NCBI RefSeq assembly: GCF_003977755.1
Contig: NZ_RQWN01000001.1
Coordinates: 884,995 to 948,994 of the forward strand
Length of the DNA stretch: 64,000 nt
DNA from: Haloterrigena salifodinae
Lineage (GTDB): Archaea > Halobacteriota > Halobacteria > Halobacteriales > Natrialbaceae
Direction: 5' to 3'
The translations under genes were made by a program, and so were the position numbers. Below, one piece after another: positions 1 through 64,000 of the stretch; the stretch's first letter is position 1; every line of letters starts with the position of its first letter. The notes under the pieces are model-generated. The model saw only the letters and a program-made list of their open reading frames with translations, was not told where the DNA came from and did no database searches.

Positions 1-1120
1 GCGGGTGACCGCCCTGACCTGATCGTCGGTAGGCTCGAAGCCCAGTTCGGCCAGGCGCTCCCGTACCGAGTGGGTACCGGTGTGCTTGCCCAGGATCAGG
101 CGGCGTTCGGCGCCGACCATCTCCGGGGTCATGACGCCGGGCTCGAAGGTGTCGGAGTTCTCGATGACGCCGGCGGCGTGGATGCCGCTCTCGTGGGAGA
201 AAGCGTTGTCGCCGACGACGGGCTTGTTGCCCGGCGTCGCCATCCCGCTTTTCTCCTCGACGACGTTCGAGAGCTCGGCGATGCGCGTCGTGTCGATCCC
301 CGTATCGGTCTGATACAGGGACTCGACGGCCATTACGAACTCCTCGTAGGCGGCGTTGCCCGCGCGCTCGCCGATGGAGTTGACTGAGACCTGCGCCTGA
401 TCGGCTCCCGCTTCGATGCCGGCCAGGGCATTGGCGGTGGCCAGCCCGAAGTCGTCGTGGGTGTGGACGTCGATCTGCGCGTCGGTGTGGGCACAGACCT
501 TCTCGATCATGGCCCGGAACCGCGTCGGTGTAGCGACGCCGCAGGTGTCCGGAATGTTGATCCAGTCGACGCCGGCCTCGCTGACGGCCTCGATGATCTC
601 GAGCAGGAACTGCTCGTCAGTTCGTGTCGCGTCCATCGGCGAGAACATGCAGGTGGTTCCCGTCTCAGTGACGCGCTCGACCGATTCGACTGCGCGTTCG
701 ACGACTTCGTCTCGCGTCGCGTGCATCGAGTCCTCGATCTGGACGTCGCTGGTGCTGACGAACGTGTGCACCATCTCGACACCCGAATCGAGTGCGGCCT
801 CGATGTCCGCATCGACGACACGGGCTAGCCCGCAGGTCGTCGTTTGCGTCGACGACGCGATATCGCGAACGGCTTCGAATTCCGCGTCCGAGTTGACCGG
901 GAAGCCCGCCTCGATGACGTGGGTTCCCATGTCGTCCAGGATGGACGCGATCTGCCGTTTGTCGTCGTAGGAGAACGAAGTTCCGGGCGACTGCTCGCCG
1001 TCCCGGAGGGTCGTATCGAAGACACGTGCTGACTCTATTTCGTCAGTGGAATCTAACGTGCCCTGGAAGAACTCGACCCCCCTGACTGGTGTCAGAGGAC
1101 GAATCGTCTTGTGAAGACAT
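1..1120 (-). CDS. leuA: 2-isopropylmalate / (R)-citramalate synthase family, partial, with frame break near the start
   Basis: The protein runs off the left edge. It is a DRE-TIM metallolyase condensing acetyl-CoA with a 2-oxo acid, in the leucine/isoleucine pathway. Visible motifs are TTLRDGEQSPG near the N-terminus, the metal-binding HTHDDFG and the conserved GERAGN. The only ATG that suits the promoter is at 1120-1118, and it opens with MSSQDDSSSDTSQGG. The conserved body (VEFFQGTLDST onward) is in another frame. The two join if one base is lost from the six-C run at 1077-1082 (GGGGGG on the coding strand). The catalytic frame has no ATG, GTG or TTG between the TATA box and residue-40-like positions. 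This is a sequencing error or a real frameshift. Whether the substrate is 2-oxoisovalerate or pyruvate cannot be decided here. Confidence 0.85.
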
Positions 1121-1145
1121 TGTATCTGAATTCGACGGGCGACGA

Positions 1146-1156
1146 GGTATATAAAG
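1146..1156 (-). promoter_or_regulatory. TATA box of the leuA-like gene
   Basis: On the minus strand the sequence reads CTTTATATACC. Its centre lies about 31 bp before the ATG at 1120, so transcription should begin only a few bases before that ATG. This supports a leaderless or nearly leaderless mRNA and fixes the ATG at 1120 as the intended start. Confidence 0.65.
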
Positions 1157-1600
1157 ATACCGCTGTCTCGACTCCCGAATGTCAAGTCATCACAACACAC
1201 ATTATCCGATGGAGGTCGAAAACCGCAAGACACCAACGTCCTTTCCCATCCTATTACCTCCTATTATCATACTTCGATCGAGAGCGAACGAGACCGTGAT
1301 CGTCTCGAATTGACCCCGATCGCGAGCCGACGACGACCGAGACTCGCTGGCGCGCGCTCACCGGTTGACAGTTGGGTAGAATTCGCCCCCCTGATTCGGA
1401 CCGAGACGAACATTTCGATTATATCGGCCCATTAGCGCCCATTCGTCGATATATCTCCAAGCGCCCCCCTCAGCGCGGCGTCGTGCGGGCGGACGTAGCC
1501 GCGCCGCTGCGGATCGGCGACGAACGGCCGGGTGTTCATAAACGCGTCATGCAGGCGCGCGGTGCAGGGTTTTACCGCTCGCTGTGGTAGGTCGGCCGGC
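1157..1600. other. Intergenic region without a convincing gene
   Basis: No acidic, conserved-looking reading frame is found on either strand. The right end holds a TATA-like GTTTTACC at 1568-1575, about 30 bp before the ferritin-like gene start at 1601, which is probably its promoter. Confidence 0.5.
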
Positions 1601-2056
1601 ATGACGAACGACGAGATCAAGGATCTCCTGACGGAGGCCTACGTCGACGAACTCGAGACCGTGATGAACTACCTCACGAACGCGATTGTGCTCGACGGCA
1701 TCCACGCCGAGGAGGTCAAGGAGAGCTTAGAAGAGGACATCCAGGAGGAACTCGACCACGCGCGGATGCTCGGCGAGCGCCTGAAGCAACTCGACGAATC
1801 CCCGCCGGGTTCGGAGGGGTTCGAGGCCAACCAGCACAGCCTCCAGCCGCCCGAGGACACGACGGACGTCCAGTCGGTCATCGAGGGCGTCCTCGAGGCC
1901 GAAAACGACGCGATCGAGACCTACCGTTCGCTCCACGAGGCTGCCTCCGAGGCCAGCGACCCCGTTACGGAGGACGTCGCGGTGACGATCCTGGCCGACG
2001 AGGAGGCCCACCACACCGAGTTCCGCGGCTTCCAGAAGGAGTTCCCGCAGGACTGA
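1601..2056 (+). CDS. Ferritin-like di-iron protein
   Basis: 151 residues, almost all helix. Two iron-ligand motifs of the ferritin/rubrerythrin fold are visible: ExxH at about 50-53 (EELDH) and ExxH at about 135-138 (EEAHH), with further glutamates near 17 and 106 that would complete a di-iron site. The likely role is iron storage, oxidation or peroxide protection in the cytoplasm; the exact subfamily is not clear. ATG 1601 is chosen because a TATA-like box lies 30 bp upstream and upstream in-frame residues are basic and unlike haloarchaeal protein. It stands alone, but another ferritin-like protein (DUF892 type) lies 570 bp away on the other strand. Confidence 0.8.
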   Translation: MTNDEIKDLLTEAYVDELETVMNYLTNAIVLDGIHAEEVKESLEEDIQEELDHARMLGERLKQLDESPPGSEGFEANQHSLQPPEDTTDVQSVIEGVLEAENDAIETYRSLHEAASEASDPVTEDVAVTILADEEAHHTEFRGFQKEFPQD

Positions 2057-2120
2057 GCGGTCCGCCTTCGATGGCCGCCGCGAACGAACGAAGTGAGTGA
2101 GCGGGCCGAGGAATCCCCGA

Positions 2121-2220
2121 AGCCGCGCCGTCGGCGCGGCTGAGGGGGTGACGACGTGCTTTTGATCGACCTTTTACCGAGGGACGGTGCGCTGTGCGGC
2201 AGCTACGCTGCCGCCAGCGC
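2121..2220. repeat. Two strong inverted repeats between genes
   Basis: The first is AGCCGCGCCG (2121-2130) with its perfect complement at 2132-2141 around one central base. The second is GCGGCAGC (2196-2203) with GCTGCCGC (2207-2214), extended outward by GCGCTG (2189-2194) and CAGCGC (2215-2220). The flank at 2090-2120 (gaacgaacgaagtgagtgag, then aatcccc) resembles the stretch near 46.1 kb. These could be transcription-end hairpins or copies of a dispersed haloarchaeal intergenic repeat. Confidence 0.5.
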
Positions 2221-2284
2221 GATAGACCGCAGCGCAAAAGGTTGATGCCGAACGTTTTTCTCGTCCCGGTTCGACGCACCCCCT

Positions 2285-2575
2285 ATGAGCGATTTCGACC
2301 TCGACCTCCGGACCGTCGAGGAACACATCGATGAGGAACTCGAGATCGATGGCAGCATCGTCCTCGGGGTCCTCGACGGGGAGACGCCCGCCGAGGAGTG
2401 GCTCGAGGCGATCTCGAAGGGGAACGTGCTCGTCCTCAACGTCGAGGGCGACGTCAACGAACTGGCCGCCGGCTTCGCTCGCGACATCAGGGAGTCGGGG
2501 GGGAACCTCGTTCACTTCCGCGGGTTCCTGCTGGTGACGCCGCCGGGCGTCGACGTGAACACGAATCGACTGTAG
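2285..2575 (+). CDS. Conserved haloarchaeal protein, DUF5779-like
   Basis: 96 residues, acidic, soluble. The body has a beta-strand/turn pattern around VLVLNVEGDVNELAAGFARD, with a hydrophobic C-terminal strand (FRGFLLVTPPGVD). It looks like the DUF5779 family, whose function is unknown; this assignment rests on recall of the family and not on a search. A TATA-like CGTTTTTC lies about 27 bp before the ATG, so the transcript is probably leaderless. No operon partner is apparent. Confidence 0.7.
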   Translation: MSDFDLDLRTVEEHIDEELEIDGSIVLGVLDGETPAEEWLEAISKGNVLVLNVEGDVNELAAGFARDIRESGGNLVHFRGFLLVTPPGVDVNTNRL

Positions 2576-2625
2576 TCTCGTCGTCTCGCGGTCGAGAAAA
2601 AGCGAGGATCGCGCGGGTCGCGCCG

Positions 2626-3123
2626 TTAGTTCGACGCTTCGAGTTCGCCGTAGTCGAACTGCTCGCCCTTCTCGGAGAGGGTGTCGAGTTCGTCCTGCTC
2701 CTCGCGGAGGGTTTCCTCGAGCAGGTCGGCGGCGTCGTCCATCCCGAGCTGGTCGGCCATCGGAATGAGGTTGCCGTAGGTGGCGATCTCGTAGTGTTCG
2801 GACTTCTGGCCGGCAGCGATGTTGAACCGGTCGATGGCCTGATCGCTCGGATCCTGATCCATGAACTCCTCGTGGGCCTGGATCATCCCCTCGACGACGG
2901 GGTCTTCCTCGGCTTCGGCGTCGGCATCGAGCTGGTCGAACACCTGCTCGATGCGATCGACGTGCGTCTTCGTTTCCTCGCGGTGCTCGGCGAACCCGCT
3001 CTTGAGTTCCTCGCTCGAGGAGGTCTCCTCGAGTTCGTCGAGGGCGTCGACGAGTTGCTGTTCGGTGTAATACGCGTGCTTGAGGCCGGATACGAAGAGG
3101 TCTTCGGTTGAGTCGATGCTCAT
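2626..3123 (-). CDS. DUF892 / YciE-type ferritin-like protein
   Basis: 165 residues from the ATG at 3123 (MSIDSTEDLF). The N-terminal segment GLKHAYYTEQQLVDALDEL is typical of the DUF892 (YciE/YciF) branch of the ferritin-like superfamily, followed by helices with HREET, HEEF and EHYEIATYGNL, and a C-terminal EETLREEQDELD. Bacterial relatives are linked to stress response; the biochemical role is unsettled. A longer reading to 3249 adds a non-acidic stretch and crosses a TATA-like CTATTTATC at 3159-3167, so it was rejected. Confidence 0.85.
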   Translation of the reverse strand: MSIDSTEDLFVSGLKHAYYTEQQLVDALDELEETSSSEELKSGFAEHREETKTHVDRIEQVFDQLDADAEAEEDPVVEGMIQAHEEFMDQDPSDQAIDRFNIAAGQKSEHYEIATYGNLIPMADQLGMDDAADLLEETLREEQDELDTLSEKGEQFDYGELEASN

Positions 3124-3344
3124 AGACGATCCGTTTGTTGGGACAGCGCTCGGTTCGATAAATAGCGGGCTTGCAGTCTGCAGGAGCGTTCGGCTGGCGG
3201 CAACCGGCTCTACAGGCGTGCTCATCCCCGGTCGTCGGAGACCATTCAACGATTCGACGCCTGTTCGGTGTATGGCAGCGAGTTAAACAGTCTCTACGGT
3301 CCTTTCAACCCAATTTATAACTGATACAAGTAGCAAACAATCGT

Positions 3345-4931
3345 ATGGACTGGCGTTTTCCGAACTGGCTCGGAACTGTGATCGTCGCGACGGTTTTTCT
3401 CTTCTCGCTGGTCGTCTCCGTCTATCACGTGCAGATTCACGAAACGCAGTTGCTGTTGACGATAGTCGGGCAGTGGTCACTGGTCGTGCTCTCGCTGACG
3501 TTCGGCTGCGTCGGCTACTACGCGCTCGCGAACGTCGACGCGCCGAACGGGGTCGGTATCATCGGTCGCTACACGGTCGCCGGGTACGTACTCGCGGGGC
3601 TGGCGTCCGGGGGATACGCGTCGCATCAGTACCTGGTTCCGGAGGCGACGATCGAGCTCGACGTGATCCTGTTCCAGGCGATCTTCGTGGCGCTCGTCGG
3701 GGGGATAGCAGGCGTCATCGTCGGCTTGGAAACCGCCCGCAGGAAACGATCTATCGCCGATCTCGAGGAGATCGAAAAAAAGATCCGAACGGAGAAGCAG
3801 CGGTTCGAGTCGCTGTTCCAGAACACGCCGTCCGCGGCGGCGGATATCCAGTATACGGACGGCGAGCCGACGATCGATCGCGCCAACACCGTCTTCGAGG
3901 ACCTCGTCGACCACACGAGCGCGGACGCCCAGGGTAAGAACCTGTTCGAGGTCGTACCGCTCCGGGAGACGGAGACGGAAGCGGCGGTCGCGGCCCACGT
4001 TGCGGACAACGAGATCTACCAGGACGAGGTCACCGTCGACCGTCCCGACGGCCGCAGTCACTACAAGCTCCGCGTGATCCCCTACGAGGTCGGGAAAGAA
4101 GGCGAGCGGACGTTCGCGCTCTACACCGACGTGACGGAGCTCAGACGGACTCAACAGGAGTTAGCCGAAAGCGTCGACCAGCTCGAGGCGTCGAACGAGC
4201 GCTTAGAGCAGTTCGCCTACGCTGTCTCCCACGACCTGCAGGAACCGCTGCGGATGGTCTCGAGCTACCTCCAGTTGCTCGAGGATCGCTACCGGGAGGA
4301 CCTCGACGAGGAGGCCGAGGAGTTCATCGACTTCGCGGTCGACGGCGCCGACCGGATGCGGGCGATGATCGAGAACCTCCTCGAGTACTCCCGAGTCACC
4401 ACCCGCGGGGACCCCCTGGAGCCGACGGACGCCGCGGCGGTTCTCGACGACGTACTCACGGACCTCGAGCCGCGGATCGAGGAGACCGACGCGACGATCA
4501 CCGTCGACGAACTCCCGACGGTGACCGCGGACGGCGACCAGCTCGCGCAGGTCTTCCGTAATCTCGTCTCGAACGCGCTCAAATATAGCGGGGACGAGCC
4601 GCCGCAGGTGCACGTGGGCGTCGAACGAACCGGCGACGAGTGGCAGTTTGCAATCGCCGATCAGGGGATCGGGCTCGATTCCGAGCAGTCCGAACGGATC
4701 TTCGACGTCTTCGAAACCGCCCACACGGCCGAGGAGGGATCGGACTCGGGCATCGGACTGGCGCTGTGCCAGCGAATCGTCGAGCGCCACGGCGGGAAGA
4801 TCTGGGTCGACTCCGAACCCGGCGAGGGCGCGACGTTCTACTTCACGCTGCCGCGCACTGAGGCCCGGGAGTCGGCACGGACTCGCCCGTCTCGAGCCGA
4901 CAGCGAAGAGCCGCCAGACAGTCGAGCGTAG
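3345..4931 (+). CDS. Membrane-anchored PAS sensor histidine kinase
   Basis: 528 residues. Four hydrophobic segments (about 9-29, 35-58, 72-90, 106-127) form an N-terminal membrane unit, followed by a short coiled coil, one PAS domain (about 150-275), a HisKA box with the phosphoacceptor SHDLQEPLRM, and a HATPase domain with DQGIGL and SGIGLALCQRIVERHGG. The last 25 residues are a basic, disordered tail. No response regulator lies beside it. TATA-like ATTTATAA at 3313-3320 sits about 29 bp before the ATG (leaderless). The kinase core is very close to those of the two giant kinases at 56-63 kb. The signal is unknown. Confidence 0.9.
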   Translation: MDWRFPNWLGTVIVATVFLFSLVVSVYHVQIHETQLLLTIVGQWSLVVLSLTFGCVGYYALANVDAPNGVGIIGRYTVAGYVLAGLASGGYASHQYLVPEATIELDVILFQAIFVALVGGIAGVIVGLETARRKRSIADLEEIEKKIRTEKQRFESLFQNTPSAAADIQYTDGEPTIDRANTVFEDLVDHTSADAQGKNLFEVVPLRETETEAAVAAHVADNEIYQDEVTVDRPDGRSHYKLRVIPYEVGKEGERTFALYTDVTELRRTQQELAESVDQLEASNERLEQFAYAVSHDLQEPLRMVSSYLQLLEDRYREDLDEEAEEFIDFAVDGADRMRAMIENLLEYSRVTTRGDPLEPTDAAAVLDDVLTDLEPRIEETDATITVDELPTVTADGDQLAQVFRNLVSNALKYSGDEPPQVHVGVERTGDEWQFAIADQGIGLDSEQSERIFDVFETAHTAEEGSDSGIGLALCQRIVERHGGKIWVDSEPGEGATFYFTLPRTEARESARTRPSRADSEEPPDSRA

Positions 4932-5004
4932 CGGTCGCCGCTATCCCCCACTGCGACTCGCTGAGCAATCAATGACCGGCCCGTCTCCGAGAGACTCGCG
5001 TCCC

Positions 5005-5715
5005 TCACGTCGTGAACGTCAGGAAATGGCCGTCCGGGTCCCGGACGACGACCTCCTCGTCGTCGACGCGGTCGACGCGCCGGACGCGATCGCTGACCGC
5101 CTCGAGTTCCGCGGTCGGTTCGGTGCTCTCGAAGCCCAGATCGACGTGGACGCCGCCGCGAGCGTCGGCGATGCCGAGGTGGGGCTCCCAGAGCTCCAGG
5201 GCCATCGGGCCGTTCATCCGGATCCGCTTGCGTTCGTCCCCGCCGTCGACCGTCTCGAACCCCAGCGCAGCGTAGAACGACTCCGCGCGCTCGAGATCCT
5301 CGACCTCGAGGACGACCTCGAAGATCCCGTCGATGCCGGGGCCATCGACGCCCTGCTGGCCGAGTTCGACGCAGTTGCCGTCGGGGTCGTAGAGGTACAG
5401 CGACTTCGCGGGGCCGAATCGGGCCTCCTCGAGGTCGTACTCGGCGCTCAGGCGGTCCCACCAGTCGTCGTACTCGTCGTCGGGGATCGAGAACGCGTAG
5501 TGGGTGTGGAGCCCGCCTCGCGGGACGGCCTCGGGCCGGCGAATCACGAGGTCCGTCTCGCCGGCGGCGAAGGCGAGTTCGGTCTCGCGCTCCGCGATGC
5601 AGGCCAACTCCAGCGTCTCCTCGTAGAACGACCGCGCCGGCTCGAGGTATTTGGCCTCGAGAGCGAGCCAGGACAACCCGGTGAGCATGGTCGGACGTAC
5701 GCGCGGCGGCGACAT
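5005..5715 (-). CDS. VOC-superfamily (glyoxalase/dioxygenase-like) protein, two modules
   Basis: 236 residues from ATG 5715, or 227 from the equally possible ATG 5688 (MLTGLSWLALE, where the fold begins). There are two vicinal-oxygen-chelate modules: the first ends at DPDGNCVELG, the second at DPDGHFLTFTT. Both carry the DPDGxxxE/F signature near the metal-ligand position, though the second ends in F instead of E. Members include glyoxalases, ring-cleaving dioxygenases and resistance proteins; the substrate is not inferable. It is divergent from the MBL-like gene at 5764, with only 48 bp between starts. Confidence 0.75.
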   Translation of the reverse strand: MSPPRVRPTMLTGLSWLALEAKYLEPARSFYEETLELACIAERETELAFAAGETDLVIRRPEAVPRGGLHTHYAFSIPDDEYDDWWDRLSAEYDLEEARFGPAKSLYLYDPDGNCVELGQQGVDGPGIDGIFEVVLEVEDLERAESFYAALGFETVDGGDERKRIRMNGPMALELWEPHLGIADARGGVHVDLGFESTEPTAELEAVSDRVRRVDRVDDEEVVVRDPDGHFLTFTT

Positions 5716-5763
5716 AGTGTCATTGCCTACGCTTTTACGCGCCGCCGTCGTAGTCGTCGGTAT

Positions 5764-6447
5764 ATGCCGTTCCGCGTCGACGAGCGCGCGACCGAGTTCC
5801 GGGAGATCGACCGCTTCGACGGCGGCGTCGGCTGGATCGCCCACCCCGACGAGGAGATGCAACGCGCGAGCCACGCCCTCGAGGTAGACGGCGACGTCTG
5901 GCTCGTCGATCCCGTCGACGCCGCAGGACTCGACGAACTGGTCGCCGAGTTCGGCGACGTACGGGGGGTCGTCGTCCTGCTCGATCGCCACACGCGGGAC
6001 GCCGAAGCGATCGCCGACCGGCACAACGTGCCGGTCTATCTCCCGCGGATCTTCGAGGGCGTCACCGAGGACCTCGACGCGCCGGTCGCCCGCTTTTCGG
6101 ACGAACTCTCCGACACCGGCCTCGAGGCCCACACGATCGTCGACAATCGCTTCTGGAAGGAGGTCGCCCTCTACAACCCCGAGGACGGAACGCTCGTCGT
6201 CCCCGAATCGGTCGGCACGGCCGCGTTCTTCCGGGCCGGAAGCGAACGCCTCGGCGTCCACCCGGTGCGTCGACCTGTCCCGCCCCGCAAGGAACTGGGC
6301 GGCTTCTCGCCCGAGCGGATCCTCGTCGGGCACGGTCCGGGGATCGCGACCGACGCGCCGGCGGCGCTCGCGGACGCCCTCGAGAACGCCCGCCGGCGCG
6401 CACCGCAGGTGTACGCGGGGATGGCGTGGCAGCTGCTGCCGATCTAA
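5764..6447 (+). CDS. Metallo-beta-lactamase-fold-like protein without the HxHxDH motif
   Basis: 227 residues. The order of elements (GGVGWIAHPDEEMQRASHAL, VWLVDPVDA, VVVLLDRHTRDAEAIA, LVVPESVGTAAFF, PERILVGHGPGI) follows the MBL fold, including the late GHG loop. Where active hydrolases have HxHxDH this protein has DRHTRDAE, leaving one His and one Asp. It may be a non-hydrolytic relative or use a reduced metal site. A paralogue lies at 48978-49688 on the other strand. TATA-like CTTTTAC about 28 bp before the ATG predicts a leaderless mRNA. Confidence 0.75.
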   Translation: MPFRVDERATEFREIDRFDGGVGWIAHPDEEMQRASHALEVDGDVWLVDPVDAAGLDELVAEFGDVRGVVVLLDRHTRDAEAIADRHNVPVYLPRIFEGVTEDLDAPVARFSDELSDTGLEAHTIVDNRFWKEVALYNPEDGTLVVPESVGTAAFFRAGSERLGVHPVRRPVPPRKELGGFSPERILVGHGPGIATDAPAALADALENARRRAPQVYAGMAWQLLPI

Positions 6448-6636
6448 ACGAAGAAAAGTCACTACGCCGTCGAAAACGGTACCGATACGGTCGAAGCGCT
6501 CGCATCGCGCTCCAGCACCGTCGAATCGCCCGTATTCTGTTCCGAAATTGTCGAATCGTCTCTTCTCATTCCGACATCGGTTGCATCGATGTCCGCGGGG
6601 GGTACAACTAACTACGATCGGTACTTATGGTGAATA

Positions 6637-7059
6637 ATGGTCTACATCACGCGGGCGCTCGTCGACGTTCTCCTCGATCTCGCCAGCGACGCCGATCCGG
6701 ACCGCGTGACGACCGGCGTCTCGGTGACGCCCGCCGGCGAACTCGAGGGCACGACCGAGTTGGCGCCCGAGATGCCGGTCTTTACGGACTTCTTCCTTCC
6801 CGATCCCGATAACGCCCTCAACGCCGTCTTCGGCGTCAATCTCACGACCCCGGCCCGCCAGACCCAGGGGCAGTTCGTCTCGCACCCGCTTCGGGAACTC
6901 GAGGTGACCAGACGGGACGACCTCGCGGAAGTGATCTTCGTCGCCGTTCCGCCCTGGAAACTCGGCGACCGGTCGTTCGGTGCCTTCGATCGCCGCGGTC
7001 GGCGCCAGCCCCTCGAGGTCGTCGACGCGCGACCGCCGGACCAGTCGCTGACCGACTAA
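6637..7059 (+). CDS. Conserved haloarchaeal hypothetical protein
   Basis: 140 residues, acidic to neutral. It contains DVLLDLASDADPDRVTTGV, a central FGVNLTTPARQTQGQFVSHP and a C-terminal EVIFVAVPPWK. The regular strand pattern and the acidic composition mark a real gene. I recall similar proteins widely in haloarchaea but know no function. It has no signal peptide or membrane segment. The start is the first ATG that keeps the conserved-looking MVYITRALVDVLL opening; an ATG at 6628 is in another frame. Confidence 0.75.
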   Translation: MVYITRALVDVLLDLASDADPDRVTTGVSVTPAGELEGTTELAPEMPVFTDFFLPDPDNALNAVFGVNLTTPARQTQGQFVSHPLRELEVTRRDDLAEVIFVAVPPWKLGDRSFGAFDRRGRRQPLEVVDARPPDQSLTD

Positions 7060-7106
7060 CTCGGCGAGGAAAAACCGAATCCGAACGCGCCGCGAGCTCG
7101 CGACCG

Positions 7107-7262
7107 CTACCGGAACGAGGCCGGAACCGGCTCCGGTCGCGGCGCGGCGCTCGTCGGCCAGTGGCCGTCGCCGATTATTCGATCGACGATGCTCCGACGC
7201 TCCGGCTTACGATCGTCGTCGGCGTCGTCCGACGGCGATGGGAAGTCCGGGATGTGTGGCAT
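7107..7262 (-). CDS. Small acidic hypothetical protein
   Basis: 51 residues (MPHIPDFPSPSDDADDD opening, then RRSIVDRIIGDGHWP and a proline-rich end). Codon use is strongly GC-ending like its neighbours and the sequence is acidic, which argues for coding. No motif is recognised and no promoter at a standard distance is clear: an AT-rich GGTTATTATC lies 45 bp upstream. It may be translated from a short-leader mRNA, or may be a chance frame. Confidence 0.4.
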   Translation of the reverse strand: MPHIPDFPSPSDDADDDRKPERRSIVDRIIGDGHWPTSAAPRPEPVPASFR

Positions 7263-7483
7263 CCGTCTTCGACCTCCACTCGGAGCTAGCGCCTCGAACC
7301 AGATAATAACCGTGCCTGTTCTACCGGGGTGGCGAGAAGAGCGGTGTCACGGGCCGTCTCGTGCCGGCTGGCACCGAACTGCGATCGGACGACCGCTGGT
7401 TCGATAACGCGGACGCCGCTACCTCGAGGATCGAGCGCCGCTGACTCGACACGCGACCGGCTTCGAGAGCGGTGGCGCCCGCG

Positions 7484-7693
7484 CTACTCGAGGTAGCCGA
7501 GGCCGCGAAGCTGTTCGGTGATCTCCTCGAACTCGGCTTCGGTGAGTTCGCCCTCCTTCTGGTGCTGGATGACGATGCTCCGGAGCAGGAATCGGACGAG
7601 GTCGCTCGTGCTCTGGAAGCTAGTGCCGTCGATCGTCTCCTCAACGCGGTCGGCCAGGTCCTTCGGGATCGAGACCGTGGTGTATTCGGTCAT
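7484..7693 (-). CDS. Ribbon-helix-helix (CopG-type) DNA-binding protein
   Basis: 69 residues from ATG 7693. The N-terminal strand TEYTTVSIPKDLADRVEETI, then SFQSTSDLVRFLLRSIVIQ, is a standard ribbon-helix-helix fold that inserts a beta ribbon into the DNA major groove as a dimer. The C-terminal helix EAEFEEITEQLRGLGYLE is acidic. It is transcribed away from the DUF5789-like gene at 7863 and could regulate that region, but no operator is evident. Upstream in-frame residues to 7849 are basic and excluded. Confidence 0.85.
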   Translation of the reverse strand: MTEYTTVSIPKDLADRVEETIDGTSFQSTSDLVRFLLRSIVIQHQKEGELTEAEFEEITEQLRGLGYLE

Positions 7694-7862
7694 ACAGGTG
7701 TCTTCATCGCCGGCGACAAATGCGTGTCGGGAGCGGGCGTCCATCGCGGTCCGGTAGCGTCGCTTTGCTCCCGAATCGGGAGCGCGATTCGACCGCGACT
7801 GAGAGCGCGATTCCGTGGTCGTCTTCGTAGCGGTTTTGCGGCCTGACACGGTACGTGATCGT

Positions 7863-8192
7863 ATGGGAGTCCGGCCACCATCGAGCGGAGACGACGACGA
7901 ACCCGAGAGCGTCGAGTTCGGTATCGCCGCCGTCGACGCTCATCTCAAGGACGCGGAGCTATCGTTTCCGGCGACCAAGGACGACGTCGCGGCCGAACTC
8001 GGCCACGAACGCATTCCGTACAACGTCCACGGAAACGACGTTGCGCTGAGCGAGATGCTCGCGGAAGTCGACATCGAGGAGTTTCGCTCGCGTCAGGAAC
8101 TGTTGAACGAGCTGCACGGACCGTTCGAGGAGTATCGGCGGAACAACTCGAACGGCGTCTTCCAGCAGGTCCGCTCGATGCTGCCCTTTTAA
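7863..8192 (+). CDS. DUF5789-like haloarchaeal protein
   Basis: 109 residues from ATG 7863. Signature elements are LSFPATKDDVAAELG, RIPYNVHGNDVALSEMLAEV and EEFRSRQELLNELHGPFEE. I assign it to the DUF5789 family from memory; the family is small, acidic and of unknown function. It contains no cysteines or membrane segment. It ends five bases before the convergent aglJ stop codon. A second, more distant family-like protein lies at 63400. Confidence 0.75.
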   Translation: MGVRPPSSGDDDEPESVEFGIAAVDAHLKDAELSFPATKDDVAAELGHERIPYNVHGNDVALSEMLAEVDIEEFRSRQELLNELHGPFEEYRRNNSNGVFQQVRSMLPF

Positions 8193-8196
8193 CGCG

Positions 8197-9156
8197 CTAT
8201 CGTCCGTTGTCGTCTCGCTCGCGGCTCTTGCGAGTGATCTGCTCGAGACGGCGCCGTTGCTCGCGGTGCAAGGAGAGGAGCATATCGGAGAGGACGCCGA
8301 AGATGAGCAACTGAACGCCAAGCAAGATCGCGGCCGCGGAGACCAACGCCATGATCTCGTGGCCGACCTGATACTGCACCCACTCCCAGAGGACGTACGA
8401 CGCGATCGCACCGCCAAAGAGGATCCCGCCGACGCCGAAACTACCGAAGTAAAACAGCGGATTGTTCGTCTTGGCCAGCGAGTACAGCGCGAGGATGATC
8501 GTGCCGCCGTCCTTGACCGGGTGAAGGTTCGTTTCCGACTCGTCGGGACGGGCGCGGTAACTGATCGGCACGACGGTCGTGTCGATGCCGTGTTTGACGC
8601 ACTCGACGGCAAGTTCCGTCTCGAGGGTGAAGCCGTCCGAGTCGATCGAGAGCCGGTCGAACGAGTCGACGGTAAACGCTCGGTACCCCGAGAGGATATC
8701 CTCGTAGTCGGCGCCGTGAATGACGCTGAACGAGCGGTTGATCATTTGGTTGCCGAAGCCATTCAACGTCTTCATCGCGTCGTCGTCCATGTTGGCAAAC
8801 CGGTTGCCGACCACGTGCTCGTACCCCCGTGAGAGGGGCTCGATCATGGTATCGACGTCGGCGGGATCGTAGGTCCCGTCGCCGTCTAACATCACCACGT
8901 AGGGGACGTTGACGTACTCGATGGCCTCGCGGACGGCCTGGCCCTTTCCGTCGCCGGACTGGACGAAAACGTGGGCGCCGCGATCGCGGGCGATTTCCCG
9001 GGTGTCGTCGTTACTCCCGCCGTCGGCGACGAGGACGTTCGTGTAGCCCTGTTCGTGGAAACCGTCGATGACGTTACCGATCGTCGCCGCCTCGTCGAGG
9101 GTCGGAATAAGAACGCAAACGTCGTCGGGAGAGATCTCCCGCGTCTCGGAACTCAT
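8197..9156 (-). CDS. aglJ: Dolichol-phosphate glycosyltransferase AglJ-like
   Basis: 319 residues from ATG 9156. A GT2 domain comes first: VCVLIPTLDEAATIG, then the DxD-type LDGDGTYDPAD and ILSGYRAF. Two C-terminal membrane segments follow (about 225-245 and 258-290), and the ending VQLLIFGVLSDMLLSLHREQ matches Haloferax AglJ, which adds the first hexose to dolichol phosphate in N-glycosylation. The GAGGT sequence about 9 bases upstream can act as a ribosome-binding site. A start at 9219 (340 residues) is possible since CCTTTT lies 27 bp before it. AglM follows at 9356, so this is a pathway pair. Confidence 0.85.
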   Translation of the reverse strand: MSSETREISPDDVCVLIPTLDEAATIGNVIDGFHEQGYTNVLVADGGSNDDTREIARDRGAHVFVQSGDGKGQAVREAIEYVNVPYVVMLDGDGTYDPADVDTMIEPLSRGYEHVVGNRFANMDDDAMKTLNGFGNQMINRSFSVIHGADYEDILSGYRAFTVDSFDRLSIDSDGFTLETELAVECVKHGIDTTVVPISYRARPDESETNLHPVKDGGTIILALYSLAKTNNPLFYFGSFGVGGILFGGAIASYVLWEWVQYQVGHEIMALVSAAAILLGVQLLIFGVLSDMLLSLHREQRRRLEQITRKSRERDDNGR

Positions 9157-9355
9157 AGCGATGACCTCGCCGTCGCCGCTCGAGAGCATCGCATCCGCGC
9201 GAACCGCGTCATTTCCCATCGACGATCATTCCCGTGCGCGGCCGCAAAAGGATACTGATTGCGTAATACGCGTGTTATAACGGCTCCCGTAGACGGCCCG
9301 TCGCGCGTCGCGGTTCTCCGGTCCGACTCGAGCGACTCCATCATCGGCATCGGCG

Positions 9356-10645
9356 CTACCAGGTGAGTCCCTCGTAGACCTCGAGGGCGTCCCGGTCGAC
9401 GTCGATCCGGCGGCCGTCGACCAGTACCCGGTTCGCCATCCCGTCGAACGCGAAATCGTCGAACTCGGGCCAGTCGGTCGCGACGACCGCACCGTCGGCT
9501 CCCTCGAGGGCCGCGTCCGCGGAGTCGGCGTACTCGATCTCGGGGTAGTCCGGCCGGACGTTCTCGATCGCGACTGGGTCGTAGGCGACGACCTCGGCGC
9601 CGCGCTCGCGGAGGTGCTCGATCACGTCGAGCGCGCGGGACTTGCGAACGTCGTCGGTTCCGGGCTTAAAGGAGAGTCCCAGCACCGCGACGCGGGCACC
9701 CTCCAGCGGGACGTGCTCAGCGAGTAGGGCGACGAGCCGGCGGGGTTGTTCGTCGTTGACCGAGACGACGGCGTCGAGCAGATCGGGGTCGTACCCCTGC
9801 TCGCGGGCGCCGGCCCGCAAGGCGTTGACGTCCTTCGGGAAACAGGAGCCGCCCCAGCCCAACCCCGAGCGCATGAAGCGGTCGGAGATGCGGTCGTCGA
9901 GCCCGACCGCCGCGAGCACCTCGTAGGCGTCCGCGCCGTACTCCTTCGCGATGTTCCCAAGTTCGTTGACCAGCGAGACCTTCGACGCGAGGAAGGCGTT
10001 GTTGGCGTACTTGATGAGTTCCGCCTCCCGAACGTCGGTCTCGACGAGGTCGGTTTCCTCACGCTCGAGAATTGGCGCGTACAACTCGCGGAGAGTGCCA
10101 GCGGCGCCCTCGCTCGAGGCGCCGAGCACGACCTTATCGGGCTCGAGGAAGTCCTCGACGGCCGTGCTCATCCGGAGGAACTCGGGGTTCATCGCGATCT
10201 CGAGCCCGTCGCCGATTCGGCGGCCGGACTCCTCTTCGAGGATCGGGCCGACGACCTCCTCCGTGGTTCCGGGGAGAACCGTGCTCTTGACGACCACGAG
10301 GTGGTCGCCGTCCTTCTCGGCGAGCGTCCGCCCCAGCGACTCGGCGCCCGCCCGCATGGGCGCCAGATCGAGGCTGCCGTCGTCGGTCTGGGGCGTCGGG
10401 AGACAGAGGAAGGTGACGTCGGTTTCCCGGATCTCGTCGTAGTCGGTCGTCGCGCGGAGGTTCGTGCCCGCGTGCTCGGCGATGCGCTCTTCGAGGCCCG
10501 ATTCGTGGATCGGGGCTTCGCCCGCGTTGATCGTCGCGACGATGTCCTCGTCGATCTCGACGTTCAGCACGTCGTGACCGAGGTCGGCAAGGCAGGCGGC
10601 GATGGTGGTGCCGACGTAGCCGCTGCCGATGATAGAGACGTCCAT
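9356..10645 (-). CDS. aglM: UDP-glucose 6-dehydrogenase, AglM-like
   Basis: 429 residues from ATG 10645 (MDVSIIGSGYVG). It holds an N-terminal Rossmann fold, a central domain with the catalytic cysteine in GWGGSCFPKD, and a C-terminal NAD/UDP-binding domain (VAVLGLSFKPGTDD). It oxidises a UDP-hexose twice to the uronic acid, giving UDP-glucuronate for the N-linked glycan. In Haloferax AglM works with AglJ and the other Agl enzymes. It lies 137-200 bp upstream of aglJ on the same strand, but aglJ may have its own promoter. An AAAAGC box about 30 bp before the start is the TATA candidate. Confidence 0.9.
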   Translation of the reverse strand: MDVSIIGSGYVGTTIAACLADLGHDVLNVEIDEDIVATINAGEAPIHESGLEERIAEHAGTNLRATTDYDEIRETDVTFLCLPTPQTDDGSLDLAPMRAGAESLGRTLAEKDGDHLVVVKSTVLPGTTEEVVGPILEEESGRRIGDGLEIAMNPEFLRMSTAVEDFLEPDKVVLGASSEGAAGTLRELYAPILEREETDLVETDVREAELIKYANNAFLASKVSLVNELGNIAKEYGADAYEVLAAVGLDDRISDRFMRSGLGWGGSCFPKDVNALRAGAREQGYDPDLLDAVVSVNDEQPRRLVALLAEHVPLEGARVAVLGLSFKPGTDDVRKSRALDVIEHLRERGAEVVAYDPVAIENVRPDYPEIEYADSADAALEGADGAVVATDWPEFDDFAFDGMANRVLVDGRRIDVDRDALEVYEGLTW

Positions 10646-10749
10646 GCTGTATCGCAATATCGGCCGTCGGTAGATGCTTTTGGGTTCCGGTCGAGACTGC
10701 GCGTGGAACCCACCCGATCGTCACCCGTACTCGACGGCGACACCGCCCG

Positions 10750-11436
10750 TTACGTCGAGAGCGGCGGCCACGTCGTCGCGATCGTCTCTCGAATGAGTCG
10801 CGTCTGCGCCCGACGGAGGCGCTCAGAGACCGAGGAGGCGGAGATATCCAGTTCCGCGGCGACCTCCTCGAGGGACGCGCGGCGTGGAACGTCGAAGTGG
10901 CCCAGTTCGTAGGCCGTTCGGAGTGCCTCGTGCTGGCAATCGGTTAACCCATCGCCCGGCGGCTCGGGCGTCCGGTCGCGAGTGAGACGGTGCAATCGGA
11001 ACCCGGCATTGTGCTGCCAGAACGACGAGAACGCGGTGAAGGCGTCACGGTCGGCGAACCATCCCGTCTGCCGCCACCCGTTCGGTTCCACCTCGATCCG
11101 TTCGATGACGGCCTCGGCCGTGGCGAGGGCCTCGAGGCCCGCAAGGTCGTCGATCTCGTTGCCGAGCTGTTCTTCGAAGCTCAACGCCGGCGTGAGCTGA
11201 TAGCGACGCGTCTCTCCGGCCCGTCCGATCAGGGACCAGTCCGCGACGTCGACGGCGTCAGCAAACGCGGCCTCGATTGTGGTTCGAGACCCCCCGGTTA
11301 CGGTGGCGATAAACAGCGGTCGATTACCGTGGTTGTACTGCAACTCGAGGAGAACAGTCGCGTCGGGAACCGTCGCCGCGACCCCGACAAGCGGGAGCGC
11401 ATCGCAGCGAATCTCGAATTCGGCGACGAGGCTCAT
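10750..11436 (-). CDS. Bat-like HTH_10 transcriptional regulator
   Basis: 228 residues from ATG 11436 (MSLVAEFEIR). The C-terminal 55 residues, LTDCQHEALRTAYELGHFDVPRR followed by SLEEVAAELDISASSVSERLRRAQ, are the HTH_10 helix-turn-helix of the bacterio-opsin activator family. The N-terminal half is a strand-rich sensor-like module of unknown ligand, common in haloarchaea. It is monocistronic. The target genes are unknown; neighbours give no hint. Confidence 0.85.
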   Translation of the reverse strand: MSLVAEFEIRCDALPLVGVAATVPDATVLLELQYNHGNRPLFIATVTGGSRTTIEAAFADAVDVADWSLIGRAGETRRYQLTPALSFEEQLGNEIDDLAGLEALATAEAVIERIEVEPNGWRQTGWFADRDAFTAFSSFWQHNAGFRLHRLTRDRTPEPPGDGLTDCQHEALRTAYELGHFDVPRRASLEEVAAELDISASSVSERLRRAQTRLIRETIATTWPPLST

Positions 11437-11610
11437 ACGTGACCGTTTCCGTCGAGGCAAATGGGAACATCGAAACGGTCAGCCGGGCGACGGGTCCGCT
11501 CGCCGATCGGGCGTTCGACGGCCGACTTCGGCGTCCGCCTGACCTCCGACTTAAACGGCCGGATCACTGAGAGAACGACTTAGCCTGGTCGTACCCCTCG
11601 GTAGCGACCC

Positions 11611-12405
11611 ATGCAGACGACGCGATTCGAAGACGGCCGGAGAGTCGAGTACGAACGACGCGGCGACGGTCGACCGTTGATCCTGCTCCACGGCGGGATG
11701 GTCCCTCGAGAGTACTGGACGCCCGTCGTCCCCCACCTTGAGGAATATGCGACGATCGTCCCCCAGCGGCCGGGATTCGGTACCTGCCTCGACGATCCAG
11801 CCGAGACGAGCGCGGATGAGGTATTGGAACGCGAAACCCGGTACGTCCGAGCGCTCGCCGACGATGTCGATGGCGTTCCGATCCTCTTTGGCCACTCCTA
11901 CGGCGCGCTCACGGCGCTCGAGGCCGCGGCCGACGCGGCGGTCGACGCGGTCGTCACCTACGAACCGGCGGTGCTCCCCGACGAGTTCCGGAAGCGAGCC
12001 GATCTCGCCGATCGGATGGAGGCGCTCATCGAGGACGGCCGACGCCACGAGGCGGTGAAACGCTACGTGAAACTGGTCCTCCATCCCGATGGAATCGATG
12101 ACCTCGACGCCTGGTTGTCCAAGTGGCCGGTCTGGCCGGACTGCGTCGACCTCGCCGAGGAAGTCCTGCGGATGAACCGCGCCGTCGAGCGGTACCGACT
12201 CCCAGATTCGCTCGACGTCGACGCCCCTGCGCTCGTGCTGACCGGCACCGATGGTCCCGACTTCCTCCGGAACAGCGCCCGCGCGGTCCACGACACGCTG
12301 CCGCACAGTCGCCTCGTTGAGTTCGACGGGATCAGCCACAGCGGTCCCGCCGAAGCACCGGAACCGATCGCGGCGGAAATCGAGTCGTTCCTCGGCAGGC
12401 AGTAG
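11611..12405 (+). CDS. Alpha/beta-fold hydrolase
   Basis: 264 residues. It starts like small-molecule hydrolases (VEYERRGDGRPLILLHGGMV, with an HGG oxyanion loop), has the nucleophile elbow GHSYGA at about residue 96, a likely acid at LTGTDGPDF, and the catalytic His in GISHSGPAEAPE near the end. Esterase, lactonase or haloperoxidase-like activities fit; the substrate is unknown. It stands alone between a minus-strand regulator and a minus-strand esterase. Confidence 0.85.
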   Translation: MQTTRFEDGRRVEYERRGDGRPLILLHGGMVPREYWTPVVPHLEEYATIVPQRPGFGTCLDDPAETSADEVLERETRYVRALADDVDGVPILFGHSYGALTALEAAADAAVDAVVTYEPAVLPDEFRKRADLADRMEALIEDGRRHEAVKRYVKLVLHPDGIDDLDAWLSKWPVWPDCVDLAEEVLRMNRAVERYRLPDSLDVDAPALVLTGTDGPDFLRNSARAVHDTLPHSRLVEFDGISHSGPAEAPEPIAAEIESFLGRQ

Positions 12406-12468
12406 TCTGTCGCCGTTTCGGGCGCCTTCGCTCTCGGGACGAACGCTACCAATCGGATCGACGGCTCG

Positions 12469-13437
<969 letters not shown>

Positions 13438-13545
13438 ATCACGAGACTCTCACCGGCGGAACAAAAAGGTATGCGCATCGGTCGCCGGCGCGGCCGTCGA
13501 TCCGTTCCACACCGCTTATTTCGGTTCGGCGCGGCCCTTCGAGCA

Positions 13546-14070
13546 ATGACGAACGAGGCACTCATCGAGGCCCTGCGGGACGCGGAGGCGGTCAAGTTCG
13601 GCGAGTTCGAACTCTCCCACGGCGGCACCAGCGAATACTACGTCGACAAGTACCTCTTCGAGACCGATCCCGACTGTCTCGAGGCCATCGCGGAGGCATT
13701 CGCCGACCGGCTCGCGGCCGACGACAAGCTCGGCGGCGTCGCGCTGGGCGGCGTCCCCCTCGCCGCCGCGACCAGCGTCGCCGCGGGCGTCCCCTACGTC
13801 ATCGCGCGCAAGCAGCGCAAGGAGTACGGCACCGGAAACCTGATCGAGGGCCGACTCGAGGACGGCGAGGAGGTCGTCGTCGTCGAGGACATCGTGACGA
13901 CGGGGACAAGTCTGGTCGAGGCCGTCGAGGCGCTCCGGGAGGCGGGCGCGACCGTCGAGCGCGCGCTGGTCGTCGTCGACCGCGAGGAGGGCGGCCGCGA
14001 GACCGTCGAGGAGGCGGGCGTGGAGATGGAGGCGCTGGTGACCGCGAGCGACCTGCTCGAATCACAGTAA
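13546..14070 (+). CDS. pyrE: Orotate phosphoribosyltransferase
   Basis: 174 residues. It transfers the PRPP ribose phosphate to orotate, giving OMP in UMP synthesis. The PRPP-binding loop is [13 protein letters not shown], and [15 protein letters not shown] is the mobile catalytic loop characteristic of OPRTase. ATG 13546 is supported by TATA-like CTTATTTC about 28 bp upstream (leaderless). It ends 28 bp before the convergent aldolase gene. A second PRTase-fold regulator (GfcR) occurs at 19.9 kb and must not be confused with it. Confidence 0.93.
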
Positions 14071-14098
14071 ATCCCCCGGCAACCGACGGAACCGACGG

Positions 14099-14740
14099 CT
14101 ACTGCCCGTAGGACTCGAACTTCTCGACGACCGTCTCGAGTTGGGCGTCCGAAAGCGTCCGCGGCTCGAGGCCGGCGGCGCGGGTCTGGAGGTACAGCCG
14201 CGCGAGGCTCTCGATGTGGTGGGCGTTCTCGAGCGCGGTCTCGAGGTCCGACGCCGTGACGACGAGACCGTGGTTTTCGATGAGCGTCGCGGTCGCCTCG
14301 GCCTCGTCCATCGTCCGGACGATGTTCTCGGCCAACTCGTCGGTGCCGTAGGGCGCGTACTCGGCGACGGGGACGCGCTTGCCGACCGCGACGATCATGT
14401 AGTGGATCGGCGGCAGCGGCTCACGGGCGACCGCCAGCGTCGTCGACCACGGCGAGTGGGTGTGGACGATCGCGCCGACGTCCTCGCGGCGGTAGATCGC
14501 GGCGTGCATCGGCACCTCGCTGCTCGGGGCCATCCGTCCGCTGCGGTCCTCGCCGTCGACGCCGACAACCGGAACGTCCGCGGCGTCGAAGCCGTCGTAC
14601 GGGACGCCGGTCGGCGTGATCGCGAATGCGTCGCCGGTCTCGCCGTCGCGAACGCTCAGGTTGCCTGTCCGGCCCGGCGTCAGCGCCGCGAGCTCCGGGG
14701 CGTGCTCGACCACCGCTCGGCGTTCGTCCTCGAGACTCAT
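14099..14740 (-). CDS. Class II aldolase (fuculose-phosphate aldolase/AraD type)
   Basis: 213 residues. The zinc-dependent class II aldolase/adducin fold is clear: [11 protein letters not shown], the phosphate-binding [13 protein letters not shown], zinc ligands HTHSPWS and a late ENHGLVV histidine. It cleaves or forms sugar-1-phosphates to DHAP plus an aldehyde. The ATG overlaps the stop of the upstream HAD gene by four bases (14737-14740), so they are translationally coupled. A pathway for deoxypentose or uronate derived phosphosugars is plausible, unproved. Confidence 0.88.
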
Positions 14741-15444
14741 CGGATCACCTCCAGCAGTTCGTCGAACGCGTCGATTCTGTGGTCCGGTTTCCGGTCGCCC
14801 TCGAGCGCTCCGTCTACCTCGCCGCGCGGATCGAACAGGACCGTCTCGAGGCCGACCGCGTTCGCGCCGACAACGTCCGCGTCGACGTTGTCTCCCACCA
14901 TCACTGTCTCCGAGGCACGCCGGTCGAGGCGTGCGAGCGGGAGCGTGAACATGACCGACCCCGGCTTCTCGCGGCCTGTCTCCTCGGACGTCAGGAGGAG
15001 ATCGATCCCGTCCGCGAGCCCCAAGCGCTCGAGTTTCGCGAGCTGGATCCGGGTCGTCAGATTGGTCACGATTCCGACGTCGATACCGCGGTTCCGCAGG
15101 TCTGCGAGCGTCTCCTCGACCTTCGGATAGCACGTCATCTCCGCGAGGTAGGCGTCCCAGAACGCCTCGCCCAGCGCCTTCGCGTCGCCCGGTCTGGCCG
15201 TTTCCGCGTGCAGTTCGAGCCCGCGCTTGAAGTAGAGGAACCGTTCGTGGCTCGCCGCTGTGCCGGGGACCTCGCGTTTGACTTCGCGACGGCCGGCCCG
15301 ATAGAGCGACTCGAACCCGGCGCGATCGAGATCGTACCCCAGTTCGCGAGCGGCCTCGAACGCGGCCTCCGTTCCCGCCACCTTGCACGGCGGATACGGG
15401 TACAGCGTATCGTCGAGGTCGAACAGCGCCGCGTCGATCGACAT
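14737..15444 (-). CDS. HAD-superfamily hydrolase
   Basis: 235 residues from ATG 15444. The four HAD motifs are visible: [10 protein letters not shown] (nucleophile Asp, with DxD), IVTNLTTR (Thr), the Lys in REKPGSVMF, and [13 protein letters not shown]. The cap is helical, as in YjjG/2-haloacid dehalogenase-like phosphatases. It likely dephosphorylates a small metabolite. The 4-base stop/start overlap with the class II aldolase downstream implies both act on the same phosphosugar route. Confidence 0.9.
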
Positions 15445-15521
15445 ACCGGACCCGTCACCGGCAGGGACAAAACGAGTATCGGTCGCGGAACCGCGCGGTA
15501 GCGGCCTCGGTATCGGTCGGC

Positions 15522-15917
15522 TCACTCGCGAGCGGAGCCACTGGCCGAGGACGTCTCGCTCTCGCTTTCCTTACGGGCGCGATAGCGGCGGTAGGTCACG
15601 ACGGCGAGGCCGAGCGCGACGAGTCCGACACTCGCGAGACTGCCGCCGACGAACCACTGGCCGCGGAACCCGAGGAGCATCAGGCCGAGCGCTACGGCGA
15701 ACACCCCGACGTGGACGAGGGCCCCGGCGCCGATGAACGCGAGCAGCGTCTCGGACGAGAGTTCGTCGAACGCGCGCTCGAGATCCTCGTCGCTCTCGCT
15801 ACCCCCGGCCGGGCCTTCGAACGGATCCTCGAGAGGATCGTTCTCGAACGGGTCCCTGAGGTGATCTCCGCCGAACGGGTCGTCGAACGGATCGTCGTCT
15901 GATGGATTGGGGCCCAC
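15522..15917 (-). CDS. Small membrane protein with acidic DPF repeats
   Basis: 131 residues. The first 45 are acidic with repeated DPF units (DPFDDPFGGDHLRDPFENDP), a low-complexity region facing probably the cytoplasm. Two membrane helices follow (about 58-80 and 87-107) and a basic then serine-rich tail (YRRYRARKESESETS). No enzymatic motif. Function unknown; similar DPF-rich two-helix proteins are usual in haloarchaea. It lies upstream of the HAD-aldolase pair with a 77 bp gap and might share their transcript. Confidence 0.75.
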   Translation of the reverse strand: MGPNPSDDDPFDDPFGGDHLRDPFENDPLEDPFEGPAGGSESDEDLERAFDELSSETLLAFIGAGALVHVGVFAVALGLMLLGFRGQWFVGGSLASVGLVALGLAVVTYRRYRARKESESETSSASGSARE

Positions 15918-16058
15918 GAACGGACGTACCCCGTTCGGCGGGAAAACCGTTCGCCCGACGAGGACTGTCTGGAGCCAGCGCCGATATCCGTCGCGGCCGG
16001 TCGCGAGTCGCGATGACGGTCGTCCGGCGAACCGGGATCTCGACGGTTCATCACAATG

Positions 16059-16271
16059 TTTTTATCCCGCTCGAGACTACGCGTATCCACGATGGTAGGT
16101 GTCCGCTTTACAGGGGCTCTCGCCCGCTTCTAACCTACATCTACCGCTGGCTGTGCTCGATTCGATCCACAGCACGGTGGGACGAGCGGACCACCCGCCG
16201 AACTTCTCACCGAAGTTCCCCGATCAGCAGCGGCCACAGCACTACTCGCAGCCGCACCCACACGAACACCC
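16059..16271 (+). promoter_or_regulatory. thrS promoter and long leader with a stem
   Basis: TTTTTATCC at 16059-16067 is a strong TATA candidate and predicts a start near 16090. No comparable box lies close to the thrS ATG at 16272, so the mRNA would have about 180 nt of leader, unusual among the mostly leaderless genes here. GATGGTAGGT (16091-16100) can pair with ACCTACATC (16133-16141), with one bulged G. Nothing else recognisable is seen from 15918 to 16058. Confidence 0.4.
16092..16133 (+). other. Possible 13-codon upstream reading frame in the thrS leader
   Basis: An ATG two bases after the predicted transcription start opens MVGVRFTGALARF, then TAA. It would be translated as a leaderless mini-ORF and lies inside the stem described for this leader. 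No threonine run is present (one Thr). It may be regulatory or meaningless. Confidence 0.25.
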
Positions 16272-18227
16272 ATGTCAGAACCAGATTCCCAGTCACAGGA
16301 ACAGATAACGGTTGTACTGCCCGACGGCTCCGAACTCGAGGTCGCACCCGACGCGACGGTCGAGGACTGCGCCTATGAGATCGGCCCCGGCCTCGGCAGC
16401 GACACGGTCGCCGGCAAACTCGACGGCGAACTCGTCGCCAAGGAGGAACCCGTCTACGACGGCGTCGAACTCGAGATCGTCACCGACGGCTCCGAGGAGT
16501 ACCTCGAAGTCATGCGCCACTCCGCGTCGCACTGTCTCGCACAAGCAGTCGAGCGACTGTACGACGAGGACGAGGTCAAACTCGCGATCGGACCGCCGAC
16601 GGACGAGGGCTTCTACTACGACTTCGATAATCTCGACGTCGACGAGGAGGACCTCGCAGCGCTCGAGGACGAAATCGAGGAGATCATCGCCGAGGACTAC
16701 GAAATCGAGCGCGAAGACGTCTCGATCGAGGAGGCCGAGGAGCGCCTCGAAGGCGAGCCCTACAAGCTCGAGTTGCTCGAGGAATTCGCCGACGAGAACG
16801 ACACCGTCTCCTTCTACAAACAGGGCGAGTGGGAGGACCTCTGTGCCGGCCCCCACGTCGACTCGACGGGCGAGATCGGCGTCGTCGAATTGCTCGAGAT
16901 CGCCGGCGCCTACTGGCGCGGCAACGAGGAGAACACGATGCAGACGCGGATCTACGGGACGGCTTTCGAGGACGAGAGCGACTTAGAGGACTTCCTCGAG
17001 CGCAAGCAGGAGGCCGAGAAGCGCGACCACCGCCGGATCGGCAACGAGATGAACCTGTTCTCGATCCAGGACGTCACCGGCCCCGGACTGCCGCTGTATC
17101 ACCCGCCGGGGAAGACCGTCCTAAAGGAGCTCGAGGACTTCGTCGAGGACTTAAACAAGGACGCGGGCTACGACTACGTCGAGACGCCCCACGTTTTCAA
17201 GACGGATCTCTGGCACCGCTCGGGCCACTACGAGAACTACCAGGACGACATGTTCATCTTCGACGTCGGCGACGACGAGTTCGGCCTGAAGCCGATGAAC
17301 TGTCCCGGCCACGCCGCCATCTTCCAGGACCAGTCCTGGAGCTACCGCGACCTCCCCATCCGGTACGCCGAGAACGGGAAGGTCTACCGCAAGGAGCAGC
17401 GCGGCGAACTCTCGGGGCTCTCGAGAGTCTGGGCGTTCACGATTGACGACGGCCACCTGTTCATCCGGCCCGACCAGATCAGACAGGAGGTCGAGGAGAT
17501 CATGGACATGATCACGGACGTCCTCGAGACGTTCGACCTCGAGTACGAGATGGCGCTCGCAACGCGGCCCGAGAAGTCGGTCGGCTCCGACAAAATCTGG
17601 GACCGCGCCGAGGAGCAACTCGAGAACGTCCTCGAGAACCGCGCCCACGACTACGAAGTCGAGGAGGGCGACGGCGCCTTCTACGGACCAAAGATCGACT
17701 TCGCGTTCGAGGACGCCATCGGCCGCTCGTGGGACGGCCCGACGGTCCAACTCGACTTCAACATGCCCGAGCGGTTCGACCTCAACTACGTCGGCGAAGA
17801 CAACGAGGAACACCGCCCGGTCATGATCCACCGCGCGCTGTACGGCAGCTACGAGCGGTTCTTCATGATGCTCATCGAGCACTACGAGGGTCGGTTCCCG
17901 CTGTGGCTCGCGCCCGAACAGATCCGCGTGCTACCGATCTCGGACGATAACCTCGGCTACGCTCACCGCGTCGCCAACGAGTTCGACGACTTCCGCGTCG
18001 AGGTCGACGGTCGCGACTCCACGCTCGAGCGGAAGATCCGCGCGGCTCACGACGATCGGGTCCCCTACCAGATCATCGTCGGCGACAACGAGGAGGAAGA
18101 CGGCAACATCTCCGTCCGCGACCGCTTCGAGGACCAGGAGTACGACGTCGAGATCGAGGAGTTCAAGCAGCACCTCGAGACAGAAATCGAGGAGCAGCGC
18201 ACGCAGCCGGACTTCCTGCAGGACTGA
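16272..18227 (+). CDS. thrS: Threonyl-tRNA synthetase
   Basis: 651 residues. Domain order is TGS (about 10-70), a bacterial-type N2 editing domain with HSASH and CAGPH zinc-binding motifs (about 80-225), the class II catalytic core (about 250-540) with motif 2 [13 protein letters not shown] and zinc-binding residues in [10 protein letters not shown], and the anticodon-binding domain (540-651). It charges tRNA-Thr and removes mischarged Ser. The bacterial-type editing domain differs from the archaeal type but is known in haloarchaea. It ends six bases before the convergent methyltransferase-like gene. Confidence 0.96.
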
Positions 18228-18233
18228 TCGCGG

Positions 18234-18854
18234 TCACCCGCGGTCGCTGACCGCCGTTTCGTCTGCCCGATTCCCGACGAGTGCGCGAACGGTCCGTCTC
18301 CCCACGAATCGCGGCACGCGCTCGGCGTAGCGCTTGTACTCCTCGCCGTACTGCTCACGTAGCCAGGGCTCCTCGGCGAACGGCAGCGAGAGCCACCAAC
18401 CCAGGTAAATCGCACAGACGACGGCCACCAGCCCGGAGTTCGCCAGTAGCGCGAAGCCGACCGTCGCGACGACGTAGCCGACGTACTGGGGATTTCTCGA
18501 GTAGCGGTACCAGCCGCCGGTTCGCAGGTCACCGGCGAGTCCCTTCGTCTCCTCGACGCCGAGGTCCAGGCCGGCCGTGATAGCGACGCCGTAGCCGGCG
18601 ACGAACAGCGCGGCGCCCGCGGCCAGCGACGGGCCGCGGGGAAGGCCGAGACTGTTCCAGCTGAGATAGGTGAGCGCGAGCATGACGACGTTGAGTGAGT
18701 GCGAGATCCCCCAGTGGACGTAGTAGGTCCTGTCCCGTTCGCCCGGCGGCCAGTACGAGACCAGCCCCAACGCGCTGGCGACGATTCCCATGAGATTCGC
18801 CAGTGCGAGGCCAACGCCCACGACGAAGACGGCACTCGTCAGCGCGTTGATCAT
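18234..18854 (-). CDS. Membrane methyltransferase-like protein (PEMT/ICMT family)
   Basis: 206 residues from ATG 18854, five or so membrane helices. The C-terminal block YRYSRNPQYVGYV, then EEPWLREQYGEEYKRYAERVPRFVG, is the SAM-binding signature of the phospholipid methyltransferase/isoprenylcysteine carboxyl methyltransferase superfamily, in which two helices and the ExxxxxxxG-Y segment build the active site. The methyl acceptor is probably a lipid or membrane-bound thiol; it cannot be told from sequence. It is divergent from the regulator at 19041. Confidence 0.85.
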   Translation of the reverse strand: MINALTSAVFVVGVGLALANLMGIVASALGLVSYWPPGERDRTYYVHWGISHSLNVVMLALTYLSWNSLGLPRGPSLAAGAALFVAGYGVAITAGLDLGVEETKGLAGDLRTGGWYRYSRNPQYVGYVVATVGFALLANSGLVAVVCAIYLGWWLSLPFAEEPWLREQYGEEYKRYAERVPRFVGRRTVRALVGNRADETAVSDRG

Positions 18855-19040
18855 CGATGCATCACCGCCGTCGCTGTCAGCGACTCGAGCGACCACACCT
18901 GTCCCTGTCCTGGATCGACCGTCGGCAGCCGTGCTTGATAGCGCCTCATACGCGCACGTCGGCCATCGATCGCACTGTCGCTTCTCACGGATACACTAGG
19001 TGATTTATATGTTACCCCGTCCTGCCGTCGACACACCGCG

Positions 19041-19760
19041 ATGAAGTACCTCGACGTTCGGCTCCGCCAGCCTGACTGGATGCTCCATCCCATGCAGCTG
19101 TTCATCCGCGAGGGAGACGCGGTCCGCTACGAGGAACTGCGCACGTGGAACATCCTCGGCCCCGAGGGCGACCGCGAGTACGAACTGTTCTACGCCGAGG
19201 CCGACCGCGAGGCGTACGTCGACGCCATCGAGGCCGTCGATTCGATCCGCTGGTACGACCTGACGCCGATCGACGACGACTCGTTCTACGTCTACATCTG
19301 CCAAGAGACTCGCGAGGAAGACGTGCGCTGGCGGCAATCGTTCGCCACGCTCGATCTCGTTATCGTCCCGCCCGTGATCTACGATTCCGAGGCCGCGTTC
19401 TACATGACCGTCGTCGGCGCCGGCGAGGACCTGCAGGCGATGCTCGAGAGGCTCCCCGACGAGATCGACGTCACCGTCCGCGCGATCGGGGAGTACGACC
19501 GCCGGCACGCGCCGCTGACCGGTGGTCTCACCGAGCGCCAGCTCGAGGCCGTTGCAGCCGCAGTCGAGGTCGGCTACTACGCGGTTCCGCGCGAGGCGGG
19601 ACTCGAGGCCGTCGCCGAGCGGCTGAACTGTGCCGCGAGCACGGCCGGAACGCTCCTCCAAAAGGCGCAGGCGCGGGTGATGCAGCGACTCGTCCGACAG
19701 CGCGGGCGAGGTCTCCTCGAGAACGAGACGAACGCGACCGCTCTCGATGCGGGAAAATAG
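19041..19760 (+). CDS. Bat-like HTH_10 transcriptional regulator
   Basis: 239 residues. The N-terminal ~155 residues form the strand-rich ligand or stress-sensing module seen in haloarchaeal regulators (MKYLDVRLRQPDWMLHPMQ). The C-terminus LTERQLEAVAAAVEVGYYAVPR and LEAVAERLNCAASTAGTLLQKAQ is the HTH_10 domain. A box TTTATAT at 19004-19010 lies about 33 bp before the ATG. It does not share an operon with gfcR, which has its own promoter 110 bp downstream. Confidence 0.88.
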   Translation: MKYLDVRLRQPDWMLHPMQLFIREGDAVRYEELRTWNILGPEGDREYELFYAEADREAYVDAIEAVDSIRWYDLTPIDDDSFYVYICQETREEDVRWRQSFATLDLVIVPPVIYDSEAAFYMTVVGAGEDLQAMLERLPDEIDVTVRAIGEYDRRHAPLTGGLTERQLEAVAAAVEVGYYAVPREAGLEAVAERLNCAASTAGTLLQKAQARVMQRLVRQRGRGLLENETNATALDAGK

Positions 19761-19870
19761 AAGTGACCTGGCCGGTTCGGCCGACTTGCGGCCGCTGATC
19801 ACGGACGTGGCTATCTCGAGCGCGTAATCCGATCGAAACCCCCATACTTGCAGAATCGTGCATATCCCAT

Positions 19871-20581
19871 ATGAACAGAGCCGAGAAGGCAGCCCTGCAG
19901 TTACGGGCCGTCGACGTGTTGCGGATGCTGAAGGAGACCCGGACCTACGACGAACTCGCCGAGACGACGGGACTGCCGGCGGGCGACCTCAATCGGTACG
20001 TCAACGGACACGTGCTGCCGGGAACCGAGCGCGCACGTGAGGTCGTCGAGGACCTCGGCCGCGAGGCGCTGGCCGGCGAACTCGAGGCCCGCATCCGGGT
20101 CGACGACGAGGGCTACGTCGACAACAGCGCGGCGGTCTTCGACCAGTCGTTTCTCGACCTCGTCGCGCCCGTCGTGGCCAACGCGTTCGACTTCGATCGA
20201 CCCGACGTCGTCCTCACCGCGGCGACCGACGGGATCACGCTCGCCGCCTCGCTCGCGAGCTACTACGGGACGCGCTGTGCCTACGCGAAGAAGAGCAAGG
20301 AGACCGCCGTCGAGGAGTTCATTGAGGCCCGCGAACGCCTCCAGTCGGGAATCGAACTCACCTACTACCTGCCCGAGTCGGCCATCGACGCCGGCGAGTC
20401 GGTGCTAGTCGTCGACGACCTCATCCGGTCGGGCGAGACCCAGGAACTCCTGTTGGACATCGTCGGCACCGCAGACGCGGAGGTCGCCGGCGTCTTCGCG
20501 CTCATCGCGGCCGGCGAGGACGGCATCCAGCGGGCTCAGAATCGCACCGACGCACCCGTCGACGCCCTCACGACGGTCTGA
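19871..20581 (+). CDS. gfcR: GfcR-type regulator: HTH plus phosphoribosyltransferase domain
   Basis: 236 residues. The N-terminal HTH (LRMLKETRTYDELAETTGLP) is joined to a type I PRTase fold with the PRPP-binding VLVVDDLIRSGETQ. The arrangement matches Haloferax GfcR, which activates glucose and fructose degradation genes and is often mis-annotated as orotate phosphoribosyltransferase. The catalytic OPRTase loop of PyrE is absent. The name is given by domain architecture and family recall. TATA-like CCATACTTG about 27 bp upstream suggests a leaderless start. Confidence 0.85.
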   Translation: MNRAEKAALQLRAVDVLRMLKETRTYDELAETTGLPAGDLNRYVNGHVLPGTERAREVVEDLGREALAGELEARIRVDDEGYVDNSAAVFDQSFLDLVAPVVANAFDFDRPDVVLTAATDGITLAASLASYYGTRCAYAKKSKETAVEEFIEARERLQSGIELTYYLPESAIDAGESVLVVDDLIRSGETQELLLDIVGTADAEVAGVFALIAAGEDGIQRAQNRTDAPVDALTTV

Positions 20582-20721
20582 GCGGTCCGACGGCCGTCTC
20601 GAGTCGTTTCGTTCGTTGATCCCTCGCCGCGTTCCACGCGTTCATCGCTGACTGCGTTCCGTTCGGGCGTCGTTGACCGAAGCGTCTCCCGCCGCAGGGA
20701 AACCGTGTGAACCACTACCAC

Positions 20722-20744
20722 ATGATTAATCATTAGGTTTATTG
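20722..20744 (+). promoter_or_regulatory. Perfect 12-bp palindrome next to the glmS TATA box
   Basis: ATGATTAATCAT occupies 20722-20733 and is perfectly self-complementary. TTTATTG at 20738-20744 is the TATA candidate, about 33 bp before the ATG. A palindrome at the TFB-recognition position is a likely operator. The flanking GC-rich context makes such an AT-rich palindrome unusual. Confidence 0.5.
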
Positions 20745-20773
20745 TACTCCCGCCAGTTTGTGGTGGTACGACC

Positions 20774-21223
20774 ATGACGAAGACAGTCATCCTCGGCGTG
20801 ATCGGCTCCGACGCCCACGTCGTCGGGATCACCATCCTGGAGCAAGCGTTCGAGGCCGCGGGGTTCGATGTCGTCAACCTCGGGGTCCAGACCTCCCAGA
20901 CGGAGTTTGTCGACGCCGCGACCGAACACGACGCCGCGGCGGTACTCGTCTCCTCGCTCTACGGTCACGCCAAACAGGACTGTCAGGGTTTCCACGGCGA
21001 ACTCGCCGACGCCGACCTCGAGAACGTCACGACCTACATCGGCGGCAACCTCGCCGTCGGTCAGGACGACTTCGAGGAGACCCGCGCGTTCTTCCGCGAA
21101 CTCGGATTCGACCGCGTCTTCGACTCCGAGACCGACCCCGAGGACGCGATCGAGGCGCTGCGGGCCGACCTGGATATGCGGTCCACGGAGTCCGAGCGGG
21201 AGAGCCAGACCGTCTCCGCCTGA
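20774..21223 (+). CDS. glmS: Methylaspartate (glutamate) mutase, B12-binding subunit S
   Basis: 149 residues. The cobalamin-binding DxHxxG is visible at residues 13-18 (DAHVVG), as is the later SSLYGHAKQDCQGF and the GGNL glycine loop. The small subunit holds B12 and, with catalytic subunit E, converts glutamate to 3-methylaspartate. In haloarchaea this starts the methylaspartate cycle of acetyl-CoA assimilation. The subunit E, the ammonia-lyase and the other cycle genes, often clustered, are not beside it: the next gene downstream runs on the opposite strand. Confidence 0.9.
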   Translation: MTKTVILGVIGSDAHVVGITILEQAFEAAGFDVVNLGVQTSQTEFVDAATEHDAAAVLVSSLYGHAKQDCQGFHGELADADLENVTTYIGGNLAVGQDDFEETRAFFRELGFDRVFDSETDPEDAIEALRADLDMRSTESERESQTVSA

Positions 21224-21329
21224 ACCGATCCGCCGGGCGCCGTTTTCGCTGTCGCTACGCGACGGAGCGACCGCTGTTGCAGTCGCTCATGCTGAGGCGT
21301 CGCGGCTCGAGTCGTGTTCTCCCGACCGC

Positions 21330-21764
21330 TCAGCGGACGATCGTCACCGGAACGGGCGAGCGGCGAGCCACCTTTTCGGCGACGCTGCCCAGCAGGATCC
21401 GGCTCGCGCCCGTGCGGCCGTGGCTCCCGATCGCGATGTGATCGACGTCGTGTTCGGCGGCGTAGTCGACAATCGATCGCGAGATTCCGCCGACGACGTG
21501 GTCCGTCTCGATCTCGACGCCGTGCTCGGCGGCCTGTTCGCGCGCCGCCTCGAGGATCGCCTCCGCCCGGTCCTGGTGGTGGTCCTGGAGTTCCTCGTAG
21601 TTCGCCACGGCGCCGCCTTCGATACCAGTCGCGGCGTAGAAGTCGCCGGGATCGAGGACGTGCAGCGCCGTGATGCGGGCCTCGGGATACTCCTCGCAGG
21701 CGAACTCGAGGGCTTCGGTCGACTGGTTCGAGTCGTCGACGGGAACGAGAACGTGTGTTGCCAT
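21330..21764 (-). CDS. Universal stress protein (UspA family)
   Basis: 144 residues from ATG 21764 (MATHVLVPVDDSNQS). The Rossmann-like USP fold ends with the ATP-binding signature GSHGRTGASRILLGSVAEKV (G2xG9xGS type), so it probably binds ATP. Cytoplasmic dimer with a stress or housekeeping role that is not defined. A TTTATTTTG box about 27-30 bp upstream supports the start. Upstream in-frame residues are excluded. Confidence 0.93.
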   Translation of the reverse strand: MATHVLVPVDDSNQSTEALEFACEEYPEARITALHVLDPGDFYAATGIEGGAVANYEELQDHHQDRAEAILEAAREQAAEHGVEIETDHVVGGISRSIVDYAAEHDVDHIAIGSHGRTGASRILLGSVAEKVARRSPVPVTIVR

Positions 21765-21837
21765 GAGTGATACTACGTTGGCCCTCAAAATAAACGTCGG
21801 GCCGACGGTTCCTGCCATCGACGGGACAGCCCGGCGC

Positions 21838-23949
21838 CTACGGCGACGTGACGCGTTCGATCGCCCCCCGAATGCGCTCCTGGTCGGGCCGGTACGCCTC
21901 TTCCCGTCCCGGCAGCGGCACCGGGACGTCGTAACCGGCGATGCGCTCGATCGGCGCCTCGAGGTGCCAGACGGCCTCGTCGGAGATGCGGGCCGCGACC
22001 TCAGCGCCGAACCCGCCCGAGCGCGGCGCCTCGTGGACGACGACGCACCGGCCGGTCTTCCGGACCGACTCGCGGACCGTCTCGGTGTCCATCGGGCTGA
22101 TCGTCCGCAGGTCGATCACGTCGGCCGACGCCTCGCTCTCCTTGAGGGCGCCTTCGACCTCCCGGACCATCGCGCCCCAGGTGATGACCGTGACGTCGGT
22201 GCCCGCCTCGACGACGCGGGCCTCGCCGAGAGGGACCTCGTTGTCGGCGGGAACGGGCCGACGGGCCGCCCGATAGAGCGGCATCGGCTCAAGGAAGAGG
22301 ACGGGATCTGGACTGCGGATCGCCGACCGAAGCAGTCCGGCGGCGTCCCGCGCGGTCGAGGGAATCACGGTTTTGAGACCGGGAATGTGGGCATAGCCGG
22401 CCTCGTAGCTCTCGGAGTGGTGCTCTAGAGCCTTCACGCCCAGCCCGTACGGCGCACGGATCACCATGGGGCAGGTGAGCTTCCCGCGCGAGCGACTGCG
22501 CAGGCGCGAGACGTGCTGGTGGATCTGGTCGAACGCCTGGAAAGTGAAGCCGGCGAACTGGATCTCCGCGACGGGTCGGTAGCCCGCGGCCGCGAGGCCG
22601 ACGCCCAGTCCGACGATGCCGGCCTCCGCGACCGGCGCGTCGTGGACGCGGCCGGGGAACGCGTCGAGCAGTCCCTGCGTCGCCCGGAAGACGCCGCCGT
22701 CGACGCCGACGTCCTGCCCGTAGACGACCACGTCCTCGTCGCGGTCCAGTTCCGCGTGCAGGGTCTCGCGGATCGCCTCGACCATGTTCAGCCGGTCGAC
22801 CCCCTCCGTGACGCCCGACTCGGTCGCCGTCCCGCCGTCGCCGCGGGCCCCCTCCGCCGCTCGAGGCGGCGCGATCTCGCCGTCGGCGCCGCCGGTGAAC
22901 GCCTCCCGCTGGCGCTCGAGGTAGTCGGGGAGTTCCGCGTAGGCGGTGTCGAACATGTCGACCGGATCGGCGTTCGCTTTGGTCTCACGGGCCGCCTCGA
23001 GGGCCTCCTCGAGTTCCGTCTCGATCTTGTCCTCGATCGTCGAGACGACGTCGTCGTCCAGCACTCCCCGGTCGCGGAGGTACTGTTCGAATCGCAGTAT
23101 CGGGTCCAGCGGCTCCCACTCCGCCTCTTCCTCGGTAGTGCGGTAGACGGAGGGGTCGTCCGCGGTCGTGTGCATCTCTCGCCGGTAGGTCGTCGCCTCG
23201 ATCAGCGTCGGGACGCCTCGCAGAGCGCGCTCCCTGGCTTCCTTCGTGACCGCGTAGACGCCCAGCACGTCGTTGCCGTCGACCTGGATCGGTTCGATGC
23301 CCGCGGCGACGGCCTTCTGGGCGAGCGTCGCGGCCCGCGTCTGCTTCGACAGCGGCGTCGAGATGGCGTACTGGTTGTTCTGGCAGCAGAAGATCGTCTG
23401 GGCCTCGTAGACTCCCGCCAGGTTCATCGCCTCGTAGACCTCGCCCTCGCTGGTCGCGCCGTCGCCGAAGTAGGTCAGCGCGACCCGGTCGCTGTCGTTC
23501 ATTGCCTCGGCCCAGCCGATCCCTGTGGCGTGGAGCGGCTGGGACCCCACCGCGATGGCCGGCGGCATGATCGGCACGTCGTCGGGCGGTTCGCCGCCCT
23601 CCTCGAGCCCCATCGCGTACTCGAAGATCCCCTGGGGTGAGAGCCCGCGGGCCAGCGCCGACGGGTGCTCGCGGAAGGCCGGCACCGTCCAGTCGTCGTC
23701 GGCCAGCGCGGCGGTGCTGCCGACCTGTGCGGCCTCTTGGCCCGTCGCCGGCGCGAAGGTTCCCAGTTCGCCCCGGCGCTGGAGGGCGATCGTCCGCTCG
23801 TCGAGGCGCCGGGACAGCTTCATCGTCCGATACCACTCGCGCAACCGCTCCCCCTCGAGGTCCGGCTCCATGGACTCGTCGACGCGGCCGTCCTGATCGA
23901 GAATCTGGACGCGGTCGATCGAGAAGTCGGCGACCGTCGATCGTGGCAT
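21838..23949 (-). CDS. Fused E1 alpha-beta subunit of a 2-oxoacid dehydrogenase
   Basis: 703 residues from ATG 23949. Residues about 30-350 are an E1-alpha domain with the ThDP motif starting GDGATSEG (162) and ending NN (191-192), and the HTTADDPSVYR phosphorylation-loop-like segment. Residues 351-385 are a flexible, Gly/Glu-rich linker. Residues 386-703 are an E1-beta domain (VVYGQDVGVDGGVF, HHSESYEAGYAHIPGL, EAPRSGGFGAEVA). E1 decarboxylates a branched-chain 2-oxo acid or pyruvate and acylates the lipoyl E2. Haloarchaea usually encode separate subunits; here no E2 or E3 gene is adjacent. The substrate is open. Confidence 0.9.
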   Translation of the reverse strand: MPRSTVADFSIDRVQILDQDGRVDESMEPDLEGERLREWYRTMKLSRRLDERTIALQRRGELGTFAPATGQEAAQVGSTAALADDDWTVPAFREHPSALARGLSPQGIFEYAMGLEEGGEPPDDVPIMPPAIAVGSQPLHATGIGWAEAMNDSDRVALTYFGDGATSEGEVYEAMNLAGVYEAQTIFCCQNNQYAISTPLSKQTRAATLAQKAVAAGIEPIQVDGNDVLGVYAVTKEARERALRGVPTLIEATTYRREMHTTADDPSVYRTTEEEAEWEPLDPILRFEQYLRDRGVLDDDVVSTIEDKIETELEEALEAARETKANADPVDMFDTAYAELPDYLERQREAFTGGADGEIAPPRAAEGARGDGGTATESGVTEGVDRLNMVEAIRETLHAELDRDEDVVVYGQDVGVDGGVFRATQGLLDAFPGRVHDAPVAEAGIVGLGVGLAAAGYRPVAEIQFAGFTFQAFDQIHQHVSRLRSRSRGKLTCPMVIRAPYGLGVKALEHHSESYEAGYAHIPGLKTVIPSTARDAAGLLRSAIRSPDPVLFLEPMPLYRAARRPVPADNEVPLGEARVVEAGTDVTVITWGAMVREVEGALKESEASADVIDLRTISPMDTETVRESVRKTGRCVVVHEAPRSGGFGAEVAARISDEAVWHLEAPIERIAGYDVPVPLPGREEAYRPDQERIRGAIERVTSP

Positions 23950-24249
23950 ACGGGCGGTACGACGGACGGCCACTTAGTGCTCGAGTCGGCTATCGCACGC
24001 TTTGCGGCGCTCGAGTCATACACTACGGAGTCCGTTGGAGCAGGGTACGTGGACGTTCAGGCGGCCGTCGAACGCGCCGAGGCGGGCGAGTTCGCGACGC
24101 TCGACGAAAGAGATGTCGCGCCGAGCGCCGCCAGCAGTGACAGCGGTGTCGATAGCCGGAGGCGCAGTCGCTCGTCGATTCACGTAGCCATCGTTCTCGA
24201 GGCGAGTCGCAGAAAAATCGAGGTTCGGATCGTCGAAACCGACCGGTCG
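23950..24249. other. Intergenic region with a possible subtilase C-terminal relic
   Basis: On the plus strand 24016-24123 reads SYTTESVGAGYVDVQAAVER and continues AEAGEFATLDERDVAP with no start codon or catalytic part. The GAGYVD phrase resembles the end of S8 subtilase catalytic domains. It may be a gene remnant. No full gene is seen. Confidence 0.2.
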
Positions 24250-24840
24250 TTACTTCGCGCGACCCTGTCCGCCGTTGTTGGACGGACGGACCTTCTCGGC
24301 GCCCTTGCCGCGGTTGTTGAGGCCGCGGTTGGCCTTGCCAGCGTTGGTGAGACCGCGGAACGCGCGGTTCGTGTGGTCGTCGTCGCAGATCCAGTTGAGA
24401 TCGTCGTCGTTCTCGATCGCCGGGTGGTTCGGATCAACGAGGATCGCTTCGAACCACTTCTGGCTGCCGTCTTCGCCGACCCAGTAGCTGTTGAGCACCC
24501 GCAGGTTGGGGTACTTCCGGGAGACGCGCTCTTCGCCGATGCGCTGGATGTTCTTGCGCCGCCCGATGCGGTTGACACCCTGGCGCTTCGAGCGTCGGCC
24601 GGCCGTGAAGCGTTCCTTCCGAGCCGTCCCCTTGCGGACCGACATGCGGACCACGATAATGCCCTGCTTGGCCTTGTAGCCGAGTTCGCGCGCCTTGTCC
24701 AGACGGGTCGGACGATCGATACGCTCGATAGCGCCCTGTTTGCGCCATTCCTGCTTTCGCTGCCACTGTAGTTCCCCGAGTTTGCCGTCGTCAGGGTCCT
24801 TCCATGCGTCCTTGATGTGGGAGTAGAAGCTTTCTGCCAT
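24250..24840 (-). CDS. rpl15e: 50S ribosomal protein L15e
   Basis: 196 residues from ATG 24840 (MAESFYSHIKDAWK). It has the basic core of the archaeal/eukaryotic L15e family: RKQGAIERIDRPTRLDKARE, VRMSVRKGTARKERF, RKYPNLRVLNSYWVGEDG, and the basic, Asn/Gly-rich tail RGLNNRGKGAEKVRPSNNGG. It binds 23S rRNA in the large subunit and has no bacterial equivalent. It is monocistronic here. The in-frame stretch upstream to 24900 is not part of the family. Confidence 0.97.
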   Translation of the reverse strand: MAESFYSHIKDAWKDPDDGKLGELQWQRKQEWRKQGAIERIDRPTRLDKARELGYKAKQGIIVVRMSVRKGTARKERFTAGRRSKRQGVNRIGRRKNIQRIGEERVSRKYPNLRVLNSYWVGEDGSQKWFEAILVDPNHPAIENDDDLNWICDDDHTNRAFRGLTNAGKANRGLNNRGKGAEKVRPSNNGGQGRAK

Positions 24841-25045
24841 CGTAATCACCGCGGGCGTTTCCTGGTTCAATCCCGGCCGGGGCCCGTCCCCGCGGATCAC
24901 ATCCCGACCTGTGGCGGCGGTGCCGTACAGGTGCCCGCTGGCGCCCGCGACCCAGCGAGTCTACCCTATCTTCCGAACTCTCGAGTATAAGGGCTTCGAA
25001 CTGCGGGAACGGCGAGCCGAAAAACGAGGAATGTTCGTGGGTCGA

Positions 25046-25579
25046 TCACCGCTCGAGCGGGACGTACTCGCCGACGCCGCCGGGGACGACGCCGTTGACC
25101 GTCGCGAACACGGCACCGAGGACCAGTCCGTAGACCAAGTGGCCGATCGCGAACAGGAGCGCGCTGACCAGTTCCCCCGCGACGCCCGGAATGGGGAGAA
25201 ACGGCAGCGGCAACGCCGCGACGCCCGCCTGCTGCATCGCCAGTGGGAACAGGAGGCCGCCGGCGAAGAGGCCGAGGAGGGCCCCGAACACCAGTCCGAC
25301 GACGAGGTAGTCGCTAAACGAGTCCACCAGGTCCTGGACCGCTCGCCGCGAGACCAGGGCGGCGAACGCCAGCCCGAATAGGGCGCTGAGGACCATGTGG
25401 ACCGTCCAGCCGACGCCGACCGCCGTTTCGGAACCGGCGATCAGCGCGCCGAGCAGTTCGATCTGGCCCGCGCCGAGGTGGAGGACCAGCCCCATGGCGA
25501 TGCCGCCGACCAGTCCGCCGGTAAAGCCGCCACCCCAGACGCCGACGCCGTCGAGATCGTGGTTGTCATTCTCACCCAT
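25046..25579 (-). CDS. Haloarchaeal multi-helix membrane protein
   Basis: 177 residues. After a short acidic N-terminus come about five hydrophobic, Gly/Ala-rich segments: WGGGFTGGLVGGIAMGLVL, VHMVLSALFGLAFAALV, YLVVGLVFGALLGLFAGGLL, then LPIPGVAGELVSALLFAIG and YGLVLGAVFATV. The Gly-rich repeats resemble small-solute or homo-oligomeric membrane proteins; no enzyme motif is present. The TATA for a leaderless mRNA may be GATTACAC about 27 bp upstream. Confidence 0.75.
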   Translation of the reverse strand: MGENDNHDLDGVGVWGGGFTGGLVGGIAMGLVLHLGAGQIELLGALIAGSETAVGVGWTVHMVLSALFGLAFAALVSRRAVQDLVDSFSDYLVVGLVFGALLGLFAGGLLFPLAMQQAGVAALPLPFLPIPGVAGELVSALLFAIGHLVYGLVLGAVFATVNGVVPGGVGEYVPLER

Positions 25580-25834
25580 ATATAACGGGTACGAACGCGA
25601 GTGTAATCAAACCAACCATTGATTGGGTTGTACGAGGGTCTGATAACCAAATAAGTCGCCACCAGGTCACCGGAAAACCGGTCGAATTCGGCTGTGGCTG
25701 CGACGGCGTTGTACGGCCGGTATCCTGGATCCGTTCCATCCGATAGATATGTCGGAACAGGGATGGCGCGATCGTCTCACTAGGCGACAGTTTTCAGGTT
25801 GGCCCAAACAAGAGAGTGGTAACAGGTGCTGACA

Positions 25835-26460
25835 ATGAGCAAGAACGTATCGACGGACAGATCGTCAGGTGGGGGGGGGGACGAACGCGACGAGCGACGC
25901 CATCGAGAGCGCGGCGTTTCTCGCGCGGTCGGAGCACCGCGTTCGCGTCCTCGAGTTGCTCGCGGACGGCCATCGTCGACTCCGTTACGAGCCTTCTGAT
26001 GTACACCTACGGCGAGACGCTGGCCGCCGGCGACCGGCTGGACGTCGAGGTCTTCTTCGATCGGAATGCGAGCGACGTCACACTCGAGAACTCGGAACTC
26101 GTCGACCGGTGGCTCGGCGAGAAGACCGCCCGCTTGCTCGGGATGTCCGTCGAGCGCGTCCGGTTCGTCGCCGCCGGCATCGCGATCCTGTCGACCGCGG
26201 CCGCGATCGCCGTCGCCAGGCTCGTCGGCTTCGTCGGACTGAACGTCCCGCACATGGATCGGAACCTCGGCGGCGGCGATACGAAGCGGCTCCTCATGGG
26301 CTGTCTGTTCGTCGGCCCCGCGCTGCTGGTCGGCACCGACGTCGGCGCCCGCCTCGCCCTGAATCCCGTCCAGTTGCCGGTCGGGATCATCACCGGGCTC
26401 GTCGGCGGGCCGTACGTCCTCTACCTGATGTGCAAACAGGAGAACATGGGCGAGATCTAG
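25835..26460 (+). pseudogene. Decayed locus: HTH-regulator fragment joined to a FecCD-type permease fragment
   Basis: An ATG at 25835 opens MSKNVSTDRSSGGG, then a run of ten G (25871-25880). After a frame change the sequence TNATSDAIESAAFLARSEH and RVRVLELLADGHRRLRYE looks like the start of a haloarchaeal winged-helix regulator, cut off near 25985. From about 26000 another frame encodes LGEKTARLLGMSVERVR and ARLVGFVGLNVPHMDRNLGG, then LPVGIITGLVGGPYVLYLM: the last third of a BtuC/FecCD iron/cobalamin ABC permease without its N-terminal helices. Neither part can be functional alone. Promoter, SBP and ATPase are absent. Confidence 0.65.
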
Positions 26461-26680
26461 GGGACTCAGCCTCGAGGCCACGGTCGATTCACTGGCCTCG
26501 AGTCGAGGATTACGTCGCAGTTCGAACGTCCCGTCGCTCGAGGCGGACCGATAGGGAAGGGACTGCAGTGGCTCGAGCGACGGACGGTCGACCGAGTACC
26601 GAACTGACGACGAGTAACAACCCGAAACGAGGAACGACCTGAAAGCCGTCGCTCGTCGGGTGGAAATGAGGTATGAAGAG

Positions 26681-26802
26681 CGAGGCAGCGAACCGGGTCT
26701 CCCAGAGGCTCGCGCACTCCAGTACTCGCCGGGACGCAGGCGGGCTTAACGTCCGTGTTCGGGATGGGTACGGGTGGTTCCCCGCCGCTGTGGCCGCCTC
26801 AA
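26681..26802 (-). rRNA. rrf: 5S ribosomal RNA, unlinked to 23S
   Basis: On the minus strand the sequence TTGAGGCGGCC, CCCGTACCCATCCCGAACAC, CGTTAAGCCCGCCTGCGTCC and GTACTGGAGTGCGCGAGCC follows the haloarchaeal 5S pattern. The 5' TTGAGGCGGC pairs with the 3' GCTGCCTCG to form helix 1. Length is about 122 nt. The 5' and 3' ends are estimated from the helix. No 23S sequence precedes it within the 300 bp to the next gene, and no tRNA follows, so it is outside a normal rRNA operon. Confidence 0.9.
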
Positions 26803-26841
26803 CGCCGACCCGCGGAATCGAACCGCGGTAACGCCTGCGCC

Positions 26842-26901
26842 GGTGTGTTCACCCCGATATCAGGGGTACGTCGGTTTAACACTTCTGATCTTTCCGTCGA
26901 A
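26842..26901 (-). promoter_or_regulatory. Possible rRNA-type promoter for the lone 5S gene
   Basis: On the minus strand TTCGACGG (26901-26894) is followed by GTGTTAAAC (26882-26874) and then by GGTGAACACACC (26852-26841). Haloarchaeal rRNA promoters are known for a TTCGA element, a TTAA-containing box and a conserved initiation sequence. The spacing puts transcription start near 26850, about 47 nt before the 5S. The transcribed spacer contains CGCGG-TTCGATT-CCGCG, a tRNA T-arm-like hairpin that may direct processing. The rest of the region to 27077 shows no gene. Confidence 0.4.
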
Positions 26902-27077
26902 CGCCGACTCGGTTCGTTCCCGGCTCCTTTGGCGGTGCTCGGTTCCTGCTTGTCCGGCATCGTCCTCTTCAGCCGTCTTCTCGGCAATCGCTACTCAAGA
27001 TCGTTCCGGCGGACAACGGGTCCCTATCGAGATCGAACCGATGGCGGAGCCGCGACTGGACGTTCGAAGCGAAGGAC

Positions 27078-27097
27078 TATATTAATTGAATAATTAA
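27078..27097 (+). promoter_or_regulatory. TATA box and palindromic operator of the dehydrogenase gene
   Basis: CTATATTAAT starts at 27077-27078 and serves as TATA box about 33 bp before the ATG at 27117. TTAATTGAATAATTAA (27082-27097) has perfect 6-bp arms TTAATT/AATTAA around four bases, overlapping the box. A binding protein would block transcription. The same arms and spacing occur at 29203-29218. Confidence 0.6.
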
Positions 27098-27116
27098 TTA
27101 GCGACGAGAACTACTC

Positions 27117-27887
27117 ATGAACGGATTAGACGGGAAGACGGCCGTGGTAACGGGCGGCGGATCCGGAATCGGGCGCGCGTCGGCGAAACGCTTCGCCGAC
27201 GAGGGGGCGAACGTCGTCGTCGCGGACATCGACGCGGAGACCGGTCGCGAAACGGTAGATCTGATCGAGGACGCCGGCAGTAACGCGACATTCGTCGACG
27301 TCGACGTCTCCGACCTCGAGTCGGTCGAGCGAATGGTCGATGTCGCGCTCGACGCGTACGGGAGCCTCGATTTCGCGCACAACAACGCGGGAATTCTCAC
27401 GGGATTCGCAGACGTCGCCGACATCGACGCCGACGACTGGGACGCGCTCCTCGAGGTCAACCTGAAGGGAATCTGGACGTGCCTGAAGGCCGAGCTTGCC
27501 GTCATGGCGGAACGCGGCGGCGGGGCGATCGTCAACACGGCCTCTGAGTCCGGGCTCGTCGGGATGGGCGGTCTCGCCAGCTATTCCGCCAGTAAACACG
27601 GCGTCGTCGGACTCACGAAGACGGTCGCGCTCGAATACGCAACGCGGGGCGTGCGGGTCAACGCTATCGCACCGGGGCCGACGAACACGAACATCCAATC
27701 CAGGATGTCGGGAGACGGCGACCCCTCGAGCATGGAGTTCGACACATCGGCGATGATCGACGTCCCGATGGACCGCATCGCGGAACCGGAGGAGATGGCC
27801 GGCGCGGTCGCGTTCCTCTGTTCCGACGACGCTTCCTACATCACCGGGCACACGCTCCCGGTCGACGGCGGGCAGGCAGCGGACTGA
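27117..27887 (+). CDS. Short-chain dehydrogenase/reductase (classical SDR)
   Basis: 256 residues. The NAD(P) motif TGGGSGIG (12-19), the NNAG at 89-92, Ser143/145 and the YxxxK pair Y156/K160 are all present, followed by NAIAPGPTNT and the end SYITGHTLPVDGGQAAD. D37-x-D39 after the second strand favours NAD over NADP. It oxidises or reduces a secondary alcohol/ketone of unknown nature. It is convergent with the P450 gene (82 bp apart), and both carry the same palindrome at their promoters, suggesting joint catabolism of one hydrophobic compound. Confidence 0.93.
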   Translation: MNGLDGKTAVVTGGGSGIGRASAKRFADEGANVVVADIDAETGRETVDLIEDAGSNATFVDVDVSDLESVERMVDVALDAYGSLDFAHNNAGILTGFADVADIDADDWDALLEVNLKGIWTCLKAELAVMAERGGGAIVNTASESGLVGMGGLASYSASKHGVVGLTKTVALEYATRGVRVNAIAPGPTNTNIQSRMSGDGDPSSMEFDTSAMIDVPMDRIAEPEEMAGAVAFLCSDDASYITGHTLPVDGGQAAD

Positions 27888-27969
27888 CCGCTCAACCTCA
27901 TCGTCACGATTCGGAAAAGTTAGCGCGGCGATATCCAACCGTTCAGCGGTATCGGTGCCGCAGTTCGAG

Positions 27970-29199
27970 CTATGTGGTTCTACTCACGTCGCAAGGGAGC
28001 GACTCGAGACCGTAGAGGCCGTTCAACGGCTGGAGATCCGATAGATCCGCCTCCAGTCGTTCGAAGCGCTCGAGCAGTTGCCCCAGGGCGACGTCGGCTT
28101 CCATCCGCGCGAGGTGGGCGCCGAGACAGAAGTGAACCCCCGTCCCGAACGCCATGTGGCGGTTCGGATGCCGCTCGGGCCGAAACTCCTCGGGCGCGTC
28201 GAAGACGGCCGGATCGCGGTTCGCGGCGCCCAGCCAGAGTGTGACGACGTCGCCGGTTTCGATCCGTCGCCCGTTTAGCTCGACGTCCTCCACGGCGATC
28301 CGCTTCAGTGATTGGATCGGCGACCGGTATCGGAGCACCTCCTCGATGGCCCGTTGGCGGTCGACCGCTCCGGTTCGGATCGCGTCCGTCACCTCCGCCT
28401 CCTTGACGGACCAGATCGCGTTGGTGAGGAGGTTCGTCGTCGTGATGTTACCCGCGAGGAGCAACAGCATACAGAACCCGACCTGCTCGCCCCTGGTCAG
28501 CTTCTCCGCGTTCGCCGCGAGCGTGATCAGATCGTCCCCGCTGCCGCCGTCGCGCTCTTCAAGCAGCGTCGCGAAGTAGCCGCCCATCTCTCGCTGGGCC
28601 CGCTCCTGTTCCCGTTGCACCCGTTCCAGTTCCGCCTCGGTGTCATCTTCGGGTCGCGCGACAAGCGCGTCCGACCAGGCTTTGAACTCCTCGCGGCGTT
28701 CGGCGGGGATCCCCAGCAGTTCGGCGATCACGATGACGGGAAGCGGAGTCGCGAACTCGTCAACGAAGTCGAACTCGTCCTCGCCCTCGAGGTCGTCCAA
28801 CAACTCCTCCGTCACCGCCGCCACTCGCGGCTGATACTCCCGGATGGCTCCGGGCTGAAATCGTTCGTTGACGACCCCGCGGAGTCGAGTCTGTTCCGGC
28901 GGGTCGGTCGAGATCATCGTCTGCAGCATCGGGAGGTCCTCGTCACCGTCGCTGTCGCCGTCGTTCGAGGACTTCTCGGGATCGAACGCGCGGTTCGCCG
29001 TGAACGTATCGTGGTCTTTGAGCACGCGCTCGACGTCTTCGTACCGGAATACGTCCCACGTCTCTCGCTGCTCGTCGAAGTGGACCGGACGCTCCGCTCG
29101 CATCTCGGCGTACCACTCGAACGGCGAGAGTTGCCCCTCGCGGCTTCGGATCGCGTTCGGTGACCGGCCCACGCCGACGACTGAATCGGGGGACTGCAT
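27970..29199 (-). CDS. Cytochrome P450 (CypX/bacterial class)
   Basis: 409 residues. The heme loop FGTGVHFCLGAHLAR has axial Cys358. The I-helix LLLAGNITTTNLL has the AGxxTT oxygen-activation motif, and EVLRYRSP holds the ExxR pair. It is soluble, with no membrane anchor, so it should receive electrons from a ferredoxin or flavodoxin-like system. It hydroxylates an unknown substrate. ATG 29199 is 4 bases from the palindrome at 29203-29218. The TetR gene lies upstream on the same strand, 180 bp away. Confidence 0.94.
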   Translation of the reverse strand: MQSPDSVVGVGRSPNAIRSREGQLSPFEWYAEMRAERPVHFDEQRETWDVFRYEDVERVLKDHDTFTANRAFDPEKSSNDGDSDGDEDLPMLQTMISTDPPEQTRLRGVVNERFQPGAIREYQPRVAAVTEELLDDLEGEDEFDFVDEFATPLPVIVIAELLGIPAERREEFKAWSDALVARPEDDTEAELERVQREQERAQREMGGYFATLLEERDGGSGDDLITLAANAEKLTRGEQVGFCMLLLLAGNITTTNLLTNAIWSVKEAEVTDAIRTGAVDRQRAIEEVLRYRSPIQSLKRIAVEDVELNGRRIETGDVVTLWLGAANRDPAVFDAPEEFRPERHPNRHMAFGTGVHFCLGAHLARMEADVALGQLLERFERLEADLSDLQPLNGLYGLESLPCDVSRTT

Positions 29200-29202
29200 G
29201 AT

Positions 29203-29218
29203 TTAATTGACCAATTAA
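29203..29218 (-). promoter_or_regulatory. Palindromic operator at the P450 promoter
   Basis: TTAATTGACCAATTAA has perfect arms TTAATTG/CAATTAA around two bases, or TTAATT/AATTAA around four. It lies immediately before the P450 start, where transcription would begin or be initiated, so binding would repress. It matches the dehydrogenase operator in 14 of 16 positions. Confidence 0.6.
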
Positions 29219-29378
29219 TCAGTCATAGCTCTTTTGGTGTCGTACTCCGGCTGTGGAATTCGATCTGATACGCGGGAGAACCATCGCTTTCGCAGAGACG
29301 GATTCGGGACGAATCGAAGGGACTCGAGTCGACGTAGCGACCGAATGCGACCCAGACGCAATCGGAACTGGTCGCTCG

Positions 29379-29999
29379 CTAGCTCTCGCGAGAGATATCG
29401 GCGAGAATCTCGTCGACGATCGCCTGCACCTGATCGACGGCGTCAGAGCGATCCGTCGTCGTCTGCGTGTGGATCCCCTGTTTGAGGAGGAAGAGGAGGT
29501 GATCCGCGGTCTGTTCGGGATCGACCGGCCGGAACTGCTCGCGTTCGATACCGGCGCGGATGATCTGCACGACCGCGTCTCGGAGCCCGTCCTCCACTGC
29601 CGTCGTTTTACTACGGAAATCGTCGTCCCACGTCGCGTGCGCCCACAGTTCGACGAAAACCCGCGCGATCGCCGTCTCGATATCGGACGGCGGAGCGGAC
29701 ATCACCGCTTCGACCTGCGCCGGTTCCGGGTGCAGGATTTGGCCGACGAACCGTCGAAGTTCCGTCTCCGCGTCGGTGATCGGTTCCTCGGCCCGCTGGC
29801 CGAGGAATATCTCGACGAAGACGTCGAGCATCGACAGTAACAATTCATCTTTGCTATCGAAGTAGTGGTAGATCAGCGACGGGTTCTGGCCCAGTTCGTC
29901 GCCGATATCCTTGATTGAGAGGTCCGCGTACCCGTGTTTGACGAGCGCGCGAAACGCGGCCTCTCTGATTCGTTGTTCGGTTTCGGGCTGACCGCTCAT
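29379..29999 (-). CDS. TetR-family repressor
   Basis: 206 residues. The N-terminal tri-helical DNA-binding domain reads RIREAAFRALVKHGYADLS, then IKDIGDELGQNPSLIYHYF, which is a standard TetR helix-turn-helix ending in YHYF. The C-terminal ligand-binding domain is helical. It is a dimer that binds inverted repeats and releases them on ligand binding. Its position next to the P450, and the matching 16-bp palindromes at the P450 and SDR genes, make it their likely regulator. Its own promoter has no such palindrome. Confidence 0.92.
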   Translation of the reverse strand: MSGQPETEQRIREAAFRALVKHGYADLSIKDIGDELGQNPSLIYHYFDSKDELLLSMLDVFVEIFLGQRAEEPITDAETELRRFVGQILHPEPAQVEAVMSAPPSDIETAIARVFVELWAHATWDDDFRSKTTAVEDGLRDAVVQIIRAGIEREQFRPVDPEQTADHLLFLLKQGIHTQTTTDRSDAVDQVQAIVDEILADISRES

Positions 30000-30464
30000 A
30001 CTCGTACGTAGGGAATCCCCTCATAAGCCGATATCTAGTCGACCGTTGCGACGCACGCTTCCGAGCGGTACGATCTGGGTTGATGGACCGTCGAAGAGAG
30101 AGCTTCGGTCGTCTCGGTCGTCGAACGTCCGAAGGACCGACGGAGCGATCGACGCCAGCGATCGTGAAATACTAGGTTTCGTATATCTGTATGTGGTTTG
30201 TCGACCGCGAGAACGTCGTGTTTGACTCGCGTCGGTTGGTACTATCCGACGTCCAGAACCTGCTCGTAGGCTTCCGAGCTGTCCGGTACGCGACTTTTGG
30301 AAAACGAGAGACAACAGTGAGGCGAGAGGCGTGTATCTCGATCTCGGATGACACCGCGTCTCGAGGCCGCTCGAGACTGCTCGCTCTACGCGATCGAACG
30401 GGACTCGAGAACCAGAACGGAGGCGGAGTTCGCGCACGGACGCCGCGAGGAGTCGACCGGACCG
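30000..30464. other. Intergenic region without a recognised gene
   Basis: A plus-strand frame at 30191-30484 (97 codons) is basic and shows no family feature. TATA-like TTCGTATATC near 30178 might be a promoter, but no start product is identified. The TetR promoter must lie at its left end. Confidence 0.4.
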
Positions 30465-31376
30465 TCAGGCGACGAACTCGGTGATCGTCTCGAACGACTC
30501 GTCCTCGATTGAGTTGGCGAGGTCGTCGCTCTCGAGGTCGTCGGGGACGTGCTGGGGGTACTTCCGACGGAAGTAGCCCACGATGTTCGTCAGATCCCGC
30601 CGGAGGAACTCGCCGGCGTTCTCGTGGTCGGTCGGCACGGCCTGGGGCCAGTCGAAGATCTTCACGCCCTCCTCGTTGACGAAGACGTTGTACTCGCTCA
30701 TGTCCGCGTGGACATATCCGTTCGCGTGCGCGTTGGCGATCTCGGAGACGAGCAGATCGAGGACCCCCAGCACCTGATCGTCCTCGAGTCGCGTCCGGGA
30801 GAGTTCGACGCCGTCCATCTTCTCCATGACGATGGCGTGGCGGTTCTGGCCGATCGGCTGGGGGACCGAAACGTCCGGGTAGAGCTCTTCCAAGATCTCG
30901 TGTTCCCGCTCGGCGGCCTTCCGGGCGGTGTACATCCACGAGACGTGGTCGTTCTCCGAGGTGTAGTCGCGTTCCTTGTGGACCTCCCGGAAGTTCGTGT
31001 ACCCCTCGCGGTGGTACTTCAGGGCCAGGGGCTTGTACGAGCGCACTTCGTAGACGTCGCTCTCCTTGCCGACGCCGAGCGGCGAGCCGAACTCGCCGAT
31101 GGTATCGCGCTCGACGAGCGCGCGCAACGCGAGCGTATCGTACCCCTCGAATTGGAGGGTGTACCCCTCGTACTGAATCGTCTTCTTCTCGATCAACCCG
31201 CGTTTCAGACAGCGCTCGAGGCGGTAGTCGACCTCCTCTTCGGTCAGACTGGCGAACTTTGGGAGCTTCTCCCGCTGGACCCACTCCGAGAAGCGCATCC
31301 CCTGTTCGACCCCCGAGAGGAGATAGAAGTCTTCGTCCTCGAGCTCCGGGAGTTCCCCGGCGACGTTCCGCACCAT
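30465..31376 (-). CDS. rio2: RIO2-type serine/threonine protein kinase
   Basis: 303 residues. The N-terminal winged helix (FSEWVQREKLPKFASLTEEE) is joined to the RIO kinase fold: GVGKESDVYEVR as nucleotide loop, the Lys in LALKYH, the catalytic loop HADMSEYNVFV with its Asp, and the metal loop IFDWPQAVP. RIO2 acts in small-subunit ribosome maturation in archaea and eukaryotes. A GTTTTTACG box about 27 bp before the ATG implies a leaderless mRNA. It stands alone. Confidence 0.93.
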   Translation of the reverse strand: MVRNVAGELPELEDEDFYLLSGVEQGMRFSEWVQREKLPKFASLTEEEVDYRLERCLKRGLIEKKTIQYEGYTLQFEGYDTLALRALVERDTIGEFGSPLGVGKESDVYEVRSYKPLALKYHREGYTNFREVHKERDYTSENDHVSWMYTARKAAEREHEILEELYPDVSVPQPIGQNRHAIVMEKMDGVELSRTRLEDDQVLGVLDLLVSEIANAHANGYVHADMSEYNVFVNEEGVKIFDWPQAVPTDHENAGEFLRRDLTNIVGYFRRKYPQHVPDDLESDDLANSIEDESFETITEFVA

Positions 31377-31732
31377 AGCCCGGGATAGCCGGTGAGTACG
31401 TAAAAACGTCGTGACGTGGGGCGACTACAGGGCGGCAGGCGGCAGCCGAGGTATCTACGACGGAACGCGCGGCGGTGACGGCAGCGTACGTCCGCACATC
31501 GCACCCAATAAATCAGATATTGCGATATAGAATCCGATGTTCGGGCCTCGAGCGACTGCGGCGGCTCAGTCGAACCAGTCGATAGCTGGGCTAGCCGGGC
31601 CCACGTATCGATCGCCGTCCAACGATTTCGCCGCGAATCCGGAACCGGAGATCTCCATGAGACCGGCCGTGAGTGGAGAACTCAGACGTAAGAGGGCAGA
31701 GCCGAGTCCAACAATCGGATCAGATAGCGCGT
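31377..31732. other. Intergenic region: promoter of the kinase gene, otherwise no gene seen
   Basis: The left end contains the TATA box of the RIO2-type gene (near 31403). The rest has short frames that are basic or low complexity on both strands. A terminator for the transporter operon is expected near 31700, but no clear T-rich tract is seen. Confidence 0.4.
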
Positions 31733-32515
31733 TCAGCGCGCGATCCGATCGCGAATCCGAGCGACGGTTTCGACGAACGCGGTGCTCGCTCGATCTCGAG
31801 GCCGCTCCAGTCGGACGTCGACAACGTCGTCGACGCGGCCCGGCCGGTCGTCCATGACGACGACGCGGTCACCGAGTGCGATCGCCTCCTCGATGTCGTG
31901 GGTGACGAATAGCACGGTTTTGTCGGTCTCGCGCCAGATCTCGAGCAGTTCGCCGTGCAGTCGTTCGCGCGTGCCCGAATCGAGGCTCGCGAACGGTTCG
32001 TCCAGCAGTAACACCTCGGGATCGACGGCGAGGGCGCGAGCGATCCCAACCCGCTGTTTCATCCCGCCGGAGAGGTCGCGCGGATACGCGTCTCCGAACC
32101 CCGACAGTCCGACGAGTTCGAGCAGGTCGCGGACTCGCGCCTCGCAGTCCGGACAGTCGCAGGCGGGGCGATCGAGTCCGAACCGGACGTTTCCGCGGAC
32201 GGTTCGCCACGGGAAGAGGGCGTCCTCCTGGAAGACCATCCCGCGATCGACGCCGGGTTCCGTAACGGGATCGCCGTCGACGAGGACCCGGCCCGCCGTC
32301 GGCGACTCGAGGCCGGCGATGAGTCGGAGCAGCGTCGTCTTCCCGCAGCCCGACGGACCGACCACGCAGCAGAACTCGCCGTCGGCTACCTCGAGCGAGA
32401 CGTCGGCCAGCGCCTCGAGGCGAGCGCCGCGGGAGTCGTACCGCTTCGAGAGGCCGTCGACGACGATCTTCGCCGCGGCGGACTTCCGATTCGGATCGGT
32501 ATCGGAGTCGATCAC
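31733..32515 (-). CDS. ABC transporter ATPase (SsuB/TauB/NrtD type)
   Basis: 260 residues from a GTG at 32515 that overlaps the permease stop (GTGA). Walker A GPSGCGKT (53-60), Q-loop VFQEDALFPWR, signature LSGGMKQRVGIARAL, Walker B VLLLDEPFASLD and H-loop FVTHD are complete. It powers import of an oxyanion such as a sulfonate, nitrate or taurine-like compound. After the Q-loop there is an added cysteine cluster, ACDCPDC (C119, C121, C124), where other members usually have helical residues. This could bind metal or respond to redox state. Confidence 0.92.
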   Translation of the reverse strand: MIDSDTDPNRKSAAAKIVVDGLSKRYDSRGARLEALADVSLEVADGEFCCVVGPSGCGKTTLLRLIAGLESPTAGRVLVDGDPVTEPGVDRGMVFQEDALFPWRTVRGNVRFGLDRPACDCPDCEARVRDLLELVGLSGFGDAYPRDLSGGMKQRVGIARALAVDPEVLLLDEPFASLDSGTRERLHGELLEIWRETDKTVLFVTHDIEEAIALGDRVVVMDDRPGRVDDVVDVRLERPRDRASTAFVETVARIRDRIAR

Positions 32516-33351
32516 TGCCACGCGAGAACCCTCCGTTCGACCGCGCGAAACGCGACGTCCATGCCGACGTAAACGACGCTGATGAGGAACATGTACGCGA
32601 TACTGGTGTCCAGCGCGAGGTTGTTCGAGGCGTTGACAATTTCGTAGCCGACGCCGGGCGCACCGAACAGTTCCGCGCCGACGACGATCATCCAGCACCG
32701 ACCGATGCTCGTTCGAACGGCGGTGAGCACGCTCGGCGCGGCGGCCGGCAGGACGACGAGCCGGATCATCTGCCAGTCGGACTCGACGCCGAGCCCGGAA
32801 GCGACTTCGATGTACTCCCTCGAGACCCCCTCGACGCCGCTGTAGGCGCCATAAAGGGTGATCCAGAACGCCCCGACGAAGACGATAAACGCCGCACCGG
32901 TGTGGTGGATACCGAACCAGAGGACGGCGAAGACCACCCACGCCAGCGGCGGAATCGGGCGGAGGAGCCGGACGACCGGCCGGAGGTAGTCGTCGACGCG
33001 AGTCGACCAGCCCATCGCCACGCCGACTGCGATTCCGGCGACGTTCCCGACGACCAGACCGGGAACGTAGTGAAACAGACTCTGACTGAGTTTGTACAGT
33101 CCGATCGGGACCGCCGTGGTCCCCGCGACCGGAAGGTCGACGGAGGTCCGCCGGACGAAGAGGTCGACGAACGCGCTCGCCGACGCGACCGGTCCCGGCA
33201 GGAGATACGACGGCGTCGTCGCCCGCGCAGCGAGCCACCAGAGGGCGAGGAAGGCGGCGATTCCGATCGTCCCGCGGACGAGTCGGGTTGGATCGCCGCC
33301 GACGAGTCGCGCCGTCCGACCGTCCGCCTCGAGGTCGAGGTCGACGCTCAT
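32512..33351 (-). CDS. ABC transporter permease (SsuC/TauC/NrtB type)
   Basis: 279 residues, about six membrane helices in the BPD_transp_1 fold. The coupling (EAA) loop is YIEVASGLGVESDWQMIRLV, then LPAAAPSVLTAVR. It forms the membrane channel for the ATPase and the SBP. Its ATG overlaps the upstream SBP stop by four bases and its stop overlaps the ATPase start by four, so the three are translationally coupled in the order SBP-permease-ATPase. Confidence 0.93.
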   Translation of the reverse strand: MSVDLDLEADGRTARLVGGDPTRLVRGTIGIAAFLALWWLAARATTPSYLLPGPVASASAFVDLFVRRTSVDLPVAGTTAVPIGLYKLSQSLFHYVPGLVVGNVAGIAVGVAMGWSTRVDDYLRPVVRLLRPIPPLAWVVFAVLWFGIHHTGAAFIVFVGAFWITLYGAYSGVEGVSREYIEVASGLGVESDWQMIRLVVLPAAAPSVLTAVRTSIGRCWMIVVGAELFGAPGVGYEIVNASNNLALDTSIAYMFLISVVYVGMDVAFRAVERRVLAWQ

Positions 33352-34385
33352 TCGCTCACCGCGTCGTACGCGTCGAAGTGGAACAGGTCCTCATTCGAGA
33401 CCACCGCATCGGTGTTGCCGACGTCGGCGACGTACCGTGCGATCCGTTCGGTTGGATCGGCGATCCGATGCGGGTCCGAGTAGAAGTTCGCCGCCTTCGA
33501 CTCCATCGCCGCCGCGGCGCGTTCGTCACTCGTTCCGGAACCGATGACTGTACTCGCGTGTTCGGCGGCTGTCTCCGGGTTCTCGCGGATGAACTCGGTC
33601 GCCTCGAGGTGCGCCGAGACGAGTGCCCTCGCGAGGTCGGTCGCCTCGAGGACGCGCTCCTGAGCGAACATGACGGTGACGGGGTGGTCGGGGAAGACGT
33701 CGCCCGACCAGGCGAGCGACCGAAAACCGTCGTCCCCGTCGCCGATGGCGGTCGCGTACGGTTCCTGAATCATTGTCGCGTCGAGGTCGCCCGACGCCAT
33801 CGCCTGCGGGGTCCTCGCCGGCGGCACCGTCGGTTTCGAGACGACCGATTCCAGCTCGCCGAGGTCGAGGTCTCGCTCGATCCAGTAGCGCAACACCGCG
33901 TCTGGAACGCTGCCGTCGGGTGCCGCACCGATCCGCGGTTTTCGGCCCTCTCGAGACTCGAATCGCGAGAACGCGTCGCGACCGTGCTCGTCGTATAGGT
34001 CCGCAAACGTCGACGTACCCATCACGCGGAATCCCTCGCAGGAGTTCACGGTCAGAACGCCTGCCGGTTTCCCCCGGTCGACAAGCACCATCGCCGGCGT
34101 GACGCCGAAGAAAGCGACGTCGATCTCGTCGCCGGCGAAGGCTTTGACGACGTCCGGCCCCGACGCGAACCGTTCGGGCGTCACGTCCGCTGAGACGTCG
34201 TCGTAGAGCCCCTCCTCGGTCATCACGTAGTGGTGCATGTTCGGATAGATCGGCACGTACGCGACCGACAGCGTATCGAGGTCACCGCTCCCGGCGAGCG
34301 AATCGAGGCAACCGGCCGTCGAGAGGCCGAGCGATGCGACTGCCGTACCGCGCTTCAGGACGGTTCGACGGCGCTGATCCAGCAT
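33348..34385 (-). CDS. Lipoprotein substrate-binding protein, SsuA/TauA/NMT1 family
   Basis: 345 residues. A Tat-type leader (twin arginines at 5-7, RRRTVLKRG) leads to a lipobox STAGC with Cys26, so it is a Tat-exported lipoprotein anchored in the outer membrane leaflet of the cell membrane. The mature part is a two-lobe fold (VAYVPIYPNMHHY, DVAFFGVTPAMV, MIQEPYATAI) of the NMT1/SsuA class. TATA-like ATATATATTA about 30 bp before the ATG drives the operon. The ligand may be an alkanesulfonate, a taurine-like compound, nitrate or a thiamine precursor. Confidence 0.9.
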   Translation of the reverse strand: MLDQRRRTVLKRGTAVASLGLSTAGCLDSLAGSGDLDTLSVAYVPIYPNMHHYVMTEEGLYDDVSADVTPERFASGPDVVKAFAGDEIDVAFFGVTPAMVLVDRGKPAGVLTVNSCEGFRVMGTSTFADLYDEHGRDAFSRFESREGRKPRIGAAPDGSVPDAVLRYWIERDLDLGELESVVSKPTVPPARTPQAMASGDLDATMIQEPYATAIGDGDDGFRSLAWSGDVFPDHPVTVMFAQERVLEATDLARALVSAHLEATEFIRENPETAAEHASTVIGSGTSDERAAAAMESKAANFYSDPHRIADPTERIARYVADVGNTDAVVSNEDLFHFDAYDAVSE

Positions 34386-34562
34386 TGATAATAAAATTCT
34401 GTACGTAGATAATATATATTGCTAATCCACTCTAGTGAGTTGATACAGCTCTCGCTCTCTGGCTCACCGAAGACGCGATACAGTTCCAATACGGTGGACG
34501 GTCCCAGCGATCGACAGCGAAACGACGCAACCACTAACACGGTCGCCGGCGACCGGTGACGT

Positions 34563-35399
34563 ATGAACGACCTCGCCGATCGGGAGTGGCGGCTGATCCG
34601 GGACGAGCCCCGCGAGGGAGCCGTCCAGATGTCCCTCGAGGAGATCGCGGCGCAAACGGCTCTCGAGGACGACCTGCGGACGGTTCGAGTCTACTCGTGG
34701 GAGCCGAGCACGCTGTCGCTGGGGTACCGCCAGGACGCCGACACCGTCGACTGGGAGTACTGCGAGCGCGAGGGGATCGACGTCACCCGTCGCCAGACCG
34801 GCGGGGGCGGGATCTACCACGATCGGGACGCGGACATCTCCTACACGATCGTCGCGCCCGCCGACGAGGTGCCGGGGGATCTGATGGACTGTTATGAACT
34901 GTTCTGCGAGCCGATCCTCGAGGGGCTCCGGGAGATGGGCGTCGACGCCGACTTCGCCGCGACCGAGCAGGCGTCGATCTACCAGCCCTCCTGCTACCTG
35001 CGGGACATCAACCCGGCCCACGACGTGGTCGCACCCGCCGATGCGGGCGCGGAGGCGAAGAAGATCAGCGGCAACGCACAGTACCGCCAGCGCGACGTCG
35101 TCATCCAGCACGGGTCGATCAGCTACGACCTCGAGCCCGAGCGCCACGTCGGCGTCTTCGATACCGACCTCGAGCCGGAGACGTTCGCTGACCGCGTGAC
35201 GAGCGTCCGCGAGCAGGCGGGAATCGATCGCGAGGCGGCTGTCGAGACGCTGGCGATGGCGCTGGGGGAGTGGTGTGACGCCGATGAAGGGACGTGGCGC
35301 AACGGGGAACTCGAGGCGGCCCGCGACCTCGCCGATCGGAAGTTCGGCGCGGACGCGTGGATCCGGAATCGAGCGGTGCTGGAAGCGGACGGCGAGTGA
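34563..35399 (+). CDS. lplA: Lipoate-protein ligase A family protein
   Basis: 278 residues. The lipoate-binding RRQTGGGGIYHD (76-87) and the lysine in KISGNAQ (about 166) are the hallmark motifs of the LplA/LipB (BPL_LplA_LipB) fold. The N-terminal catalytic domain is complete; the C-terminal accessory domain is short, as in many archaeal ligases that may need a partner LplB. It attaches lipoate to E2 or glycine cleavage H proteins. The E1 gene lies 11 kb to the left. It is divergent from the ABC operon. Confidence 0.92.
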   Translation: MNDLADREWRLIRDEPREGAVQMSLEEIAAQTALEDDLRTVRVYSWEPSTLSLGYRQDADTVDWEYCEREGIDVTRRQTGGGGIYHDRDADISYTIVAPADEVPGDLMDCYELFCEPILEGLREMGVDADFAATEQASIYQPSCYLRDINPAHDVVAPADAGAEAKKISGNAQYRQRDVVIQHGSISYDLEPERHVGVFDTDLEPETFADRVTSVREQAGIDREAAVETLAMALGEWCDADEGTWRNGELEAARDLADRKFGADAWIRNRAVLEADGE

Positions 35400-35457
35400 C
35401 CACGAGAAACGGATCGGTTGCGAAGCGGCGCGGATCGGCCGCGAGGCGGCGAGGCCC

Positions 35458-35736
35458 TTAGCTGGCGATGGCCTTCCAACTCCAACCGGCGAGGATGATC
35501 AGGACGACTGCCATGGCGAAGAACACGCCCCACTGCGCGGCTCCGGAGTCGGCGATCGGGGCGAAGATATCGACCAGCCCGGTCGCCTGCATCGCACCGA
35601 GCACGAGTAGCCACAGACCCAGGATCGAGACGACCGCGATCCCGATCCAGTTGCGGGTCATCCACTTCGTCTCCGCCTCGGCCTCCTCCTTGGAGGTCGT
35701 CGGCTTCTCCGTCGGCTCTCGATCCGGTTCGGACAT
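35458..35736 (-). CDS. Small two-helix membrane protein
   Basis: 92 residues from ATG 35736. An acidic, disordered N-terminus (DREPTEKPTTSKEEAEAETK) precedes two membrane helices: NWIGIAVVSILGLWLLVLG and WGVFFAMAVVLIILAGWSW. No motif of known function. It is convergent with the lplA gene (58 bp) and likely independent. Similar short two-helix proteins are common in haloarchaea. Confidence 0.7.
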   Translation of the reverse strand: MSEPDREPTEKPTTSKEEAEAETKWMTRNWIGIAVVSILGLWLLVLGAMQATGLVDIFAPIADSGAAQWGVFFAMAVVLIILAGWSWKAIAS

Positions 35737-35860
35737 AGTGGTGCCTACCACGGACGCGCGGGAAACGGTTCCACCTGCAGGATCCGGGGTTCGATCGATT
35801 CCGCCGAAAGCGACCCCGGACCGTCTCGAGTGGCGAATCGATCGCTCTTCGAGGGGCGAG

Positions 35861-36541
35861 TCACTCGAGAACGCCGTCCTGCCGTCGTCGCAGCGTGCCC
35901 CGGACGATCGGCGTCGCCGGGAAGACGCCGTCGTCGAGGCGATCGATCTCCTCGACCGCCAGCGCCTCGTGGTCGACGAAGCGCGTGACCGTGTCTCGGG
36001 TGAGGTGACAGCCGCCCGCGACGCGCTTCCAGACGGGATCGAGCAGTCGCTGCCCGCTCCCGCGCCAGCCGTCGGCGCCGACGTGCTCGAGGAAGCGGAA
36101 CTCGCCGCCCGGTTTCAGCACCCGGACGACCTCCTCGAGCGCGGCGTCGGGATCCTGAACGGTACAGAAGACGACGCCGGCGAGGACGACGTCGAAGCTG
36201 TCGTCGGGATAGGGCAGCGACTCGGCGCGGGCGTCCCGGAGGTCGACCGCGAGGCCGGCCTCACGGGCGGCCTCGGCCGCCCGCTTGCGCATGTTCGGGT
36301 CCGGTTCGATCGCGTGGTACTCGAGATCCCCCGCGGTGCCGTCGACGACGAACGGGAACATGTCCCCGGTGCCACAGCCCAGTTCGAGCGCGCGACCCGA
36401 GAGGTCCCGGGCGAGGTAGCCGCGCTCGGCCTCGAGGGCCTCCGGTTCCGGGAGGAAGTCGTAGCAGGCGGCGAAGAGCGGGTGGTCGACCTCGTATTCG
36501 TCTGCCGATCGCGTCGCGGATTCGGGAGTCAAGTCGGACAT
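35861..36541 (-). CDS. SAM-dependent class I methyltransferase
   Basis: 226 residues from ATG 36541. The Rossmann core has ALELGCGTGDMF (motif I), IEPDPNMRKRA (acidic loop), DARAESLPYPDDSFDVVL (motif II/III) and LKPGGEFRFLEHVG. It resembles the UbiE/Methyltransf_11 group, which methylates small molecules, lipids or quinones. No quinone or sterol gene is adjacent to identify the acceptor. Residues upstream in frame are basic and excluded. Confidence 0.9.
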   Translation of the reverse strand: MSDLTPESATRSADEYEVDHPLFAACYDFLPEPEALEAERGYLARDLSGRALELGCGTGDMFPFVVDGTAGDLEYHAIEPDPNMRKRAAEAAREAGLAVDLRDARAESLPYPDDSFDVVLAGVVFCTVQDPDAALEEVVRVLKPGGEFRFLEHVGADGWRGSGQRLLDPVWKRVAGGCHLTRDTVTRFVDHEALAVEEIDRLDDGVFPATPIVRGTLRRRQDGVLE

Positions 36542-36606
36542 CTCACTCGAGGTGACGACGGACTGATGTGTAATGGTTTCCCGTGGCAGGAGTGTTCGAT
36601 CGCGTC

Positions 36607-37380
36607 TCAGCGGATCGTGTCCGGAATGCGCTCGATTACGTCGGTCGCGACGACGCCCGGTCCGTGGTCGGCCGTCGCCAGTTCGCCGGACTTTCCGAGG
36701 ATCCACGCGCCCAGTTCGGCCGCCTCGCGCCGGTCCATCCCCTGGCCGAGCAGCGAGGCGATGATGCCGACCATCGTGTCGCCGGTGCCGGCGACGGTCA
36801 TCGCGGACGTCCCCGTCTCGTTTTCGAGCCGCTCGCCGTCGGCCACGATCTCGTCGACGTCGCCGGTCAGCGCCACCACGGCGCCGGTCTCCGTCGTGAA
36901 CTCGTCAAGCGAGCCGTACTCGTCGCGGATCGGTCCGACCTCCGCGCCGCTGGGTGTGAGCACGGCGTTCGAGAGGTCGGCATCGAGCGACGGCTCGAGG
37001 GCAAGGGCGTCGACGACCATCGGAACGTCGACGGTGTCGATCGCCTCGTAGACGGCCTCGGGATCGGCGTCGACGAGGCCGGGGCCGATCACGAGCGCGT
37101 CGGCCCACTCGCCCATCTCGCGGGTGCGTTCGACCGCGCTCTCCTCGAACTGTTCGCCCGCGTAGCGGTCGACCAGCAGGTTCGGATCCTGCCCCGCGAC
37201 GATCTCGTAGATCGGATCGGGAACGAACGTTCGAACGTGGTCGGAGCCGGTTCGCAGCGCCGCGCGGCCGACGAGCGCCGGCTGGTTGGGGTACTCGATC
37301 GACCCGGCGACGATGCCGATCCGGCCGTTGTCGATCTCTTCCTCGGAGATGTTCGAGAGCGTTCGCTGCAATCGTCCCAT
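36607..37380 (-). CDS. NnrD/YjeF-C-like carbohydrate kinase-fold protein (NAD(P)HX dehydratase family)
   Basis: 257 residues from ATG 37380. It has the ribokinase-like fold of YjeF C-terminal domains: YPNQPALVGRAALRTGSDHV, ALVIGPGL, VVDALALEPSL, VLTPSGAEVGPI and the anionic-hole motif MTVAGTGDTMVGIIASLL. Active dehydratases repair hydrated NAD(P)H. This protein lacks the classic GGSxxxxGA opening loop (it has VAGSIEYPNQPALVG), so its catalytic competence is not certain. The epimerase (YjeF-N) half is absent. It shares a strand with the methyltransferase but has a 66 bp gap. Confidence 0.75.
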   Translation of the reverse strand: MGRLQRTLSNISEEEIDNGRIGIVAGSIEYPNQPALVGRAALRTGSDHVRTFVPDPIYEIVAGQDPNLLVDRYAGEQFEESAVERTREMGEWADALVIGPGLVDADPEAVYEAIDTVDVPMVVDALALEPSLDADLSNAVLTPSGAEVGPIRDEYGSLDEFTTETGAVVALTGDVDEIVADGERLENETGTSAMTVAGTGDTMVGIIASLLGQGMDRREAAELGAWILGKSGELATADHGPGVVATDVIERIPDTIR

Positions 37381-37547
37381 ACCGCACCTCGAGAAGCGGG
37401 ACGGGTAGACGTTCGGCAGGCGAGTTACGGTCGTTTTCGATTCGATCGTTCCGGTCGGGAGCGGTCCCACATCCCGTCTCCGGCCGCTCGATCGCCCCCA
37501 TCGTGTGCTACGATAAACCATAGTACGTGGCCGCCGTAGCTAGCTGT

Positions 37548-38177
37548 ATGTTCAACGACAGAACCGACGCTGGCGAACGGCTCGCCGCCAAACTCGAGTC
37601 CCGCGGCCTCGAGGCCGACGTCGTCCTCGGGATTCCCCGCGGCGCCTTGCCCGTCGCGCGGCCGGTCGCGGACGCGCTGGACGCGGACCTCGACGTGGTG
37701 GTCGCCCGGAAGATGGGCGCGCCGGGGAATCCCGAGCTGGCGATCGGCGCGGTTGCCAGTGACGGCAGCGTCTGGTACAACGACGACCTCCTCGAGCGAC
37801 TCGGCGTCTCCGAGGGCTACCTCGAAGAGATCCGCGAAGAGGAGGCCGAAAACGCCGCGGACAAAGCGGACCGCTACCGGCCGCGGGATCGGTCGGGACT
37901 GCCCGACCTCGAGGGGAAGCGCGCGGTCGTCGTCGACGACGGCGTCGCGACCGGCGCGACCGCGACGGCCTGTCTCCGACAGGTGCAGGATTCGGGCGCC
38001 GAGTACGTCGCGCTGGCAGTTCCGGTCGGCTCGCCACGCGGCGTCGCCGACCTCGAGCGCGAAGCCGACGAGGTGATCGCCCTCGAGACGCCCGAGTCGT
38101 TCCGCGCGGTCGGCCAGTTCTATCGCGAGTTCGGACAGGTAACCGACGAGGAAGCGATGGCGTACCTCGACCGCTGA
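37548..38177 (+). CDS. Phosphoribosyltransferase-fold protein
   Basis: 209 residues from ATG 37548. VVVDDGVATGATATACLR is the PRPP-binding motif (hhhhDDGhhTGxT), with LGIPRGALPVARPVA as the PRTase entrance and ARKMGAPGNPELAIGAV as flexible loop. It is the ComF-like/hypoxanthine-type PRTase set often fused to dienelactone hydrolase in bacteria. The base substrate is not recognised, and it may be a regulatory or salvage enzyme. It ends seven bases before the convergent TraB-like stop. Confidence 0.85.
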   Translation: MFNDRTDAGERLAAKLESRGLEADVVLGIPRGALPVARPVADALDADLDVVVARKMGAPGNPELAIGAVASDGSVWYNDDLLERLGVSEGYLEEIREEEAENAADKADRYRPRDRSGLPDLEGKRAVVVDDGVATGATATACLRQVQDSGAEYVALAVPVGSPRGVADLEREADEVIALETPESFRAVGQFYREFGQVTDEEAMAYLDR

Positions 38178-38184
38178 GCGGACG

Positions 38185-38982
38185 TCATTCGATCGGAATC
38201 CGGGTGACGCTCCGGGCGGGTGAACGGATCGGTACGGTCGTGTCCGCGTCGAACTCCCAGTACTCGGTCTCTGCCGACTCGAGCGGGCCCGCGTCGCGGG
38301 CCCGCACCTCGAGGTCCTCGAGCGTTCGTTTGATACCCAGATGGTGGCCCGCGCCGACGACGGCGACGACGTCGTGGCCCTCGCTGCGGAGCGCGTGGAG
38401 CCGCCGGCCCATCGATCGATCGCGGCGGTCGATCATGATCTCGGTCAGTTCCGGGAGGAGCAGCCGCATCTGTTCGATCGCCGGCTGGACGTCCTCGCCG
38501 CTGGTGATCTCCTCGAACGACGTCGTCAGCAGCTCGAGCTGTTTGGCCTGTCGGTCCGGCCCCATCCGCTGGGTGCGCGCGAACAGCTTCGGGAGCAGCT
38601 CCGGTCCGACGCGGTCGGCGAGCGCGGAAAGCGTCTCCGCGATCGGATCGTCGATCAGCGCGACGTCTATATCCAGTTCGGCCGCGGTCTCGACGGCCGC
38701 CTCCATGTCGGTCTGGCCGGGATCGAGCCCGTATAGCCGGACGACCGTCCGCTGGACCGCCTGCAACACGGTGTAGGCCGCCGCCGTCGCCGGCGGCAGC
38801 TCCTGGGCCAGTTCGAGGGGGCTGCGGCCGCTTCGCTCCTCGAGGCGGTCGTATCGCCGGTCGTCGAGTTCGACGGCGACGACGTCCGGTTCGGTCTCGC
38901 GGATCGTCGACCGGACCCGACGCCGGTGGGTCGGCGAGAAGTGGACGCTCGGAACGATCGTAATGGTTCCCTGGGCGGACAT
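38185..38982 (-). CDS. TraB-family protein, short form
   Basis: 265 residues from ATG 38982. The TraB/PrgY/GumN hydrolase-like fold is seen in PSVHFSPTHRRRVRSTI, PDVVAVELDDRRYDRL and the late VVAVVGAGHHLGIKRTL, where the GxGH region holds a conserved histidine. In bacteria it limits pheromone signalling and in archaea its role is open. The C-terminal membrane domain of longer archaeal members is missing; the protein ends in a short soluble tail. It lies 82 bp downstream of gdhB on the same strand. Confidence 0.85.
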   Translation of the reverse strand: MSAQGTITIVPSVHFSPTHRRRVRSTIRETEPDVVAVELDDRRYDRLEERSGRSPLELAQELPPATAAAYTVLQAVQRTVVRLYGLDPGQTDMEAAVETAAELDIDVALIDDPIAETLSALADRVGPELLPKLFARTQRMGPDRQAKQLELLTTSFEEITSGEDVQPAIEQMRLLLPELTEIMIDRRDRSMGRRLHALRSEGHDVVAVVGAGHHLGIKRTLEDLEVRARDAGPLESAETEYWEFDADTTVPIRSPARSVTRIPIE

Positions 38983-39063
38983 GCTCGTCGTGGTACGCTC
39001 GCCACGGCCTTGAAACGGTGACCCGACCGCGCCGGGAGGATAGAACTGGAAGAACAACCCGTC

Positions 39064-40377
39064 TCAGGGCCAGAGGCCGCGCGCTTCGTGGGCCTCGGCG
39101 ACCCGCGAGAGCGCGACGGCGTAGGCCGCGTCGCGCCACGTGAGGTCCTTCGCCTCGACCTCGTCGCGGACGGCCGACCAGGCGTCGACCATCTCGGTCT
39201 CGAGTTCCTCGTGGACCCGTTCTAGGCTCCAGGCGCGGCGGTTGATGTCCTGGAGCCACTCGAAGTAACTCACCGTCACGCCGCCGGCGTTGGCGAGGAT
39301 GTCGGGGACCACGTGAATTCCACGCTCCTCGAGAATGGTGTCGGCGGCGAACGTCGTCGGGCCGTTGGCGCCCTCGACGACGACGTCCGCGTCGATCGCG
39401 TCGGCGTTGTCCGCGGTGATCACGTTGCCGACGGCGGCCGGTACGAGGACGTCGACGTCGAGTTCGAGCAGTTCGTCGTTCGAGAGCCGGTCGACGTCCG
39501 TGCCGACGGCGGCGGCGTAGGCGGTGACCGCCTCGGGCTCCTCGTCGTGGGACGGGATGTCGGCGACGTCGATCCCGTCTGGGTCGTAAACGGCGCCGTT
39601 GACGTCAGAGACGGCGACGACGGTCGCACCCCACTCGTCGAGCAGGCGCGCCGCGTTCGCGCCGACGCTGCCGAAGCCCTGGACGGCGACGGTGACGTCC
39701 TCGAGCGGGTAGCCGTAGTAGTCGCAGGTCTCGCGCGTGATGATGGCGACGCTGCGGCCGGGCGCCTCCTCGCGGCCGTGGGAGCCGCCGACGACGGGCG
39801 GTTTGCCGGTGACGACGCCGGGGATGGTCTCGCCCTCCTGCATGCTGTAGGCGTCCATCAGCCAGGCCATCGCCTCCGGACCGGTCCCCATATCGGGGGC
39901 GGGGATGTCCGTCGTTGGTCCGATCACGTCGCGGATCTCTTGGGCGAACCGGCGCGTGAGCCGCTCGGTCTCCTCGTCGGACAGGGACTTGGGGTCGACC
40001 ACGACGCCCCCCTTCGCGCCGCCGAAGGGGAGGTCCATCACCGCGCACTTCCAGGTCATCCACATCGAGAGGCCGACGCACTCGTCGCGCGTCACCTCAG
40101 GATGGTATCGGAGGCCGCCCTTGTACGGCCCGCGGACGCTGTCGTGCTGGGCGCGGTAGCCGGTGAAGACGTCGACGCTCCCGTCGTCGCGCTTGAGCGG
40201 AACGGCCACCTCGTGGACCGCCGCGGGGTGTTTGAGCCGCTCGAGGACGGCGTCGTCGATCTCGAGGTGGGTCGCGGCGCGATCGAGTTGTCTGCGCGCG
40301 GTCTCGAGGGCGGTTTCGGTCGACTCAACCGGGCGGTGCTCCTTGGGTGGTGTCGTCGACTGCTGGTTCGAAGCCAT
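39064..40377 (-). CDS. gdhB: Glutamate dehydrogenase (hexameric)
   Basis: 437 residues. It interconverts glutamate and 2-oxoglutarate plus ammonium. Motifs are [23 protein letters not shown] (Lys in the active site), [14 protein letters not shown], the NAD(P) loop [12 protein letters not shown], and [19 protein letters not shown]. Cofactor preference is not certain. A 46-residue zinc-ribbon gene lies 16 bp upstream and is probably co-transcribed. The gene connects with the methylaspartate cycle via glutamate supply. Confidence 0.95.
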
Positions 40378-40393
40378 GAAGTCGAAACGGGGG

Positions 40394-40534
40394 TTATTCG
40401 ATCGGTGTACCGCGATTACGCATGTCGCCGCCGCAGTCGGGGCAGGTCGTTCCCGACGGCGCGCGAACGACGGTTCCGCAGTCGAAACACTCGTAGGTCG
40501 ATTCCTCGTCGGGGGCGAGTTGAACGTCTTTCAT
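40394..40534 (-). CDS. Small rubrerythrin-like zinc ribbon protein
   Basis: 46 residues from ATG 40534. Two cysteine pairs, CFDCG and CPDCG, form a rubredoxin-like zinc or iron ribbon, with an acidic N-terminus ([10 protein letters not shown]). It is separated from gdhB by 16 bp and probably heads that operon; CTTATTATTCC about 27 bp upstream is a TATA candidate. In haloarchaea such CPxCG micro-proteins are known regulators or adaptors; a direct role in glutamate metabolism is inference. Confidence 0.8.
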
Positions 40535-40625
40535 GGAGAGATCGGTCACGGCACTTAGGAATAATAAGGATATTAGGATAGGTATATTCGTAGGATAGCT
40601 AGCGTCGATGGGTAGCCGGGGTTCA

Positions 40626-43604
40626 CTATTCAACCCCCAGCGCAGCATTTGCCGGGAGTCCGAGCTCGTCGAACAGGAGAACGAAGAGTTTCCGCTGGAC
40701 CGCCCGCACGTGACGGTAGAACGCGGCCGAGGAGATGCCGAGCGTGGCGGCCATCTCCTCGCCGGACTGCTCACGGGGCGACTCGAAGTAGCCGCCGTAG
40801 TAGGCCAGCTGGACGACCTCAAGTTGGCGCTCGGTCAGTCGCTCGAGCAGTTCGCTCCGGAGGTCGCGCGCGGTCGTTCTGTCGACGGTCCGCTTGGCGT
40901 GGAGGTCGACATCGTCGAGCGCGTTCGAGACGACGTCGACGCTGTTGCCCGCGTCGACGGTCGGCGGAACGTCGACGACGACGCGCGCACCGTCGGGGGA
41001 CGCCTCCACGCTGCGGAGCACAACGCCGTGGTCCGCGAGGCGCAACGCCAGAAACGGCGGCGCCAGTTCGAGCAGGACCGTCCCCCTGTGATCGTCCGTG
41101 GCCTCGGTCTCGCCGTCCCCGAAACCGACCGCTCGAGCGCCCTCGACGGCGACGAGATCGGCGGCTGCCTCTACGACGGCGTCCGCCGGGGCGCCCTCGA
41201 CAGTCGCGAACACCGCGGCGCCGTCCTCGTGGAGGCGGACGCCGCCGTCGAACGAGAGGACACAGTCGGCTCGCCGGGCCAACCGGGAGAAGACGAAGCT
41301 CTCGTCGCCGACGTCGAACTCGAGGCGGGTCCGGGAGTCAGTCAGCAGCGCCTGTTTGCGCTCGACGGCGGCGATGGCGGAGGCGATCGTCTCGCCCAGT
41401 TCCGCGAGGACGCTCCGCGTGACCTCGTCGAAGGCGTCGGGGCGATCAGCGTAGACGGCCAGCATGCCGTAGGTGAATTCGTCGTAAGCCAGGGGCACGC
41501 CCGCGACGGACTGGTACTCCCGCGAGAGCGCCGCCGAGCGCCACGGCTCCTCGCGGAGCCCGTCAGCGACGTTCGAGACGACCGTTACCTCGCCGTCGGC
41601 CGCCGCGCGGGCCGCGGGTTCGGCCGCGTCGGCCAGCGAGAGTGAGACGCCGTCGAGGTAGTCCCGGCCGCGGCCGGTCCCGTCGTGGGTGCTCGGCTCG
41701 AGTCGCTCGCCCGGGGCGTCGGTCGTTCCGATCCAGGCGAACGCGAACCGATCGGCCGCGGTCAGTCGCTCGCAGACGGCGGTCTCGATCTCCTCGCGGG
41801 TCTCGGCCCGAACCAGCGCCGCGTCGATCTCGCGGATGATCTCGTTGATCCGATCGAGCCGCGTGAGCCGCCGGTTCTGGCGCTTGAGTTCCCGGTCGCG
41901 CTCACGGAGGGACCGCTCGCGTTCGACCCGATCGAGGGCGGCCTCGGCCGTCGCCGCCAGCAGGTCGGTCAGTTCGCGGTCGACATCGTCGAACGCGTCG
42001 CGCTCCGACGAGCCCGCGAGGAAGACGCCGTGATCGCCCAGCGGGACGACCGCCGCGCCCCGGATATCGGTCGTCGGGTCCGCCAGCGCCTCGGCGTCGC
42101 GGACGTCCGTGAAAAACCGGGACTCGCCGTCGATGAAAGCCCGACCCGAGACGCTCTCTTCGCCGACCGGATGCCGCGAAAGCGGTCCGTGGAGGCGGTT
42201 CATCCCCGGCGATGCGGCGACCGGCTCGAGGACGTTTTTGTCGCCGTCGAAGAGGTAGACGCCGCTGGCCTCGAGATCGAGTACGTCGGCGGCGTCGGCC
42301 GCGACGCGGTCGGCGATCTCGCGGTCGCTCTCGGCGTAGAGCAGTTCGCGTGCGGTCCGGTGGAGGGCGGTCAGGGCCTCCTCGCGGCGCTTTCGCGTCG
42401 TGACGTCGCGACAGCTGTATAGGGTCGTCCCACCCTGGATCGCGACCTCGCGGATGTTGACCAGCAGCGTGTGCTCGCGGCCGGCCCTGTCGGTGGCCGT
42501 ACACTCGATGTTGGTGAGCACGCCCTCCCGCTCCAGCTCCTCGCGGTCGAAGAGCTCCGACCCCAGGAGCTCGTCGATCGTCCCCATCTCGTAGATCTCC
42601 TCGTCGGTGTAGCCGAAGATGAAGTGGACGTTCGGACAGACGTAGGTGAACGCGCCGTCGTCGTCCGCGATGAGGACGGTGTCGGTCATGTTGTTCAGCG
42701 TCACCCGGTGGAGCTCCTCCGACTCGCGCAGTTCCCGCTCGAGTCGGGCCCGTTCGGTGACGTCGTTCGCCCGCGCAAGCAGGGAGACGACGGTCCCGGA
42801 CTCGTCGCGAACGGGTCGGACTATCACCTCGAGCGTCCGCGAGTCGTCGGCCGTATCGGCTCCGGCGTCAGTTTCGGTTTCGACGCCGGCATCGGTGTCC
42901 GTACCCGCGCCGTTCGTCCGCGCCCCGCGGTCGAGTACGAGGGTCACCTCGCGGTAGACGACCGTCCCGTTCGCCGCTCGGTCGACCGCGGTCCCGATCG
43001 TCGATCGATCCTCCTTGAGGCGGTTCCACAGCGGGAGCGCCGCGAACGGCTCCCCGCGAACGTCGGCGCCGGCCGCGTCGGGCGTTCCGCGCGCCTCGAG
43101 GGCGCGCTCGTTGGCCCGACGCACTCGTCCGTCCGGCTCCAGCACCCACGCGTACGTCTCGGGATCGTCGAACACCGCGCCGAACTGGCGGGCGCGCTCG
43201 CGGCGCTCGCGCCGGTCGCGGCCCGCCTCGATCGCCCGTTCGACGGCCGCCTCGAGAGCCGAGGCGTCGCAATCGGCCGGCACGTACTCCGTGACGCCCG
43301 CGGCGATCGCATCGGCGGCGAGAGCCTCGCCGCCGTTGCCCTCCCGGGGCGCGAGGACGATCGGAACGTCCGGATCGCGGTCGCGGATCCGTTCGACGAG
43401 TTCGAGGCCGGTGGCGTCGGCCACCGACTGGGGCGTCAGGACGCAGTCGACCGACCGCGTCTCGAGGGCCTCGAGGGCCGCCGCCGCGCTCGAGACCCCC
43501 TCGTCGCTCCGCCGCGAGTCGAGCGAATCGAGCAGTGGCGCCGGGTCCGCTCCGGACGGTTCGACGACGAGCACGGTTCCGTCGTCGGTTCCTGCGGTAA
43601 CCAT
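40626..43604 (-). CDS. Large Bat-like regulator with receiver-like, PAS, GAF and HTH_10 domains
   Basis: 992 residues from ATG 43604 (MVTAG); ATG 43640 is possible. Order: a degenerate response-receiver-like domain (about 10-125), PAS (about 135-260) holding an acidic repeat GTDTDAGVETETDAGADT, a second PAS (about 285-400), two GAF domains (about 410-540 and 590-740), a Bat-type domain (about 760-925) and the C-terminal HTH_10 with LTERQLEVVQLAYYGGYFES, then GEEMAATLGISSAAFYRHVR. It senses redox, light or oxygen by homology to bacterio-opsin activator and controls unknown genes. Divergent from the XPF-type nuclease. Confidence 0.9.
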   Translation of the reverse strand: MVTAGTDDGTVLVVEPSGADPAPLLDSLDSRRSDEGVSSAAAALEALETRSVDCVLTPQSVADATGLELVERIRDRDPDVPIVLAPREGNGGEALAADAIAAGVTEYVPADCDASALEAAVERAIEAGRDRRERRERARQFGAVFDDPETYAWVLEPDGRVRRANERALEARGTPDAAGADVRGEPFAALPLWNRLKEDRSTIGTAVDRAANGTVVYREVTLVLDRGARTNGAGTDTDAGVETETDAGADTADDSRTLEVIVRPVRDESGTVVSLLARANDVTERARLERELRESEELHRVTLNNMTDTVLIADDDGAFTYVCPNVHFIFGYTDEEIYEMGTIDELLGSELFDREELEREGVLTNIECTATDRAGREHTLLVNIREVAIQGGTTLYSCRDVTTRKRREEALTALHRTARELLYAESDREIADRVAADAADVLDLEASGVYLFDGDKNVLEPVAASPGMNRLHGPLSRHPVGEESVSGRAFIDGESRFFTDVRDAEALADPTTDIRGAAVVPLGDHGVFLAGSSERDAFDDVDRELTDLLAATAEAALDRVERERSLRERDRELKRQNRRLTRLDRINEIIREIDAALVRAETREEIETAVCERLTAADRFAFAWIGTTDAPGERLEPSTHDGTGRGRDYLDGVSLSLADAAEPAARAAADGEVTVVSNVADGLREEPWRSAALSREYQSVAGVPLAYDEFTYGMLAVYADRPDAFDEVTRSVLAELGETIASAIAAVERKQALLTDSRTRLEFDVGDESFVFSRLARRADCVLSFDGGVRLHEDGAAVFATVEGAPADAVVEAAADLVAVEGARAVGFGDGETEATDDHRGTVLLELAPPFLALRLADHGVVLRSVEASPDGARVVVDVPPTVDAGNSVDVVSNALDDVDLHAKRTVDRTTARDLRSELLERLTERQLEVVQLAYYGGYFESPREQSGEEMAATLGISSAAFYRHVRAVQRKLFVLLFDELGLPANAALGVE

Positions 43605-43709
43605 TCGTCGTGTGTAGGGGCTCGGAGCGATAGAATCCATCGCTTCTCCTCGGCCCGTGCGAGGCGACGGACCGATACGCGTTCCCGTCTCGAGGCCCTG
43701 GTATCGGGT

Positions 43710-44372
43710 ATGCGCGTCGCCGTCACCGTCGACGATCGGGAGCCCGCGGGCCTCGTCGAGGCCGTCCGCGACCACCCCGACGTGACGGAGGTCGTCGTCG
43801 ACCGGCTGTCGACCGGCGACCTCGCGATCGATTCGGTCGGTATCGAACGCAAGACTCTACGGGACTACGTCAACAGCGCGATGGGCCGCTCGGGATCGGA
43901 CCTCACCGATCAGGTCGAGCGCATGGCCGCCGCATACGACCACTCCTACGTCCTCCTCGAGGGCGACTTCGCCGATCTCGCGACCCTGCGGACGGCCGTC
44001 TCCCCCGAGTCGGTCCGGGGGTCGATGGCTTCGATCACGGCCCGCCACGAGGTGCCGGTCGTCCCCTGTACAGACCGCGCGCACCTCGTCGACTACGCGA
44101 TCCGGTTGGGACGAAAGCACGTCGAGGAGCCCTCGAATCGCCGGCTCCCGGTCGGCTCCGTTCCGAGCCGTCGCGAACCCACGACCAAGCGCATGTACGG
44201 TTGTATCGAGGGGATCGGTCCCGAACTCGCTGCGACCCTCTACAAGCGCTACCCTACTGTCGAGTCGCTGCTCGAGGCCTCTCTCGAGGACCTCACGGAG
44301 ATCGAGGGGATCGGCGAGCGGCGGGCGCGGACGATCGACGCCGCGTTTCGCGAGGACGGACGTCCGGAGTAA
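43710..44372 (+). CDS. XPF/ERCC4-type nuclease with helix-hairpin-helix domain, no helicase
   Basis: 220 residues. The ERCC4 nuclease domain starts VAVTVDDREPAGLVEAV and includes the catalytic ERKTLRDYVNS (ERKxxxD signature), then QVERMAAAYDHSYVLLEG. Two HhH repeats follow: CIEGIGPELAATLYKRY and EIEGIGERRARTIDAAF. It cuts branched or flapped DNA, probably as a dimer. Full-size archaeal Hef joins a helicase to this part; here only the short form is present, as in crenarchaeal XPF that needs PCNA. Confidence 0.9.
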   Translation: MRVAVTVDDREPAGLVEAVRDHPDVTEVVVDRLSTGDLAIDSVGIERKTLRDYVNSAMGRSGSDLTDQVERMAAAYDHSYVLLEGDFADLATLRTAVSPESVRGSMASITARHEVPVVPCTDRAHLVDYAIRLGRKHVEEPSNRRLPVGSVPSRREPTTKRMYGCIEGIGPELAATLYKRYPTVESLLEASLEDLTEIEGIGERRARTIDAAFREDGRPE

Positions 44373-44515
44373 CGCCGCAGCGAGCAGCGGTCAGGAGCGC
44401 AGGTCGAACGGTTCGATTGTGTCGGTACCACCGGCGTGTAACGTTCACGCGGCCAGCGGACCGTTCAGACTCAGGCCGGCCCCTTATCCCGGCCGACTGG
44501 CTACGGGCTGACGCG

Positions 44516-44722
44516 ATGGTTGGTTTTCGAGACCGCTTACTGCTACTGACCGGTGGCGCGACCGCGATTGCGATCGGTGCCGTACTGGCCAGCAGCGGCC
44601 TCGTCGACGTCGGAATCGGCGACCGGGTGAGTTCCGGCGTCGTCACGGGCGTCTCGCTGCTGGTGCTCTCGCTGATCGCCGCAGGGTGGTACGAATCGCA
44701 GGACCAGGAATTTGACTCGTGA
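44516..44722 (+). CDS. Small two-helix membrane protein
   Basis: 68 residues from ATG 44516. Two membrane segments (LLLLTGGATAIAIGAVLASS and SSGVVTGVSLLVLSLIAAGW) are joined by GLVDVGIGDRV, and an acidic tail (YESQDQEFDS) ends the protein. A CCTTATCC box 30 bp upstream fits a leaderless start. Function unknown; it follows the nuclease gene by 143 bp with its own promoter. Confidence 0.7.
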   Translation: MVGFRDRLLLLTGGATAIAIGAVLASSGLVDVGIGDRVSSGVVTGVSLLVLSLIAAGWYESQDQEFDS

Positions 44723-44815
44723 CGTCCGTGGGGGCTGACGACGACCGTAGTCGTCTGGCACCGTCCGTAGCGACCTGACTCGAGGGGCATCGAACGACGA
44801 GATCGAATCCAGCGT

Positions 44816-45673
44816 CTAGTCGGTTCGATCGACCGGCCATGCCGTCTCCATTGGAATCCACTTCTCTTCGGGATCGACGCGACCCGCGCGGACGGCGTTG
44901 AGGACGGCCCCGAGCAGGAGACAGAGCCCGCCCAGGTACACCCACGTCAGGAGCAACAGGACGGCGCCGGCGATCCCGAACAGGGCGACGCTCTCGGACG
45001 CCGAGACATAGAATCGGAACCCGACGGCCAGGACGGTCCAGGAGACCGCCGCGAAGGCCGTCCCGGGGAGCACCTCGCCGACCGAGACGTCGGGCTGGGG
45101 AAAGAGGTAGTACATCGGGAAGAAGACCGCGAGCAGCAGCACGGCCAGCAGCAGGGTGCTGCCGGCCGTCGTCCAGCCGCCGTCGACGACCACCGAGAGG
45201 CTGACGCCGACGACGGTGACCAGTGCGACGCCGACCGCGATCGTCACCGTGACGAGGACGGTGTAGAGAGCCGTGACGAGCGTGACCGTCGCCGCCGTCG
45301 CCACGTACGACTCGTCCGTCCGGCCGCCGTACACGCCCGTGAACGCGCTGTTGATCGCCTGGAACAGCCGGACGGCGCTCCAGAGCAGGACCGCCACGGC
45401 GAGCAGCGCCGCCCGCGTCCGAGCGCTGCCCCCGGTCATCCCCTCGAGGCCGCCGTCGGTCACCGTCCCTTCGAGTCCGGCCGCCGTCTCGAGCGTGGAC
45501 ACCAGCGGCTCGAGGCCGTCGACCAGCGAGGCGCCGACCAGCGCCAGGATGACCAGCGGAACGAGCGTGTTGAACGCGTGGTAGGCCAGTCCCGCGGCCG
45601 TGACGCTGAGCTGGCGTTCGTGAGCGACCGCGACGACGTCACGAACGAGCGCGAGATGACTCGAGTCCGCCAT
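44816..45673 (-). CDS. YihY/BrkB-family membrane protein
   Basis: 285 residues, six membrane helices. VTAAGLAYHAFNTLVPLVILAL is the family opening, with the later RLFQAINSAFTGVYG, FPQPDVSVGEVLPGTAF and the final LLLLTWVYLGGLCLLLGAVL. The family is widespread and its transport or integrity function is not settled. Family proteins often fit with envelope remodelling. It is the only gene in its local transcript. Confidence 0.88.
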   Translation of the reverse strand: MADSSHLALVRDVVAVAHERQLSVTAAGLAYHAFNTLVPLVILALVGASLVDGLEPLVSTLETAAGLEGTVTDGGLEGMTGGSARTRAALLAVAVLLWSAVRLFQAINSAFTGVYGGRTDESYVATAATVTLVTALYTVLVTVTIAVGVALVTVVGVSLSVVVDGGWTTAGSTLLLAVLLLAVFFPMYYLFPQPDVSVGEVLPGTAFAAVSWTVLAVGFRFYVSASESVALFGIAGAVLLLLTWVYLGGLCLLLGAVLNAVRAGRVDPEEKWIPMETAWPVDRTD

Positions 45674-45797
45674 GTCCTGACCTCAACGATCGGTCGGAAA
45701 TGGATTCGGCCGGCAGACTCCGCTTTCCGACGGGCACAGAACCGGCCTCCGTCTCCCGGTTAGAGGGAGACCGTCGCGAAGAACTGGAACTCGAGCG

Positions 45798-46004
45798 CTA
45801 CTCGTCGTGGCGAATGGCCTGTACGTGGCCGACGACGCCGCTTTTCAGTTCGACCTCCGGTCCCTGGGGATCGTCGCCGTAGATCGTCCCGACCTCGCCG
45901 ATAATCGGTTCCGTGTCCGTCGACTCGACGTCCTGATCGCCCTGCACGATCTCGACGGTGACGCCCTGTCGCAGTTCCTCGGCTGTCGGTCGTTCGTTGG
46001 ACAT
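45798..46004 (-). CDS. YwbE/DUF2196-family small protein
   Basis: 68 residues from ATG 46004. The motif LRQGVTVEIVQGDQ, the short GEVGTIYGDDPQGPEV and the KSGVVGHVQAI ending form a small beta-barrel-like fold (SH3/KOW style) with no enzymatic residues. The YwbE family is conserved in bacteria and haloarchaea and uncharacterised. In-frame residues upstream of 46004 are basic. The nearby region is intergenic repeat. Confidence 0.85.
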   Translation of the reverse strand: MSNERPTAEELRQGVTVEIVQGDQDVESTDTEPIIGEVGTIYGDDPQGPEVELKSGVVGHVQAIRHDE

Positions 46005-46099
46005 GGGCGATGGTGGGTCGGTCGCGTCGAAAAGCGTAGTGCCTGCAGTCGTCGGAGCCGGTCGCTCGCTCCGGGTAACCGAGGGGCGGCATCGACCTG

Positions 46100-46250
46100 A
46101 ACTCCAGCCAGCGGTGGCGCGCGCTGTGCCGTGGTGAGCGAAGCCCGTAGCGAAGCGAACCGCGGCACGAAGCCGTGCGAGGGATGAGTGAGCGACCGGA
46201 GAGAGCGAACGAATCGGTTGGGGAGGGAGTGGCAATCCCCCGCTGCCAGG
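46100..46250. repeat. Intergenic repeat-like stretch with an imperfect hairpin
   Basis: GTGCCGTGGT near 46126 can pair with ACCGCGGCAC near 46160, with one G-U pair. The string gtgagcgaagcccgtagcga, and later gagggatgagtgagcgaccg followed by gcaatcccc, resemble the flank at 2090-2125. The rest of 46005-46366 contains no plausible gene. Confidence 0.3.
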
Positions 46251-46366
46251 ATGAGCAGAACTCCCGTTGTATCCAGTTCCGTTGACTCTCGTTCCATTCG
46301 TAGCTCGAGCACTCAGCCAGTCGAATCCGAACTCAAGAACCGAGTACACAAAATGCAGCCGAGCGT

Positions 46367-47032
46367 TCAGACGACGTCGCCGCGAACGGTCACACCGTCC
46401 TGTTGTTCGCGCCAGGCGTGAAGCTCCTGGGCCGCGGTCTCGGCGTCGGCTTCGTCCAACCCGAGCATCTCGAGGGCCTGCGAGAGCGTCGGCAGCGCCA
46501 GTTCGCTCTCCCGGAGCTTGCGAAACGCCTCCTCGCTCGTGGTGCCGTCGGCCCAGAGACAGACGCCGCGGGGGTCGAGCAACTGGGTGTAATCCTCGCG
46601 CAGTTGCGCCCCGCGCAGCCGCTGGGTGACGTTATCCTCGAACGGCGAGTTACAGACCTCGAGGTGGATCGGCTCGTCGTCGCCCAGCAGGTGGGCGGCG
46701 AGACACTTCTCGGGGGCGGCGTGGCCGTTCGCGTTGGCCCGCAGGTACTCCGGATGCGCGGCGGCCCAGTCGGCCCGAACGGACTTGCCAATCCCCTCGA
46801 TATCGTACTCGGCGGCGAGTTCGTCGACATCGACCCCGCTATCGCCACTGTCGTCGCGCATCAGCACGTCCTTCGTCACGTAGATGTCCAGTCGCTCGAC
46901 GGGATTGAGTCCGAGCGCGATGTCGCCGAAGGCCCATACTTCCCGGACCGGGACCGGCATGCGCTCGCTCTCGACGGTGTCGACGAGGGCTTCGAGACGG
47001 TCGACCGCGTCGTCGCGGTCAAATCCATTCAT
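46367..47032 (-). CDS. Conserved haloarchaeal protein, possible nucleotidyltransferase-fold
   Basis: 221 residues. The core VREVWAFGDIALGLNPVERLD has a G-[D]-x4-G..D strand-loop-helix layout that recalls nucleotidyltransferase folds, but the usual GS and DxD pairs are not intact. The end HAWREQQDGVTVRGDVV and the acidic helices are typical of haloarchaeal uncharacterised families such as DUF7095; I am not certain of the number. It is probably cytoplasmic. Nothing in the context narrows the role. Confidence 0.7.
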   Translation of the reverse strand: MNGFDRDDAVDRLEALVDTVESERMPVPVREVWAFGDIALGLNPVERLDIYVTKDVLMRDDSGDSGVDVDELAAEYDIEGIGKSVRADWAAAHPEYLRANANGHAAPEKCLAAHLLGDDEPIHLEVCNSPFEDNVTQRLRGAQLREDYTQLLDPRGVCLWADGTTSEEAFRKLRESELALPTLSQALEMLGLDEADAETAAQELHAWREQQDGVTVRGDVV

Positions 47033-47190
47033 GACGCGTACGTGCGGGCTCGAGTCGCAAAACGGTTTCTTCAGAGCGCTCGAGCCCGCGGCGGGCGATG
47101 GAACCGTCGATTGTCGATCGAGACTCGAGCCGGCTGCGACGCTTGTGTCAGGAGAGCACCTTTTTATCGGTTCCCGGAGAACGGAATCCT

Positions 47191-47931
47191 ATGCGACACC
47201 GGATATTCAACGAGGACGGCGAGGAAGAACTCGTGTTCGTCATGGGCTGGGGCAACCGCTGGACCCACGAGAACGTCAGCTGGCTCATCGGGAAGCTGAC
47301 CGAGGCCGGCTACCGGATCCACGCGTTCGAACTCCCGACGAACATCGACGACTTCAAAGCCGACTGGCTCGAGCCGATCGCCGAGTACGTCCGCGATCTC
47401 GAGGGGTATCAGCTGCTTGGCCACAGCGCTGGCGCGCTGATCGCACAGGCCCTAGACGGCGCGGACAATCACGTCTACCTGAGCCCGTGGTGGGGCTACG
47501 GCGAGACGTTCCCCGAGCCGCTGCTCGAGGCCGTCTCGAAGCTACCGACGACGCTGCCCTGCCTCCCAGTGTCCGGGCTCGACCGCGAGGCGATCGGCGA
47601 GGAGGCCACCGACCACCAGCTCGAGACGACGCCGAACTGGGTCTCGCCAGCGTTCGTCCGCGAGACGCGCCGCGCCCAGGAGGAACTGCTGACGATCGAT
47701 CACGACGCGGTCGTCTTCTGCTCGCTGCGCGACCCCGTGATCAGCCTCCGGCCGATCGGCGAGCGCGTCCCCGCCGAACACGTCGTGCTCTACGACGGCG
47801 GCCACGAACTGTTTTCCTCCGCAAGCCGCGAGCGCCACCTCGAGACCCTGCTTGCCGCCCTCGAGGACGGCGCCGTGGCCGTCGAAACGGACGACGAATC
47901 CGAAGAAGAGACGGATCCGGTACCGGCCTGA
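47191..47931 (+). CDS. Alpha/beta-fold hydrolase, haloarchaeal type
   Basis: 246 residues. EEELVFVMGWGNRWTHENVS is the first strand and oxyanion region, GHSAGALIA (about residue 76-84) the nucleophile elbow, SLRDPVISLRP a possible acid turn, and DGGHELFSS the catalytic His near the end. The substrate is unknown. A CTTTTTTATC box about 28 bp before ATG 47191 supports a leaderless start. An acidic tail (DDESEEETDPVPA) closes the protein. Confidence 0.85.
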   Translation: MRHRIFNEDGEEELVFVMGWGNRWTHENVSWLIGKLTEAGYRIHAFELPTNIDDFKADWLEPIAEYVRDLEGYQLLGHSAGALIAQALDGADNHVYLSPWWGYGETFPEPLLEAVSKLPTTLPCLPVSGLDREAIGEEATDHQLETTPNWVSPAFVRETRRAQEELLTIDHDAVVFCSLRDPVISLRPIGERVPAEHVVLYDGGHELFSSASRERHLETLLAALEDGAVAVETDDESEEETDPVPA

Positions 47932-47988
47932 AGGTCGCGGCTCACCCGTCATACGACGACAAGCCCGTGACGCTCTCACTCGAGTCCA

Positions 47989-48882
47989 TCAGTCCGGAAG
48001 CGAGAGCACGATGGTCGTCCCCGACGACTTCTCGACCAGTTTCACACTACCGCCGGCCTGCACGACGATCGTCCGAACGATCCAGAGGCCAAGCCCCTCC
48101 GAGTGGATCATCGGCGACTCGATCCCCTCCTCGAGGACGGTTCGCTCGGTCGCCGGCAGCCCGGGGCCGTCGTCGTCGACGACGATATCGACGCCCTCGC
48201 CCGTTCGCCGAACCGCGATGCGAACCGCGGGATCCGCCCGCTCGCTGTGTTCGATGGCGTTGCCGAGCAGTTCCCGGAGCGCGCGTTCGATCTTCGGCGT
48301 CGTCCGCACGTAACACGTCTCGGGACGGTCGGTGTCGATCGTCACTGCCGGATAGCCATCGCGGACGTCGTCGACGACGGCGTCGATCGCCGCGGTGAGG
48401 TCCAGCCGGCGAACCGGCTCGTCCCCGTCGAGGACGGCGTCCCGGAGACACCGCGTCTTGGATCCGAGTTCGACCAGTCGATCCGTCTGGTGTTTGATCT
48501 CCGCGAGGTACGGGTCGACGTCCGCCGGAACCTCGTCGTTCGCCTCGAGGAGTTCGGCGTTGCCCCGGATGACGTTACAGTTGTTCCGCAGGTTGTGCCG
48601 CAGGAGTCGGTGCAGCACGCTCGTCTGCTGGAGCGCGTGCTCGAGTCGGTCGGTCGTCCGTTCGTGGCGCCGTTGATTCGAGCGTACGAGCGCGTAGACC
48701 AGACCGGTCGACCCGATGACGAAGAGCCAGCCCTTCGCAGTCTGGAGCCGCGCCGTCGTCTGCGGATCGCCGACCAGTTCCAGCACGACGTAGTCAGTAA
48801 CGATGATCCACGACACCCCGACGAGAAGGTACGTGAACGCGATTCCGACGGCGCTTCGAAGTCGACTGGTCCTCGATTCCAT
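47989..48882 (-). CDS. Sensor histidine kinase, two membrane helices
   Basis: 297 residues. Two N-terminal membrane helices (about 13-35 and 48-66) are followed by a HisKA-like helix with LLRHNLRNNCNVIRGNAELL, the haloarchaeal HxLRN phosphoacceptor variant, and a HATPase domain (ALRELLGNAIEHSERADP, DDDGPGLP, SEGLGLWIVRTIV). No PAS or periplasmic sensory domain is present, so the membrane helices may sense the signal. A TATA-like CATATAG lies about 40 bp upstream of the start. No response regulator is adjacent. Confidence 0.9.
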   Translation of the reverse strand: MESRTSRLRSAVGIAFTYLLVGVSWIIVTDYVVLELVGDPQTTARLQTAKGWLFVIGSTGLVYALVRSNQRRHERTTDRLEHALQQTSVLHRLLRHNLRNNCNVIRGNAELLEANDEVPADVDPYLAEIKHQTDRLVELGSKTRCLRDAVLDGDEPVRRLDLTAAIDAVVDDVRDGYPAVTIDTDRPETCYVRTTPKIERALRELLGNAIEHSERADPAVRIAVRRTGEGVDIVVDDDGPGLPATERTVLEEGIESPMIHSEGLGLWIVRTIVVQAGGSVKLVEKSSGTTIVLSLPD

Positions 48883-48977
48883 TGTGTGTTCGGGAACGAC
48901 GGCACTCGTCGACGATTCACTTCTATATGTGTGGGAACATCAAACAATTACTAAAAGACTTGTCCCGTCACCGTCGG

Positions 48978-49688
48978 TCAGAGCGCGTCGACCAGCACCC
49001 GGAACTGCGACCGACTGTTAGTGACCAGTGCGCGGAGGAACCTGGGGCGCGCGGTCGCGAACGCGTCGGCGAGTGCCGCTGTAGCATCCTCCAAAATTCC
49101 TGTACCGTGCCCGAGGAGAATCTGCTCCGGCGCGATCCCCGTAAACGCCGCCGTCGGTGGCGTGAGACGCGCCAGCAGGTAGACGGCGAGCCGTTCGTCG
49201 CCGGCAAGGTACGGGGGCGCCGTCCCCAGGAGATCGGGCACGTACAGCGTCCCGTTCGATCGACGATACGCGATTGCTTCGTGCCAGCCGGGGAACGGAC
49301 TCGCCTCGCGGACGGCGAATCCGGACGCACCGATCTCGTCGGTGACGGACTCGAACTCGAGGTCGATCTCGGACAATCGATCGACGGCCCGGTCGAGCCA
49401 TGACGGAACGAAGACCGGAACGTCGTATCGGCGGGCGAACGCGGCCGCGTCGCGAGCGTGGTAGTCCGAACAGACGACGACGCCCGCGACCTCGCCCCTG
49501 CGCTCGAGTTCGTCGTCGATTCCGGGCGCCTCGAGCGGGTCGAACAGCCAGAGCCGATCGTCCGCGCCGACCAGCGCGTGACTGGCACGTTGACCGGTCT
49601 CATCGGGATGAGCGAGCCAGCCGATCCCGTCGTCGAACTCGTCGACGAGTCGGTAGCCGGTCGACGGGGACCTATCGTAGGCCGTCAT
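48978..49688 (-). CDS. Metallo-beta-lactamase-fold-like protein, paralogue of the 5.8 kb gene
   Basis: 236 residues. It aligns throughout with the protein at 5764-6447: GIGWLAHPDETGQRASHAL, LWLFDPLEA, VVVCSDYHARDAAAFARRYD, TLYVPDLLGTAPPYLAGDER and PEQILLGHGTGI. Again the HxHxDH motif is reduced to SDYHARD, with one His and one Asp. Late His (GHG) and Asp residues persist. Its role is unknown. Conservation of the reduced motif in both copies suggests it is a family property. Confidence 0.75.
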   Translation of the reverse strand: MTAYDRSPSTGYRLVDEFDDGIGWLAHPDETGQRASHALVGADDRLWLFDPLEAPGIDDELERRGEVAGVVVCSDYHARDAAAFARRYDVPVFVPSWLDRAVDRLSEIDLEFESVTDEIGASGFAVREASPFPGWHEAIAYRRSNGTLYVPDLLGTAPPYLAGDERLAVYLLARLTPPTAAFTGIAPEQILLGHGTGILEDATAALADAFATARPRFLRALVTNSRSQFRVLVDAL

Positions 49689-49826
49689 GTCTGGCCCGTC
49701 TCGAGGGCGCCTGAAAGGCGTTTCTGTCGAATCGCGGACTCGGACCTCGCCAGCGACTATCGACGGGCTCGAGTCACCCTCTCGTAGACGAAACCGTGAT
49801 GGGCGGCGACCGACAACGGACCGCTA

Positions 49827-50786
49827 ATGGACTGTAACCGGTGTGGCGAGGAGGCGGTGATGCACGCCGCCTACTCTGGGGCACACCTCTGTGCGGATCA
49901 CTTCCGCGAGTCGGTCGAGAAGCGAGTGCGCCGCCGGGTGCGGCGGGACGATCTGGTTCCGCGAGACGCGACGCCCGAAAACCCCCAGACGTGGGTGATC
50001 GGCCTCTCCGGCGGCAAGGACAGCGTCGTCCTGACGCAGATCCTTCACGACACGTTCGCCGAGGACCCGCGTATCGAACTCGTCGGCTTGACGATCCACG
50101 AGGGGATCGAGGGCTACCGCGACAAGTCGATCGACGCCTGCGTCGAACTCGCCGACGACCTGGAGATCCGCCACGAACTCGTCTCCTACGAGGAGGAGTT
50201 CGGCGTCCGGATGGACGACGTCGTCGAGGACGACCCCGAGAACATGGCCGCCTGCGCCTACTGCGGCGTCTTCCGCCGTGACCTCCTGGAGGAGTACGCC
50301 GAGAAACTCGAGGCCGACCTCCTGCTGACCGGCCACAATCTCGACGACGAGGCCCAGACGGCGCTGATGAACTTCCTCGAGGGCGACGTCGAGCAGATCG
50401 CGAAACACTTCGACGCCAGCCTCGGTGCCCTCTCCGAACGCGAGGAACAGGTGGAGTTCGTTCCGCGTGCCAAGCCGCTGCGGGACGTCCCCGAAAAGGA
50501 GGTCGCCCTCTACGCCCACATAAACGACCTCCCCGCCCACATCACGGAGTGTCCCCACGCGAGCGAGGCCTACCGCGGCGAGATCCAGCAGTTGCTGTAC
50601 GACTTGGAGGAGAACCATCCCGGTACCCGCCACTCGATCCTCGCGGGCTACGAGGATCTGGCCTCGATCGCCGCCGACGAGTTCAGCGGCGACGACGGCG
50701 CCGACCTCCGGGAGTGCGTCGAATGCGGCTCGACGACGACCCGCGAGATCTGTCGAAAGTGTTCGCTGCTCGAGTCGCTGGCCTGA
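49827..50786 (+). CDS. ncsA: tRNA 2-thiolation protein NcsA (TtuA/Ctu1 family)
   Basis: 319 residues. The PP-loop SGGKDS (61-66) binds ATP for adenylation of tRNA uridine. An N-terminal zinc finger (C3, C6, C22, H25), a central CAYCGVFRR for iron-sulfur or thiol chemistry, and a C-terminal CVECGSTTTREICRKCS zinc finger match the archaeal enzyme. With a ubiquitin-like SAMP it makes 2-thiouridine at wobble position 34. It stands alone on its strand, convergent with a zinc-ribbon gene. Confidence 0.94.
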   Translation: MDCNRCGEEAVMHAAYSGAHLCADHFRESVEKRVRRRVRRDDLVPRDATPENPQTWVIGLSGGKDSVVLTQILHDTFAEDPRIELVGLTIHEGIEGYRDKSIDACVELADDLEIRHELVSYEEEFGVRMDDVVEDDPENMAACAYCGVFRRDLLEEYAEKLEADLLLTGHNLDDEAQTALMNFLEGDVEQIAKHFDASLGALSEREEQVEFVPRAKPLRDVPEKEVALYAHINDLPAHITECPHASEAYRGEIQQLLYDLEENHPGTRHSILAGYEDLASIAADEFSGDDGADLRECVECGSTTTREICRKCSLLESLA

Positions 50787-50814
50787 ACTGACTCGAGGCT
50801 TAGCCACTCGTATC

Positions 50815-50997
50815 TCACAAGGCGGCATCGCAGTAGTCACACGTCGTGCGATCTGGATCGTTCGGCGCGCCGCAATCCGGACAGTTCGTCGGCCGCTCGG
50901 CGCCTCTCGTCTCGTCCGCGTGGCCGTCGCGATCCGTTTCTTCGCCGATCCTGTCGTACTCGAGGTGCGAACCGCAGTAGGGACAGTAGTTGGGCAA
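50815..50997 (-). CDS. Double zinc-ribbon protein with doubtful start; possible frameshift from a membrane protein
   Basis: 60 residues if a TTG at 50997 is used. Four CxxC pairs (CPYCG, CPDCG, CDYC and others) form two zinc ribbons: PNYCPYCGSHLEYDRIGEE and NCPDCGAPNDPDRTTCDYCD. No ATG lies in frame. Just upstream in another frame, 51110-51015 encodes a membrane helix GPIGWAIFVPLLAIGIVQVY and RTGFERAR, ending where the ribbon begins. Haloarchaea have proteins joining a membrane helix and a ribbon, so this may be a broken gene. Confidence 0.5.
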   Translation of the reverse strand: MPNYCPYCGSHLEYDRIGEETDRDGHADETRGAERPTNCPDCGAPNDPDRTTCDYCDAAL

Positions 50998-51415
50998 TCC
51001 GGTACTCTCGCCCTCTCGAACCCGGTTCGGTACACTTGCACGATGCCGATCGCGAGCAGCGGCACGAATATCGCCCAGCCGATCGGCCCCATCGCGACGA
51101 GAACGAGCAATGTGCCCGTCGCTGCCGCCGAGCGACCGACAACGCTGCGAGGATCCTACCCGTTCGGCTGATAGAGCTGGAGATCGACCGTCGTATACGG
51201 TCGTAAACGGGAGGGAAAGCGACTGCTATCGTTCTCGAGACTCGTCACTCAGGGACTCGAGACGAACGCCGAAAAACGGATCCGATCCGTCGATCGATCC
51301 GCGAGTAGTGGTGTGTCGTATCGCGGACCGCCTGCCGCGGACGGCGGATGGTGTGTCAGGTGTATCGATGCCGTCGCAGTGGCGGTTCGAGCAGCGTTCT
51401 CGCGCGGCGCGTCGA

Positions 51416-52609
51416 TTACCGGATCACGTCGACGCCGTGCTGTTTCTCGACCTCTTCGCGGCCGCCGTCGCTGTGCGCGTTGGAGCCTCGCGTCCGCGAG
51501 CCCGCCTCCTCGACGTTGTTGCTCGCGTCGAAGTCGGCCTGGTTGAATCCCTCGATGCTCTTGCGGGACTTGTCGGCCTGCTTCTGAGTCGTCGGACCGA
51601 GCACCTGCGCGCTCTGGACGCCGGTCATGATCGCCATGACCCGCACCTTGCCCTTGTAGTTGTCCTGGATCCGCGCGCCCCAGATGACGTTCGCCGAGGC
51701 CTCGAGACGCTCGGTGATGTTGTCCGCGATGCCCTCGGCCTCTTTCAGCGTGAGGTCGGGGCCGCCAGTGATGTGGACCAATCCGCCGGAGGCGCCGCGG
51801 TAGTCGACGTCCAGCAGCGGGTGGTTCATCGCGTCCTTGACGACCTCGTCGGTCTTGTTCTTGTCCTGGGTTTCGCCGACCAGCATGACGGCAACGCCGC
51901 CCTGGTTCATGATCGTCGACATGTCGGCGTAGTCCAGGTTGATCAGCGAGGGCTGGGTGATCGTCTCCGAGATGCCCTTGACGGTCTCGGCGATGATCTG
52001 GTCCATCACCGAGAACGCCTTGCCGATCGGGAGGTTCGGGACGTAGTCGAGCAGTCGATTGTTGTCGAGTACGATGATCGAGTCGGCCTGCTCGCGCAGT
52101 TTCTCGAGGCCTTCCTCGGCCTTGACCGTACGCGCACGTTCGACGTTAAAGGGCGTCGAGACCATGCCGACGACGATCGCACCCTGCTCCTTGGCGATCT
52201 TGGAGACGACGGGAGCGGCACCGGTACCGGTTCCGCCACCCATCCCGGCGGTCACGAACACGAGGTCCGCGTCGCCGAGGACCTCCTTGATCGTGCTCTG
52301 GGCCATCTCGGTCGCGCGTTCGCCCATCGATGGGTCGCCGCCAGCGCCGAGCCCGTTGGTGAGGGACTTGCCGACCAAGATCTTCGTGTCGGCCTCGATC
52401 ATCTTCAGGTGTTGCTTGTCCGTGTTGATCGCCACGGTGTCGGCACCGTCGACGCCGATGTTGTACAGCCGGTTGATCGTATTGTTACCCGCACCGCCCG
52501 CACCGACGATGACGATTCGAGGTTCACCGAACTCGTCCTCGTCCATGTCTTCCATCTCGCGGGACTCCTGTTCGGCGTTTTCGAGTGCGTCTTGAACGAT
52601 ATCCTGCAT
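51416..52609 (-). CDS. ftsZ2: Tubulin-like cell-division GTPase FtsZ2
   Basis: 397 residues. The GTP loop [10 protein letters not shown] (121-130), the N-terminal [13 protein letters not shown] and NTDKQHL, and the T7 catalytic loop (LINLDYADM) are intact. It matches the haloarchaeal FtsZ2 type by its [14 protein letters not shown] opening and its C-terminal QADKSRKSI plus acidic tail [19 protein letters not shown]. It polymerises at midcell and drives constriction with FtsZ1, which is not in this window. It is translated 2 bp after cdrS on one mRNA. Confidence 0.97.
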
Positions 52610-52611
52610 CG

Positions 52612-52791
52612 TTACACCTTGGCCCAGTTGTGTTTGCCGGACTGCTCGCTCGGTCCGTCGCTCTGTTCGTTGATCATCTCGCGAACGGCCGACCGGATCG
52701 CTTCGCTCCGGTTCGGGAACTCGCCCGAGTCGACCAGTTGTTCGACCTCCTCGATCTGCTGTTTCGGAATTCGCAGTGTCACACGCTCCAT
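52612..52791 (-). CDS. cdrS: Ribbon-helix-helix division regulator CdrS
   Basis: 59 residues from ATG 52791. The RHH fold is [20 protein letters not shown], then [19 protein letters not shown], with a polar tail [12 protein letters not shown]. Two bases (52610-52611) separate its stop from the ftsZ2 ATG. In Halobacterium, CdrS lies before ftsZ2 and controls division genes; the identical order supports the name. A set of GTCTTAC sites lies between its start and cdrL. Confidence 0.93.
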
Positions 52792-52809
52792 TGTTGTATT
52801 CCCCTTGGG

Positions 52810-52979
52810 GTAAGACGGCGCGCGCCCCTGTCAGACGCGGCGTGTCTTACACGGAGCCGCCCGACATCGGGCGTTTTTCGGTGTTTGCCGACCGTTGTAA
52901 GACGACCGTCTTACGCGAATAAGTGGAATACTGCCATACACAATAAAACTTTCGTCGGACACGACTATCCGTGTCTTAC
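52810..52979 (-). promoter_or_regulatory. Array of GTCTTAC/GTAAGAC sites before cdrS-ftsZ2
   Basis: On the plus strand GTAAGAC occurs at 52810-52816 and 52897-52903; GTCTTAC at 52844-52850, 52908-52914 and 52973-52979. The pair at 52897-52914 makes an 18-bp palindrome, GTAAGAC-gacc-GTCTTAC. A TATA-like CTTATTCG on the minus strand at about 52917-52924 lies next to it, so binding there would cover the promoter. The sites match the single copy at cdrL. Likely bound by CdrL or CdrS. Confidence 0.65.
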
Positions 52980-52987
52980 ATAGGTCC

Positions 52988-53599
52988 TTATGACGGAGTG
53001 TCACGTCCAAGCACGTCCGCCGCCGGCGTCCGACGACCGCAGCCGGGACAGAACGACCAGTCCGAACGGACCTCGTCACCGCACTCACAGAACAGCCGCC
53101 GCGACGCCTTCTCCCCGCAGTTGGGACAGAAGACGTGGTCGTCCGCAACCTCCTCGCCACACTGTCCACACTGGACGGGACCATCGTCTACCGCCGGCTG
53201 CTCGTCCGTAGTGGCGGGGGCGGTGTTCTCAACCTGATCGTCCGACTGATGGGTGACGCTACGCTCGCGGTCGCCCGCGGGTTCTGGCCGCTCGTCGCGG
53301 GCGTCGTCCGCGAGCGAAACGGTAACGGAAACCTCGTTCGGTCCGCGGCGGTCGCGCGTGCGGGCACCCCGATCATCTAGCTCCCGAAGGCGTTCGTCGA
53401 TCCGTTCGTCGACCCGCCGGCGAATCAGTTCGTCGATCGCGCCCGTCCCGGCCTCGCTCGCCGCGCCGTCACGTTCCGACCGCCCGTCGGCCCCGAGATA
53501 CGAGCGCAGCGCCTCTCGCATCGCTTCGCTCTTGGAGATCTCGAGCGCCTCGAGTTCGTCGACGAGGTCGTCGTCGGCGCGGAACGTGATTTTACTCAT
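52988..53599 (-). CDS. cdrL: Ribbon-helix-helix plus zinc-ribbon division regulator CdrL
   Basis: 203 residues. N-terminal RHH (SKITFRADDDLVDELEALEI, SKSEAMREALRSYLG), then a long disordered acidic/basic linker, and two zinc ribbons (about 140-190): CGQCGEEVADDHVFCPNCG and CECGDEVRSDWSFCPGCG. It lies directly upstream of cdrS-ftsZ2 on the same strand, as in other haloarchaea where CdrL regulates them. Its promoter has TATA-like TGATATAG near 53632 and a GTCTTAC site at 53654-53660 (plus-strand GTAAGAC). Confidence 0.93.
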   Translation of the reverse strand: MSKITFRADDDLVDELEALEISKSEAMREALRSYLGADGRSERDGAASEAGTGAIDELIRRRVDERIDERLRELDDRGARTRDRRGPNEVSVTVSLADDARDERPEPAGDRERSVTHQSDDQVENTAPATTDEQPAVDDGPVQCGQCGEEVADDHVFCPNCGEKASRRLFCECGDEVRSDWSFCPGCGRRTPAADVLGRDTPS

Positions 53600-53653
53600 T
53601 CAGAGCTACGCGAGTATTGAAACTCCAACTATATCAATCATGTTGATCGCGCT

Positions 53654-53660
53654 GTAAGAC
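53654..53660 (-). promoter_or_regulatory. Single GTAAGAC site upstream of cdrL
   Basis: Plus-strand TGTAAGACAC at 53653-53662, 55 bp upstream of the cdrL ATG at 53599 and about 20 bp beyond its TATA candidate. It is the same 7-bp motif as the array before cdrS, suggesting autoregulation of CdrL. Confidence 0.55.
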
Positions 53661-53725
53661 ACGGCGGTCGCACCGACGCGAATAATAACCCTTATGTGAC
53701 CGACGGCGACTATGTTGAGGTACGC

Positions 53726-53799
53726 CCGCCCTTAGCTCAGACTGGTAGAGCAGTCGACTGTAGATCGACTTGCCCCCCGTTCAAATCGGGGAGGGCGGA
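53726..53799 (+). tRNA. tRNA-Tyr (GTA)
   Basis: The cloverleaf is complete: acceptor CCGCCCT pairs with AGGGCGG, D arm with AGCTCAGACTGGTAGAGC, anticodon loop CTGTAGA with anticodon GTA, and T arm CCCCGTTCAAATCGGGG. The discriminator base is A at 53799. No intron interrupts the anticodon loop. A short T run follows. The gene lies 66 bp beyond the cdrL promoter site, on the opposite strand. Confidence 0.95.
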
Positions 53800-53803
53800 T
53801 TTT

Positions 53804-53943
53804 TCAGGATTCCAAACGACGAGCGGAGCGAGTCGCTGGAATCCCGAAAAGGAGATCCCAACACGATTTGAACATGAGAGTCGCACGCTCGCGAGCGAAG
53901 CGAGCGAGACCGTCTCTCAACTGTTCAAATCGGGGAAAGCGGA
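53804..53943 (+). repeat. Inverted repeats and partial copy of the tRNA-Tyr 3' end
   Basis: Two hairpins follow the tRNA: GGATTCCA (53807-53814) with TGGAATCC (53837-53844), and CGATTTGAACA (53864-53874) with TGTTCAAATCG (53922-53932). The sequence GTTCAAATCGGGGA at 53923-53936, then AAGCGGA, repeats the last 21 nt of the tRNA (53779-53799) with 19 of 21 identical. This is what integration at a tRNA gene leaves behind, or a dispersed haloarchaeal repeat. Nothing else is seen from 53944 to 54112. Confidence 0.6.
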
Positions 53944-54112
53944 ATGTTTTCCTCACGAACTACATTCGACCGGAAACAGTCGGTTTCCAGCCTCGGCGAC
54001 CCACATCAATTTATTGGGTCAAATAACCGATCAAACTCGCACCGTGCGTCTCAACGGAGACAGCAACTGAAGAGTCGTATCGGCAGGTTGCTGTCAGACA
54101 CCGATTGGCGGA

Positions 54113-55288
54113 TCAATCGAAGACGTGGACGTCGCCGGTCAGGTTGTCCTCGATGTAGTCCCAGTTATAGTCGACGCCGAGTCCGGGGCCGTCTGGGACT
54201 TCGACGCGACCGGTCTCGTCGATGGCCTCGAGTTGGTCGGAGTACCCGCCCTCGTAGATGGGCGGCGTGGTGTTGTTGCAGTCGGGATGGACCAGCGCGA
54301 GTTCGTAGTAATTCGTATTCCGGGTGGCGGCGATACAGTGGCGGTGGGCTGGCCCGGGCGCGTGGAACTCGACGTCCAGCCCGAACGCTTCGGCCATGTG
54401 GACGACTTTCATCGCGCCGGTGATGCCGGCGTCGTACTCGGGATCGGTCCGGACGAAGTCGGTCGCGTCGTTGACGACGAAGTCCGCGTGAGGTTCCAGC
54501 CCGCGGACGTGTTCGGTCTGGAGAAGCGGCGTCTCGAGCATCTCGCCGAGTTTCCGGTGGCCGTGCTGGGAGATGCCGCCGTCGCGGTAGGGATCCTCGT
54601 ACCAGAAGAAGTCGTGATCGTCGCAGGCGCGGCCGACCTTGAGCGCGTCCGCGAAGGTCTCGTACTCGCAGGCCGGATCGAACATGAGATCCATCTCGTC
54701 GCCGACGCGCTCGCCGACGGCGTGGACGGTCTCGACTTCCCGCTGGATGTCGCGAGCTTCGTCGCTGCCGCCCCAGCCGTGGATCTTGAACCCCTGGTAG
54801 CCCAGCTCGAGACACTCCTCGGCGAAGTCCGCAAACGCCTCCGGCGAGTCGAGGCCCCCGTTCTCGTCGCCGTGGTAGGTGGAGGCGTAGGCCGGAAATT
54901 CAGTCTGGTAGGTGCCGAGCAGCTCGTGGATTGGCGCGTCGTAGTACTTGCCGGCGAAGTCCCACAACGCGATATCGAGCGGCCCGATCCCCATCCGGTC
55001 GTACTTGCGGAGCGCGCGTTTGATCTCGCTCCAGTGGCGCTCGCGCTTCAAGGGGTTCTTCTCGACGAGGTACTCCGCGTACGTCTCGATCTGGTCGGGC
55101 GCGGTCGACGTGACGAGAACGTACTCGCCGGTGACGTCGACGTCGGTGTGAACCTTGAGCGCGAGTTGGGTCGCCTGGAGGGTGGAACCCGGTTCGTACA
55201 CCAGGTTGAAGCCGTTGCCGTCCGTTCCAAGGTCTTCGAGGGGATACTCGAACTCCATCGTCTCGACACGCGTAATTTCCGGGGCCAT
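54113..55288 (-). CDS. Enolase-superfamily (mandelate racemase/muconate lactonizing type) dehydratase
   Basis: 391 residues. N-terminal capping domain, then a TIM barrel with YQGFKIHGWGGSD (K-x-H instead of the usual K-x-K), metal ligands in LMFDPACEYET (Asp), WYEDPYRDG (Glu) and TEHVRGLE (Glu), and a C-terminal EFHAPGPAHRH. The family dehydrates sugar acids or lactonises muconates via an enolate; K-x-H suggests a distinct base. A CGCTTAAGCG palindrome (55312-55321) overlaps the TATA position 28 bp before the start. The substrate cannot be inferred. Confidence 0.85.
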   Translation of the reverse strand: MAPEITRVETMEFEYPLEDLGTDGNGFNLVYEPGSTLQATQLALKVHTDVDVTGEYVLVTSTAPDQIETYAEYLVEKNPLKRERHWSEIKRALRKYDRMGIGPLDIALWDFAGKYYDAPIHELLGTYQTEFPAYASTYHGDENGGLDSPEAFADFAEECLELGYQGFKIHGWGGSDEARDIQREVETVHAVGERVGDEMDLMFDPACEYETFADALKVGRACDDHDFFWYEDPYRDGGISQHGHRKLGEMLETPLLQTEHVRGLEPHADFVVNDATDFVRTDPEYDAGITGAMKVVHMAEAFGLDVEFHAPGPAHRHCIAATRNTNYYELALVHPDCNNTTPPIYEGGYSDQLEAIDETGRVEVPDGPGLGVDYNWDYIEDNLTGDVHVFD

Positions 55289-55321
55289 GCTCCCACCAAT
55301 CTGAACAAAGTCGCTTAAGCG

Positions 55322-55982
55322 CTCCGTCTGCGTCCTATATTTACCGCTTGTCGAGTCGCTTCAGACAAGCGTGTGCGAACAGGTTTCCCGATCCGGAGAC
55401 GTCGCTCGATCGGCAGGGAGGTGAGGGCGATGTCTGCGCTCGTCCCGGCGCGCGAACTGTATGACACGCGGATCGGACGCCGTCGTCCATCCCGCCTGTC
55501 GCGACCGATTCCGACGCTCGCCGTGTGATCGAGCAGCGTGAGATTCGGGCAGATTCTCAGTTCGTGCGAGTAGAGATCGCATACGGGGGGATCGGTGACG
55601 GTCGCCCGGAATTGCGAGCGCGGCCGCGACGTCGACGCTGTCGCCTGGGATCGTCGGCTCCTCGAGCGAGGGAGAGGGGCTTGCTAGCAGTAGGCAGAAC
55701 TATTATTGATATATCTATCGAATGGTAGAACGGGCTGGAGTGGTAGGTGATAGTGGTGGTTCCCTCCAGCCCAGTTTCCTATTAGGAATCGTTGCCCTTT
55801 AACTCTACGACACTAGTTAACACACGACGGTAAACGCGCCCAAATATTTCAGAACGTCCACTCGGGAGGGGTTTGGCTCGCTCCCGCGGTGATCGCCGCC
55901 AGCGCGCATCGGGCTCTTGATCGAGTAGAGGTCCCCGAACGCGGCGTCGTGTCGGCTGGCCCGCTCGAGACGATCGACCGTT
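55322..55982. other. Long intergenic region with hairpins and promoter-like sites
   Basis: Apart from the RNA candidate at 55706-55800 the region has GCTTGTC (55346-55352) with GACAAGC (55364-55370) after a TATATTTA at 55337-55343, and CGGGAG/CTCCCG near 55862-55887. No acidic reading frame of reasonable length is present on either strand. Confidence 0.4.
55706..55800 (+). ncRNA. Candidate structured small RNA or element end
   Basis: TTGATATATC at 55706-55716 is a strong TATA. About 27 bp on, GGGCTGGAG (55732-55740) pairs perfectly with CTCCAGCCC (55764-55772), around a 23-nt loop with repeats of GGTGATAGTGGTGGT. TTCCTATTAGGAA forms a second small hairpin at about 55776-55788. No protein frame is seen. 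It could be a leaderless-type transcript start of an sRNA, or the terminal hairpin of a lost IS200/IS605- or IS1341-type element. Confidence 0.35.
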
Positions 55983-56156
55983 CTACGCGCGAAGCCGGTC
56001 GATCAGTTCGGGAACGTCGATTCCTGTGTCGTCGACCGCGACCCGCGTCCCGTTGACGGCGAGAGCCGTTCTCGACTCCCTCGGACGAATGTCGACGGCG
56101 GTGGAAACGGGATGTCCTGCGGTGGACGAGAACGTCGTCGGACGACAGCCCGACAT
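55983..56156 (-). CDS. Small hypothetical protein
   Basis: 57 residues from ATG 56156. The C-terminal half RTALAVNGTRVAVDDTGIDV, then PELIDRLRA, has the strand-strand-helix look of small haloarchaeal proteins. The first 25 residues are Ser/Thr/Gly-rich and less convincing; the true start may be inside. It lies 27 bp downstream of the giant kinase gene and would share its transcript. No motif recognised. Confidence 0.4.
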   Translation of the reverse strand: MSGCRPTTFSSTAGHPVSTAVDIRPRESRTALAVNGTRVAVDDTGIDVPELIDRLRA

Positions 56157-56183
56157 GATCGCGACCGATCCACGAGCGGGGCG

Positions 56184-59100
56184 TTACGCCGCGTCGTCGG
56201 CCGCCAGCAGCGTAAACGAGAACGTCGCGCCCTCACCGGGCTCCGACTTGACCCAGATCTCGCCGCCGTGGCGTTCGACGATCCGCTCGCAGAGCGCCAA
56301 ACCGATTCCGGTTCCAGCGTGTTCGTCGCGGCTGTGGAGACGTTGAAAGACGTCAAAGATCCGCTCCTGGTCTTCGGCCTCGAGGCCGATCCCCTCGTCC
56401 GCGACCGAAATCGTCCACCGGTCGCCGCGGCGCTCGGCGGTGATCTCGATCCGCGGCGGCTCGTCGCCGCTGTACTCGATGGCGTTGTCCAGCAGGTTCT
56501 GGAAGAGTTGGCGCAACTGGCCGGCGTCGCCGTCGACGCGGGGCAGCGGCTCACTGCGGATTTCGGCGTCGTGCTCCTCGATCGTGAACTGCAGGTCGGC
56601 GAGGACCTCTTCGAGCACGGCGTCCAGGGCGACCGGCTCGAGGGGGTCGCCTCGCGTATCGACCCGGGAGTACTCGAGGAGGCCCTCGATCATCGCCTTC
56701 ATGCGCTCGGCGCCGTCGACGGCGAACTCGAGGAACTCCCGCCCGTCCGCGTCGAGATCGTCACCGTAGCGGTTCTCGATCAGTTGCAGGTAGCTCGAGA
56801 CCATCCGCAGGGGTTCCTGCAAGTCGTGGCTGGCCGCGTAGGCGAACTGCTCGAGGCGCTCATTTGACTCTTCGAGTCGCTCGACCAGTTCCTCGAGGCG
56901 GCGCTCGCGCTCGATCCGCTCGGTGATGTCGCTCATGGTGACGACCCCGCGGATCACGTCACCGTCCTCGTCGCGGATCGGCATCCCCTCGAGTTCGACG
57001 ATCCGTTCCGTGCCGTCGGCGTCGATCTCGACGACGTCGGGTTCGGCGACCGCCTCGCCGGCGGCGACCCGGGCCGGCGTCATCTCCTCGGGGGCGACCG
57101 GCTCCCCGGAATCGGCCCACCGGACCGGATACCGCGCGTACTCGTCGACGGAGTCGGCGTCGAAGACGTCGCCGCCCCAGATCTCGTGAGCGACGTCGTT
57201 GGCCTCGACGATCTCGCCGTCGGCGTTCGCGACGACGACGCCGACCGGCAACACGTCGAACAGCGTCTCGAGTTGCTCCGCGTACCGCTCGAGTTCGCGT
57301 TTGCGCTGGTTTCGGTCGGTGACGTCGCGGACGACGCCGACGCGACCGACGTCATCGCCGATTTCAAGCGGCTGAAATCGACTCACGACTGGGATCGGCT
57401 CGTCGTCGGTCAGGAGCCGTTCCTCGAGTTCGGCGGCGTCGGTCTCGCCCGCGAGAATCTCCCGCTGGAGGTCGTCGCCCTTCGCGACCTGCTCCTCGCC
57501 AAACGCGACCGACGCGTGGGTGCCGATCAGCGACTCCCGATCGGTCCCCAGCATCGACGCGAACGCCTCGTTGACCGTGACGAATCGGCTGTCGCTGTCG
57601 AGGACGTAGACGCCTTCGTCGACCGTCTCGACGATCCGGCGGTACTGCTCGAGCTCGCGCTCGCGTCGCTTGCGCTCGGTGACGTCGGCGATGATCCCCT
57701 CGAGGTCGATCAGCGTTCCCGAGTCGTCGAAGACGCCGCGGCCGTACGACCAGACCCAGCGTCGGTCGCCGTCGTCGGTCTCGATCCGGTAGGTCTCCGA
57801 GAACGGTTCTCGATCGTCGATCGCCCGCTGAACCGCGTTCCACACCCTGTCGCGGTCCGCCTCGACCATGATGTCCTCCCCGTAGCTGACGTCGCCGCGC
57901 TCGAGGGCCGCGGGGTCGTAGCCGGTGATCTCGAGGCAGGCGTCGCTGACGAACTCCATCGGCCATCCCCGCTCGTTGCGACAGCGATAGACCATCCCGG
58001 GGACGTTGTCCATCAGCGTCGAGAGCTGGCGCTCGCGTTCCTCGAGTTTGCGCTCGTACTGGCGGCGCTCGGTGACGTCGCGGGCGACGGCGAGGACGTA
58101 CTCCCGGTCGAGTTCGATGTAGGCGGCGTTGACCTCCACGGGGTAGGTGGTGCCGTCCTTGCGCCGGTGGGTGCCACCGAAGGTGAGCTGGCCCTCGTCG
58201 CGAAGCTCCTCGACGAACGACCGCCACGCCTCGTGGTCGGGAATCTCGGTCTCGAGATCGGGGACCGTGAGATCGAGGAACTCCGACCGCGAGTAGCCCC
58301 GCCGCTCGCAGGCGGTGTCGTTGACGTCGAGGTACCGGCCCGTCTCCGGGTCGACCACCAGCACGCTGTCGGTGGAGTGATCGAGCAGGGTTCGAAACAG
58401 CTCGAGTTCGCGCTCGCGTTCCTTGCGTTCGGTGACGTCGCGATCGGAGACGATGATGGAGACGACCTCGCCGTCGTCGTTCGTGACGGGCCTGAAGTAG
58501 CCGCTCAAGGCGTATCGCTCCCCGTCGGGGCGAGTGAGGTCGGCCTCGAAGTCGACGTACTCGCCGGCCGCAGCCTGCTCGGTCCACCGTTTGGCGTCGG
58601 CTCTCGCGTCGTCGCCCTCGCCCCACCACGGCGTCTCCCAGAACAACTCGCCGGTCACGTCCTCGAGGTCGGCGTCGATGTACTCCATGGCCGTCCCGTT
58701 GATGTCGAGGACCGTCCCGTCGGGCTCGAGCAGTCCGACGAGGATGTTCGGGTCCTCGAAGACCGCCTCGTACCGGCGCTCCTTCTGCTGGAGTTCGCGC
58801 TCGCGGGCCTTCCGCTCGGAGACGTCGCGGATGATGCCGGTGAAGTACCGCTCGCCCTCGTACTCGACCTCGCTGAACGAGACCGCCAGCGGGATCTCGG
58901 TACCGTCGGCGCGAACCCCCGGCAGTTCGACGTACTCCCAGTCGAGCGTCTGGCCGCCCCCTTCCAGATACCGAGTCAGCACCTCGCGGTGTCGGTCGAC
59001 CAGTCGGTCGGGCATGAGCGTCGTCAGCGACTCGCCGACGAGGTCGTCCGGCTCGTAGCCGAAGACGGTCTCGACCGCGGGGTTGATCGTTCGAATCGTG

Positions 59101-59603
59101 CTCTCCCCGTCGATCGTAACGATCACGTCGCTGGCCGCCTCCGTGATCGCGCGGTACTGTTCCAGTTCGCGGTCGCGCCGTCGTCGCCGTCGTCGCTCGC
59201 CGACGTCCCGGACGATGACGATGGCCCCCTGCGACTCGCCGTCGTCGGTCAGCGGCCCGATCCGGAGCTCGCACGGGATCGAGTCGCCCTCGCCGGTACG
59301 GATCGTCGCCTCGAGGTCGAACGGCTCGCCTCGTCGGTCGCGCGTCGCCGCTCGCTCGGCGAGTCGTTCCTCGAGTCGTTCGGCGTCGGTCTCGGAGAGC
59401 ACGAACGAAACGTGTTCGCCGCGGAGGTCGTCGCGCTCGTAACCGACCAGTTCGCGGAAGTCGGCGTCGACTGCGACGAAGCGACCGTCAGTATCGAGCT
59501 GGTAAACACCGCCGTCGACGGTCGCCACCAGCGTTCGAAACTGCTGGAGCGCCTCCGCGTCACCGTTCCAGTCCGCGTCGGAGGCCCCCACTCGTTCACT
59601 CAT
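56184..59603 (-). CDS. Soluble multi-PAS sensor histidine kinase (seven PAS domains)
   Basis: 1139 residues, no membrane helix. Seven PAS domains of about 120 residues (roughly 15-140, 148-275, 283-405, 405-525, 535-660, 660-780, 780-905) are linked by short coiled-coil heptads such as VTERKERERELE. HisKA with SHDLQEPLRM follows near 945, then HATPase with DEGIGL and TGIGLALCERIVERHGGE. It senses redox or small-molecule signals inside the cell. GATACTTATC about 29 bp upstream marks a leaderless start. The sister kinase at 59766 is upstream on the same strand. Confidence 0.92.
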   Translation of the reverse strand: MSERVGASDADWNGDAEALQQFRTLVATVDGGVYQLDTDGRFVAVDADFRELVGYERDDLRGEHVSFVLSETDAERLEERLAERAATRDRRGEPFDLEATIRTGEGDSIPCELRIGPLTDDGESQGAIVIVRDVGERRRRRRRDRELEQYRAITEAASDVIVTIDGESTIRTINPAVETVFGYEPDDLVGESLTTLMPDRLVDRHREVLTRYLEGGGQTLDWEYVELPGVRADGTEIPLAVSFSEVEYEGERYFTGIIRDVSERKARERELQQKERRYEAVFEDPNILVGLLEPDGTVLDINGTAMEYIDADLEDVTGELFWETPWWGEGDDARADAKRWTEQAAAGEYVDFEADLTRPDGERYALSGYFRPVTNDDGEVVSIIVSDRDVTERKERERELELFRTLLDHSTDSVLVVDPETGRYLDVNDTACERRGYSRSEFLDLTVPDLETEIPDHEAWRSFVEELRDEGQLTFGGTHRRKDGTTYPVEVNAAYIELDREYVLAVARDVTERRQYERKLEERERQLSTLMDNVPGMVYRCRNERGWPMEFVSDACLEITGYDPAALERGDVSYGEDIMVEADRDRVWNAVQRAIDDREPFSETYRIETDDGDRRWVWSYGRGVFDDSGTLIDLEGIIADVTERKRRERELEQYRRIVETVDEGVYVLDSDSRFVTVNEAFASMLGTDRESLIGTHASVAFGEEQVAKGDDLQREILAGETDAAELEERLLTDDEPIPVVSRFQPLEIGDDVGRVGVVRDVTDRNQRKRELERYAEQLETLFDVLPVGVVVANADGEIVEANDVAHEIWGGDVFDADSVDEYARYPVRWADSGEPVAPEEMTPARVAAGEAVAEPDVVEIDADGTERIVELEGMPIRDEDGDVIRGVVTMSDITERIERERRLEELVERLEESNERLEQFAYAASHDLQEPLRMVSSYLQLIENRYGDDLDADGREFLEFAVDGAERMKAMIEGLLEYSRVDTRGDPLEPVALDAVLEEVLADLQFTIEEHDAEIRSEPLPRVDGDAGQLRQLFQNLLDNAIEYSGDEPPRIEITAERRGDRWTISVADEGIGLEAEDQERIFDVFQRLHSRDEHAGTGIGLALCERIVERHGGEIWVKSEPGEGATFSFTLLAADDAA

Positions 59604-59765
59604 ATGGTCGGAAAAGACCGGCGGGTCGGATAAGTATCACGCGCGATTCGCTCGACCGACGGTGCTGTCGCCTCTCCCGGAGCGGTCGTCCAGTGTGCAT
59701 GGCGATCCGACCGACGGACGTGGCGTCGTCCGGCCCGGCCGAGCCATCGAACCGACTGCCAGCGT

Positions 59766-62700
59766 TCACTCGTCGGTCGCGTCGACAGCCGGCAGCGTAA
59801 ACGAAAACGTCGCGCCCTCACTGGGCTCTGGCTCGACCCAGATCTCGCCGCCGTGGCGCTCGACGATCCGCTCGCAGAGCGCCAGTCCGATCCCCGTCCC
59901 CTCGTGTTCCTCGCGAGTGTGCAGCCGCTCGAACACCTCGAAGATGCGGTCGGTGTCCTCCGGATCGATCCCGATCCCCTCGTCCGCGACCGAGATCACC
60001 CACTCGTCGCCGCTCTCCGCGGCGACACCGTCCGCTGGCGGATACTTCTCGTTCGAGCCGTCCGCAGCCGCGTGGCCGGCCTCGCGGTGCTCAGCGGTGA
60101 TCTCGATCCGCGGCGGTTCGTCGCCGCTGTACTCGATGGCGTTGTCCAAGAGGTTCTGGAACACCTGCCGGAGCTGGTTGATATCGCCCTCGACGCGGGG
60201 GAGCGGCCCGATCTCGATCTCGGCGTTCTCGTCTTCGATCCGGAACTGCAGATCGGCGAGGGCCTCGTCGACGACCCGCTCGAGGTCGACCGGGTCGAGC
60301 GGGTCGCCGCGGGTGGTGACCCGGGAGTACTCGAGCAGGCCCTCGATCATCGCCTTCATCCGGTCGGCGCCGTCGACCGCGAAGTCGATGAACTCCGCGG
60401 CGTCCTCGTCCAGCTCGTCTTCGTACCGCGACTCGAGCAACTGGAGGTAGCTCGTGATCATCCGCAGGGGCTCCTGGAGGTCGTGGGAGACGGCGTAGGC
60501 GAACTGTTGGAGGCGCTCGTTGGACGCCTCGAGTTTGCGCCGGTACGCCCGGCGCTCGGTGATGTCGGTCGCGATGCCGACGACTCGGACGATCTCGCCG
60601 TCGTTGCGGACCGGAACGGCCTGGGCGTGGACCCACCGGACGGAGTCGTCCGGCCGAACGATGCGGAACTCCTCGTCGTATTCGGTCTCGGGCAGGGCCG
60701 CGTAGGCCTCCCGAACCCGCTCCTGATCGTCCGGGTGGATCGCCTCGAGAAGCGAGTACGGCTCGTCGTAGAGCGACTCGCAACTTCGGCCCCAGACGTC
60801 CTCGTAGACCGGGTTGATGTACAGCATCTCCTCGGTGTCGGGCGTCGACATCCAGACGGTCTCGTCCAAGTTCTCGGCGAGGGTTCGGAACTTCGCCTCG
60901 CTCTCCCGGAGTTCCTGCTCGCGCTCCTTGCGCTCGGTGACGTCGCGGAAGTAGACCGAGACGCCGCTCTCGGAGGGATAGACGGTCGCCTCGATCCAGA
61001 ACCCGAGCAGGTCCGAGTAGTGTTCCAGCCCGGTCGACTCCTGCGTTTCCATCGCCTCGTCGAAGCGGTCTCGAACCTGCTCGAGCTCCGCCGTCTCCGG
61101 GTAGACCTCCCCGAGGCGCCGACCCAGCAGTTCGTCCTCGGGGACCCCGAGGAGCTCCGCCGCGCGTTCGTTGACGTGCGTGAAGCGGTACTCCTCGTCG
61201 ACCGCGTAGAACGCGTCCGAGACCCGTCCGAACACCTCGCGCAGTTCGCTCTCGAGTTCGCGTTCGCGCTCCTTGAGGTCGGTGACGTCCTCCACGGCGG
61301 TGACGACGCGATCGATCGTGCCGTCGTCGTCGGCGATTGGGGCGGCGCTGACTGACAGCCAGTGTCGCTCCCCGTCCCCGTCTTCGCCCCCCTCCGGGCG
61401 TTCGACCCGCAGCACGCGATCGTAGATCGGTTCTCCCGTCGCGAACGCCCGGGACGACGGGTACTCCTCGGCCGACAGCCGTCGGCCGTCGTCGTCGTAT
61501 AGCAGCCTATCCTCCCGGGAGAACGTCTCCGGCTCCTCGGTTCCGAAGAGTTCGGCGGCGCGGTCGTTGATCCGCGTGATCTCCCCGTCGGCGTCGAGCA
61601 CGAGGCCGCCCACGGGAATGGTATCGAGAATGCGGTCGGTCAGATCCCGCTCGCGCTCGAGGTGGCGCTCGTGGCGGAGCCGATCGAAGGTCGCCTCGAG
61701 GCTCGAGGCGACGACCCGCGCGAGCATCCGGTCGCCCTCGTCGAAGGCGCCGCGCTCCGCGGAGCTGATGAAGGCGACGCCGTGGTCCCCGATGGGCAGG
61801 ATCATCTCGCTGCCGATCGGCGTGTCCGGATCGTACGCGTCCGGCGCCGCGCTCACGTCGGCGTGAAACGCCGGCTCGCCAGACTCGAAGACGTGCCAGG
61901 CGATCCCCTCGTTCGGTTCGAACGTCGGCAGGTCGCCCAGCAAGCGCTCGGTCGCCTCCGTCCAGCTCGCGGGTCGGAGCGCCGTCGCCTCGTCGTCGTA
62001 GAGGTAGATCCCGTTGAGCGTCATCCCGAGGATGTCCCGGAGGTGGTCCGAGGCCCGCTCGGCGACCGCCTCGCGCGAGGACTCCTCGAGCCACTCGCTG
62101 ACGGCTTCGTTGAGCCGGCGCAACTGGGTGGCCCGGCGGTGTCGGTCGGTGACGTCGTAGTAGAGTTCGATCCGCCCGCCGGCGTACCGGCCCGACTCGA
62201 TCGGTCGGCTCCGGTGCTCGAGCCAGCGTTCCTCCCCGTCGGAATCGGCCGTGACGTGACAGTCGAAACGCTCGTCGTAGCTGTTGTCCTCGTAGGTCGC
62301 GAGGACCGTGTCGGCGAAGGCGTCGCCGTCGGCGACGCGGTGGCGGATCGTCTCGTCGATCAGTTCGCGCTTGTCGCGACCGATGACCGCGTCCCGGTCG
62401 AACCCGAAGTACTCGCCCGCGGTCTCATCGGCCCAGGCGACGTCGAAGGAGTCGTCGAGGATGAAGACGCCCACGTCGGCCTCGTCGAGAACTGTGGTGA
62501 TCGTCTCGTAGGACTCCATGGCCGTCTCGGCACGCTCTCGGCTGCGTTCCAAATCGGTGACGTCGCGGGCGACGCCGACCGTCCCGCGGAACTCGCCGTC
62601 CTCGAGCAGTGGGTTCACTCGAAGCTCGGTCGGGATGCGATCGCCGTCGGCCGTCTCGATTGCGACCTCGAAGACGCCGGCGGCGTCTCGGTCGGCCAAC

Positions 62701-62963
62701 AGTTCCTCCCGGATCCCGCGTTCGATACGCTTGACGTCGTCCGCGTCGAGGATCCGGGAGACGTGGTGGCCGATCAGCTCGTCGCGCGCGTAGCCCGTCC
62801 GGTCGACGATCACGTCGTTGACCGCAACGACGGTGCCGTCGGCGTCGAGTTGGTAGAGGCCGTCGTCGATCGTGTTCACCAGCGTCCGGTAGCGCTGGAG
62901 AGCGGTGGTCTCGTCCGCGTCGTCCCAGAAGTCCCCGCCGCGTTCCCCCGCTCGTTCACTCAT
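59766..62963 (-). CDS. Soluble PAS/GAF sensor histidine kinase
   Basis: 1065 residues, no membrane helix. Order: PAS (about 20-140), PAS (about 150-270), GAF (about 290-430), PAS (about 440-560), PAS (about 575-690), PAS (about 695-815), HisKA with SHDLQEPLRM (about 840), HATPase. The HATPase carries an insert between strand EITAEHREAGHA and EWVISVADEGIGI of about 25 acidic and polar residues. AACTTTTC about 30 bp upstream of the ATG is the TATA. It and the sister at 56184 share nearly the same core, so they probably arose by duplication. Confidence 0.92.
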   Translation of the reverse strand: MSERAGERGGDFWDDADETTALQRYRTLVNTIDDGLYQLDADGTVVAVNDVIVDRTGYARDELIGHHVSRILDADDVKRIERGIREELLADRDAAGVFEVAIETADGDRIPTELRVNPLLEDGEFRGTVGVARDVTDLERSRERAETAMESYETITTVLDEADVGVFILDDSFDVAWADETAGEYFGFDRDAVIGRDKRELIDETIRHRVADGDAFADTVLATYEDNSYDERFDCHVTADSDGEERWLEHRSRPIESGRYAGGRIELYYDVTDRHRRATQLRRLNEAVSEWLEESSREAVAERASDHLRDILGMTLNGIYLYDDEATALRPASWTEATERLLGDLPTFEPNEGIAWHVFESGEPAFHADVSAAPDAYDPDTPIGSEMILPIGDHGVAFISSAERGAFDEGDRMLARVVASSLEATFDRLRHERHLERERDLTDRILDTIPVGGLVLDADGEITRINDRAAELFGTEEPETFSREDRLLYDDDGRRLSAEEYPSSRAFATGEPIYDRVLRVERPEGGEDGDGERHWLSVSAAPIADDDGTIDRVVTAVEDVTDLKERERELESELREVFGRVSDAFYAVDEEYRFTHVNERAAELLGVPEDELLGRRLGEVYPETAELEQVRDRFDEAMETQESTGLEHYSDLLGFWIEATVYPSESGVSVYFRDVTERKEREQELRESEAKFRTLAENLDETVWMSTPDTEEMLYINPVYEDVWGRSCESLYDEPYSLLEAIHPDDQERVREAYAALPETEYDEEFRIVRPDDSVRWVHAQAVPVRNDGEIVRVVGIATDITERRAYRRKLEASNERLQQFAYAVSHDLQEPLRMITSYLQLLESRYEDELDEDAAEFIDFAVDGADRMKAMIEGLLEYSRVTTRGDPLDPVDLERVVDEALADLQFRIEDENAEIEIGPLPRVEGDINQLRQVFQNLLDNAIEYSGDEPPRIEITAEHREAGHAAADGSNEKYPPADGVAAESGDEWVISVADEGIGIDPEDTDRIFEVFERLHTREEHEGTGIGLALCERIVERHGGEIWVEPEPSEGATFSFTLPAVDATDE

Positions 62964-63069
62964 ACACCCAGTAGAGACCCCTGATCAGAAAAGTTCCACG
63001 TACGCTCGAGGGCACTCGGAAGGTAGAAGGGGTATTCGATCATTCGATCGCTTCGGCTCGCACCGCCCG

Positions 63070-63246
63070 TCAGTCGAGCGAGAGTCCCGAGGCGTCGTCG
63101 TCGACGGGGGTGAATTCCGTGGATCCGCACTGGCAGCCGTCCCGTTGCCCGATCGGTCGAAACTCGCCGGCGGTGATCTCGAATGCCGCATAGAGGGCGC
63201 CGCACTCTTCGCACATTGCAATCGTTCGTCGATTCTCCTCAGGCAT
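63070..63246 (-). CDS. Small CPxCG-like zinc finger protein
   Basis: 58 residues from ATG 63246. Cysteine pairs CEEC (12-15) and CQC (38-40) form a single zinc ribbon, with a central GALYAAFEITAGEFRPIG strand pair and an acidic tail (DDDASGLSLD). The CxC second knuckle is shorter than CxxC. Such micro-proteins are common in haloarchaea and act as adaptors or regulators. It was found by reading the strand, as it is shorter than typical cutoffs. Confidence 0.7.
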   Translation of the reverse strand: MPEENRRTIAMCEECGALYAAFEITAGEFRPIGQRDGCQCGSTEFTPVDDDASGLSLD

Positions 63247-63399
63247 GCGTCATCTCTCTCGAGAGGGGCACAAAGTATCCTCTGCGAGGACAATCGTAAC
63301 GACAGCACTGTTGTCACGGCTGTAACAACGGGGCAATCCCGACGACCACAGGCGATCGCTGGCCGGCCGTTTTTCACTCGGCCGACGGTAGCACGGCGT

Positions 63400-63786
63400 A
63401 TGAGCGAGGACGGTCCCAGCCGCGACCGGGCACAGGACAGCGCCGAACAGCGGAAGTCCGAGCGGGCCGAGACGACCGAGTCGATCCTCGAGGAGGTCGG
63501 CCGCGACCTCGGCGAACTCGAGTACCCCGTCACGAGCGAGGAGCTCGCCTCGGAGTACGCCAACGAGGCGATCGACATGCCGAACGAGACGGAGTCGCTG
63601 GGCAGCGTCTTCGACCGCCTGACCGGCGAGCAGTTCGACACCCCCGAGGAGGTCCGGGAGGCGGTCTACGGCGAGGTCACCGGCGAGGCCGGCAGCCCCA
63701 ACGAGGCCAACGCCGAGCGAGACCTCTCGAGTCTCGACGAGGAGAAGCAGGGGTCGCTCGGCGAGAGCGGCGGCGACTCGCTGTGA
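63400..63786 (+). CDS. DUF5789-like / DUF2795-like haloarchaeal protein
   Basis: 128 residues from ATG 63400. ESILEEVGRDLGELEYPVTSE and ELASEYANEAIDMPNETES lead to LGSVFDRLTGEQFDTPEEVR; this is a small helical fold that I link to DUF2795/DUF5789 families from memory. The N- and C-terminal parts are acidic and disordered. Function unknown. It is followed by aIF2-beta 86 bp downstream on the same strand. Confidence 0.75.
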   Translation: MSEDGPSRDRAQDSAEQRKSERAETTESILEEVGRDLGELEYPVTSEELASEYANEAIDMPNETESLGSVFDRLTGEQFDTPEEVREAVYGEVTGEAGSPNEANAERDLSSLDEEKQGSLGESGGDSL

Positions 63787-63872
63787 GCCCTCGCCGGCCG
63801 TGACGCGGTCGGCCGCCCGCTCTCGATTGTGATAGCAGAACGGATTTACGTCCCGGTCCCCTGTTCTCGCGT

Positions 63873-64000
63873 ATGGATTACGAAGCGAGTCTCGACCGGG
63901 CGATGGACGACGTACCGGACATCGGCGGCGACGAGGAGCGACTGCAGATCCCCGACGCCGTCCCCCAGAAGGACGGCGCGTTCACGCGCTTTACAAACCT
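63873..64000 (+). CDS. Translation initiation factor aIF2 subunit beta, N-terminal part
   Basis: The first 42 residues (MDYEASLDRAMDDVPDIGGD, then LQIPDAVPQKDGAFTRFTN) match the haloarchaeal aIF2-beta N-terminus; the gene continues beyond the window. The subunit joins aIF2-alpha and -gamma to deliver initiator Met-tRNA to the small subunit. GATTTACG about 27 bp before the ATG (63842-63849) is the TATA of a leaderless mRNA. Confidence 0.85.
   Translation, partial: MDYEASLDRAMDDVPDIGGDEERLQIPDAVPQKDGAFTRFTN

Follow-up and report, generated by a model that had tools for sequence, protein, structure and literature searches.

A 20-bp palindromic operator shared by a CYP109-like P450 gene and a dehydrogenase gene accompanies a neighbouring TetR-family regulator in haloarchaea

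CYP102 combines a fatty-acid hydroxylase and its reductase in one self-sufficient fusion protein. In Bacillus megaterium and B. subtilis, a TetR-family repressor (Bm3R1/FatR) is encoded beside this P450 and is released by a hydrophobic substrate; the FatR operator is an 18-bp palindrome located at the promoter, and the regulon is very narrow (PMC3814354). The archaeal TetR-family regulator FadRSa from Sulfolobus acidocaldarius has semi-palindromic sites at only four genomic targets and represses a catabolic cluster of 23 genes (lipase and β-oxidation), from which acyl-CoA releases it (PMC6449355). Members of the CYP109 family occur in haloarchaea, and the characterized CYP109s oxidize fatty acids, terpenoids, norisoprenoids, and steroids (PMC9962201); CYP109B1, for example, converts valencene into nootkatol and nootkatone (PMC2717049). 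Little has been reported on how archaeal P450 genes are regulated: a TetR regulator is not mentioned in the survey of archaeal P450s (PMC9962201), a search of the open literature combining haloarchaea, TetR, and P450 listed no study of a TetR-regulated P450 among its matches, and none was found on the regulation of haloarchaeal CYP109.

We analyzed a 64,000-nt stretch of the 4.96-Mb genome of Haloterrigena salifodinae (C1:884995-948994), here called the window. It carries a cassette composed of an SDR-family dehydrogenase gene (27117-27887, plus strand, 256 residues), a CYP109-like cytochrome P450 gene (27970-29199, minus strand, 409 residues), and a TetR-family regulator gene (29379-29999, minus strand, 206 residues). 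Gene order and Pfam matches agree with the earlier note, which described the SDR and P450 genes as convergent with the TetR gene adjoining. The arrangement resembles Bm3R1/FatR-CYP102 in that the regulator gene lies beside the P450, a palindrome lies at the promoter, and the regulon is small. It differs in that the P450 is a stand-alone 409-residue CYP109-like protein accompanied by an SDR rather than a CYP102 fusion, in that two separate archaeal TATA/BRE promoters are used, whereas regulator and CYP102 share one operon in B. subtilis, and in that the regulator gene has no operator of its own. By analogy, the cassette would work like Bm3R1/FatR-CYP102 without being a member of that system, with its other P450 class and its two promoters. 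The few palindromic targets of an archaeal TetR-family regulator also recall FadRSa, which, however, governs a 23-gene cluster and not a P450-SDR pair.

The regulator matches TetR_N (PF00440, 51.3 bits for a cut-off of 24), with a helix-turn-helix that includes IGDELGQNPSLIYHYF, and TetR_C_6 (41.1 bits for a cut-off of 27). Its predicted structure (pLDDT 85) has the TetR-family fold with a standard all-helical ligand domain. The closest solved structure, by sequence and by predicted fold, is the Haloarcula marismortui TetR 3crj (Z 19.4 over 189 residues), whose identity of 24-25% is too low for an ortholog call and whose entry title gives no function or operator; FadR of Bacillus comes further down among the solved folds. 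The best solved matches of the P450 are 5l90, which we take to be CYP109E1, and CYP109B1 (4rm4/YjiB). Identity to the 5l90 chain reaches 42.0% over 383 aligned residues, above the approximately 40% that delimits CYP109, and the heme-thiolate cysteine (FGTGVHFCLGAHL) and the I-helix threonine (AGNITTTN) are both present. The I-helix acid-alcohol pair lacks its acidic member: where Bacillus CYP109 chains have Glu (AGNETT), the window's P450 has Ile (AGNITT), and nearly every close relative among the haloarchaea likewise has Ile or Val at this position (AGNITT/AGNVTT). The SDR (adh_short/adh_short_C2, PF00106/PF13561) contains TGGGSGIG and YSASK, corresponding to the classical TGxxxGIG and YxxxK motifs, and its nearest solved structures include cyclohexanol dehydrogenase and levodione reductase.

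The earlier note had pointed to a shared 16-bp palindrome, and both copies were found where it placed them, TTAATTGAATAATTAA at 27082-27097 ahead of the SDR and TTAATTGACCAATTAA at 29203-29218 ahead of the P450, with 14 of 16 bases identical. Exact matches to TTAATT-n4-AATTAA (TTAATTNNNNAATTAA) in the whole 4.96-Mb genome are restricted to these two, 2.1 kb apart, while 0.0006-0.003 would be expected by chance, depending on whether dinucleotide or base composition is used; the genome-wide abundance that, according to the earlier note, would have refuted the proposal is thus not seen. This rarity is a property of near-exact sites only, and looser matches carry no meaning: with up to two mismatches, 34 genomic matches stand near the background of 23 for the reversed control. 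Promoter comparison showed that the conserved element is in fact a 20-bp dyad, TTRATTRA-N-Y-R-N-TYAATYAA, at 27082-27101 and 29203-29222, whose center is displaced by 2 bp relative to the 16-mer, a partly overlapping register. The 16-mer was rejected as the operator, being broken in many SDR promoters, while the 20-bp dyad is symmetric in all promoter classes. Indeed, 33 promoters of relatives, from P450, SDR, and second-P450 genes, align without gaps into one symmetric 20-bp motif, in which the only freedom is between purines on one side and pyrimidines at the mirrored place. The SDR-promoter copy (plus strand, TTAATTGAATAATTAATTAG) has conserved counterparts in 12 other SDR promoters. The P450-promoter copy (minus strand) reads CTGATTAATTGGTCAATTAA, and the TetR gene has no operator copy of its own in the promoter comparison, so that no autoregulation through the 20-bp operator is visible.

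Both operators occupy the same place relative to the putative promoter elements. In the P450 promoter, a BRE-like CCAAAAG (29231-29237, minus strand) is followed by the TATA element CTATGA (29223-29228, minus strand), which is CTATAA in many relatives and abuts the dyad; the aligned relatives show the same succession of a CCAAAAG run, a CTATAA-like TATA, and the dyad without a gap. In the SDR promoter, alignment suggests a TATA element CTATA at 27077-27081 (plus strand), again abutting the operator upstream, and a transcription start at about 27105. The TATA-dyad spacing of SDR promoters is that of P450 promoters although the ATG lies some 10-12 bp further downstream, which indicates that the operator is fixed to the promoter and not to the gene. 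The sites had been described as lying on the SDR TATA box and at the start of the P450: the first location has to be corrected, since the operator is directly downstream of TATA in both promoters, and the second holds, with the dyad at -23 to -4 of the P450 start codon, as in 17/17 cassettes checked. The fixed distance of the dyad and TATA before the ATG implies that P450 transcription would start at or beside the ATG, giving a leaderless transcript. In Haloferax volcanii, most transcripts (72%) are of this kind (PMC4983044).

This geometry suggests a mode of action. A TetR homodimer bound to the 20-bp dyad would fill the space from TATA to start at the P450 and SDR promoters and exclude TBP, TFB, and RNA polymerase from both, so that steric exclusion is the simplest reading, and repression rather than another effect is what the operator position by itself points to. 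A minority of TetR-family proteins are activators, and the activator FasR is found among the weak family matches of the window's TetR; yet it is very unlikely that TetR acts here as an activator or dual regulator instead of a ligand-released repressor, given that in every promoter the site lies between TATA and start, where a bound protein would keep the initiation complex from assembling.

Conservation of the operator was assessed in about 20 relatives. TetR orthologs were sought in the order, where 24/392 genomes match at E ≤ 1e-35, and a TetR-profile search of genome contigs brought Natrinema zhouii and Halosimplex pelagicum into the set. With one or two exceptions, TetR orthologs of 52-99% identity adjoin such a cassette; no P450/SDR site lies near the TetR relatives of L070 (54%) and L176 (60%). 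Sought in these other haloarchaeal clusters, the operator turned out to be kept before P450 and SDR genes in at least six families and in any gene order: with convergent genes, with a P450-SDR operon and a single site, with a second P450 having its own site, or with the SDR alone. Natrinema zhouii, held out of motif derivation, has both sites at the predicted places. Some relatives carry a second P450, about 39% identical, either with its own main-type operator (L056 9470-10684, L058 9855-11045) or with a variant operator beside a paralogous TetR with the helix GQSSSLLYHYF (L063 2913-4115, L071 5815-7017).

Of the P450 promoters linked to a TetR ortholog, 17/17 carry the motif (up to two mismatches), as against 0/13 for P450 relatives (50-72% identity) from genomes without one. 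The corresponding Fisher value of 8e-9 overstates the independence of the data, as linkage to the TetR is correlated with position in the P450 tree, and the weight is carried by two co-switches described below. P450 identity does not explain the presence of the motif, because P450s 61-65% identical to that of the window have it when TetR is there and P450s 71-72% identical lack it when TetR is not. At the level of sequence comparison, these data show that the operator exists in a fixed position, that P450 and SDR are coordinated, and that operator and TetR are linked.

In the P450s of 71-72% identity without the window-type TetR, a different operator, TTNACTRA-n4-TYAGTNAA (C-type; for example TTGACTGAATAGTCAGTAAA), sits at the same place, and where the SDR has its own promoter (L140, L145), the P450 and SDR operators are both of this type. 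The switch occurred on two separate branches of the P450 tree, in different families. The C-type genomes G279, G369, and G166 share another TetR, orthologous among themselves (77-79% mutual identity) and about 24% identical to that of the window, with the recognition helix KSTAAVHYY instead of GQNPSLIYHYF; TATA and BRE are unchanged where the symmetric operator bases differ with the TetR. The window-type helix, QNPS[LI][IL]YHY[FY], is constant in 20 orthologs, down to 52% identity. In G250 (C3), a second P450 copy has a C-type operator, and that genome yielded no recognizable C-type TetR ortholog. A third group (L142-L144, L157) combines CCGAACGTTC-type half-sites with a nearby TetR with the helix KSKA(A/S)LYYHY. 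Three half-site/helix pairs can thus be listed: TTRATTRA with GQNPSLIYHYF, TTNACTRA with KSTAAVHYY, and the CCGAACGTTC-type with KSKA(A/S)LYYHY. On balance, we favor the view that the cassette forms a natural swap series, in which homologous P450/SDR promoters have exchanged their TetR several times, with a rewriting on each occasion of identical positions within a constant, equally placed 20-bp frame, so that the recognition code of haloarchaeal TetR proteins may be readable.

The two-promoter regulon under the neighbouring TetR, first proposed from the window's sequence, is supported by this conservation of the operator, its distribution, and its concerted change upon TetR replacement. Haloarchaeal genomes hold several TetR genes, with about 12 first-look candidates in that of the window, but a regulator other than the neighbouring one has little chance of being the reader of a genuine operator that tracks the TetR ortholog across at least six families and differs where TetR is replaced, that has no such sites in congeners lacking the ortholog, and whose variant palindromes adjoin the paralogous TetR genes. 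That the palindrome is a part of the basal promoter and an operator in looks only, as its AT-richness and the ever-adjacent TATA box might suggest, is hardly credible for a mirror-symmetric constraint across 20 bp that has two sites genome-wide against thousands of promoters and whose symmetric bases shift jointly with the TetR while TATA and BRE stay constant.

The same 20-bp frame is used elsewhere. Palindromes of this frame found at other places in the order mostly have a different TetR gene no more than 1.5 kb away. In the H. salifodinae genome itself (L158 6332-9992, contig C4), a palindrome TTGATTGAATATTCAGTCAA lies between a paralogous TetR gene (helix KSKSLLYHHY) and a divergent gene for an 896-residue protein, named by eye as RND/MMPL-like transporter, a second use of the frame. 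Another palindrome, TTGAATGAACGTTCAATCAA / TTGATTGAACGTTCAATCAA, is common among haloarchaea (L082-L104 and others, dozens of genomes), often adjoins TetR genes with the helix KS(T/K)SL(L/V)YHHY, and looks like an undescribed common class of TetR operator.

The cassette very probably represents a local TetR repressor controlling a CYP109-type P450 and an alcohol-oxidizing SDR, with induction by a hydrophobic substrate. For this local repressor, we infer the following course of events, from TetR binding and repression to the inducer and the succession of the two reactions. A small hydrophobic molecule, substrate or product of the P450, would free the operators of TetR, leading to co-expression of P450 and SDR; the P450, drawing its electrons from a ferredoxin whose gene lies elsewhere, would hydroxylate this molecule, and the SDR would convert the alcohol product to a ketone or aldehyde. 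The hydrophobic nature of the substrate is suggested by the CYP109-like P450, and an alcohol-oxidizing SDR acting after such a P450 would fit. No further conserved gene, such as a ferredoxin or transporter gene, was found beside the cassette in the loci compared.

The cassette is flanked by a 5S rRNA gene on the left (26680-26801, minus strand) and by a RIO2 gene, assigned by Pfam, on the right (30465-31376, minus strand). The congeners G001 and G004 lack the region corresponding to 26893-30454 (approximate ends), which comprises the SDR, P450, and TetR genes and the two operators. Their 5S gene adjoins RIO2 at a distance of about 0.6 kb, and no operator site with up to one mismatch was found genome-wide in either. 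The cassette is patchily distributed, present in 9/125 genomes of the family, and a plasmid search located it in Halostagnicola larsenii and Halocatena salina, both of which the set of relatives already included. Its absence from the same site in the congeners and its patchy distribution indicate an accessory unit that has probably moved horizontally. No convincing direct repeats, as a mark of a mobile element, were found at its ends. In L064 (7132-7320) and L058 (8446-9561), the P450 is truncated or its start codon lost, and the TetR and the operator, or a decayed remnant, persist. A tRNA was considered at the left edge and discarded, as ARAGORN and Rfam detect none; the segment ahead of the 5S gene (26804-26882, minus strand) resembles a degenerate tRNA in its fold, with a CCGAC...GTCGG stem and a T-arm GCGGTTCGATTCCGC, and the congeners have the same fold. 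In haloarchaea, a tRNA-like leader that tRNase Z cleaves is a known feature of 5S rRNA. The 5S gene is solitary, with no 23S gene adjacent.

With its precise operator, small regulon, and clear ends, the cassette could be used as an inducible promoter for haloarchaea. Ligand screening of the TetR could reveal the inducer, and with it what an orphan CYP109 of haloarchaea naturally oxidizes. Finally, the repeated concerted swaps amount to a natural experiment on the co-evolution of TetR regulators and their operators, for which the record of replacement is unusually clear.
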